Shown piece by piece: positions 1 to 64,000 of a stretch of DNA of 64,000 nt. Location: contig NZ_CP018092.1 of assembly GCF_002754935.1 (NCBI RefSeq), positions 1,240,001 to 1,304,000 of the forward strand, in the 5' to 3' direction. This DNA is from Thermostichus lividus PCC 6715. Lineage in GTDB: Bacteria; Cyanobacteriota; Cyanobacteriia; Thermosynechococcales; Thermosynechococcaceae. The notes beneath the pieces are model-generated. The model saw only the letters and a list, made by a program, of their open reading frames with translations, was not told the origin of the DNA and made no database searches. Within the stretch, counting starts at the first letter, position 1. Each line of letters opens with the position of its first letter. A program made the translations under genes and the position numbers.

Positions 1-115
1 CGAGCTAGTACAGCGGTTTGACCCAGCACTGGTAAAGGGAGATTTTCGCCAAGCTCTGCAGCAGGTGCTTTGCCGTTCCTTTCCATCGCTGCTGGCAGCG
101 GAGTCCCGCTCATAA
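1..115 (+). CDS. 3' end of an unrecognised gene
   Basis: Only the last 37 codons are in the window, read from base 2 to the TAA at 113-115. The fragment ends in LLAAESRS. It is rich in Gln, Leu and Arg and probably helical. It is too short to assign to a family. It stops 19 bases before the DUF58 gene on the same strand, so the two may share an operon. DUF58 genes often follow MoxR-type AAA ATPases, but nothing in this tail shows that it is one. Confidence 0.5.
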   Translation, partial: ELVQRFDPALVKGDFRQALQQVLCRSFPSLLAAESRS

Positions 116-134
116 ACCGTAGGGTAGCACTGCA

Positions 135-1297
135 ATGGCTTGGCTGCGTCGCCTGAATCACTTTTTAGAACGCCGCTGGGTTACACCTGCCTATGGCGGT
201 GGGCTGCTGCTGGGGATGACTCTCTTTTTATTTGCGGCGGCAGTGAACTCCATGGCCGGTTGGCTATACGTCATTACTGGTATTATTTTGGGGTTATTAA
301 TTGTTGCTGCGATTCTGCCGCCGCGACATCTGCGAGGGATAGTTTTAGAGCGCGCACCTGTAACGCCTGTGCACGCGGGCGATCGCCTGCGGTTGCATCT
401 TTTTTTAACCAATGCCACCACCTCCCCCCGAAATAGCCTTCAGGTGATTGATCGGCTGCCCCGTGCCCTCTGGTCACCGACCCAAAGCCAACCGCCGCAG
501 CAGGCCATTGCCGAAATTTTGCCCCACCACACCTACGACTGGCAGTACGACCTCATCCCACACCGGCGGGGGGTTTACGATTGGCAGTGGGTCTCCCTGC
601 GAACGGCCTCACCCTTGGGTCTATTTTGGTGTCAACGGCAGGTGAGTGTGCCAAGCCAACTGGTGGTTTATCCCCAAGTACTGCAACTGCACCACTGTCC
701 CCTGCTGGATCAACTGGGTCAAGAACTGTCCCAAGACTGGCGCGATCGCCAACACCATCTCCACGTTGCTCAAGAGGGCATTACTCGCTCCTTGAGACCC
801 TACCGCTGGGGCGATCCGTTGCGCTTAGTCCATTGGCGCACGAGTGCCCGCTACGGCGAACTGCGGGTGCGGGAGTTCGACACCTTCAGCGGTGGCAATG
901 CCATCACCATTGCCCTTGATACAACCCCCCGCTGGCAGGAGGAGGATTTTGAACAGGCCGTGATTGCCGCAGCCAGCCTCTACGTGTATAGCCAGCAACA
1001 GCAAATTCCCGTACAATTTTGGAGTGCTGCCACGGGGATGGTGCACGGACAAGCAGCGGTTCTGCGCACCTTAGCAGATATCCAACCCCAGGCCACGGCT
1101 GCCCCCTACCCCATTGATCCGATTCTTTGGCTAACGTCTGAATCCTCGACCCTAGACCAGTTACCCCCGGTAGTGTCACCCTACTGTGGGGATCACAAGC
1201 GTTGCCCCCTCAACCAAGAATCTTGTACATTCACGGCGATCGCCCCCTTAGCCTCCAGCTCCAGGCTAGCCCCAGTACTTGCTACGTGCCACTGTGA
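135..1297 (+). CDS. DUF58 domain membrane protein (frameshifted near the 3' end)
   Basis: The N-terminus has two membrane segments (about residues 20-60), followed by a long soluble region. The DUF58 signature RPYRWGDPLRLVHWRTSAR lies about two thirds of the way along and is followed by RVREFD. DUF58 proteins are distant von Willebrand A-like proteins, usually encoded with MoxR ATPases; their exact role is unsettled. As sequenced, the frame runs to a stop at 1340 with a Cys-rich tail that looks non-coding. Adding one C to the C5 run at 1164-1168 instead gives a tail ending CYVPL with a TGA at 1295-1297. That stop overlaps the next gene's GTG as GTGA, typical of translational coupling. Repaired length is about 387 residues. 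Confidence 0.8.
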
Positions 1298-2409
1298 CGG
1301 TTCTGATTACGGGAATTGGTCTATTGACTACCCTTGGTGAAAACGCCCCCCAAACGTGGCAGCGGTATCTTCAGGGGGACACCGGGTTACAGCCAAAGGG
1401 CTTACCAACCGGAACCGTAGGCGTTATCGGCACAACAACCCAACCCTTAGAGACAATTCTGAGCCAAACCGTTGCTGAAGCACTAGCGGATGCAGGTTTA
1501 GCCGCGCCTCTGGTGGATGGGGGGGTCGTCGTTGGCTCTAGTCGTAGTTTTCAAGCCCAGTGGGAAGCATGGCTGTGCACCGGGGAACCATCGCTCCCCC
1601 TGAATTACTGGCTAGAGCGGTTACCGGCGGCGGTATCCCAGCAAGTGGCTCAACAGGCGGGCATCGTTGGTCCGGTGTTGAATCCGACGGCGGCCTGCGC
1701 TACCGGGATTTGGGCGATCGCCCAAGGGGCAATGCTGATCCAGCAGGGGCAGTGCGAGGTCGTGCTCGCAGGGGCAGTAGAGTCGCCCCTGTCTCCCCTG
1801 ACGTTTGCTGGCTTTCAGCGGTTGGGGGTGTTAGCCTCTGAGCGGGTGGCGCCCTTCGATCGCGATCGCCACGGCTTGGGGTTGGCGGCGGGCGGTGCCA
1901 TTCTAGTGCTGGAGTCGGAGCGCCATAGCCGCTCTCGCCAAGTTCAGCCCTATGGTGCCATTGCTGGGGTCGGTCTCACCGCCGATGCCGAACAGATCGC
2001 TGCGCCAAGTTTACGCCAAGAAGGGGCGATCGCCGCCATTCAAAAGGCTCTGCATCAGAGCCAATGCACCCCTGCAGAGATTGACTATATCCATAGCCAT
2101 GGCACCGGCACCCGGCTAAATGATGCAGCAGAAGCGGCCTGGATCCAAAAACTGTTTGGGTTCCATACCCCCGTTACCAGCAGCAAAGGGGCGGTTGGCC
2201 ATACCCTTGGGGCAGCAGGGGCGATCGCCACCGCCCTATCCTGTTTATCTCTGAAAGACCAGCACATTCCCCCCTGTGTAGGCTGTCAGCACCCTGCCTT
2301 TGACCTCGATATTGTCCTGAAGGCACGGGCTGCTCACCTGCGGCGGATTCTCTGCTGTAGTTATGGCTTTGGCGGCCAGAATGCAGTGCTGGTGCTGGCA
2401 GCTCCCTAA
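1294..2409 (+). CDS. beta-ketoacyl-ACP synthase (FabF-like, short form)
   Basis: This is a thiolase-fold condensing enzyme that joins an acyl chain to malonyl-ACP. The Cys-His-His triad is visible: active-site Cys at about residue 135 in TAACATG, His in HSHGTGT and His in GAVGHTLGAAGA. The C-terminal glycine-rich loop (YGFGGQN) is also present. At 371 residues it is shorter than canonical FabF (about 410), with losses in the N-terminal half. It may be the second KS paralogue found in cyanobacteria, rather than the housekeeping fabF that sits next to acpP. The start chosen is GTG 1294, which overlaps the repaired DUF58 stop by GTGA; a TTG at 1279 also lies in frame. Confidence 0.85.
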   Translation: MTVLITGIGLLTTLGENAPQTWQRYLQGDTGLQPKGLPTGTVGVIGTTTQPLETILSQTVAEALADAGLAAPLVDGGVVVGSSRSFQAQWEAWLCTGEPSLPLNYWLERLPAAVSQQVAQQAGIVGPVLNPTAACATGIWAIAQGAMLIQQGQCEVVLAGAVESPLSPLTFAGFQRLGVLASERVAPFDRDRHGLGLAAGGAILVLESERHSRSRQVQPYGAIAGVGLTADAEQIAAPSLRQEGAIAAIQKALHQSQCTPAEIDYIHSHGTGTRLNDAAEAAWIQKLFGFHTPVTSSKGAVGHTLGAAGAIATALSCLSLKDQHIPPCVGCQHPAFDLDIVLKARAAHLRRILCCSYGFGGQNAVLVLAAP

Positions 2410-2417
2410 AATGTCCC

Positions 2418-3374
2418 CTAACTAGCAAGGTACTCATGAATATCGCTCCGGCGCTTGCGCAGCTTACTGAGGGCTTCCCGCTCAATTTGCCGCACCCGCT
2501 CCCGGCTAATGTTTAACAACTCACCCACCTTGGCGAGGGTCAGGGGTTGACCGTCTTCCAGCCCAAACCGCAGAGACAGCACTTGGCGTTGCTGCGGGGT
2601 TAAGTCCGCCATCAGCCGCTCTAAATCACTGCGCAAGGACGACTGAGCCGTAAACTCTTCCGGCGAAATCGAGGTATCCTCCAGCAGTTCGCCCAGTTCG
2701 GTATCTTGGTTGTCCCCCACCCGCACATCCAACGACAAGGGCTGCCGCGCCCGCTCCAGATACTCCCGCACTTGGGCTGGGGTGAGTTCCAGTTCTGCAG
2801 CCAGTTCGTTAATGGTGGCGGCTCGTCCTAGCCGCTGGGAGAGTTGGCGTTGCGCCTTCTTGATTTTGTTGAGCTTCTCGGTAATGTGAATGGGGAGCCG
2901 AATGGTGCGCCCCTTCTCAGCGATCGCCCGCGTAATAGCTTGGCGAATCCACCAGTACGCATAGGTAGAAAAGCGATACCCCTTCGTCGGATCAAACTTT
3001 TCCACCCCCCGCTGCATCCCAATCGTGCCCTCTTGAATCAGATCCAGCAGATCTACATTGCGCTTAATATACTTCTTGGCCACCGACACCACTAGGCGCA
3101 GATTGGCTTCCACCATCTTGCGCTTAGCCCGCTCGCCCATCTCAATAGCGCTCTCTAGCTCCGCTGGGTTGATATTAGCGGCAGTTGCCCACTCCTGTAG
3201 AGTTGGTTCACGCTTGAGGTCAGTGGCAAGCTGTTCGCGCAGCTCATTGAGTAGGGCAAGGTGCTGTACCTGTTTACCATAGATAACTTCTTGCTCGTGG
3301 GTTAGTAACGGTACACGACCAATCTCCCGCAGATAAGTACGTACCAAGTCTTTTGAAGTCTCCATAGTCACCAT
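2418..3374 (-). CDS. group 2 RNA polymerase sigma-70 factor
   Basis: A non-essential primary-like sigma factor of 318 residues. Region 1.2 starts at [16 protein letters not shown]. Region 2 contains [23 protein letters not shown] and the -10 recognition helix with [14 protein letters not shown]. Region 3 has HITEKLNKI, and region 4.2 ends with the helix-turn-helix [18 protein letters not shown]. There is no long N-terminal acidic extension, which separates it from SigA. Cyanobacterial group 2 factors (SigB to SigE) control stress, circadian and nitrogen/carbon responses. The exact letter cannot be fixed from sequence alone; the N-terminus is most like SigB/SigD. It is convergent with the ketoacyl synthase, only 8 bases apart. 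A second in-frame ATG lies three codons in. Confidence 0.93.
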
Positions 3375-3680
3375 CGCTCGATATGAAGGTTGACAGCAGT
3401 TAGTCGTTGAAATGCTTTTGATATTGGTTCTTTAGGGTAGTACGGACAAACTCTCCTGCTAAAGGGTGCAGTCAAACCAGTGGTGCTTTAACAGCTTTTT
3501 AGCAGATGTATTAGATATATTAAGAATCTTAACATTTCTAAATCTGTTAATCGGAATACTAACATTGCCCTTTGGGGGTTTTTAATCTTTTCTTTATATT
3601 TGCCCTATTGAGAAAGACCTATGGTCGCGGTGGGGTACAGTGGGTTGGGTAGAGGCACTACAACGGTGCAGGGAGGGACA
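3375..3680. other. divergent intergenic region between sigma factor and nanE
   Basis: About 306 bases, AT-rich between 3490 and 3600. It must hold the promoters of the leftward sigma factor and rightward nanE. A run CCCTTTGGGGGTTTTT near 3567-3583 looks like a weak stem followed by T residues. I see no operator that I can name. Confidence 0.4.
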
Positions 3681-4364
3681 GTGCTGCAGCAAACAATCAC
3701 TGAGGTGGTGCGTGGTGGTCTGATTGTGTCCTGCCAAGCCCCTCCAGACTCCCCCTTAGCCGCACCGGAGATCATTAAGGCCATGGCTCAAGCGGCGGTT
3801 CTGCGAGGCGCCGTAGCGGTGCGGATCAACACGCCGGAACATATCCGTGCAGTTCGCCAAGGGGTGAACGTGCCGATTATTGGCCTATGGAAGCAGGTAT
3901 TGCCTGAAACTCCGGTGTACATTACCCCTCGCTTTGCCGATGCGATGGCCGTTGCCGCAGCGGGGGCAGATGTCATTGCCCTAGATGCGACGGAGCGCAG
4001 CCGCCCGGAACCCTTAGCCCCCTTGATTGAACGGATTCACACTGAACTGGGCAAGCTCGTCATGGCGGATATTGACTCGGTTGCCAGTGCCGCAGCAGCT
4101 GTGAGTGCGGGCGCTGATTGGGTTGCCACCACCCTATTTGGCTATACAGAGGCAACGGCGGCAGAGACACCTCCGAGTTGGGAGCTATTGACGGCGCTGG
4201 TGCAAACCTTGAGCGTACCTATCCTCTGCGAGGGGGGCATTGCCAGTCCAGCCATGGCCGCTAAGGCACTAGCCCTCGGTGCCCATGCAGTGGTTGTTGG
4301 TACTGCTATTACGGGGATTGACCGTCAGGTAGAGGTCTATCGGCAGGCGTTGAGGTCAGAGTAA
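3681..4364 (+). CDS. nanE: N-acetylmannosamine-6-phosphate 2-epimerase
   Basis: A TIM-barrel enzyme that interconverts ManNAc-6-phosphate and GlcNAc-6-phosphate. Family features are GGLIVSCQAP at the start, the Lys in GLWKQ, TPRFADAMAVAAAGADVIALDAT, and the phosphate-binding end ILCEGGIASP...GAHAVVVGTAIT. The reading frame is open from 3621, but GTG 3681 is the best start: it follows GGGAGGGA at 3671-3678 at good spacing, and the protein then begins as NanE proteins do (227 residues). No other sialic-acid catabolism gene is nearby, so the role is more likely amino-sugar recycling or cell-wall sugar metabolism; that is inference. The 3' end overlaps the convergent chorismate lyase gene by 28 bases. 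Confidence 0.9.
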   Translation: MLQQTITEVVRGGLIVSCQAPPDSPLAAPEIIKAMAQAAVLRGAVAVRINTPEHIRAVRQGVNVPIIGLWKQVLPETPVYITPRFADAMAVAAAGADVIALDATERSRPEPLAPLIERIHTELGKLVMADIDSVASAAAAVSAGADWVATTLFGYTEATAAETPPSWELLTALVQTLSVPILCEGGIASPAMAAKALALGAHAVVVGTAITGIDRQVEVYRQALRSE

Positions 4365-4984
4365 GGCGCTTGCAAGCTATCGAGGGTACTCCCCATCGGG
4401 CCAAGGTAGCGACAGAGATAGGGGGAAAACACTTCGTAAATAAGGGTTAGGGGGCGGCGATCGTGCCAAAACAGATAGTGGCGACCCCAAAACGGCCCTG
4501 CTTCGCCAAACGCAGCAGCAAGGGTATCGCAGTGGCCGAAATAAACGGCTTGAATATCGCGATAAAGTTCTACTTTGCGCTGGGCAAGGTTCGTCCAAAT
4601 GGGCATAGCGCGGTTTTGCAAGTACTCATCCACATGGGCGGCTTCCCACCAGGAGGCTGCGTAGGCAAGGCGCTGACCCGAGGCCGTGCGCAACCACACC
4701 TGACGGCGCAGGCGTGGCCCCGGAATCAGTTGCAGTTGGGGTGGCGCAGCATCATGTTCATGCCCAATGGCCGACATATCAATCACATCCACTTCCGTTG
4801 CTTCGCGGGTCAACAGTTGTAGGTGCCGCGTGGGGGAGCCATCTCCTAAGATGAGAATTTGCCATGCTGGGGCAAGCAGATCGTGGGGCAGCCCCTGCTG
4901 GATCGTTGCAAAGTCTCCCTGCCATAGCGGCTCAAGGGCGTGCCACGAGGATGAAGTGGTTGAGGGCAACAGCGAAGCAGTCAA
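4337..4984 (-). CDS. chorismate lyase-like protein (DUF98, plastoquinone head-group synthesis)
   Basis: 215 residues, matching the cyanobacterial DUF98/UbiC-like family. These proteins release pyruvate from chorismate to give 4-hydroxybenzoate, the first step of plastoquinone head-group synthesis in cyanobacteria. Recognisable stretches are QILILGDGSPTRHLQLL near the N-terminus, RRQVWLRTASGQRLAYAASWW in the middle, and NLAQRKVELYRDI with YFGHC toward the C-terminus; the Arg in RRQVWL and Glu in KVELYRD are typical of the fold. It stands alone, convergent with nanE and overlapping it by 28 bases. An ATG start at 4984 gives the usual length. Confidence 0.85.
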   Translation of the reverse strand: MTASLLPSTTSSSWHALEPLWQGDFATIQQGLPHDLLAPAWQILILGDGSPTRHLQLLTREATEVDVIDMSAIGHEHDAAPPQLQLIPGPRLRRQVWLRTASGQRLAYAASWWEAAHVDEYLQNRAMPIWTNLAQRKVELYRDIQAVYFGHCDTLAAAFGEAGPFWGRHYLFWHDRRPLTLIYEVFSPYLCRYLGPMGSTLDSLQAPYSDLNACR

Positions 4985-5104
4985 GGAGAGTACAGGTTGC
5001 TTAACAAAACTTCGTTAATTGTAGCAAGGATTTTACGGACGCTAGGGTGCTATGGGGTACAGTCAATAATGAGGCAGGAGTATTCAACCCACTAGGCAAG
5101 TAGG

Positions 5105-5760
5105 ATGACAACGACAACAGATACGACAGCGGAGTTAACCCCTGAGCAAACTGGCACATGGATTAAAGGACTGTTGAGTGTTGCCTGTGCTGACGGCCAC
5201 TTTGACCCCGAGGAGCAGAAGCTCATTGCCAGCCTCATCCAAGACGAAATTGCCCCTGACATTGACATTGATCATTTTTCCCCCGTCACGGATGCCGAAT
5301 TAGTTGCTGCCTTTGGGGGCGATCGCCCCTTGGCTGAAAACTTCTTGCGCACAGCGGTTATGGTGGGGCTGGCCAACGGCATTTACTCCCAATCCGAAGA
5401 TGCTGAACTACAACGCTTCTGCCGTGCCCTGGGGCTAGAAATTGACGCTTTGGAATCCCTAAAACATACCCTTGACGGGCGGCACGACGCCGGTGAGCAC
5501 ACCCTGCGGCTGCTAGATCCAGTGCGCAACTGGTTAGACGACCTCGAAGTAAAAGATGCCAAGGTGGCGCGGTTTCTCTGCCGTTTAATTCCCCCCCAAT
5601 GCCCCTTTGAGCGCGACATCACCCTCTTTGGGCGCAAAATTGTTCACATTCCCCCCTCTGTAAACTCAATCCCCTTTATGATCAGTTAGTGGGGTTACGC
5701 TTCCGATCGCTGACGTACTTAGCCGATGAGTGCGGTGAGGACATTACCCCCTACTGTTAA
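5105..5760 (+). CDS. TerB-like / Mo-dependent nitrogenase C-terminal domain protein (frameshifted at 3' end)
   Basis: The first 125 residues form an all-helical TerB-like domain ([20 protein letters not shown], then [11 protein letters not shown]). The C-terminal 70 residues match the Mo-nitro_C family (PF06967): [36 protein letters not shown]. Despite the family name it is widespread in non-fixing cyanobacteria and has no proven function. As sequenced the frame ends early at 5687-5689. Adding one C to the C6 run at 5651-5656 restores the family ending ([20 protein letters not shown]) and a stop at 5758-5760, giving 218 residues. ATG 5105 is preceded by AGTAGG. Confidence 0.82.
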
Positions 5761-5780
5761 CATGCATCCTGCTACTCTCT

Positions 5781-7097
5781 ATGCCCAATAAACCCAAAAT
5801 TGCGATCGCCCATCTTGGCTGCGACAAAAATCGTGTTGACACTGAACATATGATTGGGTTGTTGGCAGCAGCAGGCTACGGAGTAGGCACCGATGAAACC
5901 GAGGCCGATTACGTTATTGTCAATACCTGTAGTTTTATCCAAGCTGCCCGCCAAGAGTCGGTGCGCACCCTTGTCGAACTCGCAGAGGCCAATAAAAAAA
6001 TTGTGATTACCGGCTGCCTAGCGCAGCACTTTCAGGGGGAATTATTGGCGGAGATTCCCGAAGCGGTGGCGGTTGTTGGCAGTGGTGACTACCAACACAT
6101 TGTTGAGGTCATTGAGCGGGCTGAAACGGGTGAGCGGGTGCAGCGGGTGAGTGCCGTGCCAACCTACATTGCCGATGAAACGGTGCCCCGCTATCGCACA
6201 ACCCCAGAGCCAGTGGCCTACCTGCGGATTGCGGAAGGCTGTGATTACCGCTGCGCCTTTTGTATTATTCCGCACCTGCGGGGCGATCAGCGATCGCGCT
6301 CCATTGAATCCATTGTTGCCGAAGCCCACCAACTGGCGGCTGAGGGGGTGCAGGAAATTATTCTGGTCTCACAAATTACCACCAACTACGGCTTGGATCT
6401 CTACGGCCAGCCAAAACTGGCTGATCTGATCCGCGCCCTTGGGGAGGTGGATGTGCCGTGGATTCGCCTCCACTATGCCTATCCAACTGGTTTAAGCGAG
6501 GCGGTGATGGCTGCCATCCGCGACACTGCCAATGTGTTGCCCTACCTTGATTTGCCCTTGCAGCACTCCCACCCTGATGTGTTACGCGCCATGAATCGCC
6601 CTTGGCAGGCAGGCGTGAACGATCGCCTCATTGAACAGGTCAAAGCCCAACTGCCGGGTGCTGTCCTGCGGACGACCTTTATTGTTGGGTTTCCGGGAGA
6701 AACTGAGGCTCACTTTGAGCACCTCTGCGAGTTTGTGCAGCGTCACGAGTTTGATCATGTGGGGGTGTTTACCTACTCTGCGGAGGAAGGCACTGCCGCC
6801 TACCACCTGCCCGATCAACTGCCGGAGGCGGTAAAAACCACCCGCCGCAATCGCCTTATGGAACTACAGCAGCCCATTGCCCAGCGTAAAAACCTTGCCG
6901 AAGTAGGGAAGGTGGTTCCTGTCCTCATGGAGCAAGAGAACCCGCAAACGGGGGAATTCCTTGGCCGCTCGCCCCGCTTTGCCCCCGATGTGGATGGTGT
7001 GGTTTACGTGAAGGGGACGGCTCAGCTCGGCGCTATCATGCCGGTGGAAATTACTGCCGCCGATGTCTATGACTTGTACGGCAGGATCGCCCTTTGA
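5781..7097 (+). CDS. rimO: ribosomal protein S12 methylthiotransferase RimO
   Basis: A radical-SAM methylthiotransferase that adds a methylthio group to a conserved Asp of ribosomal protein S12. Domain order is the N-terminal UPF0004 domain with its [4Fe-4S]-binding cysteines (HLGCDKN, NTCSF, TGCLAQ), a radical-SAM core with the CxxxCxxC motif in CDYRCAFC, and a C-terminal TRAM domain ending in [17 protein letters not shown] and [14 protein letters not shown] are typical of RimO rather than MiaB. At 438 residues it is full length. It starts 20 bases after the repaired Mo-nitro_C stop, so these may be co-transcribed. Confidence 0.95.
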
Positions 7098-7136
7098 GTA
7101 CGGTTTTACCCCTAGGCGAATCCCTCAACAGCCGCT

Positions 7137-8411
7137 ATGGTCAAAGCAGTTGGGGTTCCTGCCATGCTTCGTCCGCGTTCGGCCACCTATACCCGTGATA
7201 CGCTGCGCGATCCACCGCAGACGGATCGCTTTTGGCAGTGGCATGCTGGGGTCAGGGCGTTGGAGGAGCTACTGCGCTATAGCGCCCCTAGTACCGGTTT
7301 TTTGGTGTCTTCCCCCAGTTTAATTCTTGACTATCCGGCGCTTAAAACCTACGTGCTGGCGCAGGGGCGATCGCTGGCGTACCTACCCGCCCAAGAGCGT
7401 CAGCAACTTCCCCAAGTGACGATCATTCCAAGTGCCAGTGGTTGGCTTAGCCCCTTTTGCTTGGTGTTGAGCGCTGAGGTTAGTGTACTGCTGGTGTATC
7501 AGCCAGAGCAGGGGTTACGATTTTCCTTCGCTCCGGAAGAAATCTATACATTTTGGCAGCATTTACGGCAAGAGCACCCCTTCTCAGGGTTGGAACCGAT
7601 TGATGAGTGGTTGCAGGAGGTTGGTATTCGCTGCCCTAGCTATCGGCTGGTGAGCCAGTTTGGTCAGTGGCTGCTGGACTATAGCCAGCCTGTGCCCACG
7701 CCAGCCACCGCCACGCCAACTGCCCCAGACGCTGCGGATGTCAATATTCTCCAAGCCCTTGCCCACGAAGTGCGCACTCCCCTAACCACCATCAATACGT
7801 TTATCCAACTGCTCCAGCGCCAGCAGGACTTGCCCCAGCGCACTTACCAGTACCTGCATAAAATTGGCCAAGAAATCCATGAGCAAATGACCCGCTTTGA
7901 TCTGCTCACCCAAGCCGCTGAGATGCTCTCTAGTCCCGCATCAAAAACACCCATGGCCTTGGGGCGCACGTGCCTTCAGACGTTGTTGACAACCAATTTA
8001 CCGCGCTGGCAGAAGCAGGCCGCACGCCGCCAAGTGAGCTTAACTCTCCAGTGCCCTGCCAACCTGCCAGTGGTGCTCAGTGATCCGGAGTCGCTGGATC
8101 AGGTGCTCACCGGGTTGGTGGAATACTACAGCCAAACCCTTGCTGCTGAGAGCGCCCTTCAGTTAGTGGTGCAGCCAGCGGGGCATCACGTCAAACTCGA
8201 GTTGCGATCGCCCCAGTATAAACACCGCAGTGATCTAGCCTCCCTTGGGCAACTTTTACTCTGGCATCCGGCAACCGGCCAACTGAGCCTCAACTTCCAA
8301 GCGGCCAAGCTCTTGATTGAAGCGGTTGGTGCAAAAGTTACCCAACGGCACGATCGCCACGCTGGCGAGATCCTCACCCTTTATTTGCCCATTGCCCGCG
8401 ACAGTGGCTGA
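7137..8411 (+). CDS. histidine-kinase-like protein with degenerate ATPase domain
   Basis: Residues 35-190 form a sensory region that I cannot assign, followed by a Pro/Thr-rich linker. A HisKA dimerisation domain follows, with the phospho-acceptor His210 in ALAHEVRTPLTTINTF. The C-terminal region has the outline of a HATPase_c domain but no clear N box (where LxNLLxNA is expected it reads DQVLTGLVEYYSQT) and no clean DxGxG box. It may be a kinase with an atypical ATP site or a pseudokinase acting as a phosphotransfer or scaffold protein. It starts 39 bases after rimO. Its 3' end overlaps the convergent mutM by 31 bases. A second in-frame ATG lies at 7164. Confidence 0.75.
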   Translation: MVKAVGVPAMLRPRSATYTRDTLRDPPQTDRFWQWHAGVRALEELLRYSAPSTGFLVSSPSLILDYPALKTYVLAQGRSLAYLPAQERQQLPQVTIIPSASGWLSPFCLVLSAEVSVLLVYQPEQGLRFSFAPEEIYTFWQHLRQEHPFSGLEPIDEWLQEVGIRCPSYRLVSQFGQWLLDYSQPVPTPATATPTAPDAADVNILQALAHEVRTPLTTINTFIQLLQRQQDLPQRTYQYLHKIGQEIHEQMTRFDLLTQAAEMLSSPASKTPMALGRTCLQTLLTTNLPRWQKQAARRQVSLTLQCPANLPVVLSDPESLDQVLTGLVEYYSQTLAAESALQLVVQPAGHHVKLELRSPQYKHRSDLASLGQLLLWHPATGQLSLNFQAAKLLIEAVGAKVTQRHDRHAGEILTLYLPIARDSG

Positions 8412-9235
8412 CACTGCGGACAATAGTGACTTGAGCGCCCAGCAATACGCAACTGCTCAATGGGGGTGCCACACACCCGGCAGGGCTGCCCTTTGCGGCC
8501 ATAGACCCATGCCTGTCCGCCGTAGCGCCCATTGACCCCAAGAGTGCTAACAAAGGTGCGCAGGGTTGTACCGCCTGCGGCAATCCCTGCCTCTAGGACG
8601 TGGCGCATCGTCTGATGGAGCTGCTCCACTTGATTGGGGTTGAGGGCATCGCTAGGGGTCAGCGGATGCAACGCCGCTAAAAAAAGACTTTCATCGGCAT
8701 AGATATTCCCCATGCCGGCCACAATGCGTTGATCGAGTAAGGCACTCTTGAGGGGGCGACGGCAGCGATGCAACTGGGCGGCTAAAAATGCAGGACTGAA
8801 GGCCTCGCTTAGCGGCTCTGGGCCAAGGGTGGCAAGGGTCGGAATCAGAGTGGCGATCGCCTCGAAGTTGGGAAGCAGCCAACACCGCCCAAAGGTACGC
8901 TGATCCACAAAGCGCAGTTCCATCCCCTCAGGAAAGAACCAGCGAATACGGGTATGGGAGCACAGGGGCTGCGAGGTGGCCAGCCACAACAACTGGCCAC
9001 TCATGCGTAAGTGCACAACCAGTATTGCCCCGTTGTCGAACGTGCCTAACAAATACTTGCCCCGCCGCTGCCATCCCACAAAGTAGCGACCCTTCAAGTC
9101 ATTCCTAAAAACATCCGGGCTGTCTGGGTAAGCAAGCGAGCGGGCTAAACACGCCTCCCCTCCCACAAGTGGCTGATGGAGGGTCAGCGCCTCTAGCCCA
9201 CGCCGCACTGTTTCTACTTCCGGTAACTCCGGCAC
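8381..9235 (-). CDS. mutM: formamidopyrimidine-DNA glycosylase (Fpg/MutM)
   Basis: A base-excision repair enzyme that removes 8-oxoguanine and formamidopyrimidines and then cuts the abasic site. The mature N-terminus is PELPEVETVRRG, with the catalytic N-terminal Pro and Glu of the family. The helix-two-turn-helix is in LLDQRIVAGMGNIYADESLF. The C-terminal zinc finger has Cys pairs in CRVCG and CPQC. Length 284 residues, as expected. The start is GTG 9233-9235, the only codon that puts Pro second. It lies next to psaE on the same strand, with a 30-base gap. Confidence 0.95.
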   Translation of the reverse strand: MPELPEVETVRRGLEALTLHQPLVGGEACLARSLAYPDSPDVFRNDLKGRYFVGWQRRGKYLLGTFDNGAILVVHLRMSGQLLWLATSQPLCSHTRIRWFFPEGMELRFVDQRTFGRCWLLPNFEAIATLIPTLATLGPEPLSEAFSPAFLAAQLHRCRRPLKSALLDQRIVAGMGNIYADESLFLAALHPLTPSDALNPNQVEQLHQTMRHVLEAGIAAGGTTLRTFVSTLGVNGRYGGQAWVYGRKGQPCRVCGTPIEQLRIAGRSSHYCPQCQPLSRAMGK

Positions 9236-9265
9236 AAGGGCACCTAACGTGCTCTAGGGAGCCAA

Positions 9266-9493
9266 CTACTTCCCTTTTTTGGGAGCACTTACTTCTTCCA
9301 CTTCGCTGAGGGCAAAGTTATTGGTGTTGACACCGCTAGCACTGCCACTGAAACCGGTGTAGTTGACCTTGTCAAACCGCACAATCACTGGATACTTAAT
9401 CCCACTTTGATCGACCGAGGCAACGGTGCCAATTTCGTTGTACCAGTAGGATTCGGGGCGGAGAATTCTGACTTTAGAACCACGTTGCACCAT
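9266..9493 (-). CDS. psaE: photosystem I reaction centre subunit IV PsaE
   Basis: A 75-residue stromal-side subunit with an SH3-like beta barrel that supports ferredoxin docking and cyclic electron flow. The diagnostic start [19 protein letters not shown], the middle [18 protein letters not shown] and the Lys-rich tail PKKGK are all present. The sequence is very close to what I recall of Thermosynechococcus PsaE and is one of the better clues to the organism. It is monocistronic or followed by mutM, 30 bases downstream. Confidence 0.97.
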
Positions 9494-9594
9494 GAGTTAT
9501 GTCCTAAATATCTCTGAACGGCTAGACTTAAGACTACTATGACCGCTACAGCTTGTTACGCTCGCTCCACAAAATTTCACATCGGGTAGGGCTG

Positions 9595-9802
9595 GAAGCC
9601 CCGTACTTCAGTGCGGGGAGGAAAGCTCCTTTAGCAACTTCAGTTGTTTTAGGTTATAATTGTACTGCGGACACCAGAAACGGTTGTTCAAGGCACTGGT
9701 AACGGTCGATTGGGGGTGTTGTAAACCACCCCAGAGGCTCGCGGTTGGCTTGCTAACTGCAGGGCTACTAAAAGCTCCCTGCTTTAGCTGGGAGTAGTTT
9801 AC
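9595..9802 (+). mobile_element. internally deleted IS200/IS605-type element with tnpB tail
   Basis: About 208 bases bounded by hairpins. The left hairpin is CCCCG(TACTTCAGTG)CGGGG at 9599-9618, followed by GAGG. The right end is an imperfect stem CTCCCTGC/GCTGGGAG (about 9776-9793) followed by TAGTTTAC. Between them the + strand encodes a TnpB-like C-terminal tail (CGHQKRLFKALVTVDWG, later AVGLLTAGLLKAP, then stop). Bases 9741-9802 align by eye with the right end of the complete tnpB element at 34.2 kb and the solo end at 26.7 kb: a TTGGCTTGCTAACT stem-loop, GGGCTAC, a GC hairpin, then AGTTTACA. So this is a decayed tnpB element that kept its guide-RNA-encoding end. It lies between psaE and the next small gene. 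Confidence 0.7.
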
Positions 9803-9814
9803 AGAACACCTGTA

Positions 9815-10063
9815 ATGCAGATCCTTGAGCACATTGACGATTCTCTGCGTTTGCGCGATCGCCCACGACTGCTGTGGTTTCTTGGTGGCTTGTTTCTCCT
9901 TGCTAGCGGCGCAATCCCCGTTGCCTTTGGCCACCATGAACTGTTGTGCCAGCGCCAAACAGAACCCTTGACCTGTGTGCTCACCAATACCTACGCGCTG
10001 CATCAACAACGCCTGAACATCCCCATTGCTAACCTGCGCCGCGCCCACTTAAGGGCGAAGTAG
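9815..10063 (+). CDS. truncated small membrane protein, unrecognised
   Basis: 82 residues: a charged N-terminus, one strong membrane segment (about residues 19-41, LLWFLGGLFLLASGAIPVAF), then a short region with two cysteines (LLCQRQ, LTCVLT) ending in NLRRAHLR. It resembles the N-terminal half of longer cyanobacterial membrane proteins of unknown function, and probably lost its C-terminal half. The gene begins only 13 bases after the right end of the mini-IS and its 3' end runs 15 bases into convergent trmB, so an insertion and rearrangement may have trimmed both ends. Confidence 0.45.
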   Translation: MQILEHIDDSLRLRDRPRLLWFLGGLFLLASGAIPVAFGHHELLCQRQTEPLTCVLTNTYALHQQRLNIPIANLRRAHLRAK

Positions 10064-10690
10064 CACCCCTTGCCAACGGTAAACGGGTAACCCCTGCGCC
10101 AAAACGTACTGCTCCCGCTCTGTGGTCACAGGCCATGGGCTTTGGGGCAGCCAATCGGGTGGTGACGCGGCAAAGGCAGGATGGGCGCGGAACTGCTGCA
10201 CCATGGCAACGGCAACCTCGAGGACATCGGACTGGAGAATGACACGGCCACCGGGACAGAGGTGCTGCGCAAGGGTTGCCACCAGATCGGGGGTGACCAC
10301 TCGCCGCTTGTGGTGCCGCCGCTTAAACCATGGATCCGGAAATTGGATACTCACCGTTTGCAGCGGTACGCCTTGGAGTAGCCTCCCTAGGTGGGCATTT
10401 GCATTACCCCATAGATAATGCAGGTTCAACAGGCCATGGCGATCGCGGCGTTCATTCGCCGCCACAACCAACGGATAGCGAATTTCTAGGCCAAGGAAAT
10501 TTTGCTCAGGATGCAGGGCCGCCATCTGCAATAGAAACGTGCCACGCGCTGAGCCAATATCTAGATGTAATGGCTGGGACGCGATGGCGTAGATGCGTGA
10601 CCAATCCGGTACCGCAACCTCTTGCTGAAACCTGCGACTGAGGGGGTTGACGTGCTGTCGTAACCGCACAACAGTGGTGCGATCGCCCAT
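10049..10690 (-). CDS. trmB: tRNA (guanine-N7-)-methyltransferase TrmB
   Basis: An SAM-dependent class I methyltransferase that makes m7G46 in the variable loop of tRNAs. SAM-binding motif I is in LHLDIGSARGTFL, followed by NFLGLEIRYPLV. The family hallmark is QFPDPWFKRRHHKRRVV, and the C-terminal substrate region is ATTEREQ-like (TTEREQYVLAQG). Length 213 residues is normal. It lies 12 bases downstream of rpmB on the same strand and probably shares its transcript. Confidence 0.94.
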   Translation of the reverse strand: MGDRTTVVRLRQHVNPLSRRFQQEVAVPDWSRIYAIASQPLHLDIGSARGTFLLQMAALHPEQNFLGLEIRYPLVVAANERRDRHGLLNLHYLWGNANAHLGRLLQGVPLQTVSIQFPDPWFKRRHHKRRVVTPDLVATLAQHLCPGGRVILQSDVLEVAVAMVQQFRAHPAFAASPPDWLPQSPWPVTTEREQYVLAQGLPVYRWQGVLLRP

Positions 10691-10702
10691 ACTCTAGAGC
10701 GT

Positions 10703-10939
10703 CTAAAGCTTATTGAGATTCAAGCCCGCTTCCTTAGCAAAAGCTGCTAAGCCTTTACGCTCAAGGGTTTTAATGGCTTTTGTCGAAAGGCGCAGCCGCA
10801 CCCAACGCTTACCCTCTGGCCACCATACCCGTTTCCATTGCAGGTTCACTTCTTGCAGCTTTTTTGTCCGCCGATGGGAGTGGGAAATGGCGTAGGCGTT
10901 ATTGGCCTTTTTTCCGGTGAGTTGACAAACGCGGCTCAT
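10703..10939 (-). CDS. rpmB: 50S ribosomal protein L28
   Basis: A 78-residue ribosomal protein: [22 protein letters not shown] at the N-terminus and [21 protein letters not shown] toward the C-terminus. The frame is open eight codons further upstream, but the conserved start is the ATG at 10937-10939. It is followed at 12 bases by trmB. Confidence 0.96.
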
Positions 10940-11207
10940 AATCTTAAGTCCCTTGCAAGGCAATTGCTAGTCGTTAGACATAACCAAGTCCTTCATTCTA
11001 GCATAGAAACGTGCTTCAGCCTGTAAATCATTGGTGTGCTCCTCACACCTCAAGGCGCGGAAGTCTAGATTCGGCGGGCTGAGCCTCTCTAATTCTTCGC
11101 TCAGCGTATCCCACAGCTAAGGCAGGGGGCTTTATGCTCACCTTTGGTAAACTAAACACAAACCTGCCGAGTTGCTATCGCGTTGTGGCACGGATGCTAG
11201 AGCTAAG
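10940..11207. other. intergenic region between rpmB and lytic transglycosylase
   Basis: 268 bases between divergent genes. It holds a small hairpin GGTGTG-CTCCT-CACACC near 11033-11049 and, near 11127-11150, CAGGGGGCTTTATGCTC. The latter resembles the left-end hairpins of IS200/IS605-type elements elsewhere in the window (compare 60375-60395). No gene is visible. The IS likeness is weak. Confidence 0.35.
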
Positions 11208-13334
11208 GTGAAACTTTTGCCGAAACGACACTCTACGGCAGTCTCTCGGCGCTGGCGAAACTGGCTTTTACTGGCACTGGCACCAGTCCTAGTGATGGTG
11301 GGAGCGATCGTTGCGCGGCAGTATTGGTCTGCTCCGCCGTTAGAGACTCTCTATCCACTCACCCTAGAGGTTCCTCCCCAACGCCGCGCTCAGTTAGAAG
11401 AGTGGGCACAGGCCAAAGATCCCCTTAAACGCGATCGCGCCCGCTACTTGCTGGCGGTGGATGCGCTGCGACACAACGCCCCACAGGAAAGTTTGCGGTG
11501 GCTTGAAAATTTAGAGGCCACCTACCGACCCATGGCGGCACGGATTCTCCTGCTGCGCTCAGATGCCTATCGGCAAGCGGGTCAAGGACGCAAGGCAACG
11601 CAGACATGGCAGCAGCTGATCCGCGACTATGGCAAGGAGCCGGAAGCCGCCGTGGCGTTGCTCAACCTCCAGCAGCCCGACCGGGCGATCGCCCAGTTTC
11701 CGCAGCATCCCGCCGTAGTGAACTATGTCCACACCCAGTTACAAAACAGCCCGGATCACGTCCCCTACCTCAAGCTGGTGGCTCGTTATGGGCTGTATCT
11801 TAAAGACTATGGCACCTATCTAGAGATTCTGCGGCAGCGTTACCCTCAGGAGTTAACCCCCGCTGACTGGGAGGCGATCGCCTTTGGCTATTGGGAAAAG
11901 ATGCAGTATGCCCCTGCCGCCGCCGCCTATGACCGTGCGCCCCAAACGCCCTTGAACCGTTATCGAGTCGGCAGAGGTCGTCAACTGAGTAACGATACCT
12001 CAGGGGCGATCGCTGCCTACCAAGACCTTGTTCAGCGCTTTCCCAACACTCAAGAAGCCGCTTTAGCGCAATTGCGCCTTGCCCGACTGGCTAGCTCCCC
12101 AGCAGGTCGCCTGCCGCTACTGGCGATCGCGTTGAAACTGGCCACTAACAGCCAATCGAGTGCGATTGCGGCGGATGTGCTGCTAGAGCAGTATCGCACC
12201 TATCGGGAACTGGGGAATGAGACCGCTGCCCAGCGCACTCAACAACAACTCTTGCAAACCTATGGGGGTAGCACCGCTGCTGCTGAGCTTCGCTGGCAGT
12301 TAGCAGAGGCGGCAGCGCAACAGCGTCAGTGGCAAACTGCTCAACGCTGGGTTGGCGAACTCCTCAAGCTTAACCCCAATAGTGAAATAGCGCCGCGCGC
12401 CGCTTTCTGGCTGGGAAAATGGTTAGGAGAGGCTGGCGGGCTCCAAGCCCAAACCGCTGCGTGGCGATCGCTCATCAGTCAGTACCCCCATTCCTACTAT
12501 GGATGGCGTGCCGCCAGTTTACTCCAGCAACCCGTCGGTACCTTTACAACGCTGCGGCAACAACACCCCCGCATCGATCGCGATCGCGCTCACCCCTTAC
12601 CCCTGAGCGCTGGCAGCCCAACCCTTCAGGAACTCTACTTGCTGGGGCAAACGCAGGACGCATGGCAGCGCTGGCAATGGGAATTCCAAAATCGGGTCAC
12701 CCCCACTGCTGCTGAGCAACTGACCGATGGCCTGATCCGTCTTGGGGTGGGTGAGTATCTCGATGGTATCTTCATGCTTGAAAACCTGTTTGTGCGTGCG
12801 AGGAATGAACCCGATACCGCAACCTTTTTCGAGTCAATTCAGCGTGACCCTCGCTTTTGGTATGCTCTGTATCCATTGCCCTACTGGGACATTGTTCAAA
12901 AGTGGTCTGCTGCTCGCAAGCTCAACCCCCTGCTGGTGATGGCGCTGATTCGCCAAGAGTCGCGCTTTGAACCCGACATTCGTTCCGTTGTGGGGGCAAC
13001 AGGGTTAATGCAACTGATGCCAGACACTGCGACTTGGATTGCAGATCAGCTGAGCCTGAGCGATTTCTCCCTTGAAGACCCAGAGGACAATATCCGTTTA
13101 GGGACATGGTATTTTGACTACACCCACAATCGATACCAACAAAATACATTGCTTGCCTTAGCTAGCTATAATGCTGGTCCAGGTAACGTTAGTGATTGGC
13201 TACAGCGGTTTGATGCCAGTGATGGCGATCGCTTTATTGAAACCATTCCCTTTCCTGAAACCTATGGCTATGTCAAACGGGTTTTAGAAAATTACTGGAA
13301 CTATCTCCAGCTTTATACCACACCCCGTGACTAA
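11208..13334 (+). CDS. soluble lytic murein transglycosylase (SLT domain, TPR-like N-terminus)
   Basis: A membrane-anchored or periplasmic enzyme that cleaves peptidoglycan to 1,6-anhydro-muramyl products. One N-terminal membrane helix (NWLLLALAPVLVMVGAI) is followed by about 450 residues of helical repeats of TPR type (for example YLLAVDALRHNAPQESLRWL, AIAAYQDLVQRFPNTQEAAL). The C-terminal SLT domain has the catalytic Glu in LIRQESRFEP, then GLMQLMPDTA and ALASYNAGPGNV. The architecture matches Slt70. TTG 11172 is also in frame, but GTG 11208 is preferred because it leaves a standard basic signal-anchor. About 708 residues. Confidence 0.88.
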   Translation: MKLLPKRHSTAVSRRWRNWLLLALAPVLVMVGAIVARQYWSAPPLETLYPLTLEVPPQRRAQLEEWAQAKDPLKRDRARYLLAVDALRHNAPQESLRWLENLEATYRPMAARILLLRSDAYRQAGQGRKATQTWQQLIRDYGKEPEAAVALLNLQQPDRAIAQFPQHPAVVNYVHTQLQNSPDHVPYLKLVARYGLYLKDYGTYLEILRQRYPQELTPADWEAIAFGYWEKMQYAPAAAAYDRAPQTPLNRYRVGRGRQLSNDTSGAIAAYQDLVQRFPNTQEAALAQLRLARLASSPAGRLPLLAIALKLATNSQSSAIAADVLLEQYRTYRELGNETAAQRTQQQLLQTYGGSTAAAELRWQLAEAAAQQRQWQTAQRWVGELLKLNPNSEIAPRAAFWLGKWLGEAGGLQAQTAAWRSLISQYPHSYYGWRAASLLQQPVGTFTTLRQQHPRIDRDRAHPLPLSAGSPTLQELYLLGQTQDAWQRWQWEFQNRVTPTAAEQLTDGLIRLGVGEYLDGIFMLENLFVRARNEPDTATFFESIQRDPRFWYALYPLPYWDIVQKWSAARKLNPLLVMALIRQESRFEPDIRSVVGATGLMQLMPDTATWIADQLSLSDFSLEDPEDNIRLGTWYFDYTHNRYQQNTLLALASYNAGPGNVSDWLQRFDASDGDRFIETIPFPETYGYVKRVLENYWNYLQLYTTPRD

Positions 13335-13374
13335 CGCTCGCGTTCTGCTGGTATGGTAACCGTGACCCCCTCCT

Positions 13375-15646
13375 ATGACTCTCCCCCCTCAGCGCTGGTA
13401 TGTGCCGCCAATTGATTCGACTCTGTGTGAGTCCTTGATGGATGCATTGGGGTGCGATCGCCCCCTTGCGGAAATTTATCTTCGCCGCGGGTTGACCACG
13501 CCTGCCCTCGTGCAACGCTTTTTAGAGCCAGAAACCCTTGATTTACCCTCCCCCAGTACGGTTTTTGCAGATTTAGACTTAGCGGTAGAACTGCTGCGAC
13601 AGGCGATCGCCCGGGGGGAGAGCATCACCATCTGTGGCGATTATGATGCCGATGGGATGACAAGTACCGCCCTACTGCTGCGGGCATTGCGCCATCTCGG
13701 CGCAACCATTGACTACACTATTCCGTCACGAATGCACGAAGGCTATGGCATTAATGAGCGCATCGTTCGTGAGTGCCACCAGCGGGGGGTCAAGATTATT
13801 CTGACGGTGGATAACGGCATTGCAGCGGTACAGCCCATTGCCCTAGCTCGCGAACTTGGGCTGATTGTAATTGTGACGGATCATCACGATATTCCCGCTC
13901 AACTGCCACCCGCCCATGCCATCCTCAATCCCAAGCTCGTGGATCCTGATTCCCCCTACCACAGTTTGGCGGGGGTGGGGATGGCCTACATCCTTGCCCT
14001 ATCGCTGGCACAGCGGCTGGAGAAGCTGTGCGGGCTGGTGCGCCCCTTACGGGAGTTGTGCACCCTGGGCACCATTGCCGATCTCGCCCCCCTAGTGGGT
14101 GTCAATCGTCGCTGGGTAAAACAGGGGTTACAGACCATTCCCACGTCCTCGTTAGTGGGGGTACAGGCCTTGATGGAGGTCTCTAACAGTTTGCCCCAAA
14201 CCAATACCGCCCTGAAGCCCAGTGCCGTTGGCTTTCGCCTAGGGCCACGCATTAACGCCATTGGTCGTATTGGCGATCCACAGACTGTCATTGAGTTATT
14301 GACGACAGACGATCCTGCGACAGCGGCAACCTTGGCAGCCACCTGCGAACAGACAAATCGCACCCGTCAAGAATTATGCGCCGCCATTGAGGCCGAGGCG
14401 ATCGCCCACCTAGAAGCAAGGGGGGTTGATCCGGTCGCCGAGTGGGTGCTGGTGCTTGTTCAACCCGACTGGCATCATGGGGTGATTGGCATTGTGGCCT
14501 CCCGCTTAGTGGAGCGCTATGGCGTGCCGGTTTTTTATTGGCACCTATGAAACCCAGACCACCATTCGTGGTTCTGCGCGCGGTATTCCCGAATTTAACG
14601 TATTTGCATCTCTAGAGGCCACGAAATCCCTGCTACTCAAGTATGGCGGCCATAAAGCGGCTGGTGGGTTTACGTTACTCGCCGAGCATCTCGACGAATG
14701 GCGCGATCGCCTACGTGCCTTTGCCAAGACCTGTCTCAAGAAAGAGCAGTTGCGCCCCTTAGTCACCATTGATGCTGAACTCCACTTTAGCCAACTCAAC
14801 TGGGAATTTTACGAGCAGGTAGAACGGCTACAACCCTTTGGCAGTGAAAATCCGCAGCCAGTTTTTTGCAGTCGCCGCGTCACAGTTGTGAGCCAATCTA
14901 CGATGGGACAGCACGGAGAGCACCTCAAGCTCACCCTGCAGCAGGGCAATAGCCCACCCATGAAGGCCAAAGCATGGCGCTGGGGACAGGTGTTGCCCCT
15001 GCCCTCACCCATCGACATTGCCTATACCCTTGTCGCCAATACGTGGAACGGCGAAACACACTTAGAACTAGAACTACAAGGCGTACAGCCAAGCGGTGCT
15101 ACGCGCTTAGAGTGGCAGTGTCCTGAACCACCCCCCCACCAGCCTCCCCATTGGCAACCGTTATCGGAGAATTGGCTATCCCACCTCAGTGGGGGTGCTC
15201 TACTGTACGGCTATGACCGCCCCCTCATTCCCCCAGAAACCACCACTGCTACAATTCAGTACGATCGCCCCCGCTGCCGTTGCCAGCAGTTGATCCTTTG
15301 GTCGTTACCCCCCTCATGGACCCACCTGCGTTGGTTACTGGCGATCGCCCAGCCCCAAACTGTCCATGTCGGTTCGCGCATTCCCCGCATCCTCCCAGAG
15401 CCTGAACTCATAGCCGCCATCCAAACCGCCATTCTCAACACTGCAACAGTCAACCTGTTGGCTCTCAGCCAAGACTATTGGATCGCCCCGTGCACCCTTG
15501 TCGCTGTGTTACGCCACCTTGGCTATGCGTGTGAGGGCTTTGCCCCTACCCTCAGCATTGCCGAAGAGCTTGGGCGACTGCAACGGTGGTATCGGCTACA
15601 GGCTGCTCATCTAGCTCGACTCTGTGCAGATCAACCCACCCAATGA
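13375..15646 (+). pseudogene. recJ: single-stranded-DNA exonuclease RecJ, split by a frameshift
   Basis: A DHH-family 5'-3' ssDNA exonuclease used in recombination and mismatch repair. The first frame (13375 to about 14535) has the metal-binding motifs GDYDADGMTS (residues 88-97), VDNG and VTDHHDIP (Asp169-His170-His171). The second frame (to 15646) continues with RGSARGIPEFNVF, GGHKAAGGFTL (the DHHA1 motif) and an OB-like domain. The join lies in a T6 run at 14531-14536; removing one T gives VPVFIGTYE and a continuous protein of 756 residues. RecJ is highly conserved, so a sequencing error is more likely than a true loss. The C-terminal extension of about 190 residues is longer than in E. 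coli RecJ. Confidence 0.9.
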
Positions 15647-15817
15647 ACGGCCGATCCTGATGGCAACGCGATAGAGCGGTGGTTGGCCGCCGCAACCGCT
15701 CAACAGTTAAGGAATAATAAACCTCGCCGCTTTTTCCTGAATTTAAGCTAATGTCGAATACTTTTTGACTCACAGCACTATGCTACATTTGTGGGAATTT
15801 GATACGGTGAGGCAGGT

Positions 15818-17193
15818 GTGTTTATTCGATTCCAGCCACGGCGGCGACCAGCGCCTCCGGAAGAGGGACACCTCTTCTGGCAACTGGTGTTATGGATCGG
15901 GATCGGCTTTCTCTCCGCCAGCATTGGTGCTGTCTGGGGGCTGATGAGTCAAAGTACCCCCCTGATGCAACGATCGTTGTCGGCGAGCGAATGGCGGGTC
16001 TTCCAGCGGGGCGATCGCACCGCCGCTACCCTCGACCAACCCATCAATTTACTGGTCATCGGCTCTAAGGTACTCACGTCTGATTTGGAGGAGTCACCGA
16101 ATCCTCATCGCACCTACCATGCCCTTGTTAACTCCGTAGAGGGGCTATCGGACTCGTTACTGTTAGTCCGGTTTGACCCCCTCAATCAACGGCTGGTGGT
16201 ACTCTCAATTCCCCGCGACACCCTCACATTTATTCGTGGGCGTGGGGATGCCAAAATTAATGAGGCCAATGCCTTGGGCGGCCCCGCCTTAGCGGCAGAA
16301 ACCGTTAGCGATTTACTGGGGGGGTGCCCATTGATCGCTATTTCCGCATTAACGTTCAGGGCATTGAGCGATTAATCGATGCCTTGGGCGGCGTGACCGT
16401 TGATGTGCCCCAAGCGATGAACTACCGCGACGATAGCCAACGACTCTACATTGATCTCAAACCCGGTCGCCAGCACCTGAATGGCAATGAATCCCTGCAA
16501 TTTTTGCGCTTTCGCTACGATGCCCTAGGGGATATTGGCCGTGTTCAACGCCAACAGATGTTTTTGCGCTCACTGATGGAGCAATCGGCACGCCCGGAAA
16601 CCCTTGCTCGAATTCCCAGTATTCTCGGCATTATTCGTGAGAATTTAGATACTAACCTGAGCGTAGAGGAGTTACTGAGTCTGAGTCAGTTTATGGCTCA
16701 GCTACCGCGATCGCGCATTGAGTTTCTGTTGTTGCCCGGCAACTTCAATGGCACGGGGGAGTCGGAAATCAGTTACTGGTTGCCGAACTATCGCCGGATT
16801 GCTTGGCTCTCTGATACTTACTTTCGCGATACATCCACCGCCGACCCCCGCGAAACCCCTATCACCTATCCCGAAAATGTGCGGATTGCTCTGCAAAACA
16901 CTAGTCTCAGTGAGGCAGCAGTAGAGCAATTGCGCCACCAGCTTTGGGAGGCTGGGTATCGGGATCAGTTTGTGGCCGACGCCTTGAGCCAACCCATTGA
17001 AATTACCCGGATTATTGCCCAGCAGGGAGACTTGGCGGCGGCACGGCGCGTGCAACTGCTGTTAGGTTTTGGTGAAGTACGAGTCGAAAGTACGGGCGTG
17101 CTAGCATCAGATGTAACAATCCAGCTCGGTAACGATGCGCGCGATCGCCTCACGCCAAGCGCTCAACCTAACGTGTCCCAAACTGATCTGTGA
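15818..17193 (+). pseudogene. LytR-CpsA-Psr (LCP) family phosphotransferase, split by a frameshift
   Basis: LCP proteins attach glycopolymers from polyprenyl-phosphate carriers to the cell wall or envelope. An N-terminal membrane helix (about residues 22-44) is followed by NLLVIGSKVL, DSLLLVRFDP and VLSIPRDTLTFI with the conserved Arg. After the break come IDALGGVTVDVPQAM, LDLKPG-like LKPGRQHLNG, LQFLRFRYDALGDIGRVQRQQ, and a C-terminal LytR_C-like region. The two frames join at the G7 run 16318-16324; one more G gives LLGGVPIDRYFRI and a 458-residue protein. Start GTG 15818 follows GGCAGGT. The stop overlaps the next gene's start by GTGA, indicating coupling. Confidence 0.88.
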
Positions 17194-18086
17194 GTGAACC
17201 GTACGTTATTGGGGTTGATCTGGGTGGCACCGCCATCAAAATGGGGCGCTTTAGTCCTAAGGGCGACTGCCTCAATGCAGTGACATGGCCAACCCCTCAG
17301 CCCCCCTATCCAGAGGCCGTTCTCAAGGCCGTTGTCCAAGGGATTCAAGAATTAGACCCAGATGATCGCGCGATCGCGATCGGAATGGGGGTTCCAGGGC
17401 CTGTGGATGCCGCCGGGCGGGTGGCGCGGCGTGCCATTAACCTTGGCTGGTACGATGTTCATGTCAGTGACACCCTCGAGCACCTCACCGCAAAGCCCAC
17501 GATTATTGGCAATGATGCCAACTGCGCTGGCCTCGGCGAAGCATGGCTAGGGGCAGGCCGCCAGTTTCAAAATTTAATTCTGCTCACCTTAGGGACAGGC
17601 GTTGGGGGTGCCATCATCCTCAATGGTGAACTATTTGTGGGGCATGACGGTACGGCGGGTGAGCTAGGTTTAATTACCCTCGACTACAACGGTGCTCCCT
17701 GTAATAGCGGCAATCGTGGCTCTCTTGAGCAACATGTTTCGGCACAAGCCATTCGCCGCCGACTCGGTTGCGAACCCCACGAGCTAGATCAGCGTGCCCG
17801 CCAAGGCGATACCGAGGCGATCGCCTTCTGGCAACAGTACGGCCGTGAGTTGGCCGCTGGAATTGCCAGTCTAGTCTATGTGCTAACCCCCGAAGCCGTC
17901 ATTATTGGCGGTGGCATTAGTGCAGGCAGTGATTTGTTCTTTCCCAGCATGATCGCCGAATTAGAAGAGCGAGTACTGCCCACCTCACGGAGTAACCTAC
18001 AATGCCTACGAGCTACCCTAGGTAATCAAGCGGGGATGGTTGGTGCCGCAAAGCTCGCATGGCAATTTGTTAAGAAACAGTTTTAG
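17190..18086 (+). CDS. ROK family glucokinase
   Basis: A sugar kinase of the ROK fold, most likely phosphorylating glucose with ATP as in the cyanobacterial glucokinase group. The phosphate-1 motif is GVDLGGTAIKMG (residues 8-19). The catalytic Asp is Asp109 in IIGNDANCAG, and the ROK repeat motif is LTLGTGVGGAII. The zinc-site region reads GAPCNSGNRGSLEQ, so only one of the usual three to four cysteines is kept, as in other cyanobacterial members. The C-terminal signature VIIGGGISAGSDL is present. Full length at 298 residues. GTG 17190 overlaps the LCP stop by 4 bases and the RND gene follows after 8 bases, so these probably form an operon. Confidence 0.9.
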   Translation: MSEPYVIGVDLGGTAIKMGRFSPKGDCLNAVTWPTPQPPYPEAVLKAVVQGIQELDPDDRAIAIGMGVPGPVDAAGRVARRAINLGWYDVHVSDTLEHLTAKPTIIGNDANCAGLGEAWLGAGRQFQNLILLTLGTGVGGAIILNGELFVGHDGTAGELGLITLDYNGAPCNSGNRGSLEQHVSAQAIRRRLGCEPHELDQRARQGDTEAIAFWQQYGRELAAGIASLVYVLTPEAVIIGGGISAGSDLFFPSMIAELEERVLPTSRSNLQCLRATLGNQAGMVGAAKLAWQFVKKQF

Positions 18087-18094
18087 TTTTAAGC

Positions 18095-21000
18095 ATGAAC
18101 TCCCCACGGTTTAGTTTTAGCGGTCTGGCCGTTACCCGTCATATTGGCACCCTAATGCTCACGTTGACCGTCATTGTCTTGGCGGTCTTTATAGTAATGC
18201 GGTTACAAGTGGACTTGCTACCCAGCATTACCTATCCGCGGATTGGCGTGCGTTTGGATAGTCCGGGGGTGGTGCCCAATGTTGCGGTTGAGGAGATCAC
18301 CAAACCCCTTGAAGAAGCCCTGAGCCGCACTGAGGGGGTAGTGCAAGTCTATTCCCAGACCCGCGAAGGCCAAGTCAGTATTGACCTTTTTTTTGAGCCG
18401 GGGGGCGATGTCGATCAGGCTCTTAACGAGGCAACTGCTGCCTTTAACCGCGCCCGCAGTACGTTGCCTGATGTCATTGAGTCGCCGCGACTGTTTAAGT
18501 TTGACCCCTCCCAACTGCCGGTCTATGAGTTTGCCCTTACCTCCGCGGAACTCAGTGGCCGTGAGCTACGGGTCTTTGCCGATGAAGACCTAGATCGCGA
18601 GTTAAGTATCGTTCCTGGGGTGGCGGGGGTGGATATCTCTGGGGGAACCACCGAGGAAGTACGGATTTTGGTGGATTTAGAGCGATTGCAGGCCACAGGG
18701 GTGGGCTTAAACCAACTTTTGACTGCCTTGGGCGATCGCAATCAGGATGTGTCGGGGGGTCGGATTCGCGGCAGTGAGTCGGAACCCTTAACCCGCACGG
18801 TGGGACGATTTCGCACGGCCAGTGACATTGAAGAGGTCATCCTCACTGGTCATCAGGGGCAGCGAGTCTATCTGCGGGATGTAGCGCAGGTAATCGATGG
18901 GAGTGCCGAGCAGCGGGTGTTTGTCACCCTCAACGGTCAACCCGCCGTCAAGGTGAGTATCCTCAAGCAACCAGATGCCAATACGGTGGAAGTAGCCGAT
19001 GGCATTAAACGCCGTTTAGCAGCGTTACAAGCTGCAAATTTGGTGCCTGCGGGTACCCACATCGTCCCTGTCTTGGATGAATCGGTGTATATCCGCAACT
19101 CCCTCAACAATGTGGCCACAGCGGGGATGACCGGAACCCTGTTGGCGGCGATCGCCGTCCTGCTGTTCCTTGGCTCGGTACGGCAAACCTTAATCATTGT
19201 CTTGGCCATTCCCCTTTCGACCATGGCGGCCATGCTCCTGATGGGAGTGTTTGGCTTTTCCCTCAATGTCTTTAGCTTGGGGGGTCTGGCACTAGGGGTG
19301 GGGATTGTAGTCGATAACGCCATTGTGATGCTGGAAACGCTCGCGGATATTAACCCGCAGCAGATGAGCCAAGAGCAATATCTTGAAGAGGTGAAGCGGC
19401 GCAGTCGGGGGATTGAATCGGCGTTGTTAGCCTCCACATTGACGAACCTAGTTGCCATCCTGCCCTTTCTATTGTTGGGTGGGCTTGTGGCTCTGCTCTT
19501 TAACGAGCTGATCCTCACCATTAGCTTTGCGGTGGCAGCGTCTTTAGTGGTGGCACTCACGGTTGTGCCAGCCTTAGCCTCGCGGCTACTGGGGCTGCGG
19601 GTTCAAAATCAGTTGCGTCAAGTGGCACCTATCCGCGTGTTTAACGCCAAGTTCCTTTGGTTGACAGCCCAGTACGAGCGAGCATTGGTGCGGGTATTGC
19701 GGGGGCGTTGGCTCGTCGTTGGCGGGGCGATCGCCCTGTTGGGGGGTGGCAGTTGGCTATTGGCACAACATATCCCCCAAGAACTGCTGCCGCGCATCAA
19801 CACAGGGCAAGTGAACCTCACCGCCATCTTTCCCCCAGGAACCCCCTTACCCACGAGTCGCCGCATCATGCAGGCAGTGGATCAACTTCTCCTAGAGCAG
19901 CCCGGAACCCAAGATGTGTTCACCACTACAGGGGGGCGCTCTTTGGCACCACCACCATTGCCAATCCCCTGCGCAGCTCCAGCACTATTATTCTCAAGCC
20001 CGGGGTGAGTGTCGATCGCTATATTACGACAGCCACCCAAGCCCTAGAGCAACTGAATCTCGTGGGGGTACGACTGCGCCTGAGTCCGGGGCAGGTGCGG
20101 GGGATTATCCTCACGAACTCGCCAGTGCGCGGTGCCGATGTGGATGTTATGCTACGGGGCAGCGATGAGGCCACGTTGAATCGCTTTGGCCGCCAAGTGT
20201 TGCAAGCCCTCGATGAAAAAGCCACCTTGGTGCGCTTTCGCCCCGATGCCGACCCGCGCCAACCAGAAATTCAAATTTTACCGGACTGGGAGCGCGCCAG
20301 CGAACTCAACTTAAATACCCTCAATCTGGGGCAAACGATTCAGACGGCGCTTGAGGGCTTTGTGCCTACCCGGCTGCAGCGGGGCGATCGCCTCGTGGAT
20401 ATTCGCGTTCAACTGGATAGCGATAGCATTGAGCACCCCGAAGACCTGAGGCAGATTCCCCTATTCACGGACAATAACCGTCCCGTGCGCCTAGGGGAGG
20501 TTGCCCGCATTGAGGCCAGCCAAGCCCCCGGCGAAATCCGCCGCATTAACCAGCAGCAGGTCTTTATGATTGCCGGTAACTTGGTGGAAGGGGCACGTTT
20601 AAGCGCGGCTCTAGCCCAGGTACAGGAGATTCTCAATAGCCTTGAGTTTCCGGCGGGGGTGTCTCTCATGCCCAGTACGGCGGCAGCGGCTAATCAACAA
20701 CTGCAACAGGCGCTGGTGGTGCTGGGCAGCTTAGCGGCATTTCTTGTCTTTGTGGTGATGGCTGTCCAGTACAATTCCCTGTTGGATCCGCTGGTGATTA
20801 TGTTGACGATTCCCTTAGCGTTGGCCGGGGGGATCTGGGGGCTATACCTGACCCAGACCGCCATTGGTGCAACGGTGATTGTGGGTGCCATTTTGTTGGT
20901 GGGGATTGTGGTCAATAACGCCATCATCATGGTGGAATTAGCCAATGAGATTTATGTGCAAGAGGGCGGCAGCCGCACCCAAGCCATCCTCAAGGCAGCC

Positions 21001-21258
21001 CCTGCGCGCCTCCGACCCATTATGATGACCACCATTACCACCGTGGTAGGGATGTTTCCCTTGGCTTTGGGGTTAGGGGAAGGTTCAGAATTCCTACAAC
21101 CCCTTGGCATTGTTGTATTTTCAGGATTGGCAGTGGCCACCGTGCTAACGCTCTTTTTAATTCCCTGCTTTTACGTGATTTTGCATAGCTTTGAGCGATC
21201 GCCAAGGGTTCCGGTACCGATTGACGGGATTCCCCCCGAAGAGCTGCGGGAACGATGA
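18095..21258 (+). pseudogene. RND efflux transporter permease (AcrB/MdtB-like), split by a frameshift
   Basis: An inner-membrane proton-driven pump of the HAE1/AcrB class, about 1054 residues once repaired. Two similar halves are visible. The first has TM1 (GTLMLTLTVIVLAVFIVMRL), the periplasmic porter region, TM2-6 and GLALGVGIVVDNAIVMLE, which holds the TM4 Asp used for proton relay. The second repeats this with PLALAGGIWG, LVGIVVNNAIIMVE and RLRPIMMTTITT. The frames join at the G6 run 19931-19936; one extra G gives TTTGGALFGTTTIANP. The second half has Asn-Asn where the first has Asp-Asn, as usual. No membrane-fusion partner or TolC gene is adjacent, so substrate and partner are unknown. 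Confidence 0.9.
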
Positions 21259-21324
21259 TCGTGCTGGGGGCAGCAACAAACGCTAAGGTGGGTAGTAGCT
21301 CTCGCCAGGCAGCGCAAGGACTCT

Positions 21325-22413
21325 ATGCGCTTTGATTATGATCTTGTCATGGTTGCGGCCAGCCCCGTCGCCCTCGAGGTTGCCTATCGGTATGCCCCTG
21401 TTGGCCGCATTGGCCTAGTACTGCCGCCCCCAGAGGCTCAGTGGCAGTGGCAATGGCAACGCTGGTGGTTGTCTGTGGCTCCACCCTCTCGTTTAGATGC
21501 GGCCAGTTGGCAACGATTTCAGGGCATGGTTCAGCAGGGACAGCGCCTCTATGCGCCAACGGTCTTGAACCTATCAGGGATAGATGTCCTCAGCGGCACC
21601 GGTAAGTTTGTCTGGCAGCCCCAGTGTCATTTCCAAATTGAACAGGATAGGCTGTACGCACGGGGCTATCTTTTGGTGGATGCGCCACCTGCTATGCTGC
21701 CCACCACGCCGGTTATGCAGGGCACGGGGGTCGAGATTGCTGAGGCTCTGGCTTGGCAATCGTGGTCTGGGGACTGTTCCCATCAAGCGTGGCACGTCGG
21801 TGGCGATCGCCTCGTTCCCACCGAAGACCCGTGGTTTAACGATCGCCTGCAGGCGGCCTTAGAAGCCCTAGGGATCACGGTTCAGCTGCAGTGTGGCAGA
21901 TCTACACCACGGCTCCCCCCCGCCCTCGCTCCCCTCAACCTTGAGCCCCTCAACACCGATCGCCATGGCTGGTTGCTGCTAAATCGTTACGGGCGCACCA
22001 GTCACCCACAAATTTACGCCTGTGGTGCGTGGCACAAGGGGTACACCTTACCGTCGTTGACGGCCGCCGAAGCGGGGGCGATCGCCGCCAACCTGCTGTT
22101 GGGGCACCCGTCTCCCCTTGAGTACCGCTGTCAGCCGTGGTGGCTGCCGATTCCGACCCCCCTAGCACGGGTGGGATGGAACCACCGCCAAGCGCAGCGA
22201 CAATGGGGGCCAACCGTACAGGTACAGACCATTCACTACCCCGCTGACGACCCCAATTGGGGAGAGATGATCCTAGGGAGCAACGGCAAACTTCTGGGGG
22301 TGACCCTCCAAGGCACCGCAGCGATTGCCGCCAGTCGCGTTTTTGGCCTGTGCCTCCAGCAGGGGTTAAGCGCCATGGCCAGCTTGGAGTATGCTGGCTG
22401 GAGTATCCCGTAA
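21325..22413 (+). CDS. degenerate FAD/NAD-dependent oxidoreductase-like protein
   Basis: The layout resembles the pyridine nucleotide-disulfide oxidoreductase family, but key parts are missing. The N-terminus MRFDYDLVMVAASPVALEVA sits where the FAD GxGxxG loop should be and lacks it. There is no redox CxxxxC motif. A C-terminal stretch HPQIYACGAWHKGYTLPSLTAAEAGAIAANLL is clearly the second FAD-binding motif (T-x-IYAxGD-type) with the Asp replaced, and is followed by a dimerisation-like domain. It may be a non-catalytic paralogue conserved in cyanobacteria. ATG 21325 is preceded by AAGGA. It overlaps the convergent SDR gene by 48 bases. Confidence 0.65.
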   Translation: MRFDYDLVMVAASPVALEVAYRYAPVGRIGLVLPPPEAQWQWQWQRWWLSVAPPSRLDAASWQRFQGMVQQGQRLYAPTVLNLSGIDVLSGTGKFVWQPQCHFQIEQDRLYARGYLLVDAPPAMLPTTPVMQGTGVEIAEALAWQSWSGDCSHQAWHVGGDRLVPTEDPWFNDRLQAALEALGITVQLQCGRSTPRLPPALAPLNLEPLNTDRHGWLLLNRYGRTSHPQIYACGAWHKGYTLPSLTAAEAGAIAANLLLGHPSPLEYRCQPWWLPIPTPLARVGWNHRQAQRQWGPTVQVQTIHYPADDPNWGEMILGSNGKLLGVTLQGTAAIAASRVFGLCLQQGLSAMASLEYAGWSIP

Positions 22414-23247
22414 AATAGCCGCCAGCCCTTCGCGGTACGAGGGGTAGCGCAACCTGACGCCCAGCACTTGCTTGATTTTGTCATTGCGCACCCGCCGCGA
22501 CTCCTGCCAAAAGGAGAGCGCCATCGGGCTAAGATCGGCTTGGTCGAGGGGAATTGCCGCAGGCGCAGGACGACCCAACAGACGGTAGGCCTCTAGCAGC
22601 ACCGGCAGGGATTCCGACGGCTGATCATCGCTGAGGTTATAGATTGCGTGGGGAGTGGGGGACTCTAGCGATCGCTCTAGGGTTTGGACAATATCATCCA
22701 CATGAATACGGCAAAAGTAGTGGCCGGGCTTATCAATGAGCTGCACCTTCCCCTCAAGGATGCGACTAATGGCATTACGGCCGGCGCCTGGGCCATAAAT
22801 TCCGGGGAGCCGGAAAATATGCGTCGGCAGATCCGCGTTGAGAAATGCCTGCTCAATGGCGACCCGCTGGCGCGATCGCGGGTTCTGGGGGTTCACCGGC
22901 GTCGTTTCATCCACCCACTTCCCTTGGCGATCGCCATAGACCCCCGTTGTTGAGAGATAACCAAACCACACCAATCCCTGACGTTCTAAGCGTGGTAGCA
23001 GGCTCTTGACGACTGCATCCTCTCCTTGGCGATCGGGGGGAATACTAGACAGAACATGGGTCACCCCCTCTAACGCTGCCGGATCAAGGGGAGTTCGCTC
23101 ACCATCGAAGGGGTAGCAGGGCACATCCGCCAGTTCCGGTGGCCTTACCCCAGTACGATTGGTCACAACCACCTCAACCCCCCTAGAGCGGAGCGATCGC
23201 CCCAGCCGCGCTCCCGTATAGCCACAGCCGAGAATCAGCAGCCGCAT
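22366..23247 (-). CDS. NAD(P)-dependent SDR / nucleoside-diphosphate-sugar epimerase-like protein
   Basis: An extended short-chain dehydrogenase of 293 residues. The Rossmann loop is LILGCGYTGARLGR at the N-terminus. The active-site region has YLSTTGVYGDRQGKWVDE, with the Tyr followed five residues on by Lys where YxxxK is usual (YGDRQGK), so the catalytic motif is atypical. RLPGIYGPGAGR and CRIHVDDIVQTL are typical of sugar-nucleotide epimerases. The substrate is unknown. It overlaps the convergent FAD-like gene by 48 bases and ends its partner desC cluster: desC lies 6 bases downstream on the same strand. Confidence 0.82.
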   Translation of the reverse strand: MRLLILGCGYTGARLGRSLRSRGVEVVVTNRTGVRPPELADVPCYPFDGERTPLDPAALEGVTHVLSSIPPDRQGEDAVVKSLLPRLERQGLVWFGYLSTTGVYGDRQGKWVDETTPVNPQNPRSRQRVAIEQAFLNADLPTHIFRLPGIYGPGAGRNAISRILEGKVQLIDKPGHYFCRIHVDDIVQTLERSLESPTPHAIYNLSDDQPSESLPVLLEAYRLLGRPAPAAIPLDQADLSPMALSFWQESRRVRNDKIKQVLGVRLRYPSYREGLAAILRDTPASILQAGHGA

Positions 23248-23253
23248 CCTTGC

Positions 23254-24087
23254 TTACTCCTGCGAGGGAGTCGCTGGTGCCTCCACCAAACGAACCTTGG
23301 TTGCCAAGCCCAACGCCTGCAATAGACGAATAGTTAACCACGTCAGATCAATTTCCCACCACTGCAAGCCATGGCGAGCAGAGTACTGGTAAGCGTGGTG
23401 ATTATTGTGCCAGCCTTCGCCAAAGGTGAGCAAGGCAACCCACCAGCAGTTTGTGGAGTAATCAGAGGTCTCAAACGTGCGGTAACCAAAGGTATGGGTG
23501 GCACTATTCACCAACCATGTTGTGTGATACACCGTAACCAAACGCACAAAAATCCCCCACACCACAAACGGCCAGCCGCCCCATAGGTAGAGTACCACAG
23601 CCAGAACCAATTGAATTGGCAGGAAATATTTATCTAAGAACTGATACACTGGGTCGTCGGCAATATCCTTGGTGAAGCGAGGAATTTCTGCTTCTGCTGG
23701 CACTTGGTGAAACATCCACTCAATGTGGCTCCACCAAAAGCCTTTACGGGAATCGTGGTGATCGTTAGGCTGATCGGAGTAGAGGTGATGATGGCGGTGT
23801 AAGCCCACCCACCAGATGGGTCCCCCTTCCATTGAGAGCGTTCCGCAAAATACCAAGACGTACTCGAGCCATTTGGGAACTTGAAAGCTGCGGTGGGTTA
23901 CCAACCGATGCCAACCAAGGGTAATACCAATCCCAGCGGTTAGCCAATGCAAAACAAAGGCCAGCAGCACCGCCGACCAACTAAACATCCCGGGCACAAA
24001 GGCCAGCAACGCACCCAGATGGACAAAAATGATAAAAGAGGCTGTAGGCCATGCAAAAGGCGGTTTAGCAACGGTTGCTTGGGTCAT
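23254..24087 (-). CDS. desC: acyl-lipid delta-9 desaturase
   Basis: A membrane di-iron desaturase that puts the first double bond into fatty acids esterified to glycerolipids. The three histidine boxes are visible: GWHRLVTHRS (HxxxxH), HRHHHLYSDQPNDPH-like HRHHHLYSDQ (HxxHH type) and EGWHNNHHAYQYSARHG (HxxHH). Four membrane segments fit the family, and WWEIDLTWLTIRLLQ closes the protein. The frame is open to 24132, but ATG 24085-24087 (MTQATVAKPP) fits the family best; two other in-frame ATGs lie upstream. It is followed at 6 bases by the SDR gene. Confidence 0.92.
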   Translation of the reverse strand: MTQATVAKPPFAWPTASFIIFVHLGALLAFVPGMFSWSAVLLAFVLHWLTAGIGITLGWHRLVTHRSFQVPKWLEYVLVFCGTLSMEGGPIWWVGLHRHHHLYSDQPNDHHDSRKGFWWSHIEWMFHQVPAEAEIPRFTKDIADDPVYQFLDKYFLPIQLVLAVVLYLWGGWPFVVWGIFVRLVTVYHTTWLVNSATHTFGYRTFETSDYSTNCWWVALLTFGEGWHNNHHAYQYSARHGLQWWEIDLTWLTIRLLQALGLATKVRLVEAPATPSQE

Positions 24088-24237
24088 GAATTTTTCCGTA
24101 AACACTGTAGCCATTACACGTGTCACCCCCATCCAGCCCTAGGCACCAGAGAGGACACGACTACCATCAGACTTTAACATAGGCGGTTCCCACTAAGTAT
24201 CTTTGCTTAGGAGGCGATGCGGACAGCTTGGGCAGGC

Positions 24238-24270
24238 GTTGCTAAATAGTTGCCAAATAGTTGCTAAATA
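24238..24270. repeat. three tandem 11-base repeats
   Basis: GTTGCTAAATA, GTTGCCAAATA and GTTGCTAAATA follow each other with no gap. The middle copy differs by one base. No function is known to me; iteron-like spacing (one helical turn) would allow protein binding on one face of the DNA. Confidence 0.7.
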
Positions 24271-24302
24271 GCCGTATAACTTTCGGGTTTGAGTCTTTTG
24301 CC

Positions 24303-24387
24303 GCCCTCACCCTAGCCCTCTCCCAACGGAGAGGGAACAAGACTCTTAGCTCCCTTCTCCCTGGGGAGAAGGGTTGGGGATGAGGGC
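24303..24387. repeat. palindromic cyanobacterial repeat (REP/MITE-like)
   Basis: An imperfect inverted repeat: the left end GCCCTCACCCTAGCCCT pairs with the right end AGGGTTGGGGATGAGGGC. Two inner hairpins are CTCTCCC/GGAGAG-type (about 24318-24333) and CCTTCTCC/GGAGAAGG (about 24354-24373). This is the CCCTCACCC...GGGAGAGGG repeat that is common between genes in many cyanobacteria. It has no coding capacity and could act as a bidirectional terminator. Confidence 0.65.
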
Positions 24388-24425
24388 AATTCATAGCCAC
24401 ATTCAGCAACACCCTTGGGCACTTG

Positions 24426-25208
24426 CTAACTCGACAAAATTAATTCCCATTCCTCAAGAAGCGTATCAATACTACTATCGGAGTGGCTGGCTGGCTCTGG
24501 CGGCGTGGAGTTGGTCTCTAGTTGCTCTGTAGTGTCTGGAAAGAGGGCGTCGCTCTCCTGTGCTGGCACAGATGAAGGTGGGGTCAAGTAAATCTCACGG
24601 ACATCGCTGGGGAGGCGATCGCCCAGCATATCTAACCCCTGCTCTAGGTGCTGCTGAAGTTCTGCGAGGCTAACCGTTTCCCCTTGGACTTCCAGATACG
24701 CCCGTACTCGCTCTAAACTCCAATGGAAGGTTTGGGTAGTCACCAACACCAAGCGGGTGAGAGCAGGCAAATACGCAAGGCTGGCCTCAAGATAGCACCA
24801 GAGGGGGGGAGGGGCATCCTTCAGAGTATAGGTAATGTACTCGATACCCGGCAGATCTTCTTGAATCAGTGTGGCAGTACGATTGACAATCCAGTTGCGC
24901 AGCGATGCAGCTTCTTCGTCACCAACCCTAATTCCCGTCGGCGTGAATTCTACGAGATCAAGACTAAAAAAGAGGGTATGCCACATTTTGGCAAAGAGGT
25001 AATCAACCTGTACAGGCGATTTCCCATGGTGTTGCAAGACACTGTAAACCAAGGGAGCGTAGCGACAGTAGAGCGCAATGAAGTAGCAGCCGCGATCGCG
25101 CTCATCCTGAAACCCATGAATCAATGCCTCATCTGACCACTCTAAAAGAGGTTGAATGAGGGGGTGTTGCCGCTCCGTCATCATCGGGAAGGAAAGTACC
25201 TTGATCAT
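24426..25208 (-). CDS. sigma-factor-like regulatory protein, unnamed
   Basis: 260 residues from ATG 25206-25208, which follows AAGGGCAGTGAG; the frame is open further upstream but that part looks non-coding. Residues 20-100 look like sigma-70 region 2 (RGCYFIALYCRYAPLVYSVL, then LFAKMWHTLFFSLD). Residues 140-195 look like a region 4 helix-turn-helix (LAYLPALTRLVLVT, SLERVRAYLEVQG). The tail is acidic and Ser/Pro/Thr-rich. The overall plan is that of an ECF sigma factor, but motif conservation is weak, so it may be a sigma-derived regulator. It is transcribed divergently from the FHA-PrsW gene, so they may be co-regulated. Confidence 0.55.
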   Translation of the reverse strand: MIKVLSFPMMTERQHPLIQPLLEWSDEALIHGFQDERDRGCYFIALYCRYAPLVYSVLQHHGKSPVQVDYLFAKMWHTLFFSLDLVEFTPTGIRVGDEEAASLRNWIVNRTATLIQEDLPGIEYITYTLKDAPPPLWCYLEASLAYLPALTRLVLVTTQTFHWSLERVRAYLEVQGETVSLAELQQHLEQGLDMLGDRLPSDVREIYLTPPSSVPAQESDALFPDTTEQLETNSTPPEPASHSDSSIDTLLEEWELILSS

Positions 25209-25362
25209 CTCACTGCCCTTGAACCAGATAGTTCGCTCTACGGCGTTGGCAACTGTCCTATGCAGGTTCTCGCTAGCTGGTAGGGGGAGTGCCGACCTTA
25301 GTATTCTAGGTATTCTAGTCATTGACCGCCTGTGGTGAAACCCAGGGATTGGAACCCATGAT

Positions 25363-26664
25363 ATGACTGGCGATCGCCCCCGTTTTTCCCTCAACCCAAC
25401 CCTCAAGTATGCGGGTGTGCTGCGGCAGGTGGCACCGGAAATGGCGCAGTTTTGGCTCTCACAACAGGAACCAACAATTATGGGGCGCGATCCGGAGACC
25501 TGTCACATTGTCCTTGACTCCCAACTCTACACATCGGTCTCTCGCCACCATGCTCAGTTTAACTGTGCTACGCCTGCCCCCAACAGAATTCCCCAATGGT
25601 CAATTGTGGATCTAGGCAGCGTGAACGGCACCTACGTCAACCAACAACGGATCGAGCAGGAGACGCTCCTGAAGGCGGGCGATCGCATTCAGTTAGGTCG
25701 CCAAGGCCCTGAATTTGTGTTGGAATACTTGCCCCTCACCGATGTGGTCAGCACCACCCCCGATCAGCAACTGACCCTCACCCAACTGCTACCCATTTTC
25801 GCCATTCATCCCGACTGGGTGCGCAAGGCCTACCTTGTCCCCGGAATTGTTACGGTCATTGCCGTCATCCTGCTCTTTGCAGCTGCGGGTAACCCCAATG
25901 CCTTTAAGGTGATTTTGGCGCTGTACCTAGGTAGTGCCGCCTATTACTTCATCTATCAACTATGTGGCAAACGCAAGCCGTGGTGGGTACTCTTAGCCAG
26001 TCTGACCCTTGAGATTCTGATCCTGCAAAGTCCAATCTTGCCCGCCATGATCTATGTGTTTCGCACCGTGCTGCCCGGCCAACTTCGCCCCCCTGATCCC
26101 TCCTTTTGGGTGTTGCTGGGGCATAATTTTATTGGTGCAGGACTCATGGAAGAATTGCTCAAAGCGATGCCCATTGCTGTGGCCTATGGCTTGGGGCGCT
26201 GGTTACCCAGTCCGTGGCAACAAAAGATTGGGGTCTGGGAGCCATTGGATGGCATTCTTTTGGGAGCCGCCTCAGGGCTGGGCTTTACCTGGATGGAAAC
26301 CCTCGGACACTATGTGCCCGGGATTGCAGGGCAGTTTGGGGATCTAGCAGGCTTACAAGTCCTTATTCCGCGGGTGTTGGGATCCCTGACCGGCCACATG
26401 GCCTACACCGGCTACTTGGGCTACTGCATTGGCTTGAGTGTACTGCGCCCTCGCTATGCGCTGCTCATTGTGATCGTGGGGCTGGGGCTATCTGCGTTTT
26501 TGCACGCTCTCTGGAATGCCTCTGCGGCTAGTTTTGGCCCCATGGGGTTAGCCGTGGTTGGAATTTTGGCCTATCTATTTTTAACCGCAGCCATTCTCAA
26601 GGCACGACAACTCTCGCCGACGCGATCGCAAAACTTTGCTACCCGCTTCTACGGCCATCGCTGA
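25363..26664 (+). CDS. FHA domain fused to a PrsW-type intramembrane protease
   Basis: 433 residues. Residues 35-120 are an FHA phosphothreonine-binding domain: Gly41-Arg42, SVSRHHAQF (58-66) and GSVNGTYVN (85-93). From about 150 on there are roughly eight to nine membrane segments carrying the PrsW (CPBP-related) metalloprotease motifs: EExxK in MEELLKAMP (Glu263, Glu264, Lys267), Glu312 in WMETLGH, His345 in LTGHMAYTG and His381 in FLHALWNAS. PrsW cleaves anti-sigma factors in Bacillus. Here the FHA domain would let phosphorylation recruit substrates or partners (inference). It is divergent from the sigma-like gene. ATG 25363 is used. Confidence 0.82.
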   Translation: MTGDRPRFSLNPTLKYAGVLRQVAPEMAQFWLSQQEPTIMGRDPETCHIVLDSQLYTSVSRHHAQFNCATPAPNRIPQWSIVDLGSVNGTYVNQQRIEQETLLKAGDRIQLGRQGPEFVLEYLPLTDVVSTTPDQQLTLTQLLPIFAIHPDWVRKAYLVPGIVTVIAVILLFAAAGNPNAFKVILALYLGSAAYYFIYQLCGKRKPWWVLLASLTLEILILQSPILPAMIYVFRTVLPGQLRPPDPSFWVLLGHNFIGAGLMEELLKAMPIAVAYGLGRWLPSPWQQKIGVWEPLDGILLGAASGLGFTWMETLGHYVPGIAGQFGDLAGLQVLIPRVLGSLTGHMAYTGYLGYCIGLSVLRPRYALLIVIVGLGLSAFLHALWNASAASFGPMGLAVVGILAYLFLTAAILKARQLSPTRSQNFATRFYGHR

Positions 26665-26705
26665 CCCAGCCTTGAGCCTAGATTGAGATATTCTAGACAT
26701 ATTCA

Positions 26706-28557
<1,852 letters not shown>

Positions 28558-28602
28558 GATCACTCCATTGAATCGGGTTCCGTGGAGTATTCTAGGGGAG
28601 TT

Positions 28603-29460
28603 TTACACCGTTAGGAGTTGGCGATCGCCTGCCGGTGTGGCCGTTGTCGGATTCAAATAGAAATCTGACAGCAGCGCAAAGAGATCGCGATCAGGGGCAT
28701 CCTTAGGTACAACCCCTTCTGGCTGTGCCAATACCTGATCCGCAATATTCAAGTAGTAATCGCACACTGGGTTAAGGCTAGGATCTTGTTCGGCCATCTC
28801 AAACAGGGTTTTGCCCTTGACCCGCGATACCCGGATATCCTCAATCAATGGCAGCACTTCGAGGATCGGCATCGGCACCGCTTCCACATACTTTTCAATG
28901 AGATCCCGCTTGCTGGTGCGGTTGCCAATCAGCCCCGCTAGGCGCAAGGGATGAGTCCGGGCTTTTTCCCGGACTGAGGCCGCAATACGATTGGCCGCAA
29001 ACAGAGCATCGAAGCCATTATCAGTGACAATCAGGCAGTAGTCCGCATAGTTCAGGGGGGCAGCAAACCCACCACAGACAACATCCCCTAGCACATCAAA
29101 GAGAATGACATCGTACTCGTCAAAGGCATTCAGTTCCTTGAGCAACTTTACCGTTTCACCCACCACATAACCGCCACAGCCTGCCCCAGCGGGCGGCCCA
29201 CCCGCTTCGACGCAGTCCACACCGCCGTAGCCTTTGTAGATCACATCTTCGGGCCAGACATCTTCGTAGTGATAGTCCTTGGCTTGAAGGGTGTCAATGA
29301 TCGTGGGAATCAAAAACCCCGTAAGGGTAAAGGTACTGTCGTGCTTAGGATCACAGCCGATTTGCAGGACTTTTTTGCCCCGCCGAGCTAATGCTACCGA
29401 GATGTTGCAACTGGTCGTGGATTTGCCAATGCCACCTTTACCGTAAACTGCGAGCTTCAA
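28603..29460 (-). CDS. chlL: light-independent protochlorophyllide reductase iron protein
   Basis: A NifH-like ATPase that passes electrons from ferredoxin to ChlN-ChlB. The P-loop is [12 protein letters not shown] at residues 6-17. The cysteines that bridge the [4Fe-4S] cluster between two subunits are in [14 protein letters not shown] and [10 protein letters not shown]. The switch and nucleotide regions are intact, and the length of 285 residues is normal. The start codon is TTG at 29458-29460, supported by GGGAGG 6 bases upstream and by the conserved start KLAVYGKGG. It is first in the chlL-DUF5331-chlN operon. The enzyme is oxygen-sensitive. Confidence 0.97.
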
Positions 29461-30074
29461 GGTTTACCTCCCTGTGATGATTGGAGTAACGCGATGACCT
29501 ATTGCTATTCTCAGGGGCATTGCTCGACATCGGGAGGGGGAGCATAAAATATTTTTTTCTGTAATAAATTTTGATTAATGCTTATAAACCTCTAGAAACT
29601 GCTATTGTCTATTAAAATTTTATTAAAATAACAGAAAGTTTATAAAGCTTGAAAAAGCTATTTTTTTGTTTGTTTTATACATAAAAGGTTTAAAAATATA
29701 AAAAGCCGGTTGGCAAGCGCAAATGCTCACTTTCCACCTTAGGAGCAGTGTTCATTTCTTCCCTACGGGGCGATCGCCAAGGATGTCGTACCCAAAAAAA
29801 TAGGGGGGCGATCGCCCCCAAGATCTGGATCGCCTAGAAACGGTCGTGAACCCCTAAAGGGCAGACGTATTGTAAAAAATAATTACAGTTACTGAAAGTA
29901 AAATTTTTGTTACGATTAGGGGTGACTGTAGTGGTTTCATTGGGGGAAGAATACCCATGGAAACGCTTGCCCGATAACAACTTGCTAGAATTTGAGGGCA
30001 GGCCATGATGCTAAGGTGGCCTTAGACTTACTGTTGACACTGCTCCAAGTGAATGGCCAATGGACAACTCCGCC
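29461..30074. other. long AT-rich divergent region between chlL and the CPP1-like gene
   Basis: 614 bases with no convincing gene. Bases 29545-29700 are very AT-rich and probably hold the chlL promoter. A rightward hairpin with a T run lies at 29646-29667. A 16-base palindrome built on HIP1 lies at 29804-29819. Bases 29870-29935 are again AT-rich and may hold the promoter of the rightward gene. Confidence 0.5.
29646..29667 (+). terminator. short Rho-independent-like terminator
   Basis: A stem AGCTT/AAGCT with a GAAA loop, then A and seven T residues. It points rightward although no rightward gene lies upstream, because chlL is leftward. It would end a short transcript starting just downstream of the chlL start, for example an antisense or leader RNA. 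The stem is only 5 bp and AT-rich, so this is uncertain. Confidence 0.4.
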
Positions 30075-30683
30075 ATGAGTGACAACCCTTACGAAAAGCT
30101 CCAAGTTTCAGAAGATGCTTCCTTTGAGCAAATCAAGGAAGCACGGGATGCGTTAATCGCCACCCATCCGGGGGACGAGCGGCAGCGCACAGAAATTGAA
30201 GCTGCCTATGATGCCATTTTGATGGATCGCTTGCGCCAGCGACAGGAAGGCAAAATCAAAGTACCAGAGCGGATCCGCTATGCCGAGCGACTGGCTGAGT
30301 CAGCACCAGCCAAAATCAATCGTATTGGCACTCACCCTGCACTGAAGTGGTGGCAGCAACAGTTGGATATGCCATCCTTGCGCGGCATCGTAATTACATC
30401 GGCAGTCTACGCTGCTCTGATGGCGATCGGCATCTCTCAAGCGAATCCAGATACGATCGCCCTGGTGCTCTCCCTAGGCGTTGGCTTTAACCTTGTGTGG
30501 TTACAGCGCAAAGAACAGCGGCTGGGTCGCGCCTTTTTACTCACATTGATTGCCCTCATCCTTGGTGCCGTGGTAGCCGTTGCTATCTATCACCTCTTCC
30601 CAGGAATGCTCTTGAGCGTCGATCAAACCGTTGGGTTAGGCGTATTTATGACCTTTTGGCTCACCAGCAATTTTTTGCGCTAA
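30075..30683 (+). CDS. CPP1-like (DUF3353) membrane chaperone
   Basis: 202 residues. The N-terminal 60 residues form a J-like domain (NPYEKLQVSEDASFEQIKEA, then AAYDAILMDRL) without the HPD tripeptide. Three to four membrane segments follow (GIVITSAVYAALMAIG, IALVLSLGVGFNLVWL, FLLTLIALILGAVVAVAIYHLF). This is the pattern of the cyanobacterial and chloroplast CPP1 family; in plants CPP1 stabilises light-dependent protochlorophyllide oxidoreductase. ATG 30060 is also in frame; 30075 gives the usual MSDNPYEKL start. It faces away from chlL and its stop overlaps the convergent dnaN stop by 4 bases. Confidence 0.85.
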   Translation: MSDNPYEKLQVSEDASFEQIKEARDALIATHPGDERQRTEIEAAYDAILMDRLRQRQEGKIKVPERIRYAERLAESAPAKINRIGTHPALKWWQQQLDMPSLRGIVITSAVYAALMAIGISQANPDTIALVLSLGVGFNLVWLQRKEQRLGRAFLLTLIALILGAVVAVAIYHLFPGMLLSVDQTVGLGVFMTFWLTSNFLR

Positions 30684-31789
30684 TTGCGAATTTGGATCGG
30701 CATGACAAGGTAAGTCATCTGGGTCTCGCCAAGGGGACGCAGAATGGCAGGTTGGGTGCTGCTGTTCAGTTGCAGTTGCACCTCGGTGCTGTCCATCACT
30801 TTTAGCCCATCAAGCAAGTACTTAACGTTGAAGGCAATATCAATGGAGTCCCCAGAAATTTGCGCAGGTAGATCCTCTTTGCCTTCTCCGAGCTGGGGGG
30901 CTTCGGCAGACAGATTCAGTTGTTGCTCGCTGGCATTAATACTGATTTTGACGACATTATTTTTTTGAGCCGCGAGAATGGCGATGCGCTCAAGGGCATT
31001 GCTCAGGGCGAGGCGATCCACTGTCACTTGTCGCTCAAAGGTTTTGGGGATGAGTTGGCGATAGTTGGGATATTGGCCTTCAAGGAGGCGACTGGTAATG
31101 CGGGCATCGGTACCAATATCAAAGACCACTTGGGTGGGGTCACAGCGGAGCATAATCTCGCTATCTTGCTTAGACATGAGTCTCTCTAGGTCTTTGAGAG
31201 ATTTGGCAGGGATAGTGATGGGGGAAAGAGCGGTGGGGATGGGCTGCTCGGTGAGGGTAACCGCAAGACGATGACCATCGGTGGCGGCAAATTCAAGGCG
31301 ATCGATTTCAAAGGTGACGTGCAACCCAGTGAGGATTTGTTTGCTTTCATCCGCACTGGCAGCAAAGAGGGTGCTGTGCAACCCTTCCCGGAGGGTGTTA
31401 GCAGGGAGAGTAATGGGGGGGATGTCGTCCAGATTGGGCAGAGCGGGAAATTCTTCGGCACTCATACCTTGAATTTCAAAGTGACCGGTGCCATAGTCGA
31501 GAATGACGCGGGTGTCTTCGGCGGTGATTTCAATATCCCGATTGGGCATCCGAGACACCATCTCGCTAAACAGTTTGGCGGAGACGGTGATAGCGCCACT
31601 CACTTTAACCTCAGCATCTAGCCAAATCTGCATACCAAGGCTAAGGTCAAAGACGGAAAGACCAAGACGACCACCTTCAGCTTGGAGCAGAATGTTGGCC
31701 AGTATGGGGTGGGAAGGATTGCTGGGGGCAACTCGACTCAGGGGAGCCAGTTTACTACTGAGGGCAGTCTGTGAACAAACAACTTTCAT
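30680..31789 (-). CDS. dnaN: DNA polymerase III subunit beta (sliding clamp)
   Basis: A ring-shaped clamp that tethers the replicase to DNA. It has three repeated domains: MKVVCSQTALSSKLAPLSRVAPSNPSHPILANILL opens the first (given here as MKVVCSQTAL and HPILANILL), ATDGHRLAVT lies in the second, and the C-terminal MTYLVMPIQIRN is the typical clamp ending. 369 residues is the normal length. It is convergent with the CPP1-like gene (4-base overlap). Upstream, 141 bases separate it from the cation exchanger gene. I see no clear run of DnaA boxes there. Confidence 0.96.
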   Translation of the reverse strand: MKVVCSQTALSSKLAPLSRVAPSNPSHPILANILLQAEGGRLGLSVFDLSLGMQIWLDAEVKVSGAITVSAKLFSEMVSRMPNRDIEITAEDTRVILDYGTGHFEIQGMSAEEFPALPNLDDIPPITLPANTLREGLHSTLFAASADESKQILTGLHVTFEIDRLEFAATDGHRLAVTLTEQPIPTALSPITIPAKSLKDLERLMSKQDSEIMLRCDPTQVVFDIGTDARITSRLLEGQYPNYRQLIPKTFERQVTVDRLALSNALERIAILAAQKNNVVKISINASEQQLNLSAEAPQLGEGKEDLPAQISGDSIDIAFNVKYLLDGLKVMDSTEVQLQLNSSTQPAILRPLGETQMTYLVMPIQIRN

Positions 31790-31930
31790 CTAAATCTCCA
31801 AGGTACCCCAAGATAGGGCGGGACAGGATTGGTACGGTAGCATGAGTCACTAATACATTTCAACATAGTCGCTGGATTCTATCCTTGGGAACGAGGGTGT
31901 TTGGGCAACGTTCACCACGGCCATTTGGGG

Positions 31931-32902
31931 TTAGTTCTCTGCCAGTAAACGCATAAGAACAAGTGGGTAGGCAGACAGTAAAACGACACTTGCGCCCCTA
32001 TGCAGATAGCCCTTGTAGGATGCGAGGGCGATGACTAATGCGAACGCCCCCAGCATGACGATGAGCGGCACGTGCAATAGGCTAGCATCCACAATGTTTA
32101 AGGGTCGGGCGATCGCCGCTACCCCTAGCGTCATTGTTACGTTGTAAGTAAAAGACCCGACAACCCCGGCAACAGCGGCTTCTGTTACACCTCGCCGTGC
32201 GGTTGACCAAGCTAGAATCACCAATTCAAAGGCGGTTGCAAACCCAACGAGAGAGAGTGCTAATTTGATTTGGGTCGTTTCAATTTGGCTGATTTGGCGT
32301 ACAGCCTCCACAATGAGGATCGAGCCTGCAACCATGGCAAGCACCCCAGCCACCACAACCCATACCTCTTGGCTGACTCGCTGCCGCATACCGTTTGCCT
32401 GCTCAGTTGCAAATTCCTCTAACGCTTCTTCTAGCTCTGCAGTTTCGCCCAACGCGGGTGGCCTACGTTCAACCCACCAGATGATGGCAACATAAAGAAT
32501 GTACAGCCCAATTAAGAACAGCCCCTCAAGACGACTAATCTCTCCGTTCCAAATAAACCCAGTTGCAATGACAGCAATGGGTACCCCTACCAAGGCGTAG
32601 GCCATCACCCGCTTGCTAAATGGTAGCGGTGCAATCCACGCCCCGACTCCCAACGCTACTAAACAGATAGCGATATTCGCCCCTACTACATCGCCAAATG
32701 CGATCGCCGGCACCTCCTTGAGGGAGGCCGCAACTGCCGTAGCAAGCTCTTCAGGTTCTGCACCAGCTAACAGTAACGCCAAGGCAAAGGAACTCACGCG
32801 CAATCGCACAGCAGCAGCACCCAAGTGTTCAGCGAAAGCTTCGGCTCCCCAAACAATTAAAGCAACACCAAGGATGATCAGCAGTCCCCAGAGGATAGTC
32901 AC
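31931..32902 (-). CDS. CaCA family cation/calcium exchanger-like membrane protein
   Basis: 323 residues with about ten membrane segments in two inverted halves. Each half carries an alpha-repeat: GAEPEELATAVAAS...GDVVGANI in the first and GFATAFELVILAWSTARRG...GSFTYNVT in the second. These take the place of the usual GNSxPE repeats of sodium/calcium and calcium/proton exchangers; Glu is kept in both. Between the halves is an acidic loop (ELEEALEEFATE). Ion specificity cannot be told from sequence. The start is GTG 32900-32902, with GGAGG 6 bases upstream. The left hairpin of the tnpB element begins right behind that ribosome-binding site, so the native promoter may have been displaced. Confidence 0.82.
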   Translation of the reverse strand: MTILWGLLIILGVALIVWGAEAFAEHLGAAAVRLRVSSFALALLLAGAEPEELATAVAASLKEVPAIAFGDVVGANIAICLVALGVGAWIAPLPFSKRVMAYALVGVPIAVIATGFIWNGEISRLEGLFLIGLYILYVAIIWWVERRPPALGETAELEEALEEFATEQANGMRQRVSQEVWVVVAGVLAMVAGSILIVEAVRQISQIETTQIKLALSLVGFATAFELVILAWSTARRGVTEAAVAGVVGSFTYNVTMTLGVAAIARPLNIVDASLLHVPLIVMLGAFALVIALASYKGYLHRGASVVLLSAYPLVLMRLLAEN

Positions 32903-32913
32903 AGAAAACCTCC

Positions 32914-34209
32914 GAGAAGCCCCGCACCTTCAGGTCGGGGAGGGACAGGAGCGGCAATTGAGAGAGGTTCAATACCCCCGAAATTGCCAGGTTTAGTACG
33001 CTTGTTTTTCATAGTCACGGGTGAGAATATAAGAGGATGAAACAAACTCTGACACTAGTTTGCAAACTTGCAACCACACCCGAACAAAATGCCAAGATTG
33101 AGGCAGTGCTTCAGGCGTTTGCTGCTGCTTGCAACTATGCCAATGAGCGAGTCAAACCCAAAACAACCAGCAAAACAACGATTCAGTCGTTGGTCTATAA
33201 CGACCTGCGAGAACAGTTTGGGTTGAGTGCTAATCAGGCAGTCAGGGTTTGTGCCAGGGTTGGGGCGAATCGAAAAACAGCCAAAGTGAAGGGCAAACCT
33301 GTCAAAGCGTTTCGTCCAACTTCGGCAGACTACGATGCCCGAATCTTCTCTTTTCGGGAGAAGGATTGGACAGTCAGCCTGACCCTGCTGGGATGTAGAG
33401 AACACATCAAACTGGAAATAGGACACTACCAGCGCGGCCAGCTGAAGGGGTGTAAACCCACTTCGGCTCAACTGTGCAAGCACAGAGATGGAAGATACTA
33501 CATCCACATTCAACTGAGCGACGAAGCTCCTGAACCCATTCAGTCGGACAAGGGGATTGGCGTTGATTTCGGTCGGCGTGAAATCGCTAAAACTAGTACC
33601 GATCAAGGTTGGGATGCTAAGCAGTTGAATCAAGTCCGAGATCATTTCGCCAAAGTGAGAGCATCGCTCCAGCAAAAAGCCTCGAAGGGCACACGGTCGA
33701 GTCGGCGTAGATGCCGACAAGTCCTGCAACGGCTGTCGGGGAGGGAGAGACGTTTTCAGCGATGGCTCAATCATTCCATCAGTGCATCCATCATTCGTGA
33801 AGCAAAACAACTCCATGCCATTGTTGCTATCGAGGATTTGACAGGCATTCGAGATAGAATCAACCAGCAACCGAGAAACGCGACCGAGCGGAGACGGTCT
33901 AACAGTTGGGCGTTCTATCAGTTGCGACAATTCCTAGAATACAAGGGTATCAAGGAAGGAGTTGAGGTGGTTGCTGTACCACCTGCCTATACCAGTCAAA
34001 CCTGCCATTGTTGCTTGCATATTGGGCTGAGGACTGAAAAAAAGTTCAAGTGTGGGCATTGCGGATGGATTGGTGATGCAGACCTAAATGGAGCAATCAA
34101 TATTGCGCTTTTGGGGCAGTCCGTAACGCTGCCTGGAGGCTCCTGGCTAGCTTGCGAGATAGCCGGAGGGCTACAGAAAGCCTCGCCCTTCTAGGGCGGG
34201 GAAGTTTAC
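32914..34209 (+). mobile_element. IS1341-type (IS200/IS605 superfamily) element with tnpB, no tnpA
   Basis: Left boundary: a hairpin CCCCG(CACCTTCAGGT)CGGGG at about 32920-32940 followed by GAGGG. Right boundary: CTCGCCC/GGGCGGGG hairpin at about 34181-34201 followed by AAGTTTAC. Inside is one gene, tnpB. There is no tnpA (Y1 transposase), so it would depend on a transposase made elsewhere. The right end (34144-34209) has the same layout as the two remnants at 9.7 and 26.7 kb and is where the guide (omega) RNA of TnpB systems is encoded. Exact cleavage sites cannot be fixed without an empty-site comparison. Confidence 0.75.
33037..34194 (+). CDS. tnpB: RNA-guided endonuclease TnpB (IS200/IS605 family)
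   Basis: 385 residues with an N-terminal OrfB helix-turn-helix/wedge region and a RuvC-like nuclease. Catalytic residues all appear intact: Asp177 in GIGVDFGRREIA, Glu266 in AIEDLTGI and Asp347/Asp349 in GDADLNGAINI. A four-Cys zinc finger lies between them (Cys323, Cys326, Cys339, Cys342). TnpB proteins use an RNA from the element's right end to cut DNA next to a short transposon-associated motif, which helps the element persist. The stop codon lies inside the right-end hairpin. No frameshift or stop interrupts the gene, so it may be active. ATG 33037 follows AAGAGG at good spacing. Confidence 0.92.
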   Translation: MKQTLTLVCKLATTPEQNAKIEAVLQAFAAACNYANERVKPKTTSKTTIQSLVYNDLREQFGLSANQAVRVCARVGANRKTAKVKGKPVKAFRPTSADYDARIFSFREKDWTVSLTLLGCREHIKLEIGHYQRGQLKGCKPTSAQLCKHRDGRYYIHIQLSDEAPEPIQSDKGIGVDFGRREIAKTSTDQGWDAKQLNQVRDHFAKVRASLQQKASKGTRSSRRRCRQVLQRLSGRERRFQRWLNHSISASIIREAKQLHAIVAIEDLTGIRDRINQQPRNATERRRSNSWAFYQLRQFLEYKGIKEGVEVVAVPPAYTSQTCHCCLHIGLRTEKKFKCGHCGWIGDADLNGAINIALLGQSVTLPGGSWLACEIAGGLQKASPF

Positions 34210-34212
34210 AAG
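34144..34212 (+). ncRNA. predicted omega RNA 3' region at the tnpB right end
   Basis: Inferred, not seen directly as a transcript. In characterised TnpB systems the guide RNA spans the 3' end of tnpB and the right end, and the guide is the DNA just beyond it. Here the conserved core is a GGCTAGC/GATAGCC-like stem-loop, GGGCTAC, a GC hairpin and GTTTAC. The sequence beginning AAGCACCCCTAAATTC would then be the guide. Confidence 0.4.
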
Positions 34213-34248
34213 CACCCCTAAATTCACCACGTCTTGCCTCAAGCCTAT

Positions 34249-35264
34249 CTATTGTTTTGCGCTAAATCCCCAAGCCATGGCTGCTGCCACGACTGCAGCG
34301 CCGGGAACCGTCAAGACCCATGCCACTAGAATATGCCGCCACGTTTGCCAGTTCACCCCTCGCTCAGGATGGTGTTGATAGCCTGCGCCTGTAATGGCAC
34401 CGACGACAACTTGGGTGGTACTGACGGGAAACCCTACAAGACTTGCGGCTGTAACCGTCAGGGCAGCACTGAGGTTGGCCATGCATCCACTAAGGGGGTC
34501 AAGGGTGGTAATTTTTTCGCCGGTAGTACGAATAATTCGCTCCCCACCGCCGTAGGTACCTATGGCGATCGCCACGGCACAGAGCGCAATGACCCACAGG
34601 GGAATACCGGCCTCTGGAGACAACTGACCAACACTCACTAAGGCTAGCGTAATCACCCCCATGGTTTTCTGGGCATCATTGGCACCGTGGGCAAAGGCCA
34701 TTAGGGTACCGCTGAGAATTTGGAGGTGTTGCCAGCGCGGCTCAGGTACCTCTCCCACCCATTGCAGGAGATGCTCTACCAGTGCCATCAGGGTCATTCC
34801 CACCGCCACTGCTAGCAACGGCGAGAGCACCATGGGTATCACGACTGCCTGCACAATTCCCTGCCAGCGCACAGCGTTTGCCGCCCCTTGAGCCACTGCC
34901 GCCCCCACCAACCCCCCAATGAGTGCGTGGGAGGAACTGCTGGGCAGTCCCCAATACCACGTCAGCAGGTTCCAAAGCACTGCCCCCACCAAGGCAGCAG
35001 CAATGACCCCGAGCCAATGACCGCCCAGTTGGCTGCGCTCGAGAATCCCCTGCTCAATGGTCAGTGCCACGCGAGTACTTAAAAAGGCTCCCGCAAAGTT
35101 GGCGATCGCCGCCACAATCAGAGCTGAACGCAACGAGAGGGCGCGGGTGGCCACCACCGTTGCAATAGCATTGGCTGCATCATGAAAGCCGTTGGTGACA
35201 TCAAAAAGGAGGGCGATCGCCACCAAGAGGATCACCCCCCATCAACCCCGAGCAGGGAGATCAT
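34249..35264 (-). CDS. PiT family inorganic phosphate transporter (possible frameshift at start)
   Basis: A low-affinity phosphate:cation symporter with about ten membrane segments. The two PiT signatures are present: GFHDAANAIATVVATRALS near the N-terminus and AHGANDAQKTMGVITLAL in the second half; PSSSSHALIGGLVGA and FPVSTTQVVVGAI are the paired helical repeats. As sequenced the longest frame starts at GTG 35235 with no ribosome-binding site. The ATG at 35262-35264 reads MISLLGVDGG and would run into the gene if the C6 run 35235-35240 had one more C, giving 338 residues. This correction is plausible but weaker than the others. It lies 19 bases upstream of thiC's 3' end on the same strand... 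thiC is transcribed toward it. Confidence 0.85.
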
Positions 35265-35283
35265 GACTGACGCCCGCAGTCCC

Positions 35284-36766
<1,483 letters not shown>

Positions 36767-36841
36767 GGTTCATTCTATCATTTTGCCCTTGGAGGATGGC
36801 GATGTACCGCAGCACCCCTTCCCCCTAGGATTACTGCAATA

Positions 36842-37777
36842 CTACTGCAATACGTCAATGCGTACTGGCCCGACCCCAGCCCCAATGAGGCCAATGGCAG
36901 CAGCCGCACCGCGAGAGAGGTCAATTTCCCGTCCCGGCGTAAATGGGCCACGGTCGTTAATCCGCACAATCACCGATCGCCCATTATGGAGGTTGGTAAC
37001 CCGTACCCGGGTGCCAAAGGGCAGTGTTTTGTGGGCGGCGGTCATGGCATCTTGGTTAAACCGCTCACCATTGGCGGTGCGCGCACCGTGGAAGCCGGGG
37101 CCATACCATGAGGCCATACCAGTAACCTGCATACGAATCGGGCCGACGGCCACTACAGTATTGTCAGAGCCGTCAACACTGGTGAGGGCAGGTGCATTCC
37201 CTAACTGCCGCCGAATGAGGTTGGCAATGCGCAGGGCATGTTCATCGCTGCGCTGCTGGTTTTGGGGTAGCAAAATCTGGTTATTGAGGGTGAGGAGGTG
37301 CTCTTTGTCGGCGTAGATGCGATAGCGCTGTTGCTGCCCATCCCAGCGTACCCGTATTAAGTTGGCATCAAAACCTTGCTCGTGGAGTTGGTTGAGGCGG
37401 GCAGTTAAAATCGTTGCCTGCTGCGCGGCATCCGAAAGGGTGGTTTGCTCAGGGGAGGCCCCACCACTGGCGGTGGCAACTTTCACCCCTGCTGGCTGGG
37501 CGGCATTGGTGCCCATGAAGGTGAGAATGGGAATCCCTCGCAAATAGACCGTAATGGCTTCCCGACCCTGCTTTTCGTAGCGATGCAGGGTGGCGATCGC
37601 CCGGGTGGCAATGGGCGCAGTGGCTTGGCGTTCCCCCACTTTGCTGGCAACAACCGCGGCCTCAGGAGCAGGAGCCGAGGCGGTTGCGGGTGTGGGCGTA
37701 TTTGCACGGCTGTCGGAGAAAACTCCGAACACCGCCAGCGCAGTTGTCGTCAAACCAATGTAAAGCGTTTTCTTCAT
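36842..37777 (-). CDS. rlpA: RlpA-like septal ring lytic transglycosylase / DPBB protein
   Basis: 311 residues with an N-terminal signal peptide ([20 protein letters not shown], cleavage likely after SRA). The middle 150 residues are Ala/Gln/Arg-rich with a region about LRGIPILTF that is shared by cyanobacterial members. The C-terminal 100 residues are the double-psi beta-barrel RlpA domain: [48 protein letters not shown] and [14 protein letters not shown], with the catalytic-type Asp in NDRGP. There is no SPOR domain. RlpA proteins trim denuded glycan strands. It lies upstream of thiC, separated by the riboswitch region. Confidence 0.87.
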
Positions 37778-38292
37778 AAGCGTCCGTTAAAAAGGGCATC
37801 CATACGGCAGGACAGCGGGGCACCAAGGTCACAGGCTAACCCGTACTGGTGCCGTGTTCGCTCTCATAGCGGAACTGTTTCAACCTACCACGAACCCCAA
37901 AACTCAAGCATCTGTACCCTTTTGTTCATGACGAACATTCGCAGAGAGAATAAAAAAAGTGAACACTGTTAAAACTCACACAGACTGGCACGTTGACGGA
38001 ATTTGCAGTCGTCGATCAAAAATAAGTAAAAATTATAAAGATTTGCTAATTAATTTTTAATTTCTGAAGTTTTTTGTGATTTAGATCACGCAAAAGCTAG
38101 ATTCTTTTTCTAGAGAAAATTTGCCTTTTACTCCCTTTTCTGGGTGGCATAGGACGATTTACGGGGAGCGTTGGGGATGGTATCCCAAGGTCATCAGACG
38201 GGGGTCAAGCCAGTTAAGAAAGTGTATTGCCAGTGTTTTGAGGTGGCACGGTAGTGCATAAAACAGAAGTATGTCTCGCAGATGAGTAATTT
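37778..38292. other. divergent intergenic region between rlpA and the DUF2339 gene
   Basis: 515 bases, AT-rich between 37940 and 38120, with no convincing gene. It contains a good match to the CRP operator at 38075-38090. Both rlpA (leftward) and the DUF2339 gene (rightward) must be served from here. Confidence 0.5.
38075..38090. promoter_or_regulatory. putative CRP/SyCRP1 binding site
   Basis: TGTGA-TTTAGA-TCACG matches the CRP consensus TGTGA-N6-TCACA in 9 of 10 fixed positions. Cyanobacterial cAMP receptor proteins bind this consensus. It lies 203 bases before the DUF2339 start and about 300 before rlpA. A single site in an AT-rich spacer can occur by chance, so this is a candidate. Confidence 0.45.
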
Positions 38293-40068
38293 ATGGCCAA
38301 CATCGATGATCTGCGCCAGCGTTTAGAGGTACTCGAAGCAACGGTTGCGGGCTTGGCGCGATCGCTGCGGATCCTCCAAGAAGCAGTGTTACGCGAGGAT
38401 CTGGCACCCGAGCCAGAACAACCTCCAATTTCACCTACTCCTGCCTCAGACCAGCCGACAACTGTCCCGGATCGCCCGTCACAGCAGCCTGCCCCTGTTT
38501 CTGCACCTGAAACACCCCCACCTCTACGGCCTGTGAGTGCACCTAAAACCGATTGGTTGCAAAACTGGGAATTGTGGCTCAACCGCCTAGGGATTGGGTT
38601 ACTGTTGCTGGGGATTGCTTTCCTGTTTAAATACGCAATTGATCTTGGCTGGCTCACCGATGGGGTACTGGTGGCGATCGGGCTATTGATGGCAACGGGG
38701 CTGATTGCGCTGGGGTGGCGGTTGCAGCAGCGCGCGATCTTTAGTCAGTTTCTGCAAGGGGGAGGGCTGGCCACCTATTACATTACGGGGTTTGCCGCCT
38801 ATCAGCTTTTAGAGATAGTCTCGATGGCGATCGCCTTTCCCTTGATGGTGGCGGTGACCTTGGCAGCCTTCTTCCTTGCCCTGCGGCAGAATCGGGCGAT
38901 CTTTTCAGTGATTGGCACCCTTGGCGGCCTAGCAACGCCCTTCCTGCTGTACGAGGGATCCGGTAGCCCCCTTGCCTTAGCCGCCTATACCTTTGTGATT
39001 GTGGCGGGCAGTTGGGGGATCTACGCCTATAAAGGGTGGCGATCGCTCCTGTGGTCTAGCTTTTGGCTCGGCTGGCTGGTGCTCAGTATTGCCGTTAATG
39101 CCTTTAATGCAACCGGTCTAGCACCGTGGTTCCTGCAAGCCATTCTAGGGCTGACGTGGTTGGGCTTTACCGTCTTGCCACCGTGGTACCAGTGGGGCGA
39201 TCGTGACCGTGCATCCCTTCCCCATGGTCAAGCCTTAGCACTCTTTAATCCACTCATTACTCTCAGTTTGTCGGCGGTTGTTTGGAACTGGTCTGCCACG
39301 ACCGTTGGGGCTATCTTTATTGCCTTTGGTGCCCTGTACTTAGTCACGAGTCTGCTATGGCGGCGGATTCCCCCCTCTTGGCGCTGGGTTTATAGCCTAA
39401 CAGGATTGTTGCTCATCTTGGCAGGCATTATCTATCGCTACCACAGCAACCCCTTAATTTTGGCACCCCTTGCCATTGAAGGGTTAATTTTGCACTACCT
39501 TGCCCAGTACTACCGCTCCGCCGCGTTGCAAACCATTGCCCATGTCTGGTGGGGGATCCTCACCGTAGTGATGGCCGCTCGCTTTTTAATTCTGGCGGCA
39601 GGCACCCCACCACTACTCAATCGCGAATTCATCACCGACCTAATTGTGATGGCCGCAGGGCTAGGGAGTACTCGCTTTTTGGCCGCCACAACCCGCCCCG
39701 TCTATTGGGTGTTTGGCTACGCCCTAACCTTGGGCTGGATTCAACACGAATTGGCAAGCTTCGGCACAGGAGCTGCCACCCTGCTGTGGGGACTGTTTGG
39801 GGTGGGGTTGCTCGTCTATGGGCTACGGCGGGATGTCTCAGGGGTGCGGATTGTTGCCCTTATTACCCTCGTTATTACAATTATCCGCCTCTTTATTATC
39901 GACCTCATCAACCTTGCCCCTGCTTGGCGGGTACTGCTGTTTATGGGGTTTGGCCTTATTTTCTTGGTTCTCAGCTACTTTTTCCGTGCGCTGTGGCGAC
40001 ATCCCCCCGCAGAATCCTCTAGGATTAGTGAAAACACTGCACCTGTTGAACCCGAAAAGGAATCATGA
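38293..40068 (+). CDS. DUF2339 polytopic membrane protein
   Basis: 591 residues. A short coiled coil (IDDLRQRLEVLEATVAGLARSL) is followed by a Pro/Ala/Gln-rich linker (to about residue 85), then about 16 to 18 membrane segments, beginning NRLGIGLLLLGIAFLFKYAID. The GIGLLLLGxAFLxKYA motif and the length are typical of DUF2339. The function is unknown; members are found in cell-envelope settings in many bacteria. It ends overlapping the pdxH start by ATGA (40065-40068), so the two are probably translationally coupled. Confidence 0.85.
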   Translation: MANIDDLRQRLEVLEATVAGLARSLRILQEAVLREDLAPEPEQPPISPTPASDQPTTVPDRPSQQPAPVSAPETPPPLRPVSAPKTDWLQNWELWLNRLGIGLLLLGIAFLFKYAIDLGWLTDGVLVAIGLLMATGLIALGWRLQQRAIFSQFLQGGGLATYYITGFAAYQLLEIVSMAIAFPLMVAVTLAAFFLALRQNRAIFSVIGTLGGLATPFLLYEGSGSPLALAAYTFVIVAGSWGIYAYKGWRSLLWSSFWLGWLVLSIAVNAFNATGLAPWFLQAILGLTWLGFTVLPPWYQWGDRDRASLPHGQALALFNPLITLSLSAVVWNWSATTVGAIFIAFGALYLVTSLLWRRIPPSWRWVYSLTGLLLILAGIIYRYHSNPLILAPLAIEGLILHYLAQYYRSAALQTIAHVWWGILTVVMAARFLILAAGTPPLLNREFITDLIVMAAGLGSTRFLAATTRPVYWVFGYALTLGWIQHELASFGTGAATLLWGLFGVGLLVYGLRRDVSGVRIVALITLVITIIRLFIIDLINLAPAWRVLLFMGFGLIFLVLSYFFRALWRHPPAESSRISENTAPVEPEKES

Positions 40069-40700
40069 CCCGCATTGCTGATCTACGCCGCGACTATCGT
40101 CGTCAACGCCTCCTCGAAACCGAAGTGGCGGCGAACCCCCTCCATCAATTTCAAGTGTGGTTTACAGACGCCGTTAATGCTGAGTTGCCTGAACCGAATG
40201 CCATGACTTTGGCCACCATTGGCTTAGATGGGATGCCTGCGGCTCGCGTAGTGCTGCTTAAAGAACTCGATGAACGGGGGTTTGTCTTTTTCACCAACTA
40301 CCGCAGCCGCAAAGGCCAAGAGCTAGCGCACACTCCAAAGGCCGCCTTAGTCTTTTGGTGGGCAGAACTAGAGCGCCAAGTACGTATTGAGGGAACGGTG
40401 GAGCGCATTAGCGCGGCGGAGTCGGATCACTATTTTTGCGACGCGCCCCCTAGGGAGCCGTTGGGGAGCGTGGGCCTCACAGCAGAGTGAGGTCTTAGAG
40501 TCTTACGCAGAGTTAGAGGCAAAATTAGCGCAAATTGAGGCACGCTATGGGGAGGACGTTCCCCGCCCAGAGCATTGGGGGGGTACCGGGTACTACCCAC
40601 CCTGATTGAATTTTGGCAAGGTCGCCCGAACCGCCTCCACGATCGCCTCTGCTATCGGCGCACGGAAGGCGGCTGGCAGATGGTACGGCTTTACCCCTAG
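40065..40700 (+). pseudogene. pdxH: pyridoxamine 5'-phosphate oxidase PdxH, interrupted by two frameshifts
   Basis: An FMN enzyme that oxidises pyridoxine/pyridoxamine phosphate to pyridoxal phosphate. Family segments: ADLRRDYRRQRLLE, ARVVLLKELDERGFVFFTNYRSRKGQEL and [18 protein letters not shown] in frame one; [18 protein letters not shown] in frame two; and the C-terminal [11 protein letters not shown]...[10 protein letters not shown] in frame three. The joins are a T5 run at 40433-40437 (one T too many) and a G7 run at 40577-40583 (one G too few). With both corrected the protein is 211 residues and intact, including the FMN-binding residues. Sequencing error is the likely cause. Confidence 0.9.
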
Positions 40701-40708
40701 TTGACATC

Positions 40709-40728
40709 TCGCATTCGGTAAAATGCGA
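40709..40728. terminator. bidirectional stem-loop between pdxH and rlmN
   Basis: TCGCATT and AATGCGA form a perfect 7-bp stem around a CGGTAA loop, in the 40-base gap between two convergent genes. There is no T run close to the stem on either side, so it may be a weak or factor-assisted terminator. Confidence 0.4.
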
Positions 40729-40740
40729 TGGCAGAACATT

Positions 40741-41760
40741 TTAGGGGTGTGCCACCAGTTGGGCTTGACGCAACTGACCACAGGCCGCTTCCCGATCCAG
40801 TCCCCGCGATCGCCGGATGCTGGCTGCCACGCCTAAGTCTTGGAGCTGCATTAAAAAGTCTTGCAGATGCCTGCTGCTGGGGCGTTGATAATGGGCTTCG
40901 GTGATTGGATTGTAGGGAATTAAGTTGACATGGCTCTGAAATCCGCGTAGGAGTGCAGCCAATTCGTGGGCATGGTGAGGGCGATCGTTGACCCCTGAGA
41001 GCACCGTATATTCAAAGGTGATGCGACGGCCGGTTTGCTGAACATAGGTACGACAGTCGGCAATCAGTTGAGGTAAAGGGTAATGCCGCGCACTAGGGAT
41101 AAGCTGCTGCCGCAACTCTTGGTTCGGAGCATGGAGGCTGACGGCTAAGGTAATTTGCAGTTCATAGCTGGCTAGGCGCTGAAGTTGCTGGGGAATGCCA
41201 ACGGTGGACAGGGTGATGTGCCGCTGCCCAATACCAATATCGCGATTGAGGCAGGTGATGGCTTTGAGGACGGCCTCTAGGTTCAAAAGGGGTTCCCCCA
41301 TCCCCATAAACACCACATGGCTCACCCGCCGTTGCATTTCGCTTTGAATTGTGAGCACCTGATCTAGAATTTCGTGGGGTGCCAAGTTGCGTCGATACCC
41401 CCCTTTCCCCGTTGCGCAGAAATCGCAGGCCATGGGACAGCCTACTTGGGAGGATACACACACAGTGAGGCGATCGCCGGTGGGAATACCAACGGTTTCA
41501 ATGGTTTCGCCATCGGCTAAACCAAGGAGCAGTTTCAAGGTGCCGTCGCTCGACCAATGGTGATGACGAATCTGAGAGCGACCTACCTCAACCCCTTCAA
41601 GGTGCTCCCGCCAGCGTTTGGGAAACACCGTAATCTCTGCGAGCGATCGCACCCCCTTTTGATACAGCCATTGATAGAGTTGTTGGCCACGATAGCTGGG
41701 CTGCCCTTGGGCGCTGACCCATGCCGTTAATTCATCGACCGACTGTCCTAGGAGTGCCAT
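40741..41760 (-). CDS. rlmN: dual-specificity 23S rRNA/tRNA (adenine-C2) methyltransferase RlmN
   Basis: A radical-SAM enzyme that methylates A2503 of 23S rRNA and A37 of some tRNAs. The CxxxCxxC motif is in [12 protein letters not shown]. Other hallmarks are [44 protein letters not shown] and the resolving Cys near the C-terminus (REAACGQLR). The length of 339 residues is typical. It stands alone, convergent with pdxH and divergent from vipp1. Confidence 0.95.
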
Positions 41761-41903
41761 AATGCATAGGCTGAGGGGTGTTCTGCATGGATCCTAGCAG
41801 ACCCCCACGTTGGTGGATGTCACCGTTGCCCCTCAATGCCGTAGGGCATCCTGCCGAAGAGGCTAAAATGGGTTAGAAAAATGGGCGTATGGGAGATAGC
41901 ACC

Positions 41904-42638
41904 GTGGGACTTTTTGATCGCATCAGTCGGGTGATCCGAAGCTGGATGAACGCTATTGTTGGGGCGGCTGAGGATCCCGAAAAGATGCTTGAGCAAAGCA
42001 TGATTGAAATGCAGGACAACCTTGTCTCCCTGCGACAAGCGGTGGCTCAGGCGATCGCCTCCCAAAAACGGCTCGAGCAGCAGTTTAACCAACATCAACA
42101 GCAGGCAACGGAGTGGGAGCGGCGCGCCAAAATTGCCCTACAACACGGCGATGAACCACTGGCCTTAGAAGCCCTGAATCGCAAAAAAGCAGCGACCAAT
42201 GCAGCGATGGCGCTAAAGGCGCAACTCGAGCAGTCGATTAGCCAAGTCGATGTCCTCAAAAAACAAATGCAACAGCTTGAGAGCAAAATTGCTGAGGCCA
42301 AGACCCGCAAGGAAATGCTGGTGGCACGGGCGCGGGCAGCCAAGGCCTCGGAACAAATTCAGCAAACCTTTAGCAAGGTCAACACCAATGCGCCCATGGC
42401 CGCCTTTGAGCGCATGGAAGAGAAGGTGATGGAAATGGAAGCCCGCTCCCAAGCTGTAGCGGAGCTAAACACCGATACCCTTGAAGCGAAATTTGCTGCC
42501 CTTGAGTCCAGCAGTGTTAATGAGGATCTCGCCCGCCTCAAAGCAGAGTTGGCCAGTCCGCAGCAACTCCCCAGTGCCAGCGCTCCCGCTTACGATCCAG
42601 AACTAGAAGCCCTGCGGCGGCAACTAGAGCAGAGCTAG
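41904..42638 (+). CDS. vipp1: PspA/IM30 family protein Vipp1
   Basis: A membrane-remodelling ESCRT-III-like protein needed for thylakoid maintenance. It has an N-terminal amphipathic helix (GLFDRISRVIRSWMNAIV) and a long coiled coil (residues 25-190), including the typical EDPEKMLEQSMIEMQDNL. A short C-terminal extension ends in the helix PELEALRRQLEQS, which distinguishes Vipp1 from plain PspA. The frame opens at ATG 41889, but GTG 41904 gives the conserved GLFDR start and is preceded by GGGAGAT at proper distance. It is followed at 9 bases by an ecfT-like gene. Confidence 0.9.
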   Translation: MGLFDRISRVIRSWMNAIVGAAEDPEKMLEQSMIEMQDNLVSLRQAVAQAIASQKRLEQQFNQHQQQATEWERRAKIALQHGDEPLALEALNRKKAATNAAMALKAQLEQSISQVDVLKKQMQQLESKIAEAKTRKEMLVARARAAKASEQIQQTFSKVNTNAPMAAFERMEEKVMEMEARSQAVAELNTDTLEAKFAALESSSVNEDLARLKAELASPQQLPSASAPAYDPELEALRRQLEQS

Positions 42639-42647
42639 CGGTTATTC

Positions 42648-43556
42648 ATGGATCTGTTGCGATCGCTCCCTCTGGGACTTTACCTAGAACACCCCATCAC
42701 TTGGTTGCACCGCTTGGATCCACGGGTCAAACTGGGCTGGTTAATGACCTTTTTGCTGGCACCGGTGCTGGCGGATACCTCGTGGCGATTAGTGTTAGTC
42801 CTCTGCTTAATTGGCTTGACCTTTGTGGGTGGCATTCCCCGCCGGGTGTGGCAACGACAACTACTGTGGCTATTACTGCTGGGGGGTCTTATTTTTCTGA
42901 TTACTGCCCTAATGCCCGATGGCATGGCGGTCAGCTACCAACCCCGCCGCCCCCTTGAGGCAACAGCACCAATCACCAGCTATCACTACATTCTCTGGCA
43001 GTGGCACGCTCAGATGGGGCAGTGGCCCATTCATCTGCAAATCTCCCAGCGCTCCTTTGATCTGGGCTTACGCTTGAGTACCCTTCTATTTACCTTGCTC
43101 TACAGCACGCATTTGTTTCTGCTCACCACCGCACCTGAGGAGGTAACTGCTGGCCTCGAATGCCTGATGCAACCCCTGAAACGCTTTAAGTTACCTGTTG
43201 CCGAACTTGCCCTGACCCTAACCCTCTCACTGCGCTTCATTCCCTTAGTGCTTGAAGAGGTGCAAAACCTCAGCCGTTCGGTGCGCACTCGTGCCATCAA
43301 CTGGCGATTAGTGGGGATCAAAGGCAGTATTAAGCTGTGGCTGACCCTGGCAGTACGGCTGTTAGAGAACCTACTCCTGCGGGCGGAACAGGTGGCCTGT
43401 GCTATGCAGGTGCGGGGGTTCCAAGAGGCTGGAACCTACGATAACCCATGGCACCACTTGCGCTTGCAACGGCGAGATTGGCTGGCCTTAGCAGCCATGG
43501 GGCTGTTCTGGCTCCTGCGGATACAACTCCCAGCTTGGGGGGCGCTATTCCCATGA
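42648..43556 (+). CDS. energy-coupling factor (ECF) transporter transmembrane protein EcfT-like
   Basis: 302 residues with about five to six membrane segments and the two cytoplasmic coupling helices of EcfT/CbiQ proteins. HRLDPRVKLGW is near the N-terminus; LRLSTLLFTLL and SLRFIPLVLEEVQNL lie in the middle, and the motif ACAMQVRGF (the A-R-G signature) is near the C-terminus. EcfT joins a substrate-binding S component to two ATPases for vitamin or metal uptake. No ATPase or S component is adjacent, so the substrate is unknown. A loop of about 40 residues (SYQPRRPLEAT...) is longer than usual. It overlaps pabB by ATGA. Confidence 0.87.
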   Translation: MDLLRSLPLGLYLEHPITWLHRLDPRVKLGWLMTFLLAPVLADTSWRLVLVLCLIGLTFVGGIPRRVWQRQLLWLLLLGGLIFLITALMPDGMAVSYQPRRPLEATAPITSYHYILWQWHAQMGQWPIHLQISQRSFDLGLRLSTLLFTLLYSTHLFLLTTAPEEVTAGLECLMQPLKRFKLPVAELALTLTLSLRFIPLVLEEVQNLSRSVRTRAINWRLVGIKGSIKLWLTLAVRLLENLLLRAEQVACAMQVRGFQEAGTYDNPWHHLRLQRRDWLALAAMGLFWLLRIQLPAWGALFP

Positions 43557-44920
43557 TCTCACCCTGTGCGCCATGGGTCTGGGCGTGCCTACCCTTGGGG
43601 GACGCAGCGGCCGAGCCGTGTTTAGCCAGTTATTTTTAGCCGAGCCGGTGGCGGTACTCCTCGAAAGCCCTGCCAGCCATCTCACCCCCCAAGCTCGCTA
43701 TTCCATTTGTGCCGGTAGGCCGCGCCGCCAGTGGGTACGCTCCTTGGGTCAGGTGCTCCCCACCTTGGGGCAGTTTCCCCAAGTGGCCACCGTGCCCCCT
43801 GAGGTTGCCCATCTACCCTTTACGGGGGGTGGCTCGGTTGGCTCGGCTATGAATTGGCATGGGAAATTGAGGTGCTGCCGCCCCTGCGTCCAGATCCACT
43901 GCCGTTTCCCCTAGCCTTTTGGTACGAACCCCAGAGCTTTGCGGTGTTAGATCACCAGAGCGATCGCCTCTATTTGGCGGCCTCTGCCGCCGCAGACCTT
44001 GCTGCCCTGCAAAAACAGCTAGAGGCATTACCGCCGCCCCCGAAGTTCCGATTTCCAATAGAGCAGGATCTGTGGAATTGGCTGCTGGCTGGCAACCCCA
44101 AACCTATCAGGCGGCGGTGGGTAAGATCCTAAATCATATTCGCGCTGGCGATATTTTTCAGGCCAACCTCTCGGCTCGGTTTAGCTATCACGGCACCGTG
44201 AACCCGTGGCAGCAATACCTACGACTGCAACAGATTAATCCCTCGCCCTTTGCCAGCTATTGGCAGACTCCCTGGGGATATATCGTGAGTTGTTCGCCGG
44301 AGCGGTTGGTGCACTTTCAGGGCGAGAGGGTGCAAACCCGCCCCATTGCGGGCACCCGCCCGCGAGGGCATACCGCCACTGACGATCGCGCCCAAGCAGC
44401 TGATCTGCTCAGCAACACGAAAGAACAGGCAGAGCACATTATGCTGGTGGATCTAGAGCGCAACGATCTGGGGCGCATCTGCCGCTGGGGAAGTGTTGTG
44501 GTTGATGAACTCCTGACGCTGGAATACTACAGCCACGTTATCCACCTCGTGAGTAATGTGCGGGGCACGGTCAAGCCCGGCACCACCCCGGTAGAGGTTA
44601 TTCGCGCCCTATTTCCCGGTGGCACCATTACCGGCTGCCCAAAAGTGCGCTGTATGGAAATTTTGGCGGCGCTTGAACCCGTCCCACGGAATTTGTTTTA
44701 CGGCTCCTGTGGCTACTGGGATCAGCGAGGGCACTTGGATCTCAATATCCTGATTCGAACCCTGCTGGTTGCTGGCGATCGCCAAACCACTTGGGGACAG
44801 GTGGGGGCGGGAATTGTCGCCGACAGCGATCCCGAGCGGGAGTGGCAGGAATCGCTTAATAAGGCGCAAGCGCTACTGTTGGCACTGGGAACCCCAGCAA
44901 CGGTAGGGATGCTCTGCTAA
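43553..44920 (+). pseudogene. pabB: aminodeoxychorismate/anthranilate synthase component I (PabB-like), three frameshifts
   Basis: A chorismate-utilising enzyme that with a glutamine amidotransferase makes the precursor of p-aminobenzoate for folate. The chorismate-binding domain is well kept: KILNHIRAGDIFQANLS, ASYWQTPWGYIVSCSPERL, ETRPIAGTRPRG-like TRPIAGTRPRG, HIMLVDLERNDLGRI, and GGTITGCPKVRCMEILAALE. The N-terminal half is split among frames. Single-base additions at G5 43597-43601, G6 43824-43829 and C5 44037-44041 make one 456-residue protein, starting at ATG 43553. The start overlaps the ecfT stop by ATGA. TITGCPK favours PabB over TrpE. The 3' end overlaps the convergent CYTH gene by 48 bases. 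Confidence 0.85.
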
Positions 44921-45358
44921 GTAAGCGTTGCTATAGCGGTGATCGTTAGTGACCTCAGCACCAATCCACGGCGGTACGCTTAAGGGATAGTCGGCACGGG
45001 GCAGTTCGATCTCGGCGAGGATCAGCCCTGCCGATTCACCCTTGAATTCATCAATCTCCCAGCAGAGGTCTCCCCACGGAACGCGGTAGCGGTCTTTCTC
45101 AATGATGGGTTGGATACAGAGTGCTGTCAGCAACTCCATAGCCTCATCCACGGGAATCGGATACTCGTACTCCCGCCGGTGGGCACCACTGGCCTTGCCC
45201 TTAATTGTTAACCACGCCTGAGTCCCTGCACGGCGCACCCGCACAGTACGCTCTGGGGTAGTTGAAAGATACCCTTGGGCAATGTGGGTGACATGGATGG
45301 CCAGCGATCGCCACAACTCAGCCGTCACCAAAAACTTGCGTTCAATCTCGATTCCCAT
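44873..45358 (-). CDS. CYTH domain protein (inorganic triphosphatase-like)
   Basis: 161 residues from ATG 45356-45358; the frame is open 12 codons upstream but those lack conservation. The ExExK signature is EIERKFLV at residues 3-10. Other tunnel residues are in RTVRVRRAG, AWLTIKGKASG, EYEYPIP, KDRYRVPW, WEIDEFKG and ILAEIELP, giving alternating basic and acidic strands. Such proteins hydrolyse tripolyphosphate or bind triphosphate compounds in a metal-dependent way. It overlaps convergent pabB by 48 bases. Confidence 0.88.
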   Translation of the reverse strand: MGIEIERKFLVTAELWRSLAIHVTHIAQGYLSTTPERTVRVRRAGTQAWLTIKGKASGAHRREYEYPIPVDEAMELLTALCIQPIIEKDRYRVPWGDLCWEIDEFKGESAGLILAEIELPRADYPLSVPPWIGAEVTNDHRYSNAYLAEHPYRCWGSQCQQ

Positions 45359-45514
45359 CCCAACCCCCTCCCCCACGGGACTGATCCGTATCACAACCTA
45401 CCTTCAAGACACATCACTGCCACAGGCGTGTCAATTGCCGACAATACCCATTATCGAGAATAAGGTTGACCCAAGACTCGACCGTGTCATTTCTGAGGAC
45501 TTCTGAGTTGCCCT

Positions 45515-46627
45515 ATGGTGGTTACCCCAATTGAACCCGCCCCCCGACGCCCCTTGACCACCGATCTGGTGGGTCAGTATTTACGAGAAATTGGCCGCGT
45601 CCCGCTCCTCAGCCCCGCCCAAGAGGTGACGCTGGCACAGCAGGTGCAGCAATACCAGAGTCTTTTAGAGGTCTGCAAGCAGTCCTCAGATCCAGACCTT
45701 CAAGCTTATACCGCTGCTTTGGCCGAGCGCGATCGCCAACATCGTCAATTGGGGCACATGCCCAATCGTCAGCAGTGGGCTGCCGCCCTCAAGCTGAGCG
45801 TTGAGGAACTGCAAGTGGTAATTCAGCGCGGTTGCCAAGCCTGGGCGAAGGCCGCACAGATCTCCGTTGCTGAACTAGAACAGATCGAATACCATGGCAC
45901 CCACGCCAAAGCCCAACTGCTGCAAGCCAACCTCCGCTTAGTGGTCAACATTGCCAAAAAATATCAACATCGCGGCGTTGAGTTCCTTGATCTGATCCAA
46001 GAAGGCACCCTAGGTTTGGAGCGTGCCGTTGAAAAATTTGACCCTGCCAAAGGCTTTCGCTTTAGCACCTACGCCTACTGGTGGATTCGCCAGAGTGTCA
46101 CTCGTGCGGTTGCCAACCAAAGTCGCACAATCCGTCTGCCCATTCACATGGTTGAAAAACTCAATAAAATCAAGCGGGCGCAGCGCCGGTTAGCCATACA
46201 GCAGGGAGCTATGCCCAGTGTGGCTGAAATTGCCGCGGAACTGAATCTAGACGCAACCCAAGTGCGGGAGGTGTTACTAGCAATTCCCCGTGCCATTGCC
46301 CTTGAACAGCGGGTGGGGCCAGAGCAAGAGACCGAGTTGCAGGAGTTGATTGAGGCCACCACCCCTACCCCCAACGACGTGCTCATGCGGGACTCCTTGC
46401 GCATGACACTGCAGCAGATGCTCGGTGATCTGTCCCCCCGCGAACGGCAGGTGATCGAGCTACGCTATGGCCTAGGGGATCTTCCGCCACTGGAGATGTC
46501 GGAAATTGCTACCCTGCTCGGCCTTAGCCGTGAACGGATTCGCCAGATTGAGCACCGCGCCCTGCAGAAGCTGCGACAGCCACAACGACGACGGCAGATC
46601 CAAGACTACCTTGACGAGTTGGACTAG
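45515..46627 (+). CDS. group 2 RNA polymerase sigma-70 factor (second copy type)
   Basis: 370 residues. Region 1.2: [18 protein letters not shown]. Region 2: ANLRLVVNIAKKYQHRGVEFLDLI (shown to 20: LVVNIAKKYQHRGVEFLDLI) and [14 protein letters not shown]. Region 4.2: LGLSRERIRQIEHRALQKLR. An insert of about 60 residues between regions 1.2 and 2 (QSLLEVCKQSSDPDLQAY and following) sets it apart from the sigma factor at 2.4 kb and recalls SigC-type factors, but the name is uncertain. It is convergent with cbiM, overlapping it by 4 bases. Confidence 0.92.
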   Translation: MVVTPIEPAPRRPLTTDLVGQYLREIGRVPLLSPAQEVTLAQQVQQYQSLLEVCKQSSDPDLQAYTAALAERDRQHRQLGHMPNRQQWAAALKLSVEELQVVIQRGCQAWAKAAQISVAELEQIEYHGTHAKAQLLQANLRLVVNIAKKYQHRGVEFLDLIQEGTLGLERAVEKFDPAKGFRFSTYAYWWIRQSVTRAVANQSRTIRLPIHMVEKLNKIKRAQRRLAIQQGAMPSVAEIAAELNLDATQVREVLLAIPRAIALEQRVGPEQETELQELIEATTPTPNDVLMRDSLRMTLQQMLGDLSPRERQVIELRYGLGDLPPLEMSEIATLLGLSRERIRQIEHRALQKLRQPQRRRQIQDYLDELD

Positions 46628-47268
46628 GATGACCAATTGTTCAGTATTTGGGGCTTGACCCGCTCTAAAAAATTTAACAGAGCAGCAGTAAACACGCCTT
46701 CGAGGAGGGCAAGGGGGACATGGCTTGCGATAATGACCCAAATGGCCGTAATTTCCCGTTGGCGATCCATGGTGGGTGGCAAGCCGAGAATGACAATGCC
46801 ACTAAAGCAGCTAACGGCCAATAGCACACTGCCACAACCAAGGCTAAAGCCAAGGAGCGATCGCCCCCAGCCCCGACAGCGGTGCCAAAGGCCGTGAAAT
46901 AGGCCAGCCGCCAGCAGCGCGGGCACACCCATAATCAGCGCATTTAGCCCTAAGGTGGTTAAGCCCCCATGGCCAAACATGACTGCCTGCAAAAACAAGC
47001 CCACCACCACCGCCATCATGGCACCATAGCCCAACAGGGCACCAAGGCTCCCCAACAGCAGTAAGTGAACACTGGCAAAGGGCAGGGGAATATACACCGC
47101 TGAAGCGGCAAAAAATCCTGCGGTTAATAGTGCTAAACGGGGTACCGTTGCCAGCGGATCCGGTTGCTGGCGTTGCAATTGTCGGAACGACCACCACAGC
47201 AGCCCGCCGGTGCCTGCATAGCCAACCCCGCACAACAATGGTGGCATTAAACCATCGGGAATGTGCAT
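46624..47268 (-). CDS. cbiM: cobalt/nickel ECF transporter substrate-binding membrane protein CbiM
   Basis: The S component of the Co/Ni ECF transporter. Its N-terminus MHIPDGLMPPL carries the His2 and free N-terminal amine that coordinate the metal. About six membrane segments follow, with HLLLLGSLGALLGYGAM and FGHGGLTTLGLNALIMG as family motifs. 214 residues from ATG 47266-47268; the open frame upstream is not conserved. The start overlaps the preceding gene's stop as TAATG. CbiQ and CbiO partners are not adjacent. The EcfT-like protein at 42.6 kb is a possible partner. Confidence 0.92.
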   Translation of the reverse strand: MHIPDGLMPPLLCGVGYAGTGGLLWWSFRQLQRQQPDPLATVPRLALLTAGFFAASAVYIPLPFASVHLLLLGSLGALLGYGAMMAVVVGLFLQAVMFGHGGLTTLGLNALIMGVPALLAAGLFHGLWHRCRGWGRSLLGFSLGCGSVLLAVSCFSGIVILGLPPTMDRQREITAIWVIIASHVPLALLEGVFTAALLNFLERVKPQILNNWSS

Positions 47269-47747
47269 TACTCGACCTGTACGCGACGGCGTGACCACGC
47301 AAAGCAGGCGGTGCCGATCGCCCCCCAAAGAACTGCCAGCACCATAATACTCACCTGTAGGGGGGTGTACTGACTGAGGGACACAGGACTGGCAGCGGCT
47401 GTAACCTGTACCGCTGTGCTCACTGGGGTGGCATCGAGTCTTACGGGAACCGTAAGGTTACCACCATGCCCTGCCTGCCGTACCTGTACCTGCCAAGAAC
47501 CGGCCTGATCCGGTGTAAATTGAAACTCCCCTGCGGCATTGGTGGCGCCTTGGATGACGGCCTGCTGCGGCTGATTGGGGGCAAACACCTTCACTGTGGC
47601 ATTGGCCATGGGTTGGCCACTATCGTAGCGCGCCGTAATTTTCACCACCTGCTGTGCTTGATAGTTGAGGGCAACCCCGTGGGCGATCGCCTGCGGTGCG
47701 ACCAAAAGGGCAGAACTCAGGGGTAAAAGAGACAGTAGCACCTTCAT
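47268..47747 (-). CDS. CbiL/NikL-like periplasmic auxiliary protein of the Co/Ni transporter
   Basis: 159 residues from ATG 47745-47747. Signal peptide (KVLLSLLPLSSALLVAPQAIA) with the mature start HGV carrying a His. A carboxypeptidase-regulatory-like beta sandwich follows (ITARYDSGQPMANATVKVF, GEFQFTPDQAGSWQVQV). The C-terminus is a membrane helix (ISIMVLAVLWGAIGTACFAW-like) with a basic tail. This layout and its place directly before cbiM match the small CbiL/NikL subunits of bipartite transporters. Both junctions are 4-base overlaps. Confidence 0.78.
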   Translation of the reverse strand: MKVLLSLLPLSSALLVAPQAIAHGVALNYQAQQVVKITARYDSGQPMANATVKVFAPNQPQQAVIQGATNAAGEFQFTPDQAGSWQVQVRQAGHGGNLTVPVRLDATPVSTAVQVTAAASPVSLSQYTPLQVSIMVLAVLWGAIGTACFAWSRRRVQVE

Positions 47748-48496
47748 GAAGAGACCTCGCGACAATGACCTTCCCCAACGTGACCCACGCTTTTCAGCGC
47801 CTGCAATAAACGGTTATAGTCGGCTGGCGATAGCCGCTCTTGGAGGGTGGCCTGATCCACACTGAGACGGTTACCAGTACTGAGCGCCGCCAACGGATCA
47901 AAGCCAACCGCCGCTTGGTTAATCTCTGCGGTTGGAGGTTCTGCGCCATCCCCAAACAAATGGTCGAAATGCAGTGTAATTTCCAGCGCCGCTGTTTGGT
48001 CGGCTGCCACAATTCCTTTGCGCTCATCGCCAATATAGTCGCCGCAAACGTACTGCAACGGCTGATTCAAGGTAATTTCAAAGGGTAGGGTGACACTGCC
48101 GCGGCGAGCAGTGCCCACCAATTGCAACGTGGGATCCAAGGTCTGCCAAGCAATCGCATTGAAGTGACCGACCGGTGCAGGTGCGCTACCCACGAGGGGC
48201 GGCTGATCGGCCACCAAATCCACCGTCATCGCATCGGGAAACGCAACGGTGGCGATCGCCTGCGGTAATTCTCCAGATTCGGGATCAAAGGGTGGATTGG
48301 TTTGGTAAGCGGTAATGGCACCAAGGGTGAGATAGGCATGATCTAGGCGCAATTCCCAACCATCTTTGGTCGTCCACCCCTGAGTTAGGCGCTCTTCGCC
48401 ATTGGCGTAAATCATCAGGGTACCGTTTTGTGCGGCTGGGCCACAGGCGGATAAAACCGCTATGACCACAGCACTCGCCAAATAACGTTGCAGCAT
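47744..48496 (-). CDS. predicted metal-uptake lipoprotein in the cbiM operon
   Basis: 250 residues. The signal sequence ends in a lipobox LSAC, so the mature protein should be a lipoprotein with an N-terminal Cys. The body is mostly beta strand and resembles MbnP-like periplasmic metal-associated proteins in outline (WELRLDHAYLTLGAI, PVGHFNAIAWQTL, LPFEITLNQPL, ALEITLHFDHLFGDG). The His/Asp-rich HFDHLFGD is a possible metal site. The gene is first in a cluster with the CbiL-like gene and cbiM, overlapping the next by ATGA. So it may bind Co/Ni or a metallophore (inference from context). The frame is open ten codons upstream, but ATG 48496 gives the clean signal peptide. Confidence 0.65.
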   Translation of the reverse strand: MLQRYLASAVVIAVLSACGPAAQNGTLMIYANGEERLTQGWTTKDGWELRLDHAYLTLGAITAYQTNPPFDPESGELPQAIATVAFPDAMTVDLVADQPPLVGSAPAPVGHFNAIAWQTLDPTLQLVGTARRGSVTLPFEITLNQPLQYVCGDYIGDERKGIVAADQTAALEITLHFDHLFGDGAEPPTAEINQAAVGFDPLAALSTGNRLSVDQATLQERLSPADYNRLLQALKSVGHVGEGHCREVSS

Positions 48497-48627
48497 ACAT
48501 TTCCTAGCACAAAGACGGAAAGCCACTGATACCAGACCATGATGGCTAGCGGCTAATGGTGAACAGGTTCAACACTTCCCCAGTGAACCGCAGCTGGCTT
48601 GGAAAAAACAATGCAGGGGAGGGGGAT

Positions 48628-49460
48628 TCAGCGCACTTTGGCAAGAAGACCGTGCTTGGGGGCAAACAGCATCGCCACAATAAAAATCACCGTTTGCAGC
48701 ACCACAATACACCCCCCCGTTGACGCATCGAGGTAATAACTAAGGTATGTGCCAAGGACACTGCCTAGCCCCCCACGGCAATAGCAATGGCGACCATCCA
48801 TTCAAAGCGATCGCTCAGCAAATAGGCCGTTGCCCCCGGCGTAATCAGCATGGCCACCACCAGAATAATCCCCACGGTTTGCAGGGCAGCCACGGCAGTT
48901 AAGGACACGAGCGCCAGCAACACATAGTAGAGCAACGTTGTGTTCAGACCAATGGTGCGGGCGTGGGTGGGGTCAAAACAAAACAAAATGAGATCCCGGT
49001 GCCATAGGGCAATAGTGATGAGGGTAAGGGCACTAATCACGATCGTCTGCCAAAGGTCGCGATCGCTCATGCCAAGAACATTCCCAAACAAAATATGCAT
49101 TAGATCAAGACTGCTAGTCGTTTTAGAGAGCAACACCAACCCCAAGGCAAAAAACCCCGTAAACACTAAGCCAATCACGGTATCTTCTTTAATGCGCGTT
49201 TGCTGCTGCACAAAGCCAATGAGAGTCACTGCGGCCAGACCAAACACAAACGCACCGATCGCCAAAGGAAGATGCAACCAATAGGCCAACACCACCCCGG
49301 GCAACACCGCATGGGACACCGCATCCCCCATTAACGCCCAACCCTTGAGGGTCATAAAGCAGGAGAGCACCGCACAGACACAACCGACTAAGGCACTTAC
49401 GCCAAGGGCTTTGACCATAAAAGCGTGTTGCAGGGGGTCTAGTAACCAATCCCAGAGCAT
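48628..49460 (-). pseudogene. metal (Zn/Mn) ABC transporter permease, split by a frameshift
   Basis: A ZnuB/MntB-type (3.A.1.15) permease with about eight membrane segments. Typical stretches are SCFMTLKGWALMGDAVSHAVLPG, of which GDAVSHAVLPG is diagnostic, then VFTGFFALGLVLLS and VVAMLITPGATAYLLSDR. The first frame ends in IAVGG with a stop. Adding one base to the C6 run at 48769-48774 lets it continue as LGSVLGTYLSYYLD and end in HGLLAKVR at 48628, for 277 residues. The ATPase and binding protein are not in the window. It lies 15 bases downstream of the GGDEF-EAL gene. Zn and Mn cannot be told apart from sequence. Confidence 0.87.
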
Positions 49461-49475
49461 GGGGCAACTCCAGTG

Positions 49476-51830
49476 CTAGGTAACCAAATGTTTTTGTAGA
49501 TACAGTTCTGCTTGGTTGGCACTCAGCGGTGGCGAAAAAAGATACCCTTGACCGTGGGGACAGCGCAGCGATCGCAGCTGTTGTAATTGATTGGTGGTTT
49601 CCACCCCTTCGGCAACGCAGTCGAGCCGCAGGTTTTGCGCCAACAGCAAGATAGTGTGCACGACCTCAAGATCCTCACGGCTGGAGTCCATGGTGGAAAT
49701 AAAGGAGCGGTCAATTTTAATGCAGTCGAGGGGCAAACTGCGTAAATAGCTGAGGGAGGAATACCCCGTGCCAAAGTCATCAATGGCAACGCGAATCCCC
49801 ATAGACTTTATACACAGCAGCAGTTCCCGTGCTGACTCCAGATGCTTCATGAGCGCACTTTCAGTAATTTCCAGCTTGAGAAATTGTCCCCAGAGGTGAT
49901 AGCTATTTAGAGCCTGCTCAATGTCCGTGACCAAGGTTGGTAGCGAAAAGTGACTCCCCGATAGGTTAACGCTCAGGGTTAAACCAGCCGCCATCATTTT
50001 GGGATAGCGCTGTTGCCAGTCTCGCAGTTGCCTACAGGCCGCATGCAAAACCCAGCGGGAAATCTCAAAAATTAGCCCCGTTTCTTCTGCCACTGGGATA
50101 AATTCATCCGGTGGCAACATCTGGCCGTCTTTTTGCCAGCGAATCAGGGTTTCAAACCCCACCAGTGCCTGAGTGCGCAGGTTGACAATGGGTTGATAGT
50201 ACAATTCAAAGTCACCGTGTTCAACCGCTTGTCGCAGTTCCACCTCTAGCCGCAGGCGATGGCGCACTTTTTGCAGCATTGGCTGGTCAAAAATGGCAAT
50301 GCGATTCCTGCCTTTGGCCTTGGCATGGTACATAGCGGTATCGGCATCTCGCAGTAACTCTTCAGGATGGCTGTAGCTGCTGTTTCCCATCACCAAACCA
50401 ATACTGACGGAACCGTGAAGGGTATAGTGGCTAATGGCAAAGGTTGAGGCAAGGCGATCGCGCAATTGACTGCTAATGGTGTAGGCATGATCGACATCCC
50501 GTAGATCATTGAGCAACACGCCAAATTCATCCCCCCCGAGCCGCGCCACAATATCTTGGGGGCTAAGGTGGCGGCTCAGCCGTTGTGCCACTTCCTGCAG
50601 GTATAGGTCCCCCACCGAGTGCCCTAAGCTATCGTTCACTGTCTTAAAGTGGTCTAAGTCAAGACACAACACCGCGTACTGATAGTTTGGCTGGCGCGCC
50701 GCTCGCTGCAGCGTGGTATGCAGATGCTCCTCAAAAAGCCAACGGTTGGGTAAATGGGTGAGGGGGTCGTGGCGGGCTTGGTAAAGCAGTTGAGCTTCCA
50801 CCACTTTTCGTTCCTGTAGCTCAGTTTGGGCTTTTTGGTACAGTTCCGCCTGCAGGATGGCGATCGCCAATTGGGTGGAAATTTGCTTGAGCAACTCTAC
50901 TTCGCTATCGTGCCACTCCCGTGGCTGGGCGCACTGATGACAAATCAGCAAGCCCCAGAGACGACCATCAACGGTGATGGGCACAACTAAGTTGGCTCTG
51001 ACTTGATAGTGCTGCAACAATTCGCGGTAGCAAGTCTCGAGCGCCATGGTTTCAACATTGTTAACGATGTGAACCCGTCCCCGCCGGTAAGCCTCAATGT
51101 AGCGTTCTGTGAAGCAACTATCCCCGACAATATCCCCAAGAGCAGGCTGCCACGGCGGCACCACCGCTTCCACATCCATGATGCCGCGCCAATCGGGCAA
51201 AAAGCGATACACTAAAACGCGATCGCACCCTAAAAGCTGCCGCACATCTTGCACCGTACTTTCAAGGATGGCGGACAGATCAAGGGACTGGTGAATGTGC
51301 TGCGTTAGCTGCACCAAGAGGCGATCGTACTGCGCTTGGCGTACCAACCGCTGCTCAACATGGTGGCGATGAATGGCATTACGCAAACTCCGCGCCACTA
51401 AGTGCGGTGTTAACTCCGCCACACTCAGATAGTCTTGGGCGCCACTGTGAAGGGCTTGGGTGGCCACATCAGGGCAGTCGCTCTCGCCAATGACTACTAA
51501 AGGCACCTGCGGAAACCGCTGATGCAGTGTTTCTACTTGAGTGATCCCCTGCTCGTCATGGCACATCAGCACCAATACATCAGGACGGGCTTGGGCTACA
51601 AGACCAGGCGTTAACTGACCAAATAGGCAGGATTGAACGCGATAGGACACACATTCAATGGTCTGTAGATAAGGCTGTAAAATTTCACCCGATGGGGGGA
51701 TGTTTTCGATGATTAATACCTGAATAGAAAACACTGGAATCCGACATTGAGCTAGCGATGATCCCCACTCCTTCAGTGAATTTTGGGAGCAGTCATCAAC
51801 AGCGGGTAAAATGGCGGATTCATCAGTCAT
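49476..51830 (-). CDS. receiver-like/GAF (candidate cyanobacteriochrome)/GGDEF/EAL protein
   Basis: 784 residues. Residues 36-150 are a receiver-like domain without the phospho-acceptor Asp (VLVLMCHDEQG). Residues 170-330 are a phytochrome-type GAF: CDRVLVYRFLPDWRG, a DXCF motif DSCF at 237-240, a second cysteine Cys267-Tyr268 where CBCRs have Cys-His, and VRANLVVPI. GGDEF follows with an intact site (Gly432-Phe436), then EAL with ETL at 560-562 and DDFGTGYSS near 685-692. Both c-di-GMP synthesis and hydrolysis are possible. The layout recalls the Ses photoreceptors of Thermosynechococcus that control cell aggregation under blue/teal light. Chromophore binding is a prediction. The metal permease gene follows after 15 bases. 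Confidence 0.85.
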   Translation of the reverse strand: MTDESAILPAVDDCSQNSLKEWGSSLAQCRIPVFSIQVLIIENIPPSGEILQPYLQTIECVSYRVQSCLFGQLTPGLVAQARPDVLVLMCHDEQGITQVETLHQRFPQVPLVVIGESDCPDVATQALHSGAQDYLSVAELTPHLVARSLRNAIHRHHVEQRLVRQAQYDRLLVQLTQHIHQSLDLSAILESTVQDVRQLLGCDRVLVYRFLPDWRGIMDVEAVVPPWQPALGDIVGDSCFTERYIEAYRRGRVHIVNNVETMALETCYRELLQHYQVRANLVVPITVDGRLWGLLICHQCAQPREWHDSEVELLKQISTQLAIAILQAELYQKAQTELQERKVVEAQLLYQARHDPLTHLPNRWLFEEHLHTTLQRAARQPNYQYAVLCLDLDHFKTVNDSLGHSVGDLYLQEVAQRLSRHLSPQDIVARLGGDEFGVLLNDLRDVDHAYTISSQLRDRLASTFAISHYTLHGSVSIGLVMGNSSYSHPEELLRDADTAMYHAKAKGRNRIAIFDQPMLQKVRHRLRLEVELRQAVEHGDFELYYQPIVNLRTQALVGFETLIRWQKDGQMLPPDEFIPVAEETGLIFEISRWVLHAACRQLRDWQQRYPKMMAAGLTLSVNLSGSHFSLPTLVTDIEQALNSYHLWGQFLKLEITESALMKHLESARELLLCIKSMGIRVAIDDFGTGYSSLSYLRSLPLDCIKIDRSFISTMDSSREDLEVVHTILLLAQNLRLDCVAEGVETTNQLQQLRSLRCPHGQGYLFSPPLSANQAELYLQKHLVT

Positions 51831-52000
51831 GAGGTCAGCTATTATTATCAGAAAACTTGTTAATCGTTGTTAGATCATTTTTAATAGTTTGCCTCTCTCA
51901 CTCCATCATAGCCTTTAGGGGGGATCGCAGGGCAATGTTGCCAGGCTGCCTCAATCCGAAGCAAAACTGCTAGGTTAGGGGAAAGGTTTTTTCAAGGCAT

Positions 52001-52624
52001 ATGGCCATTGCAAAGGTTGCCATCACACAACAGTGCTGCCGTTGGGTCACCGCTATGGTCGTGGCGATCGCCACCGTCAGCACCCCAACCGCCAGTGTGG
52101 CGCAGCGAGATTTAATTCCCATTGATGGATCTGATGAAAAGATTCAGTTTCTTTTTGATATTGTTTATCACCCCCAGCGGGATCCGGCGCCGTTTCGCCT
52201 GCAAAATAGCGCTGAAGTAGAAGCTTATCAGCTTATCCGTACCATTCTACGCACCGGCACCACGATCTATGTGCGCCGCCAGCAGGATGGCAACTATGGC
52301 TCCTATAGCTTTAGCCAAGATCGCCTTGTGCTGCGCCCCCGTGCCCTTGCCCATTGGCCTATTTTTATAGAAACCCTGCGCCATGAAGGCTGGCACGTCG
52401 TACAAGCCTGCTTTGCCGCCAAGCAAGACCTCGACTCCCTTGTGCCCGTGGGGATGCGGGTCAACCCCCGCACGGTTGCCGACCTCTATAACAAGAGCGG
52501 CTATCACCCTGCCGATATTCCCATTGAAGCAGAAGCCTTTGAAGCAGAGCGGCTGCCTAACATGACCCTAGAGGGATTGCAGCGAGAGTGTGCCGACTGG
52601 CTCAACCGTCCCAGCAAGGATTAG
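52001..52624 (+). CDS. secreted protein with HExxH zinc-protease-like motif
   Basis: 207 residues with a signal peptide (hydrophobic about residues 15-34, likely cut after SVAQ). HEGWH at 128-132, in LRHEGWHVVQA, is a gluzincin-type HExxH motif, and Glu/Asp residues downstream (EAEAFEAERL) could supply the third ligand. I know similar proteins only as uncharacterised cyanobacterial proteins. A periplasmic metallopeptidase is possible but unproven. ATG 52001 is preceded by AAGG. It stands alone with long spacers on both sides. Confidence 0.65.
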   Translation: MAIAKVAITQQCCRWVTAMVVAIATVSTPTASVAQRDLIPIDGSDEKIQFLFDIVYHPQRDPAPFRLQNSAEVEAYQLIRTILRTGTTIYVRRQQDGNYGSYSFSQDRLVLRPRALAHWPIFIETLRHEGWHVVQACFAAKQDLDSLVPVGMRVNPRTVADLYNKSGYHPADIPIEAEAFEAERLPNMTLEGLQRECADWLNRPSKD

Positions 52625-52991
52625 GTACCGCCCAGATCATCTCAATCGTCGTAAACGCTGGTGAGTGAACAGTTGAACGTTGCACTCAGCAAGACGATAA
52701 GGTGTAGGTGAACGACGAGTGTATGGTTTTGTAAACGTCAACAATTTTCGGGACAGGTTGTTAGCTTGCTTCTCTAATTAGAAAAAACTGTTTAGTAAAA
52801 ATTATCAACGCACTAACGGGAGAGCCGGAGAACATAATCTATACCTATAGTTTGACATACTCCCTAGTCTGACGTCACAGAAATTCCAACAGTCTTATGG
52901 TATTTGTTTGTTGACAACTGATCGGCGATCCCCCTAGCTCAGTGCCGACCTCTGTTAGTGTTCCTGCGCCTGAGGAGCCACCGCATATATC

Positions 52992-53010
52992 CTACATTAT
53001 TTCAATGTAG
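52992..53010. promoter_or_regulatory. inverted repeat CTACATT/AATGTAG
   Basis: Two perfect 7-base arms separated by ATTTC. AT-rich arms with a 5-base spacer suit a dimeric repressor operator as well as a hairpin. It lies about 360 bases upstream of cyAbrB. The function is unknown. Confidence 0.35.
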
Positions 53011-53287
53011 ATGGATTACATATACAATCTTATCAAATTCATGACCTGACAGTACATTAGTATTTCTTATTGCTAACGACGACCAGCGATCGCGTAAAGG
53101 TCAGGATTTAGCAGTGGTTGACTCTCAGAGAGCTGGGTTGGAAATTGATTTAGAAATTCTATAACATCTTGTTAAATCAGATCCTAAATGCTTCAACCAC
53201 GATGTTAAGGTGTCAATAGCCAGCAAATTAGTGCATAGGCTTGTTTCGCTGCGATCGCCGCGAGTACGTTGTGTGTTTCCCTAGTTT

Positions 53288-53317
53288 TTGACACCATAAA
53301 TTTTCTAATGGTGATAT
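53288..53317 (+). promoter_or_regulatory. candidate sigma-70 promoter for cyAbrB
   Basis: A perfect -35 TTGACA at 53288-53293 is followed after 18 bases by TGATAT at 53312-53317, a partial match to TATAAT. Transcription would start about 40 bases before the preferred ATG at 53367. Confidence 0.35.
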
Positions 53318-53366
53318 TGCCAGTGTGTTATTTACGATGAGTTCTGGTGAAAGGATTATAGACGGA

Positions 53367-53783
53367 ATGGAAAAACCCAAGCCCCTAACCGGTAAGGCAC
53401 TGCTACAGCGGCTTAATGAGATAGGCTACGTGACACGCAAAGAAGCAGCACGGCTGTGTGGTTACTATCGTATTACTGCCTCCGGTGAGGTAAAAACTGA
53501 TTTATCGAAATTTTATAGCGCAATTTTGCAAGCCCGGGGTCTTGAACTAGAACCTCAGAAAGGGGCTGATCATCGTGATGGACGTGGGCGATCGCCCTCC
53601 TATCGGGTAACAGTTCATCAAAATGGACAAATTGTGATTGGGGCAGCCTACACCAAAGCAATGAATCTCAAACCAGGGGATACCTTTTTAATTAAGCGGG
53701 GGTATAAGCATATCCACCTCTACCAACTGGAGGATGCGGCGCTGGATGGAGTTAAACCCGACACCGCCAACCCAGAGCGATGA
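53367..53783 (+). CDS. cyAbrB-type transcriptional regulator
   Basis: 138 residues. The N-terminal part LTGKALLQRLNEIGYVTRKEAARLCGYY (motifs GKALLQRL and RLCGYY) and the C-terminal SpoVT/AbrB DNA-binding domain (VTVHQNGQIVIGAAYTKAM, LKPGDTFLIKRGYKHIHL) define the cyanobacterial AbrB group, which regulates carbon/nitrogen balance. ATG 53367 puts the conserved block near the N-terminus; in-frame ATGs also lie at 53325 and 53337. It overlaps the 5' end of coaX by about 38 bases. Confidence 0.88.
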   Translation: MEKPKPLTGKALLQRLNEIGYVTRKEAARLCGYYRITASGEVKTDLSKFYSAILQARGLELEPQKGADHRDGRGRSPSYRVTVHQNGQIVIGAAYTKAMNLKPGDTFLIKRGYKHIHLYQLEDAALDGVKPDTANPER

Positions 53784-54486
53784 TTGGGTAGCAGTAATTG
53801 TTGGCAACAGTCGCCACCACTGGGCACTATTTCACGGGGTAGAGCTTGTGCAGTGCTGGCATCTGACCCCCAGGGAATCGCCGCCAGCCGTACTGCGTTT
53901 AGTCAGCGATCGCGAGTGTTGGGGGGGCAGTGTTGGCCGGGTGCCGCTTCAGGAACTCTGCCCCAATGCCTTTCGCCTCAGCTTGATGGATATTCCCATT
54001 CCTGGCCTCTACCCCACCTTGGGACTCGACCGCGCCCTTGGGCTGTGGGGGGCACTGCAGGTCTATGGGGCACCGGTTTGCGTGGTGGATGCTGGCACAG
54101 CCCTTACCTTTACCCTTGCCAATGCTGCGGGAGAATTTGCGGGGGGGGCAATTCTGCCGGGGGTGGGGGCCATGGGGCAGTGCTTGGCCGACTATACGGC
54201 AGCGCTGCCTAGGGTGGCCATTCCTGAAGGCGTGCCACCCCGTTGGGCGATGTCCACCCCAGAGGCGCTGCAAAGCGGTGTGTACTTTGGCGTGGCGGCG
54301 ATCCTCCAAAGTTATCTGGGTGCTTTTTACGCTGCCTATCCTACAGGTAAGGTGCTGGTCACTGGTGGCGATCGCGCCTTTATCAGCCAGCTCTTGGCAA
54401 CCGATTTTCCGCAGCACCACTGGCAGGAAGACGAGCATCTGTGTTTTTGGGGTATTCGTGCCGTCCGCAACCAGCGGTTAAGATAG
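53746..54486 (+). CDS. coaX: type III pantothenate kinase CoaX
   Basis: The first enzyme of coenzyme A synthesis, in the ASKHA fold. Motifs: the N-terminal VAVIVGNSRHHWALF takes the place of the usual DxGNT phosphate loop, with Asp replaced by Val-Gly-Asn. GLDRALGLWGA, CVVDAGTALTFTL (catalytic Asp) and GGAILPGVGAM are canonical, and VLVTGGDRAF ends the fold. 246 residues from ATG 53746, inside the end of cyAbrB. The changed N-terminal loop is common in cyanobacterial CoaX. ccmO follows after 9 bases. Confidence 0.88.
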   Translation: MELNPTPPTQSDDWVAVIVGNSRHHWALFHGVELVQCWHLTPRESPPAVLRLVSDRECWGGSVGRVPLQELCPNAFRLSLMDIPIPGLYPTLGLDRALGLWGALQVYGAPVCVVDAGTALTFTLANAAGEFAGGAILPGVGAMGQCLADYTAALPRVAIPEGVPPRWAMSTPEALQSGVYFGVAAILQSYLGAFYAAYPTGKVLVTGGDRAFISQLLATDFPQHHWQEDEHLCFWGIRAVRNQRLR

Positions 54487-54495
54487 AAAAGCACC

Positions 54496-55278
54496 GTGCA
54501 CTACAGAGCCGATACTCCCATGGAGCGTGGCCGTGACTTTACTGATTTAGCCCTAGGGCTAGTCTCTGCCCAGAGCTTTCCGGCAATTGTCGGCATTGCG
54601 GATCACATGCTGAAGTCCTCCGATGTGCTGCTAGTGGGCTACGAAAAAATTGGCAGTGGCCATTGCACGGCCATTGTGCGCGGTCGTATTGCCGATGTGC
54701 GCTTGGCCATTGAAGAAGGCGCAGAGCGAGCACAGCAGTTTGGCCAAGAACTAAGTACCCTAGTGATTCCCCGCCCTGACCCTAACCTAGAGAAGATTTT
54801 GCCCATTGGTAGCTTGCTAGCACAGTTGACAACAGGCACCCGCGGCCACCGCCTGAGTGGTCATGCCGTCGGCCTGCTCGAAACTCGCGGCTTTCCGGCG
54901 ATGGTAGGGGCTGCCGATGCCATGCTGAAGGCCGCAGATGTGATGTTGACAGCCTACGAAACCATTGGAGCGGGTTTGTGTACGGCCATTGTTCGGGGCA
55001 CCGCATCCAACACAGCGATCGCCCTCGAAGCAGGGATGGCCGAAGCCGATCGCATCGGAGAACTCCACGCCGTAATGCTGGTACCACGGCCTCTTGAAGA
55101 TTTAGATCAATCTCTCCCCCTTGCGCCAGCCCTGCAGAAAGAACTGCGCCCCTTACAACTGCCCCTCAACCTCAAACAAAAAGAGACCGAGCCACTCGTG
55201 CTCAATGCTGCCACCGAAGATGCTGTGACCGTTGAAGCCTCACCAGAGGCACTACCGCTAGAGCCACCCTCTCCCTAG
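54496..55278 (+). CDS. ccmO: carboxysome shell protein CcmO (two BMC domains)
   Basis: 260 residues with tandem bacterial-microcompartment domains, at about 18-100 (ALGLVSAQSFPAIVGIADHM, GSGHCTAIVRGRIADV) and 123-200 (AVGLLETRGFPAMVGAADAM, GAGLCTAIVRG). The C-terminal 55 residues are Leu/Glu/Pro-rich and probably disordered. Two fused BMC domains of this type identify CcmO, a trimeric shell component of beta-carboxysomes. The start is GTG 54496 (ATG 54520 is an alternative). It is separate from any ccmKLMN genes, as in several other cyanobacteria, and sits in a row with cyAbrB and coaX. Confidence 0.92.
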   Translation: MHYRADTPMERGRDFTDLALGLVSAQSFPAIVGIADHMLKSSDVLLVGYEKIGSGHCTAIVRGRIADVRLAIEEGAERAQQFGQELSTLVIPRPDPNLEKILPIGSLLAQLTTGTRGHRLSGHAVGLLETRGFPAMVGAADAMLKAADVMLTAYETIGAGLCTAIVRGTASNTAIALEAGMAEADRIGELHAVMLVPRPLEDLDQSLPLAPALQKELRPLQLPLNLKQKETEPLVLNAATEDAVTVEASPEALPLEPPSP

Positions 55279-55281
55279 GCG

Positions 55282-56445
55282 CTAGCGTTCTCTTGTCTCG
55301 GGCGGTTCTAGAGGTTGTAACACCGTGGCTGCGTCCTTGAGCCACTCTAACAGTTGGCGATCCTCGTGCATGGCAGTATCCTCCAGAAGGGTGTGCAGTA
55401 GGGCAGGGGTTTGGCCGGTCACGCTTTGCCATGCCTGCATTAGTTCAGAATCCTCAGGCAGATGGTGAGGGTTGCTGCGATCGGCGATTAACCCTAAGCG
55501 TGCGGCTAAGTTGTGGCGGAGTTGCCCTTGGAGTTGCTGGCGGACAAAGCCTCTCTGCTGGGCGCGTTGCAGCACACCGGCTAAGGCGGCAATGTAGGTG
55601 GCACTATTACTGAGGGTGGCGACTTGCTCTTGCAGGGGTGGTCCAAAGCGCTGGCTCTGCTGCCACAGCAAAAAGATTAGAATCACCCCCAGTTGCAAAC
55701 TAATGCCTAGCCATTGGGTACGACTGAGGTAGTCCAGCACACTGCGAGGCTGCAAGCCGGTGTCCACGTCTTCCGGGGTGCGTTGTCGATAGCCGTGCAG
55801 CCACTCGTCAAAGTAAATGGTAGTAATGGTAGTCGTGCTGGGTAAGCCCTGCAGGAGAGCGGCCACCGTAGCAAAGTTGGCCAGTTGGGTATGGCTGCCG
55901 TAAGCGTTGGCCACCAGCCACGGATAAACGCTCTGGAGTTGCTGCCCAGTTCTTTCACCGATGAGGGTGGTTTGGAGGTAGGCAATGAGACCATAGTCAT
56001 CACTGAGGAGGGGGCGATAGCGGGGTGCTATATCGCGGGGTTGCAGCCGCCGTCGTGTTTCCACAAGGACAGACCCTTGAGAGGTCTGCAAGCGATAGCT
56101 AAAGGGCGCAGCGGTGGGTTCGCCGTGCCAATAAAAGCGGACTAAGGTGTTGCCATCTGCCATCCACTGGGCTAAATCCGCTGATGGGTCTCGGAGCCGA
56201 CCACTGATTTGCAGGAGTACGTGCCCTTGGCCGGAGAGGTTGGGGTAGTCTCGCTGCCAGCGCTCCACCTTGAATCCTTGCTGTTCGAGGTACTCGTAAA
56301 ACTGACGGCTGCCCCAAGGGGAATTGTCGTAGGAGGAACCCGCTTTTGCCGAGGGAGCAAGCGTCATGAGCAACACTCCGACCACCACTAGGACTAAAAC
56401 GGAAAGCAACAGCAAAAGCCAGCGCCAGCGGGAGGGGGTCTTCAT
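55282..56445 (-). CDS. DUF4350 membrane protein
   Basis: 387 residues. An N-terminal membrane helix (WLLLLLSVLVLVVVGVLL) is followed by a long extracytoplasmic domain beginning SSYDNSPWGSRQFYEYLEQQG, then a second helix near residue 255 (ISLQLGVILIFLLW) and a cytoplasmic tail. SYDNSPWGSR with the GxRxYYexL-like pattern is typical of DUF4350. These proteins occur with DUF4129 and DUF58/MoxR genes in a putative envelope system of unknown role. Its start overlaps the DUF4129 stop by ATGA. Confidence 0.8.
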   Translation of the reverse strand: MKTPSRWRWLLLLLSVLVLVVVGVLLMTLAPSAKAGSSYDNSPWGSRQFYEYLEQQGFKVERWQRDYPNLSGQGHVLLQISGRLRDPSADLAQWMADGNTLVRFYWHGEPTAAPFSYRLQTSQGSVLVETRRRLQPRDIAPRYRPLLSDDYGLIAYLQTTLIGERTGQQLQSVYPWLVANAYGSHTQLANFATVAALLQGLPSTTTITTIYFDEWLHGYRQRTPEDVDTGLQPRSVLDYLSRTQWLGISLQLGVILIFLLWQQSQRFGPPLQEQVATLSNSATYIAALAGVLQRAQQRGFVRQQLQGQLRHNLAARLGLIADRSNPHHLPEDSELMQAWQSVTGQTPALLHTLLEDTAMHEDRQLLEWLKDAATVLQPLEPPETRER

Positions 56446-57065
56446 CGCGAGGGTGACTGGAGTTGAGGTTCAATGTCGAAGTAGGCGGCCTGACAGGTGG
56501 CAAGGGTCTGCGCATCTAGCGCTTCACCGCCGTAGTAACTGCGGCTGTGAACGTGGAACAGGTGTTGGATGCTGCGGCGCACGGTAGGCGATCGCTCCCC
56601 CAACTGAAACAGGCGTTCTAACTCCTGTAGATACTCCCGGTTCGTCCAATGGCTTTGTACCCGTAGCCACCCCGCCTCTTGTAAACGGTATAAAAGCGCC
56701 ATATAGAGTGCACGACACGCACCACTGTAGTCCCCAGCGAGTTGCCGAGCTTGGGCAAGCTCTAGCCACTCATGCACTAGCTTAGGTCGCTCTCTTGGGG
56801 TGGTTACTGGCATCGTCTGCAAGGGGCGCGATCGCCGCTGCCACCATCGCCACAGCCAACGTCCTAGTAAGTAAAGACTCAGGCCAAGAACCAACAGTAA
56901 CAACCAGCGGAACAGCCATTGCACCCATGCTTCAAAGGTTGCACTCTCCTGCCACAGCGGTGAAGCTTCCGTGCGGAACAATTCTAGGAAGAAGTATTCT
57001 AGGGCTTCACTCAGTTGCCGCCACAGGCGATCGCCTTGCCAGCGGAGGGTTTCCAAAAAGGTCAC
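56442..57065 (-). CDS. DUF4129 membrane protein
   Basis: 207 residues. One membrane helix at about 50-70 (WLFRWLLLLVLGLSLYLLG), then a basic stretch and the DUF4129 domain: ARQLAGDYSGACRALYMALL, RVQSHWTNREYLQEL and a C-terminal YYGGEALDAQTLATCQ. The start codon is GTG 57063-57065. It forms a two-gene operon with the DUF4350 gene. In many bacteria this pair accompanies MoxR and DUF58; a DUF58 protein is present here but 56 kb away. Confidence 0.8.
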   Translation of the reverse strand: MTFLETLRWQGDRLWRQLSEALEYFFLELFRTEASPLWQESATFEAWVQWLFRWLLLLVLGLSLYLLGRWLWRWWQRRSRPLQTMPVTTPRERPKLVHEWLELAQARQLAGDYSGACRALYMALLYRLQEAGWLRVQSHWTNREYLQELERLFQLGERSPTVRRSIQHLFHVHSRSYYGGEALDAQTLATCQAAYFDIEPQLQSPSR

Positions 57066-57097
57066 GGGGGAGTCAGTAGATCAGAAGAGATCAGAAC

Positions 57098-57952
57098 TTA
57101 TGCCTCCGATTGTCGCACAAATAACACTGGGCACTCCGCATAGACCCGCACATAGTCCGACAACGACGTCCCTAAGAGTCGATCTAAATCCGGCAAGCTG
57201 CGGGCAATGGAGGGGCGGCGATCCGGAGACCCCAGTACCAGTAGATCTGCATTGGTATCGGCGGCAATTCGGCAGATCTCTTCTGCGGGTTTACCGGTAG
57301 CGAGGACGCACTGGCAATCAATCCCCCGCTGTTTGGCAAGCCGCGCTGCCTCTGCAAGCACTGGATCCGTTTCTGCTGAACCCGTTTGAATATCAGAATG
57401 GCCTTTGAGATCTGGGTTGACATGGGCAACGATTAACTTCCCCCCCTTTAAGCCATCCATTAATCGCACTGCTAACTCCAAGGATGCCTTGGCGGCAGGC
57501 TGGGCATTGAGAGCCACCATAATGCGGTTAATTTTTTTCACGAACAGATCATCGCGCACCAAGAGCATGGGCCGTGAGGACAGCTGAAAGACGTACTGAC
57601 TCACGGAGTTCGCTAGGATAGACTGCAACCGTTTGAGGCCACGGGAGCCCATGATAATCAAATCCGCATTGATCTCATCGGCAACTTGCAGCACGGTGTC
57701 TTTCGGGTCGCCTTCCCGCAACAGGGTATTGACGCTAATTACCGGATCGAGGTGCAGACGTGCCACTGCCTCCGCCAGCAGCTTCGCCCCCGCTTGGCGT
57801 TGTTCCGCCATGTCTTCGGCAGTAATTTTCGGGGGAATCACATGGAGCACGGTCACCGCCGCTCGCTGAATCGCTGGCAGTTCCATCAGCGACTTGAGCA
57901 TTTGTTCGGATTGTCCTGTTCCCGAGTCTGCCAATAGAATATTTTCAATCAT
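57098..57952 (-). CDS. tandem universal stress protein (UspA family)
   Basis: 284 residues with two UspA domains. Each has an alpha/beta fold with a phosphate-loop near the C-terminal end: IMGSRGLKRLQSILANSVSQYV in the first (motif GSRGLKRL...NSVS) and VLGSPDRRPSIARSLPDLDR in the second. The first domain keeps the ATP-binding G-2x-G-9x-G(S/T) type pattern; in the second it is changed. The frame opens with TTG at 57961, but ATG 57950-57952 gives the standard MIENILLA start and follows GGGAG. Confidence 0.88.
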   Translation of the reverse strand: MIENILLADSGTGQSEQMLKSLMELPAIQRAAVTVLHVIPPKITAEDMAEQRQAGAKLLAEAVARLHLDPVISVNTLLREGDPKDTVLQVADEINADLIIMGSRGLKRLQSILANSVSQYVFQLSSRPMLLVRDDLFVKKINRIMVALNAQPAAKASLELAVRLMDGLKGGKLIVAHVNPDLKGHSDIQTGSAETDPVLAEAARLAKQRGIDCQCVLATGKPAEEICRIAADTNADLLVLGSPDRRPSIARSLPDLDRLLGTSLSDYVRVYAECPVLFVRQSEA

Positions 57953-58053
57953 AGGTATCAAACTCCCAGAGGTTGGTGATCATCACGGCACGGATGGCCA
58001 CTATTGACGATCTTAGGTCTGGGTGCCGGCGTTCTAGCAGAACTCCACAAATC

Positions 58054-59874
58054 TTAGAACCAACGGATTTGCGCTCCCGGTTCCTTGGCGGCGGCGGCTA
58101 AGGTCTCTACTGCGGTGGCCACGCTCACCGAGCCGATGTCGCCGTCGGCACGGCTGCGGATACTCAGGGTGTTGCTCTCCACTTCTTTTGCACCCACAAT
58201 GGCCATGACTGGAATTTTCTGGGTTTCAGCATTGCGAATCTGTTTGCCGAGGCGATCGCCACTGCTATCTACACTGCTGCGTACCCCAACCGCTGCCAAC
58301 TGCGCCGCTACCCCTGCAGCAAAAGGACGCTGCTCATCGCTAACGGGCAACAGACGCACCTGCTCCGGTGCCAGCCAGAAGGGAAAATCGCCAGCGTACT
58401 CCTCAATTAAAATGCCAATCAGCCGCTCTAGGGAGCCAAAGGGAGCACGATGAATCATCACTGGGCGGCGGCGGGTATTATCCTCGGCAATGTACTCTAA
58501 GTCAAAGCGCTCTGGCAGGTTATAGTCCACCTGAACCGTCCCCAGTTGCCACTCGCGGCCAAGGGCATCTTCAAAAATAAAGTCTAGCTTGGGGCCATAG
58601 AAGGCTGCTTCCCCAATGCCTAAAAAATAATCCATCCCCAGTTGCTCGACGGCCCGTTGGATGGCACCTTCGGCTTTCGACCATGCCTCCTCAGAGCCAA
58701 TATACTTATCAGAACTCGGATCGCGGAAACTAAGGCGGGCTTTGAATTTATTGAGGTGCAAGCAGCGAAACACCGCCAGAATTAAATCCACAACATTCAA
58801 AAATTCGCTATCCAGTTGCTCTGGGGTAACAAACAGGTGCGAGTCATCCACCGTAAAGCCCCGCACCCGCGTCAGCCCCCCTAGCTCCCCGGACTGTTCG
58901 TAACGATACACCGTGCCAAACTCCGCAAGGCGCAGGGGTAAATCGCGGTAAGAGCGTAGCTCGCTTTTGTAGATCTGAATATGAAACGGGCAGTTCATGG
59001 GCTTGAGGACGAACCCCTGTTCCTGCGCAGCAGCAGCCTCATCCTCAGCCATGAGGGGGAACATATCCTCTTTATACTTTTGCCAATGGCCTGAGGTCTT
59101 GAACAAATCGACGCGGGCAATGTGGGGGGTCACAACGGGAAGGTACCCTCGCCGCAATTGCTCCTGCTTAAGGAAGTCTTCGAGGGTGGAGCGCAGAATG
59201 GTGCCTTTGGGCGTCCACAGGGGTAACCCTGGCCCGACGGGGTCAGCAAAGATAAACAGCCCCAGTTCTTTTCCCAGTTTGCGGTGATCGCGGCGGAGGG
59301 CTTCGGCTTTGCGGCGTTTGTATTCCGCGAGTTGTTCGGGGGTTTCCCAAGCGGTGCCGTAGATGCGTTGCAGTTGTGCCTTGGTTTCGTCACCGCGCCA
59401 GTAAGCACCGGCAACACTTTCAAGGGCGATCGCCTTCGGGTTAATGTCGCCCGTATTTTCGACGTGAGGCCCCGCACACAAATCCCACCATTCATCGCCA
59501 AGATGGTAAATGGTAATTGGCTCTTGCAGATCTTCAAGAATTTCTAGCTTATAGGGTTCACCCAGTGCCTTGATCCGCCGCCGTGCTTCCTCACGACTCA
59601 CTTCCTCGCGAATCACCGGCAGGTTGCGTTTGATAATTTTGACCATTTCCTTCTCGATCTGTTTTAGATCTTTTTCACTGAAGGGGTCAGGGTTATCAAA
59701 GTCGTAGTAAAACCCATTCTCAATCCACGGCCCAATGGTTACCTGTGCCTTCGGGAAAAGTTTTTGCACTGCCATCGCCAGTATGTGGGAGGTCGTATGG
59801 CGAATGCGCTTAATCTGCTCTGATTCACTCGTTTTCGGAAGATGGATAGGCTCAGGGGAAACGTCGTTGGACAT
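58054..59874 (-). CDS. thrS: threonyl-tRNA synthetase
   Basis: A class II synthetase of 606 residues. It lacks the N-terminal TGS domain: the chain starts a few residues before the editing domain [19 protein letters not shown] with its His pair. The SAD core and class II motifs 1 to 3 follow (WTPKGTILRSTLEDFLKQE; LRLAEFGTVYRYEQSGELGGLTRVRGF, of which RYEQSGEL is motif 2; IHRAPFGSLERLIGI is motif 3). Zinc ligands include the Cys of KPMNCPFH. A C-terminal anticodon-binding domain closes the protein. The first 260 bases of the gene and its 5' region are duplicated in tandem just upstream. Confidence 0.96.
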   Translation of the reverse strand: MSNDVSPEPIHLPKTSESEQIKRIRHTTSHILAMAVQKLFPKAQVTIGPWIENGFYYDFDNPDPFSEKDLKQIEKEMVKIIKRNLPVIREEVSREEARRRIKALGEPYKLEILEDLQEPITIYHLGDEWWDLCAGPHVENTGDINPKAIALESVAGAYWRGDETKAQLQRIYGTAWETPEQLAEYKRRKAEALRRDHRKLGKELGLFIFADPVGPGLPLWTPKGTILRSTLEDFLKQEQLRRGYLPVVTPHIARVDLFKTSGHWQKYKEDMFPLMAEDEAAAAQEQGFVLKPMNCPFHIQIYKSELRSYRDLPLRLAEFGTVYRYEQSGELGGLTRVRGFTVDDSHLFVTPEQLDSEFLNVVDLILAVFRCLHLNKFKARLSFRDPSSDKYIGSEEAWSKAEGAIQRAVEQLGMDYFLGIGEAAFYGPKLDFIFEDALGREWQLGTVQVDYNLPERFDLEYIAEDNTRRRPVMIHRAPFGSLERLIGILIEEYAGDFPFWLAPEQVRLLPVSDEQRPFAAGVAAQLAAVGVRSSVDSSGDRLGKQIRNAETQKIPVMAIVGAKEVESNTLSIRSRADGDIGSVSVATAVETLAAAAKEPGAQIRWF

Positions 59875-59922
59875 AGAAAAGCCGCAGGTGAAGCTTAAGG
59901 TAAGACTTCTATTGTATCTTGG
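59628..59922. repeat. 295-base tandem duplication, copy 1 (thrS 5' end)
   Basis: This copy contains the start of the functional thrS and 48 bases upstream. It is identical by eye to the next 295 bases (59923-60217). The units abut exactly, with a G shared at the junction. Confidence 0.95.
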
Positions 59923-60169
59923 GTTTGATAATTTTGACCATTTCCTTCTCGATCTGTTTTAGATCTTTTTCACTGAAGGGGTCAGGGTTATCAAAGTCGT
60001 AGTAAAACCCATTCTCAATCCACGGCCCAATGGTTACCTGTGCCTTCGGGAAAAGTTTTTGCACTGCCATCGCCAGTATGTGGGAGGTCGTATGGCGAAT
60101 GCGCTTAATCTGCTCTGATTCACTCGTTTTCGGAAGATGGATAGGCTCAGGGGAAACGTCGTTGGACAT
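59909..60169 (-). pseudogene. truncated duplicate of thrS (N-terminal fragment)
   Basis: Reads as the first 82 residues of ThrS ([14 protein letters not shown] onward, to MVKIIK), then PKIQ and a stop where copy 2 runs into the leader of copy 1. It carries only part of the editing domain and cannot be an active synthetase. If transcription starts in the outer leader, thrS mRNA would carry this short frame upstream. It may be a real recent duplication or an assembly join. Confidence 0.85.
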
Positions 60170-60217
60170 AGAAAAGCCGCAGGTGAAGCTTAAGGTAAGA
60201 CTTCTATTGTATCTTGG
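59923..60217. repeat. 295-base tandem duplication, copy 2 (duplicated thrS 5' end)
   Basis: Repeats bases 59628-59922 without a visible mismatch, including the thrS leader, its ATG and about 82 codons. It lies upstream of thrS in the direction of transcription. Confidence 0.95.
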
Positions 60218-60334
60218 GGGTGCGCGGCACAGCCTTCACGCCTCCCTAGGCGTTGGCACATAATGAATACTCCTGCACCTGCTAAGCGAGGTGGCGGTGT
60301 CTTAATTAGTAAGGATTTATAGGATTGATGTGGG

Positions 60335-60757
60335 CGGGCTAAAACCCCTCCGCTTTAGCGAGGGGATACAGCCAACTCAGGGGGCTTTAGCCCTCTCTAT
60401 GTGTTAAACTAGAGACGTGGAAAGTAGGCGTATCAACTACGCGAGGAAACATCCTAGTACGGAGAAATCCCGGCAAGTAAGTCACTACCGCTTTGGCGGC
60501 AAGCCTAAACCACTGCAAGCAATGGCAGGATGTTGAGCGTATCGAATTGGCTAGTGTTGAAAAGCGCGAAACCACGAACCGAAACATAAACGTAGTCCCA
60601 ATAGCAGAAATGCTTGAGGTGAGTAGGGGGTCTTTGACTGCCCCCACCCGCATTAAGTTGTGGGTGACAGCTCAAGGGAAAAGCGAAGCAACGCGGCTTC
60701 AGCCCGTTGCGTAGCATCCTTTGGGAATCCCCTCTCTTTCAAGGAGGGGAGAAGTCA
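60335..60757 (+). mobile_element. mini-element with IS200/IS605-like hairpin ends (second family)
   Basis: About 420 bases. The left end has a bulged hairpin CCCCTCCGCT-TT-AGCGAGGGG (60345-60365, two arms) and a second small hairpin AGGG..CTTTAGCCCT, followed by TATGTGTTAAAC, a promoter-like AT segment. The right end has the same bulged hairpin design, CCCCTCTCTT/AAGGAGGGG (60729-60749), followed by AGAAGTCAAA. The inside encodes no transposase; a frame of about 70 codons (HCKQWQDVERIELASVEKRE) ends before the right hairpin and may be a decayed tnpB tail. The ends differ from the element family at 9.6, 26.7 and 33 kb. Confidence 0.5.
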
Positions 60758-61089
60758 AAGGGTGCTTCTCCATCACTTGAGAGGTCGTGTCTCCGAAGTG
60801 TTCGGAGCTCTCAGTTCCGCCCTTTACCGTACCGCTCAAGATGTATAGCCTCATACCATAGAAACCGCCACTCTTTGACCTCCACCTGTTCCGAGGTGGG
60901 GGAATGCGTCGCTAATTTTGTTCAATTAACTCATCAGGCTCGCCGGGAAACCGCTTTCTGCAGCACAATGCTCAGGGTCGTTAGGGCGTAGCTGTTCATC
61001 TCTGGCAAGGGGCGTTCTAAGCTATAGTCAATGCGTGAGGGGCAGCTAACCGCTGTTTTGCTTGAACGTCATCAGGGTGCGGGAGTACT
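60758..61089. other. structured non-coding stretch upstream of the AI-2E transporter gene
   Basis: 332 bases with no convincing gene but several clean stem-loops: GGAGAAG/CTTCTCC (about 60747-60770), TGAGAG/CTCTCA enclosing CTCCGAA-GTG-TTCGGAG (about 60778-60813), and CCACCT/AGGTGG (about 60882-60899). It could be a small RNA, a leader, or further IS-end sequence. I do not recognise a known RNA family. Confidence 0.4.
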
Positions 61090-62157
61090 ATGCTCAAGTG
61101 GTTTGACCGCCTAGAAAATCGCCGCTTACTACGCTTTCTACTCCTGTTTGCCCTCGGTTGGATTGGGGTGCAACTCCTCAAATTCTTTGCCACTGTTGTA
61201 CTGATTTTTCTATTTTCAGCAATTTTGGCCTTTTTGCTCAATTATCCGGTGCGCTGGGTTGAGCGGTATCTCCCCCATACGGCAGCAGTAACACTTGTTT
61301 TTTTGGGAGCACTGGCGATCGTTATTGGGGTTGGGTTGACCCTTGGCTTTGGTATTATTGGCCAACTCCAAGAACTTCTGAGTACATTGCCGGATCAGGT
61401 GGATACATGGATTAATCTCCTCAACGATATTCAACGCTGGCTAGAGCGTTGGAACCTAGAGATTGACTTTCGCCAAATTGAGTCAGAATTACGCAACTAT
61501 GCTTTTGCTGGCCTAGAGTTTGGGTTTGGTAAGCTGCAATTTGTCTTTTCACTACTGCTAGAGAGCATTATTGTTGCAGTGATTACGTTTTTTATGCTGC
61601 TGGATGGGCAGCGATTGTGGCAGTACCTCCTGAGTTTTTTGCCAGAGCCATGGCAGGAACGGGTGCCCCGCGATTTGCAACGGAACTTCCTCGGCTTCTT
61701 TTGGGGGCGTTTTTTGCTCTCTCTGTTTTTTGGTGTATCGGTTTTTATTATCCTTTTACTGCTGCGCGCCCCCTATGCCCTTGCCCTTGCTGCCATTGCC
61801 GGAGCCTTTGATCTGATTCCGGGAATTGGCGCCACCCTTGGTATTGCGATTGTGTCTTTGATTTTGCTGCCTAAGGGTCTTGCTCTCAGTTTTAAGGTGC
61901 TCGTTGGCTGCATTTTGCTCCAACAGGTGGAAGAAAACATTCTGATGCCCCGTATTATGCGAAACTCGGTGAATTTGAATCCGGTCATCTTGTTTTTAGC
62001 CCTGCTTGTCGGGGCAACCCTAGCGGGCTTTGTCGGGGTCTTTCTGGCGATTCCGATTACCGGAACACTTGTCAGCCTATTTAAGTTAGAAGCCTTGCAG
62101 GCAGGGCACCAGACACTGCGGCCAAAAACTGCCGCAGATCAGCCGCCAGCCAATTGA
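61090..62157 (+). CDS. AI-2E family (PerM/TqsA-type) transporter
   Basis: 355 residues with about seven to eight membrane segments in the usual order: a pair at the N-terminus (LLRFLLLFALGWIGVQLL, VVLIFLFSAILAFLLNYPV), a soluble helical insert (about 95-150), then IIVAVITFFMLLDG, FGVSVFIILLLLRA and the family signature IAGAFDLIPGIGATLG...VEENILMPRIMRNSVNLNPV. Some members export autoinducer-2 and others act as Na+/H+ antiporters or are uncharacterised, so the substrate is open. ATG 61090 follows GGGAGT. No luxS is in the window. Confidence 0.88.
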   Translation: MLKWFDRLENRRLLRFLLLFALGWIGVQLLKFFATVVLIFLFSAILAFLLNYPVRWVERYLPHTAAVTLVFLGALAIVIGVGLTLGFGIIGQLQELLSTLPDQVDTWINLLNDIQRWLERWNLEIDFRQIESELRNYAFAGLEFGFGKLQFVFSLLLESIIVAVITFFMLLDGQRLWQYLLSFLPEPWQERVPRDLQRNFLGFFWGRFLLSLFFGVSVFIILLLLRAPYALALAAIAGAFDLIPGIGATLGIAIVSLILLPKGLALSFKVLVGCILLQQVEENILMPRIMRNSVNLNPVILFLALLVGATLAGFVGVFLAIPITGTLVSLFKLEALQAGHQTLRPKTAADQPPAN

Positions 62158-62299
62158 TCCGCAGATGGTGGTTGCGATCGCCCCCAGACTATTGATATGC
62201 TAGGAAAGCTGATCTAATCGCCCCTTGCGACATAGATCGCGCTCACGTATGAACTCGTCTGGTTGGACACCGTCATCATTGTAGGTTGGGTATAGTTGC

Positions 62300-64000
<1,701 letters not shown>

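Follow-up and report, generated by a model that had tools for sequence, protein, structure and literature searches.

The window analysed here is a stretch of 64,000 nucleotides from the genome of Thermostichus lividus PCC 6715 (positions 1,240,001 to 1,304,000 of the forward strand of NZ_CP018092.1). It encodes a protein of 433 amino acids that combines an FHA domain with a PrsW-type membrane peptidase (FHA-PrsW). The adjoining gene, on the opposite strand, encodes a protein with a sigma-factor-like fold. The following features were identified:

25363 to 26664, + strand: FHA-PrsW gene, 433 aa, one ORF (ORF listing, Pfam)
25477 to 25698, + strand: FHA domain, residues 39-112 (Pfam PF00498, fold match)
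Within the FHA domain, + strand: phosphate-binding signature G41 R42 S60 R61 H63 N88 G89 T90
25975 to 26592, + strand: PrsW-protease domain, residues 205-410, with E263 E264 K267 E312 H345 H381 (Pfam PF13367)
26614 to 26649, + strand: conserved C-terminal tail, residues 418-429 (conservation; low model confidence)
25209 to 25362, no strand: intergenic stretch between the divergent genes, about 154 bp
24426 to 25208, - strand: sigma-fold neighbour, 260 aa (fold matches, family alignment)
24837 to 25139, - strand: sigma region-2-like domain, neighbour residues 24-124 (structure matches)
24606 to 24806, - strand: sigma region-4-like domain, neighbour residues about 135-201 (structure matches, Sigma70_r4_2 in relatives)

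Elsewhere in the window, at 18095-21258 (+), the ORF translations point to an RND-type efflux pump whose gene appears to be split, as if by a frameshift, into overlapping ORFs of 637 and 533 aa that lie in different frames.

The earlier note had described the gene at 25363-26664 as a fusion of FHA and PrsW domains, and this is borne out: a single ORF spans the gene, and both domains were identified above the curated Pfam cut-offs (PF00498, E 8.6e-19, 68.2 bits versus 20.7; PF13367, E 1.7e-34, 119.5 bits versus 23.5). This protein is the sole PrsW match of the genome, which is one contig of 2.66 Mb. Glu263 and Glu264, the catalytic residues named in that note, form the EE of the motif GLMEELLK. 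We take the role of the PrsW signature (EExxK, a later E and two H motifs) to be the one that these residues have in the PrsW family.

Bacillus subtilis PrsW belongs to the same Pfam family (PF13367) and shares the EExxK, later E and H residues with FHA-PrsW. It differs from FHA-PrsW, which has an added FHA domain and no linked anti-sigma factor. Because FHA-PrsW scores only 18.1 bits against the Bacillus-type PrsW equivalog NF033739 of NCBIfam, far under the cut-off of 225 bits, we did not file it as an orthologue of the Bacillus protein. The latter is the site-1 protease of the anti-sigma factor RsiW, which it cuts (PMC3498285).

An AlphaFold2 model of FHA-PrsW was built from 30 sequences (mean pLDDT 75.5, pTM 0.66). 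The FHA domains of OdhI, GarA and DgcB are among the closest folds to its FHA part, at Z about 12. In the model, the helices of the PrsW membrane domain fit about eight spans; a simple hydropathy scan returned fewer clear segments. With about eight helical spans, the FHA domain would face the cytosol and the C-terminal tail would share that side of the membrane. A role in defence was considered and dropped, as PADLOC matches neither FHA-PrsW nor its sigma-fold neighbour.

All 11 genomes of the genus, counting that of the window, encode FHA-PrsW. The copies of the ten other congeners are 82-94% identical to that of the window, one at 94% and nine at 82-85%. Among the best 80 of 389 named matches, the closest (81-83%) are from Thermosynechococcus; most of these 80 loci are from Nostocales. 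Across the class the gene was found in 150 of 242 genomes, themselves a sample of a larger group, and absences from this count are soft because the search required E <= 1e-15 and scored at most seven candidates per genome.

The protease reading depends on catalytic residues being retained in orthologues, and they are: E263, E264, K267, E312, H345 and H381 are unvarying in 148 of 148 distinct homologues. This set comprises 126 distinct homologues (130 rows minus 4 identical) and 22 added ones, chosen mostly for a class-search match that stopped short of the C-terminus; fractions of the set are therefore not population frequencies. The complete FHA phosphate-binding signature occurs in 143 of the 148, and two further homologues depart from it solely by T90I. 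In L208 and L209, which are second FHA-PrsW copies in genomes G119 and G211, NPI replaces the NGT of the FHA domain. The FHA domain of L226 is degenerate (S-G-x-Q and NPP). All three retain intact PrsW residues despite their altered FHA signatures. Thus, reading of phosphorylated partners is not obligatory, and the sequences suggest that in some lineages the FHA domain no longer reads phosphopeptides.

Fusions of PrsW to FHA, PilZ and cNMP-binding domains were read as probable signalling peptidases by Zhang et al. (2012), in the section of PMC3482391 that treats them. The FHA-PrsW fusions of that section have the same PrsW membrane peptidase and phosphopeptide-binding FHA domain, and were given the same signalling reading. 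The fusion type is already in print, and from its sequence the protein described here is probably another phospho-gated signalling peptidase. That section gives FHA-PrsW one sentence, to which we add a set of orthologues, the conservation of their residues and their gene context. It was the only open-access PMC paper found that treats PrsW together with the FHA domain. Among the papers listed there for PrsW and cyanobacteria, none besides PMC3482391 appears to be a study of a cyanobacterial PrsW, and a search for intramembrane proteases and anti-sigma factors in cyanobacteria listed two papers, on site-2 proteases.

We consider it probable, with some reserve, that FHA-PrsW is a PrsW-family intramembrane protease gated by a cytosolic reader of phosphothreonine. 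Its support is computational: the domains and their folds are recognised, the PrsW and FHA residues are both conserved, and the same genome encodes many kinases. Eleven Pkinase matches exceed the cut-off, and phosphothreonine signals are therefore likely in these cells. In the proposed mechanism, a Ser/Thr kinase would phosphorylate a client, the protease itself or an adaptor, and the FHA domain would bind the resulting phosphothreonine. Binding would recruit the client to the PrsW active site or switch that site on, a membrane protein would be cut, and a PP2C phosphatase would reset the system. Proteolytic activity is predicted from the PrsW sequence, and both the control of PrsW by FHA binding and the phosphatase step are presumed. 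The earlier note had drawn a path from kinase through FHA binding and intramembrane proteolysis to a transcription response. The half of that path that ends in proteolysis is plausible, given intact PrsW and FHA residues and the 11 kinase matches.

One candidate client is an anti-sigma factor encoded elsewhere in the genome. A single zf-HC2 anti-sigma factor was identified, beside an ECF sigma factor at 105 kb on the contig and far from FHA-PrsW; it has one clear hydrophobic stretch (residues 86-104). By position and literature the pair is recognisable as sigG-sapG-like: according to PMC2758279, BP-1 and other cyanobacteria conserve sigG-sapG, and SigG and SapG interact in yeast. FHA-PrsW could then be the site-1 protease for SapG, the membrane anti-sigma of the ECF factor SigG. 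Homologues of the anti-sigma factor occur in 204 of the 242 genomes of the class, among them 145 of the 150 that encode FHA-PrsW and 59 of the 92 that do not (Fisher p 1.9e-11, a value that ignores phylogeny). We give this co-occurrence little weight because, although positive, it is uncorrected for phylogeny, and it may reflect ancestry, since the listed genomes that are negative for the anti-sigma factor largely belong to one family (f2). Further, FHA-PrsW cannot be the only protease of the anti-sigma factor, because 59 genomes encode the latter without the former. Given also the distance between the two genes in the window genome, we regard cleavage of SapG by FHA-PrsW as unlikely.

A second alternative places the ligand of the FHA domain within the protein. 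OdhI, GarA and DgcB each have an N-terminal tail that docks on the FHA domain of the same protein. DgcB is an FHA-controlled enzyme whose self-peptide has hydrophobic residues at +2 and +3 (PMC6733907). The output of FHA-PrsW, a membrane peptidase, is unlike that of these three proteins, and a self-ligand in it is putative. Its last residues are SPTRSQNFATRF, a conserved ending, and in the model residues 419-433 have pLDDT under 50, so the tail is conserved though modelled at low confidence. N424-T427 is kept in 123 of the 126 distinct homologues, and mostly hydrophobic residues occupy positions +2 and +3 relative to T427. The motif is not universal in the wider set of 148, which overstates tail loss through the 22 sequences picked for short C-terminal matches. 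NFATR was found in none of the 18 PrsW proteins without FHA that were examined. A tail phosphorylated around T427 could, on these observations, dock on the FHA domain and toggle the protease. Twenty of the 148 homologues, however, have the full FHA signature and no such tail, and L226 retains the tail while its FHA domain is degenerate. Tail and FHA domain are thus separable, and we dropped the tail as an obligatory self-ligand and general rule. In the majority clade a self-ligand role is possible; as an account of how the protease is toggled, we think it distinctly unlikely.

The fold of the membrane part raises a third alternative. Model residues 174-425 match APH-1 of gamma-secretase (5a63_C; Z 11.9, rmsd 4.8, 219 residues aligned), in keeping with the APH-1/CPBP/PrsW superfamily, and also 7tm3_6 (Z 12.1, rmsd 4.1, 215 aligned). 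APH-1 is a scaffold subunit of gamma-secretase. These matches would suit an APH-1-like membrane protein that is inactive as an enzyme or structural in role, its FHA domain merely tethering it to phosphoproteins, but the six PrsW residues are unvarying in every one of the 148 homologues, and we judge such a protein very improbable.

The last alternative concerns the neighbouring gene, which the earlier note had taken for a divergent gene of ECF-sigma-like layout. Its divergent position was confirmed, at 24426-25208 (-) and about 154 bp from FHA-PrsW. Translation probably starts at the ATG at 25208, which aligns across the family; the mechanical ORF extends to a TTG at 25406 and overlaps FHA-PrsW. 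The layout holds at the level of fold, for regions 2 and 4, although the window copy itself matched no Pfam family. In the model (mean pLDDT 81.1), nearly all listed structure matches are sigma factors. Region 2 matches 4lup_A (Z 8.8, rmsd 2.4, 87 residues aligned) and SigW (5wuq_B; Z 8.6, rmsd 2.0, 85 aligned), and region 4 matches 8jzt_A (Z 7.3, rmsd 1.1, 57 aligned) and 1rp3_A (Z 7.5, rmsd 1.5, 54 aligned). These Z values are moderate, but the matches to the two regions come in the expected order. Inside the region-2-like part, residues 86-100 are modelled as a short beta insertion.

The folds of regions 2 and 4 are common to the neighbour and ECF sigma factors; unlike the latter, the window copy goes unrecognised by sequence, and its activity as a sigma factor is putative. 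Among 29 family members (L059, which has stop codons, was excluded from alignment A2), Sigma70_r4_2 was identified in 15 (best E 2.2e-6) and Sigma70_r2 in one, weakly (E 0.14). The family, whose sequences lie largely under the reach of Pfam, was found in 202 of the 242 class genomes and, judging by the model, could be a diverged sigma factor or sigma mimic that is widespread in cyanobacteria. We dropped the neighbour as a recognised sigma factor of this genome, since it lies outside all seven Sigma70_r2 matches. Two of those seven are within the window, away from FHA-PrsW, at 2907-3116 (-) and 45917-46129 (+).

Conservation of the divergent pair was not observed. The profile of the neighbour family was searched against 101 loci: 80 named ones, 20 drawn from the class sample, and that of the window. 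With flanks of up to 6 kb, some shorter at contig ends, it found a family member near FHA-PrsW at one locus, that of the window. Both genes are present in all ten other congeners and adjoin in none of them. Read by eye, the coordinates put at least about 0.4 Mb between the two genes in each of the seven with a single-contig genome, and place them on different contigs in the three drafts. DNA similarity to the congeners spans single genes, with no common flank (flanks of about 1.5 kb). The next nearest pair, by eye among the matches listed, is in G094, at about 18 kb. We therefore rejected the divergent pair as a module: the sigma-like gene beside FHA-PrsW is a chance neighbour in the window genome. 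The proposed link between protease and sigma factor falls away, and with it the transcription response that the earlier note had drawn through this gene. We consider it extremely improbable that cleavage of an anti-sigma factor by FHA-PrsW activates the protein encoded by the divergent gene, despite the orientation of the two genes in the window, the sigma fold of the neighbour and the cleavage of RsiW by Bacillus PrsW (PMC3498285), given a pair seen at 1 of 101 loci and in 0 of 10 other congeners, a neighbour outside the sigma matches of the genome, and the unequal spread of the two families (202 versus 150 of 242 genomes).

A different neighbourhood recurs in other cyanobacteria. At 62 of the 100 loci outside the window, three opposite-strand genes lie downstream of FHA-PrsW. 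Their products are an uncharacterised protein of about 210 aa, a CHAT-FHA protein and a PP2C protein with a zinc ribbon:

L171, 819-5770, and L096, 7289-12306 (examples among L091-L190): cassette tail-to-tail with FHA-PrsW

The full cassette was identified at 4 of the 20 class-sample loci. No cassette gene was seen at 25 loci, of which 4 had a short flank downstream. Across the class, FHA-PrsW and CHAT-FHA are within 5 kb of each other in 47 of 85 genomes, and in all 47 they are tail-to-tail. The 85 are those with listed best places for both genes, and fragmented contigs can hide adjacency. The 47 genomes fall in six families (24 in f25, 11 in f32, 7 in f16, 3 in f26, and 1 each in f28 and f38). 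Outside the 85, in G046, FHA-PrsW adjoins a PP2C gene without a listed CHAT-FHA. In 64 of 74 cases the CHAT-FHA gene adjoins the PP2C gene and shares its strand. The CHAT residues H278 (in YAGHG) and C318 (in NACWG; numbering of the first sequence) are invariant in 10 of 10 aligned proteins. For alignments A3 and A5, 10 and 6 members were chosen from their respective clusters. We take H278 and C318 to be the catalytic pair of CHAT-FHA.

The tail-to-tail arrangement is suggestive of a phospho-signalling context. The link between FHA-PrsW and CHAT-FHA is no stronger than suggestive because each gene often occurs without the other: many genomes have FHA-PrsW without CHAT-FHA, and the reverse was also seen. 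For the window genome the context is weak evidence for the same reason, and because full-length CHAT-FHA was not found in that genome or in the listed members of its family (f1). One match to the PP2C protein profile was identified there. No open-access PMC paper was found that joins the CHAT and FHA domains in cyanobacteria, nor one that joins CHAT, FHA and PP2C.

In summary, FHA-PrsW is best read as a probable phosphothreonine-gated intramembrane protease, and the CHAT-FHA/PP2C neighbourhood replaces the misleading sigma neighbour as the lead worth following. We propose tentatively, and consider rather doubtful, that FHA-PrsW is the membrane arm of a phosphothreonine-read proteolysis system, in which the caspase-like CHAT-FHA protease would be the soluble arm and the zinc-ribbon PP2C protein would provide the reset. 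If so, two proteases of different kinds would answer the same kinases, and Thermosynechococcus would keep the membrane arm and the phosphatase only. If the gate of FHA-PrsW works as proposed, bacterial Ser/Thr kinase signalling would be joined to intramembrane proteolysis in cyanobacteria.
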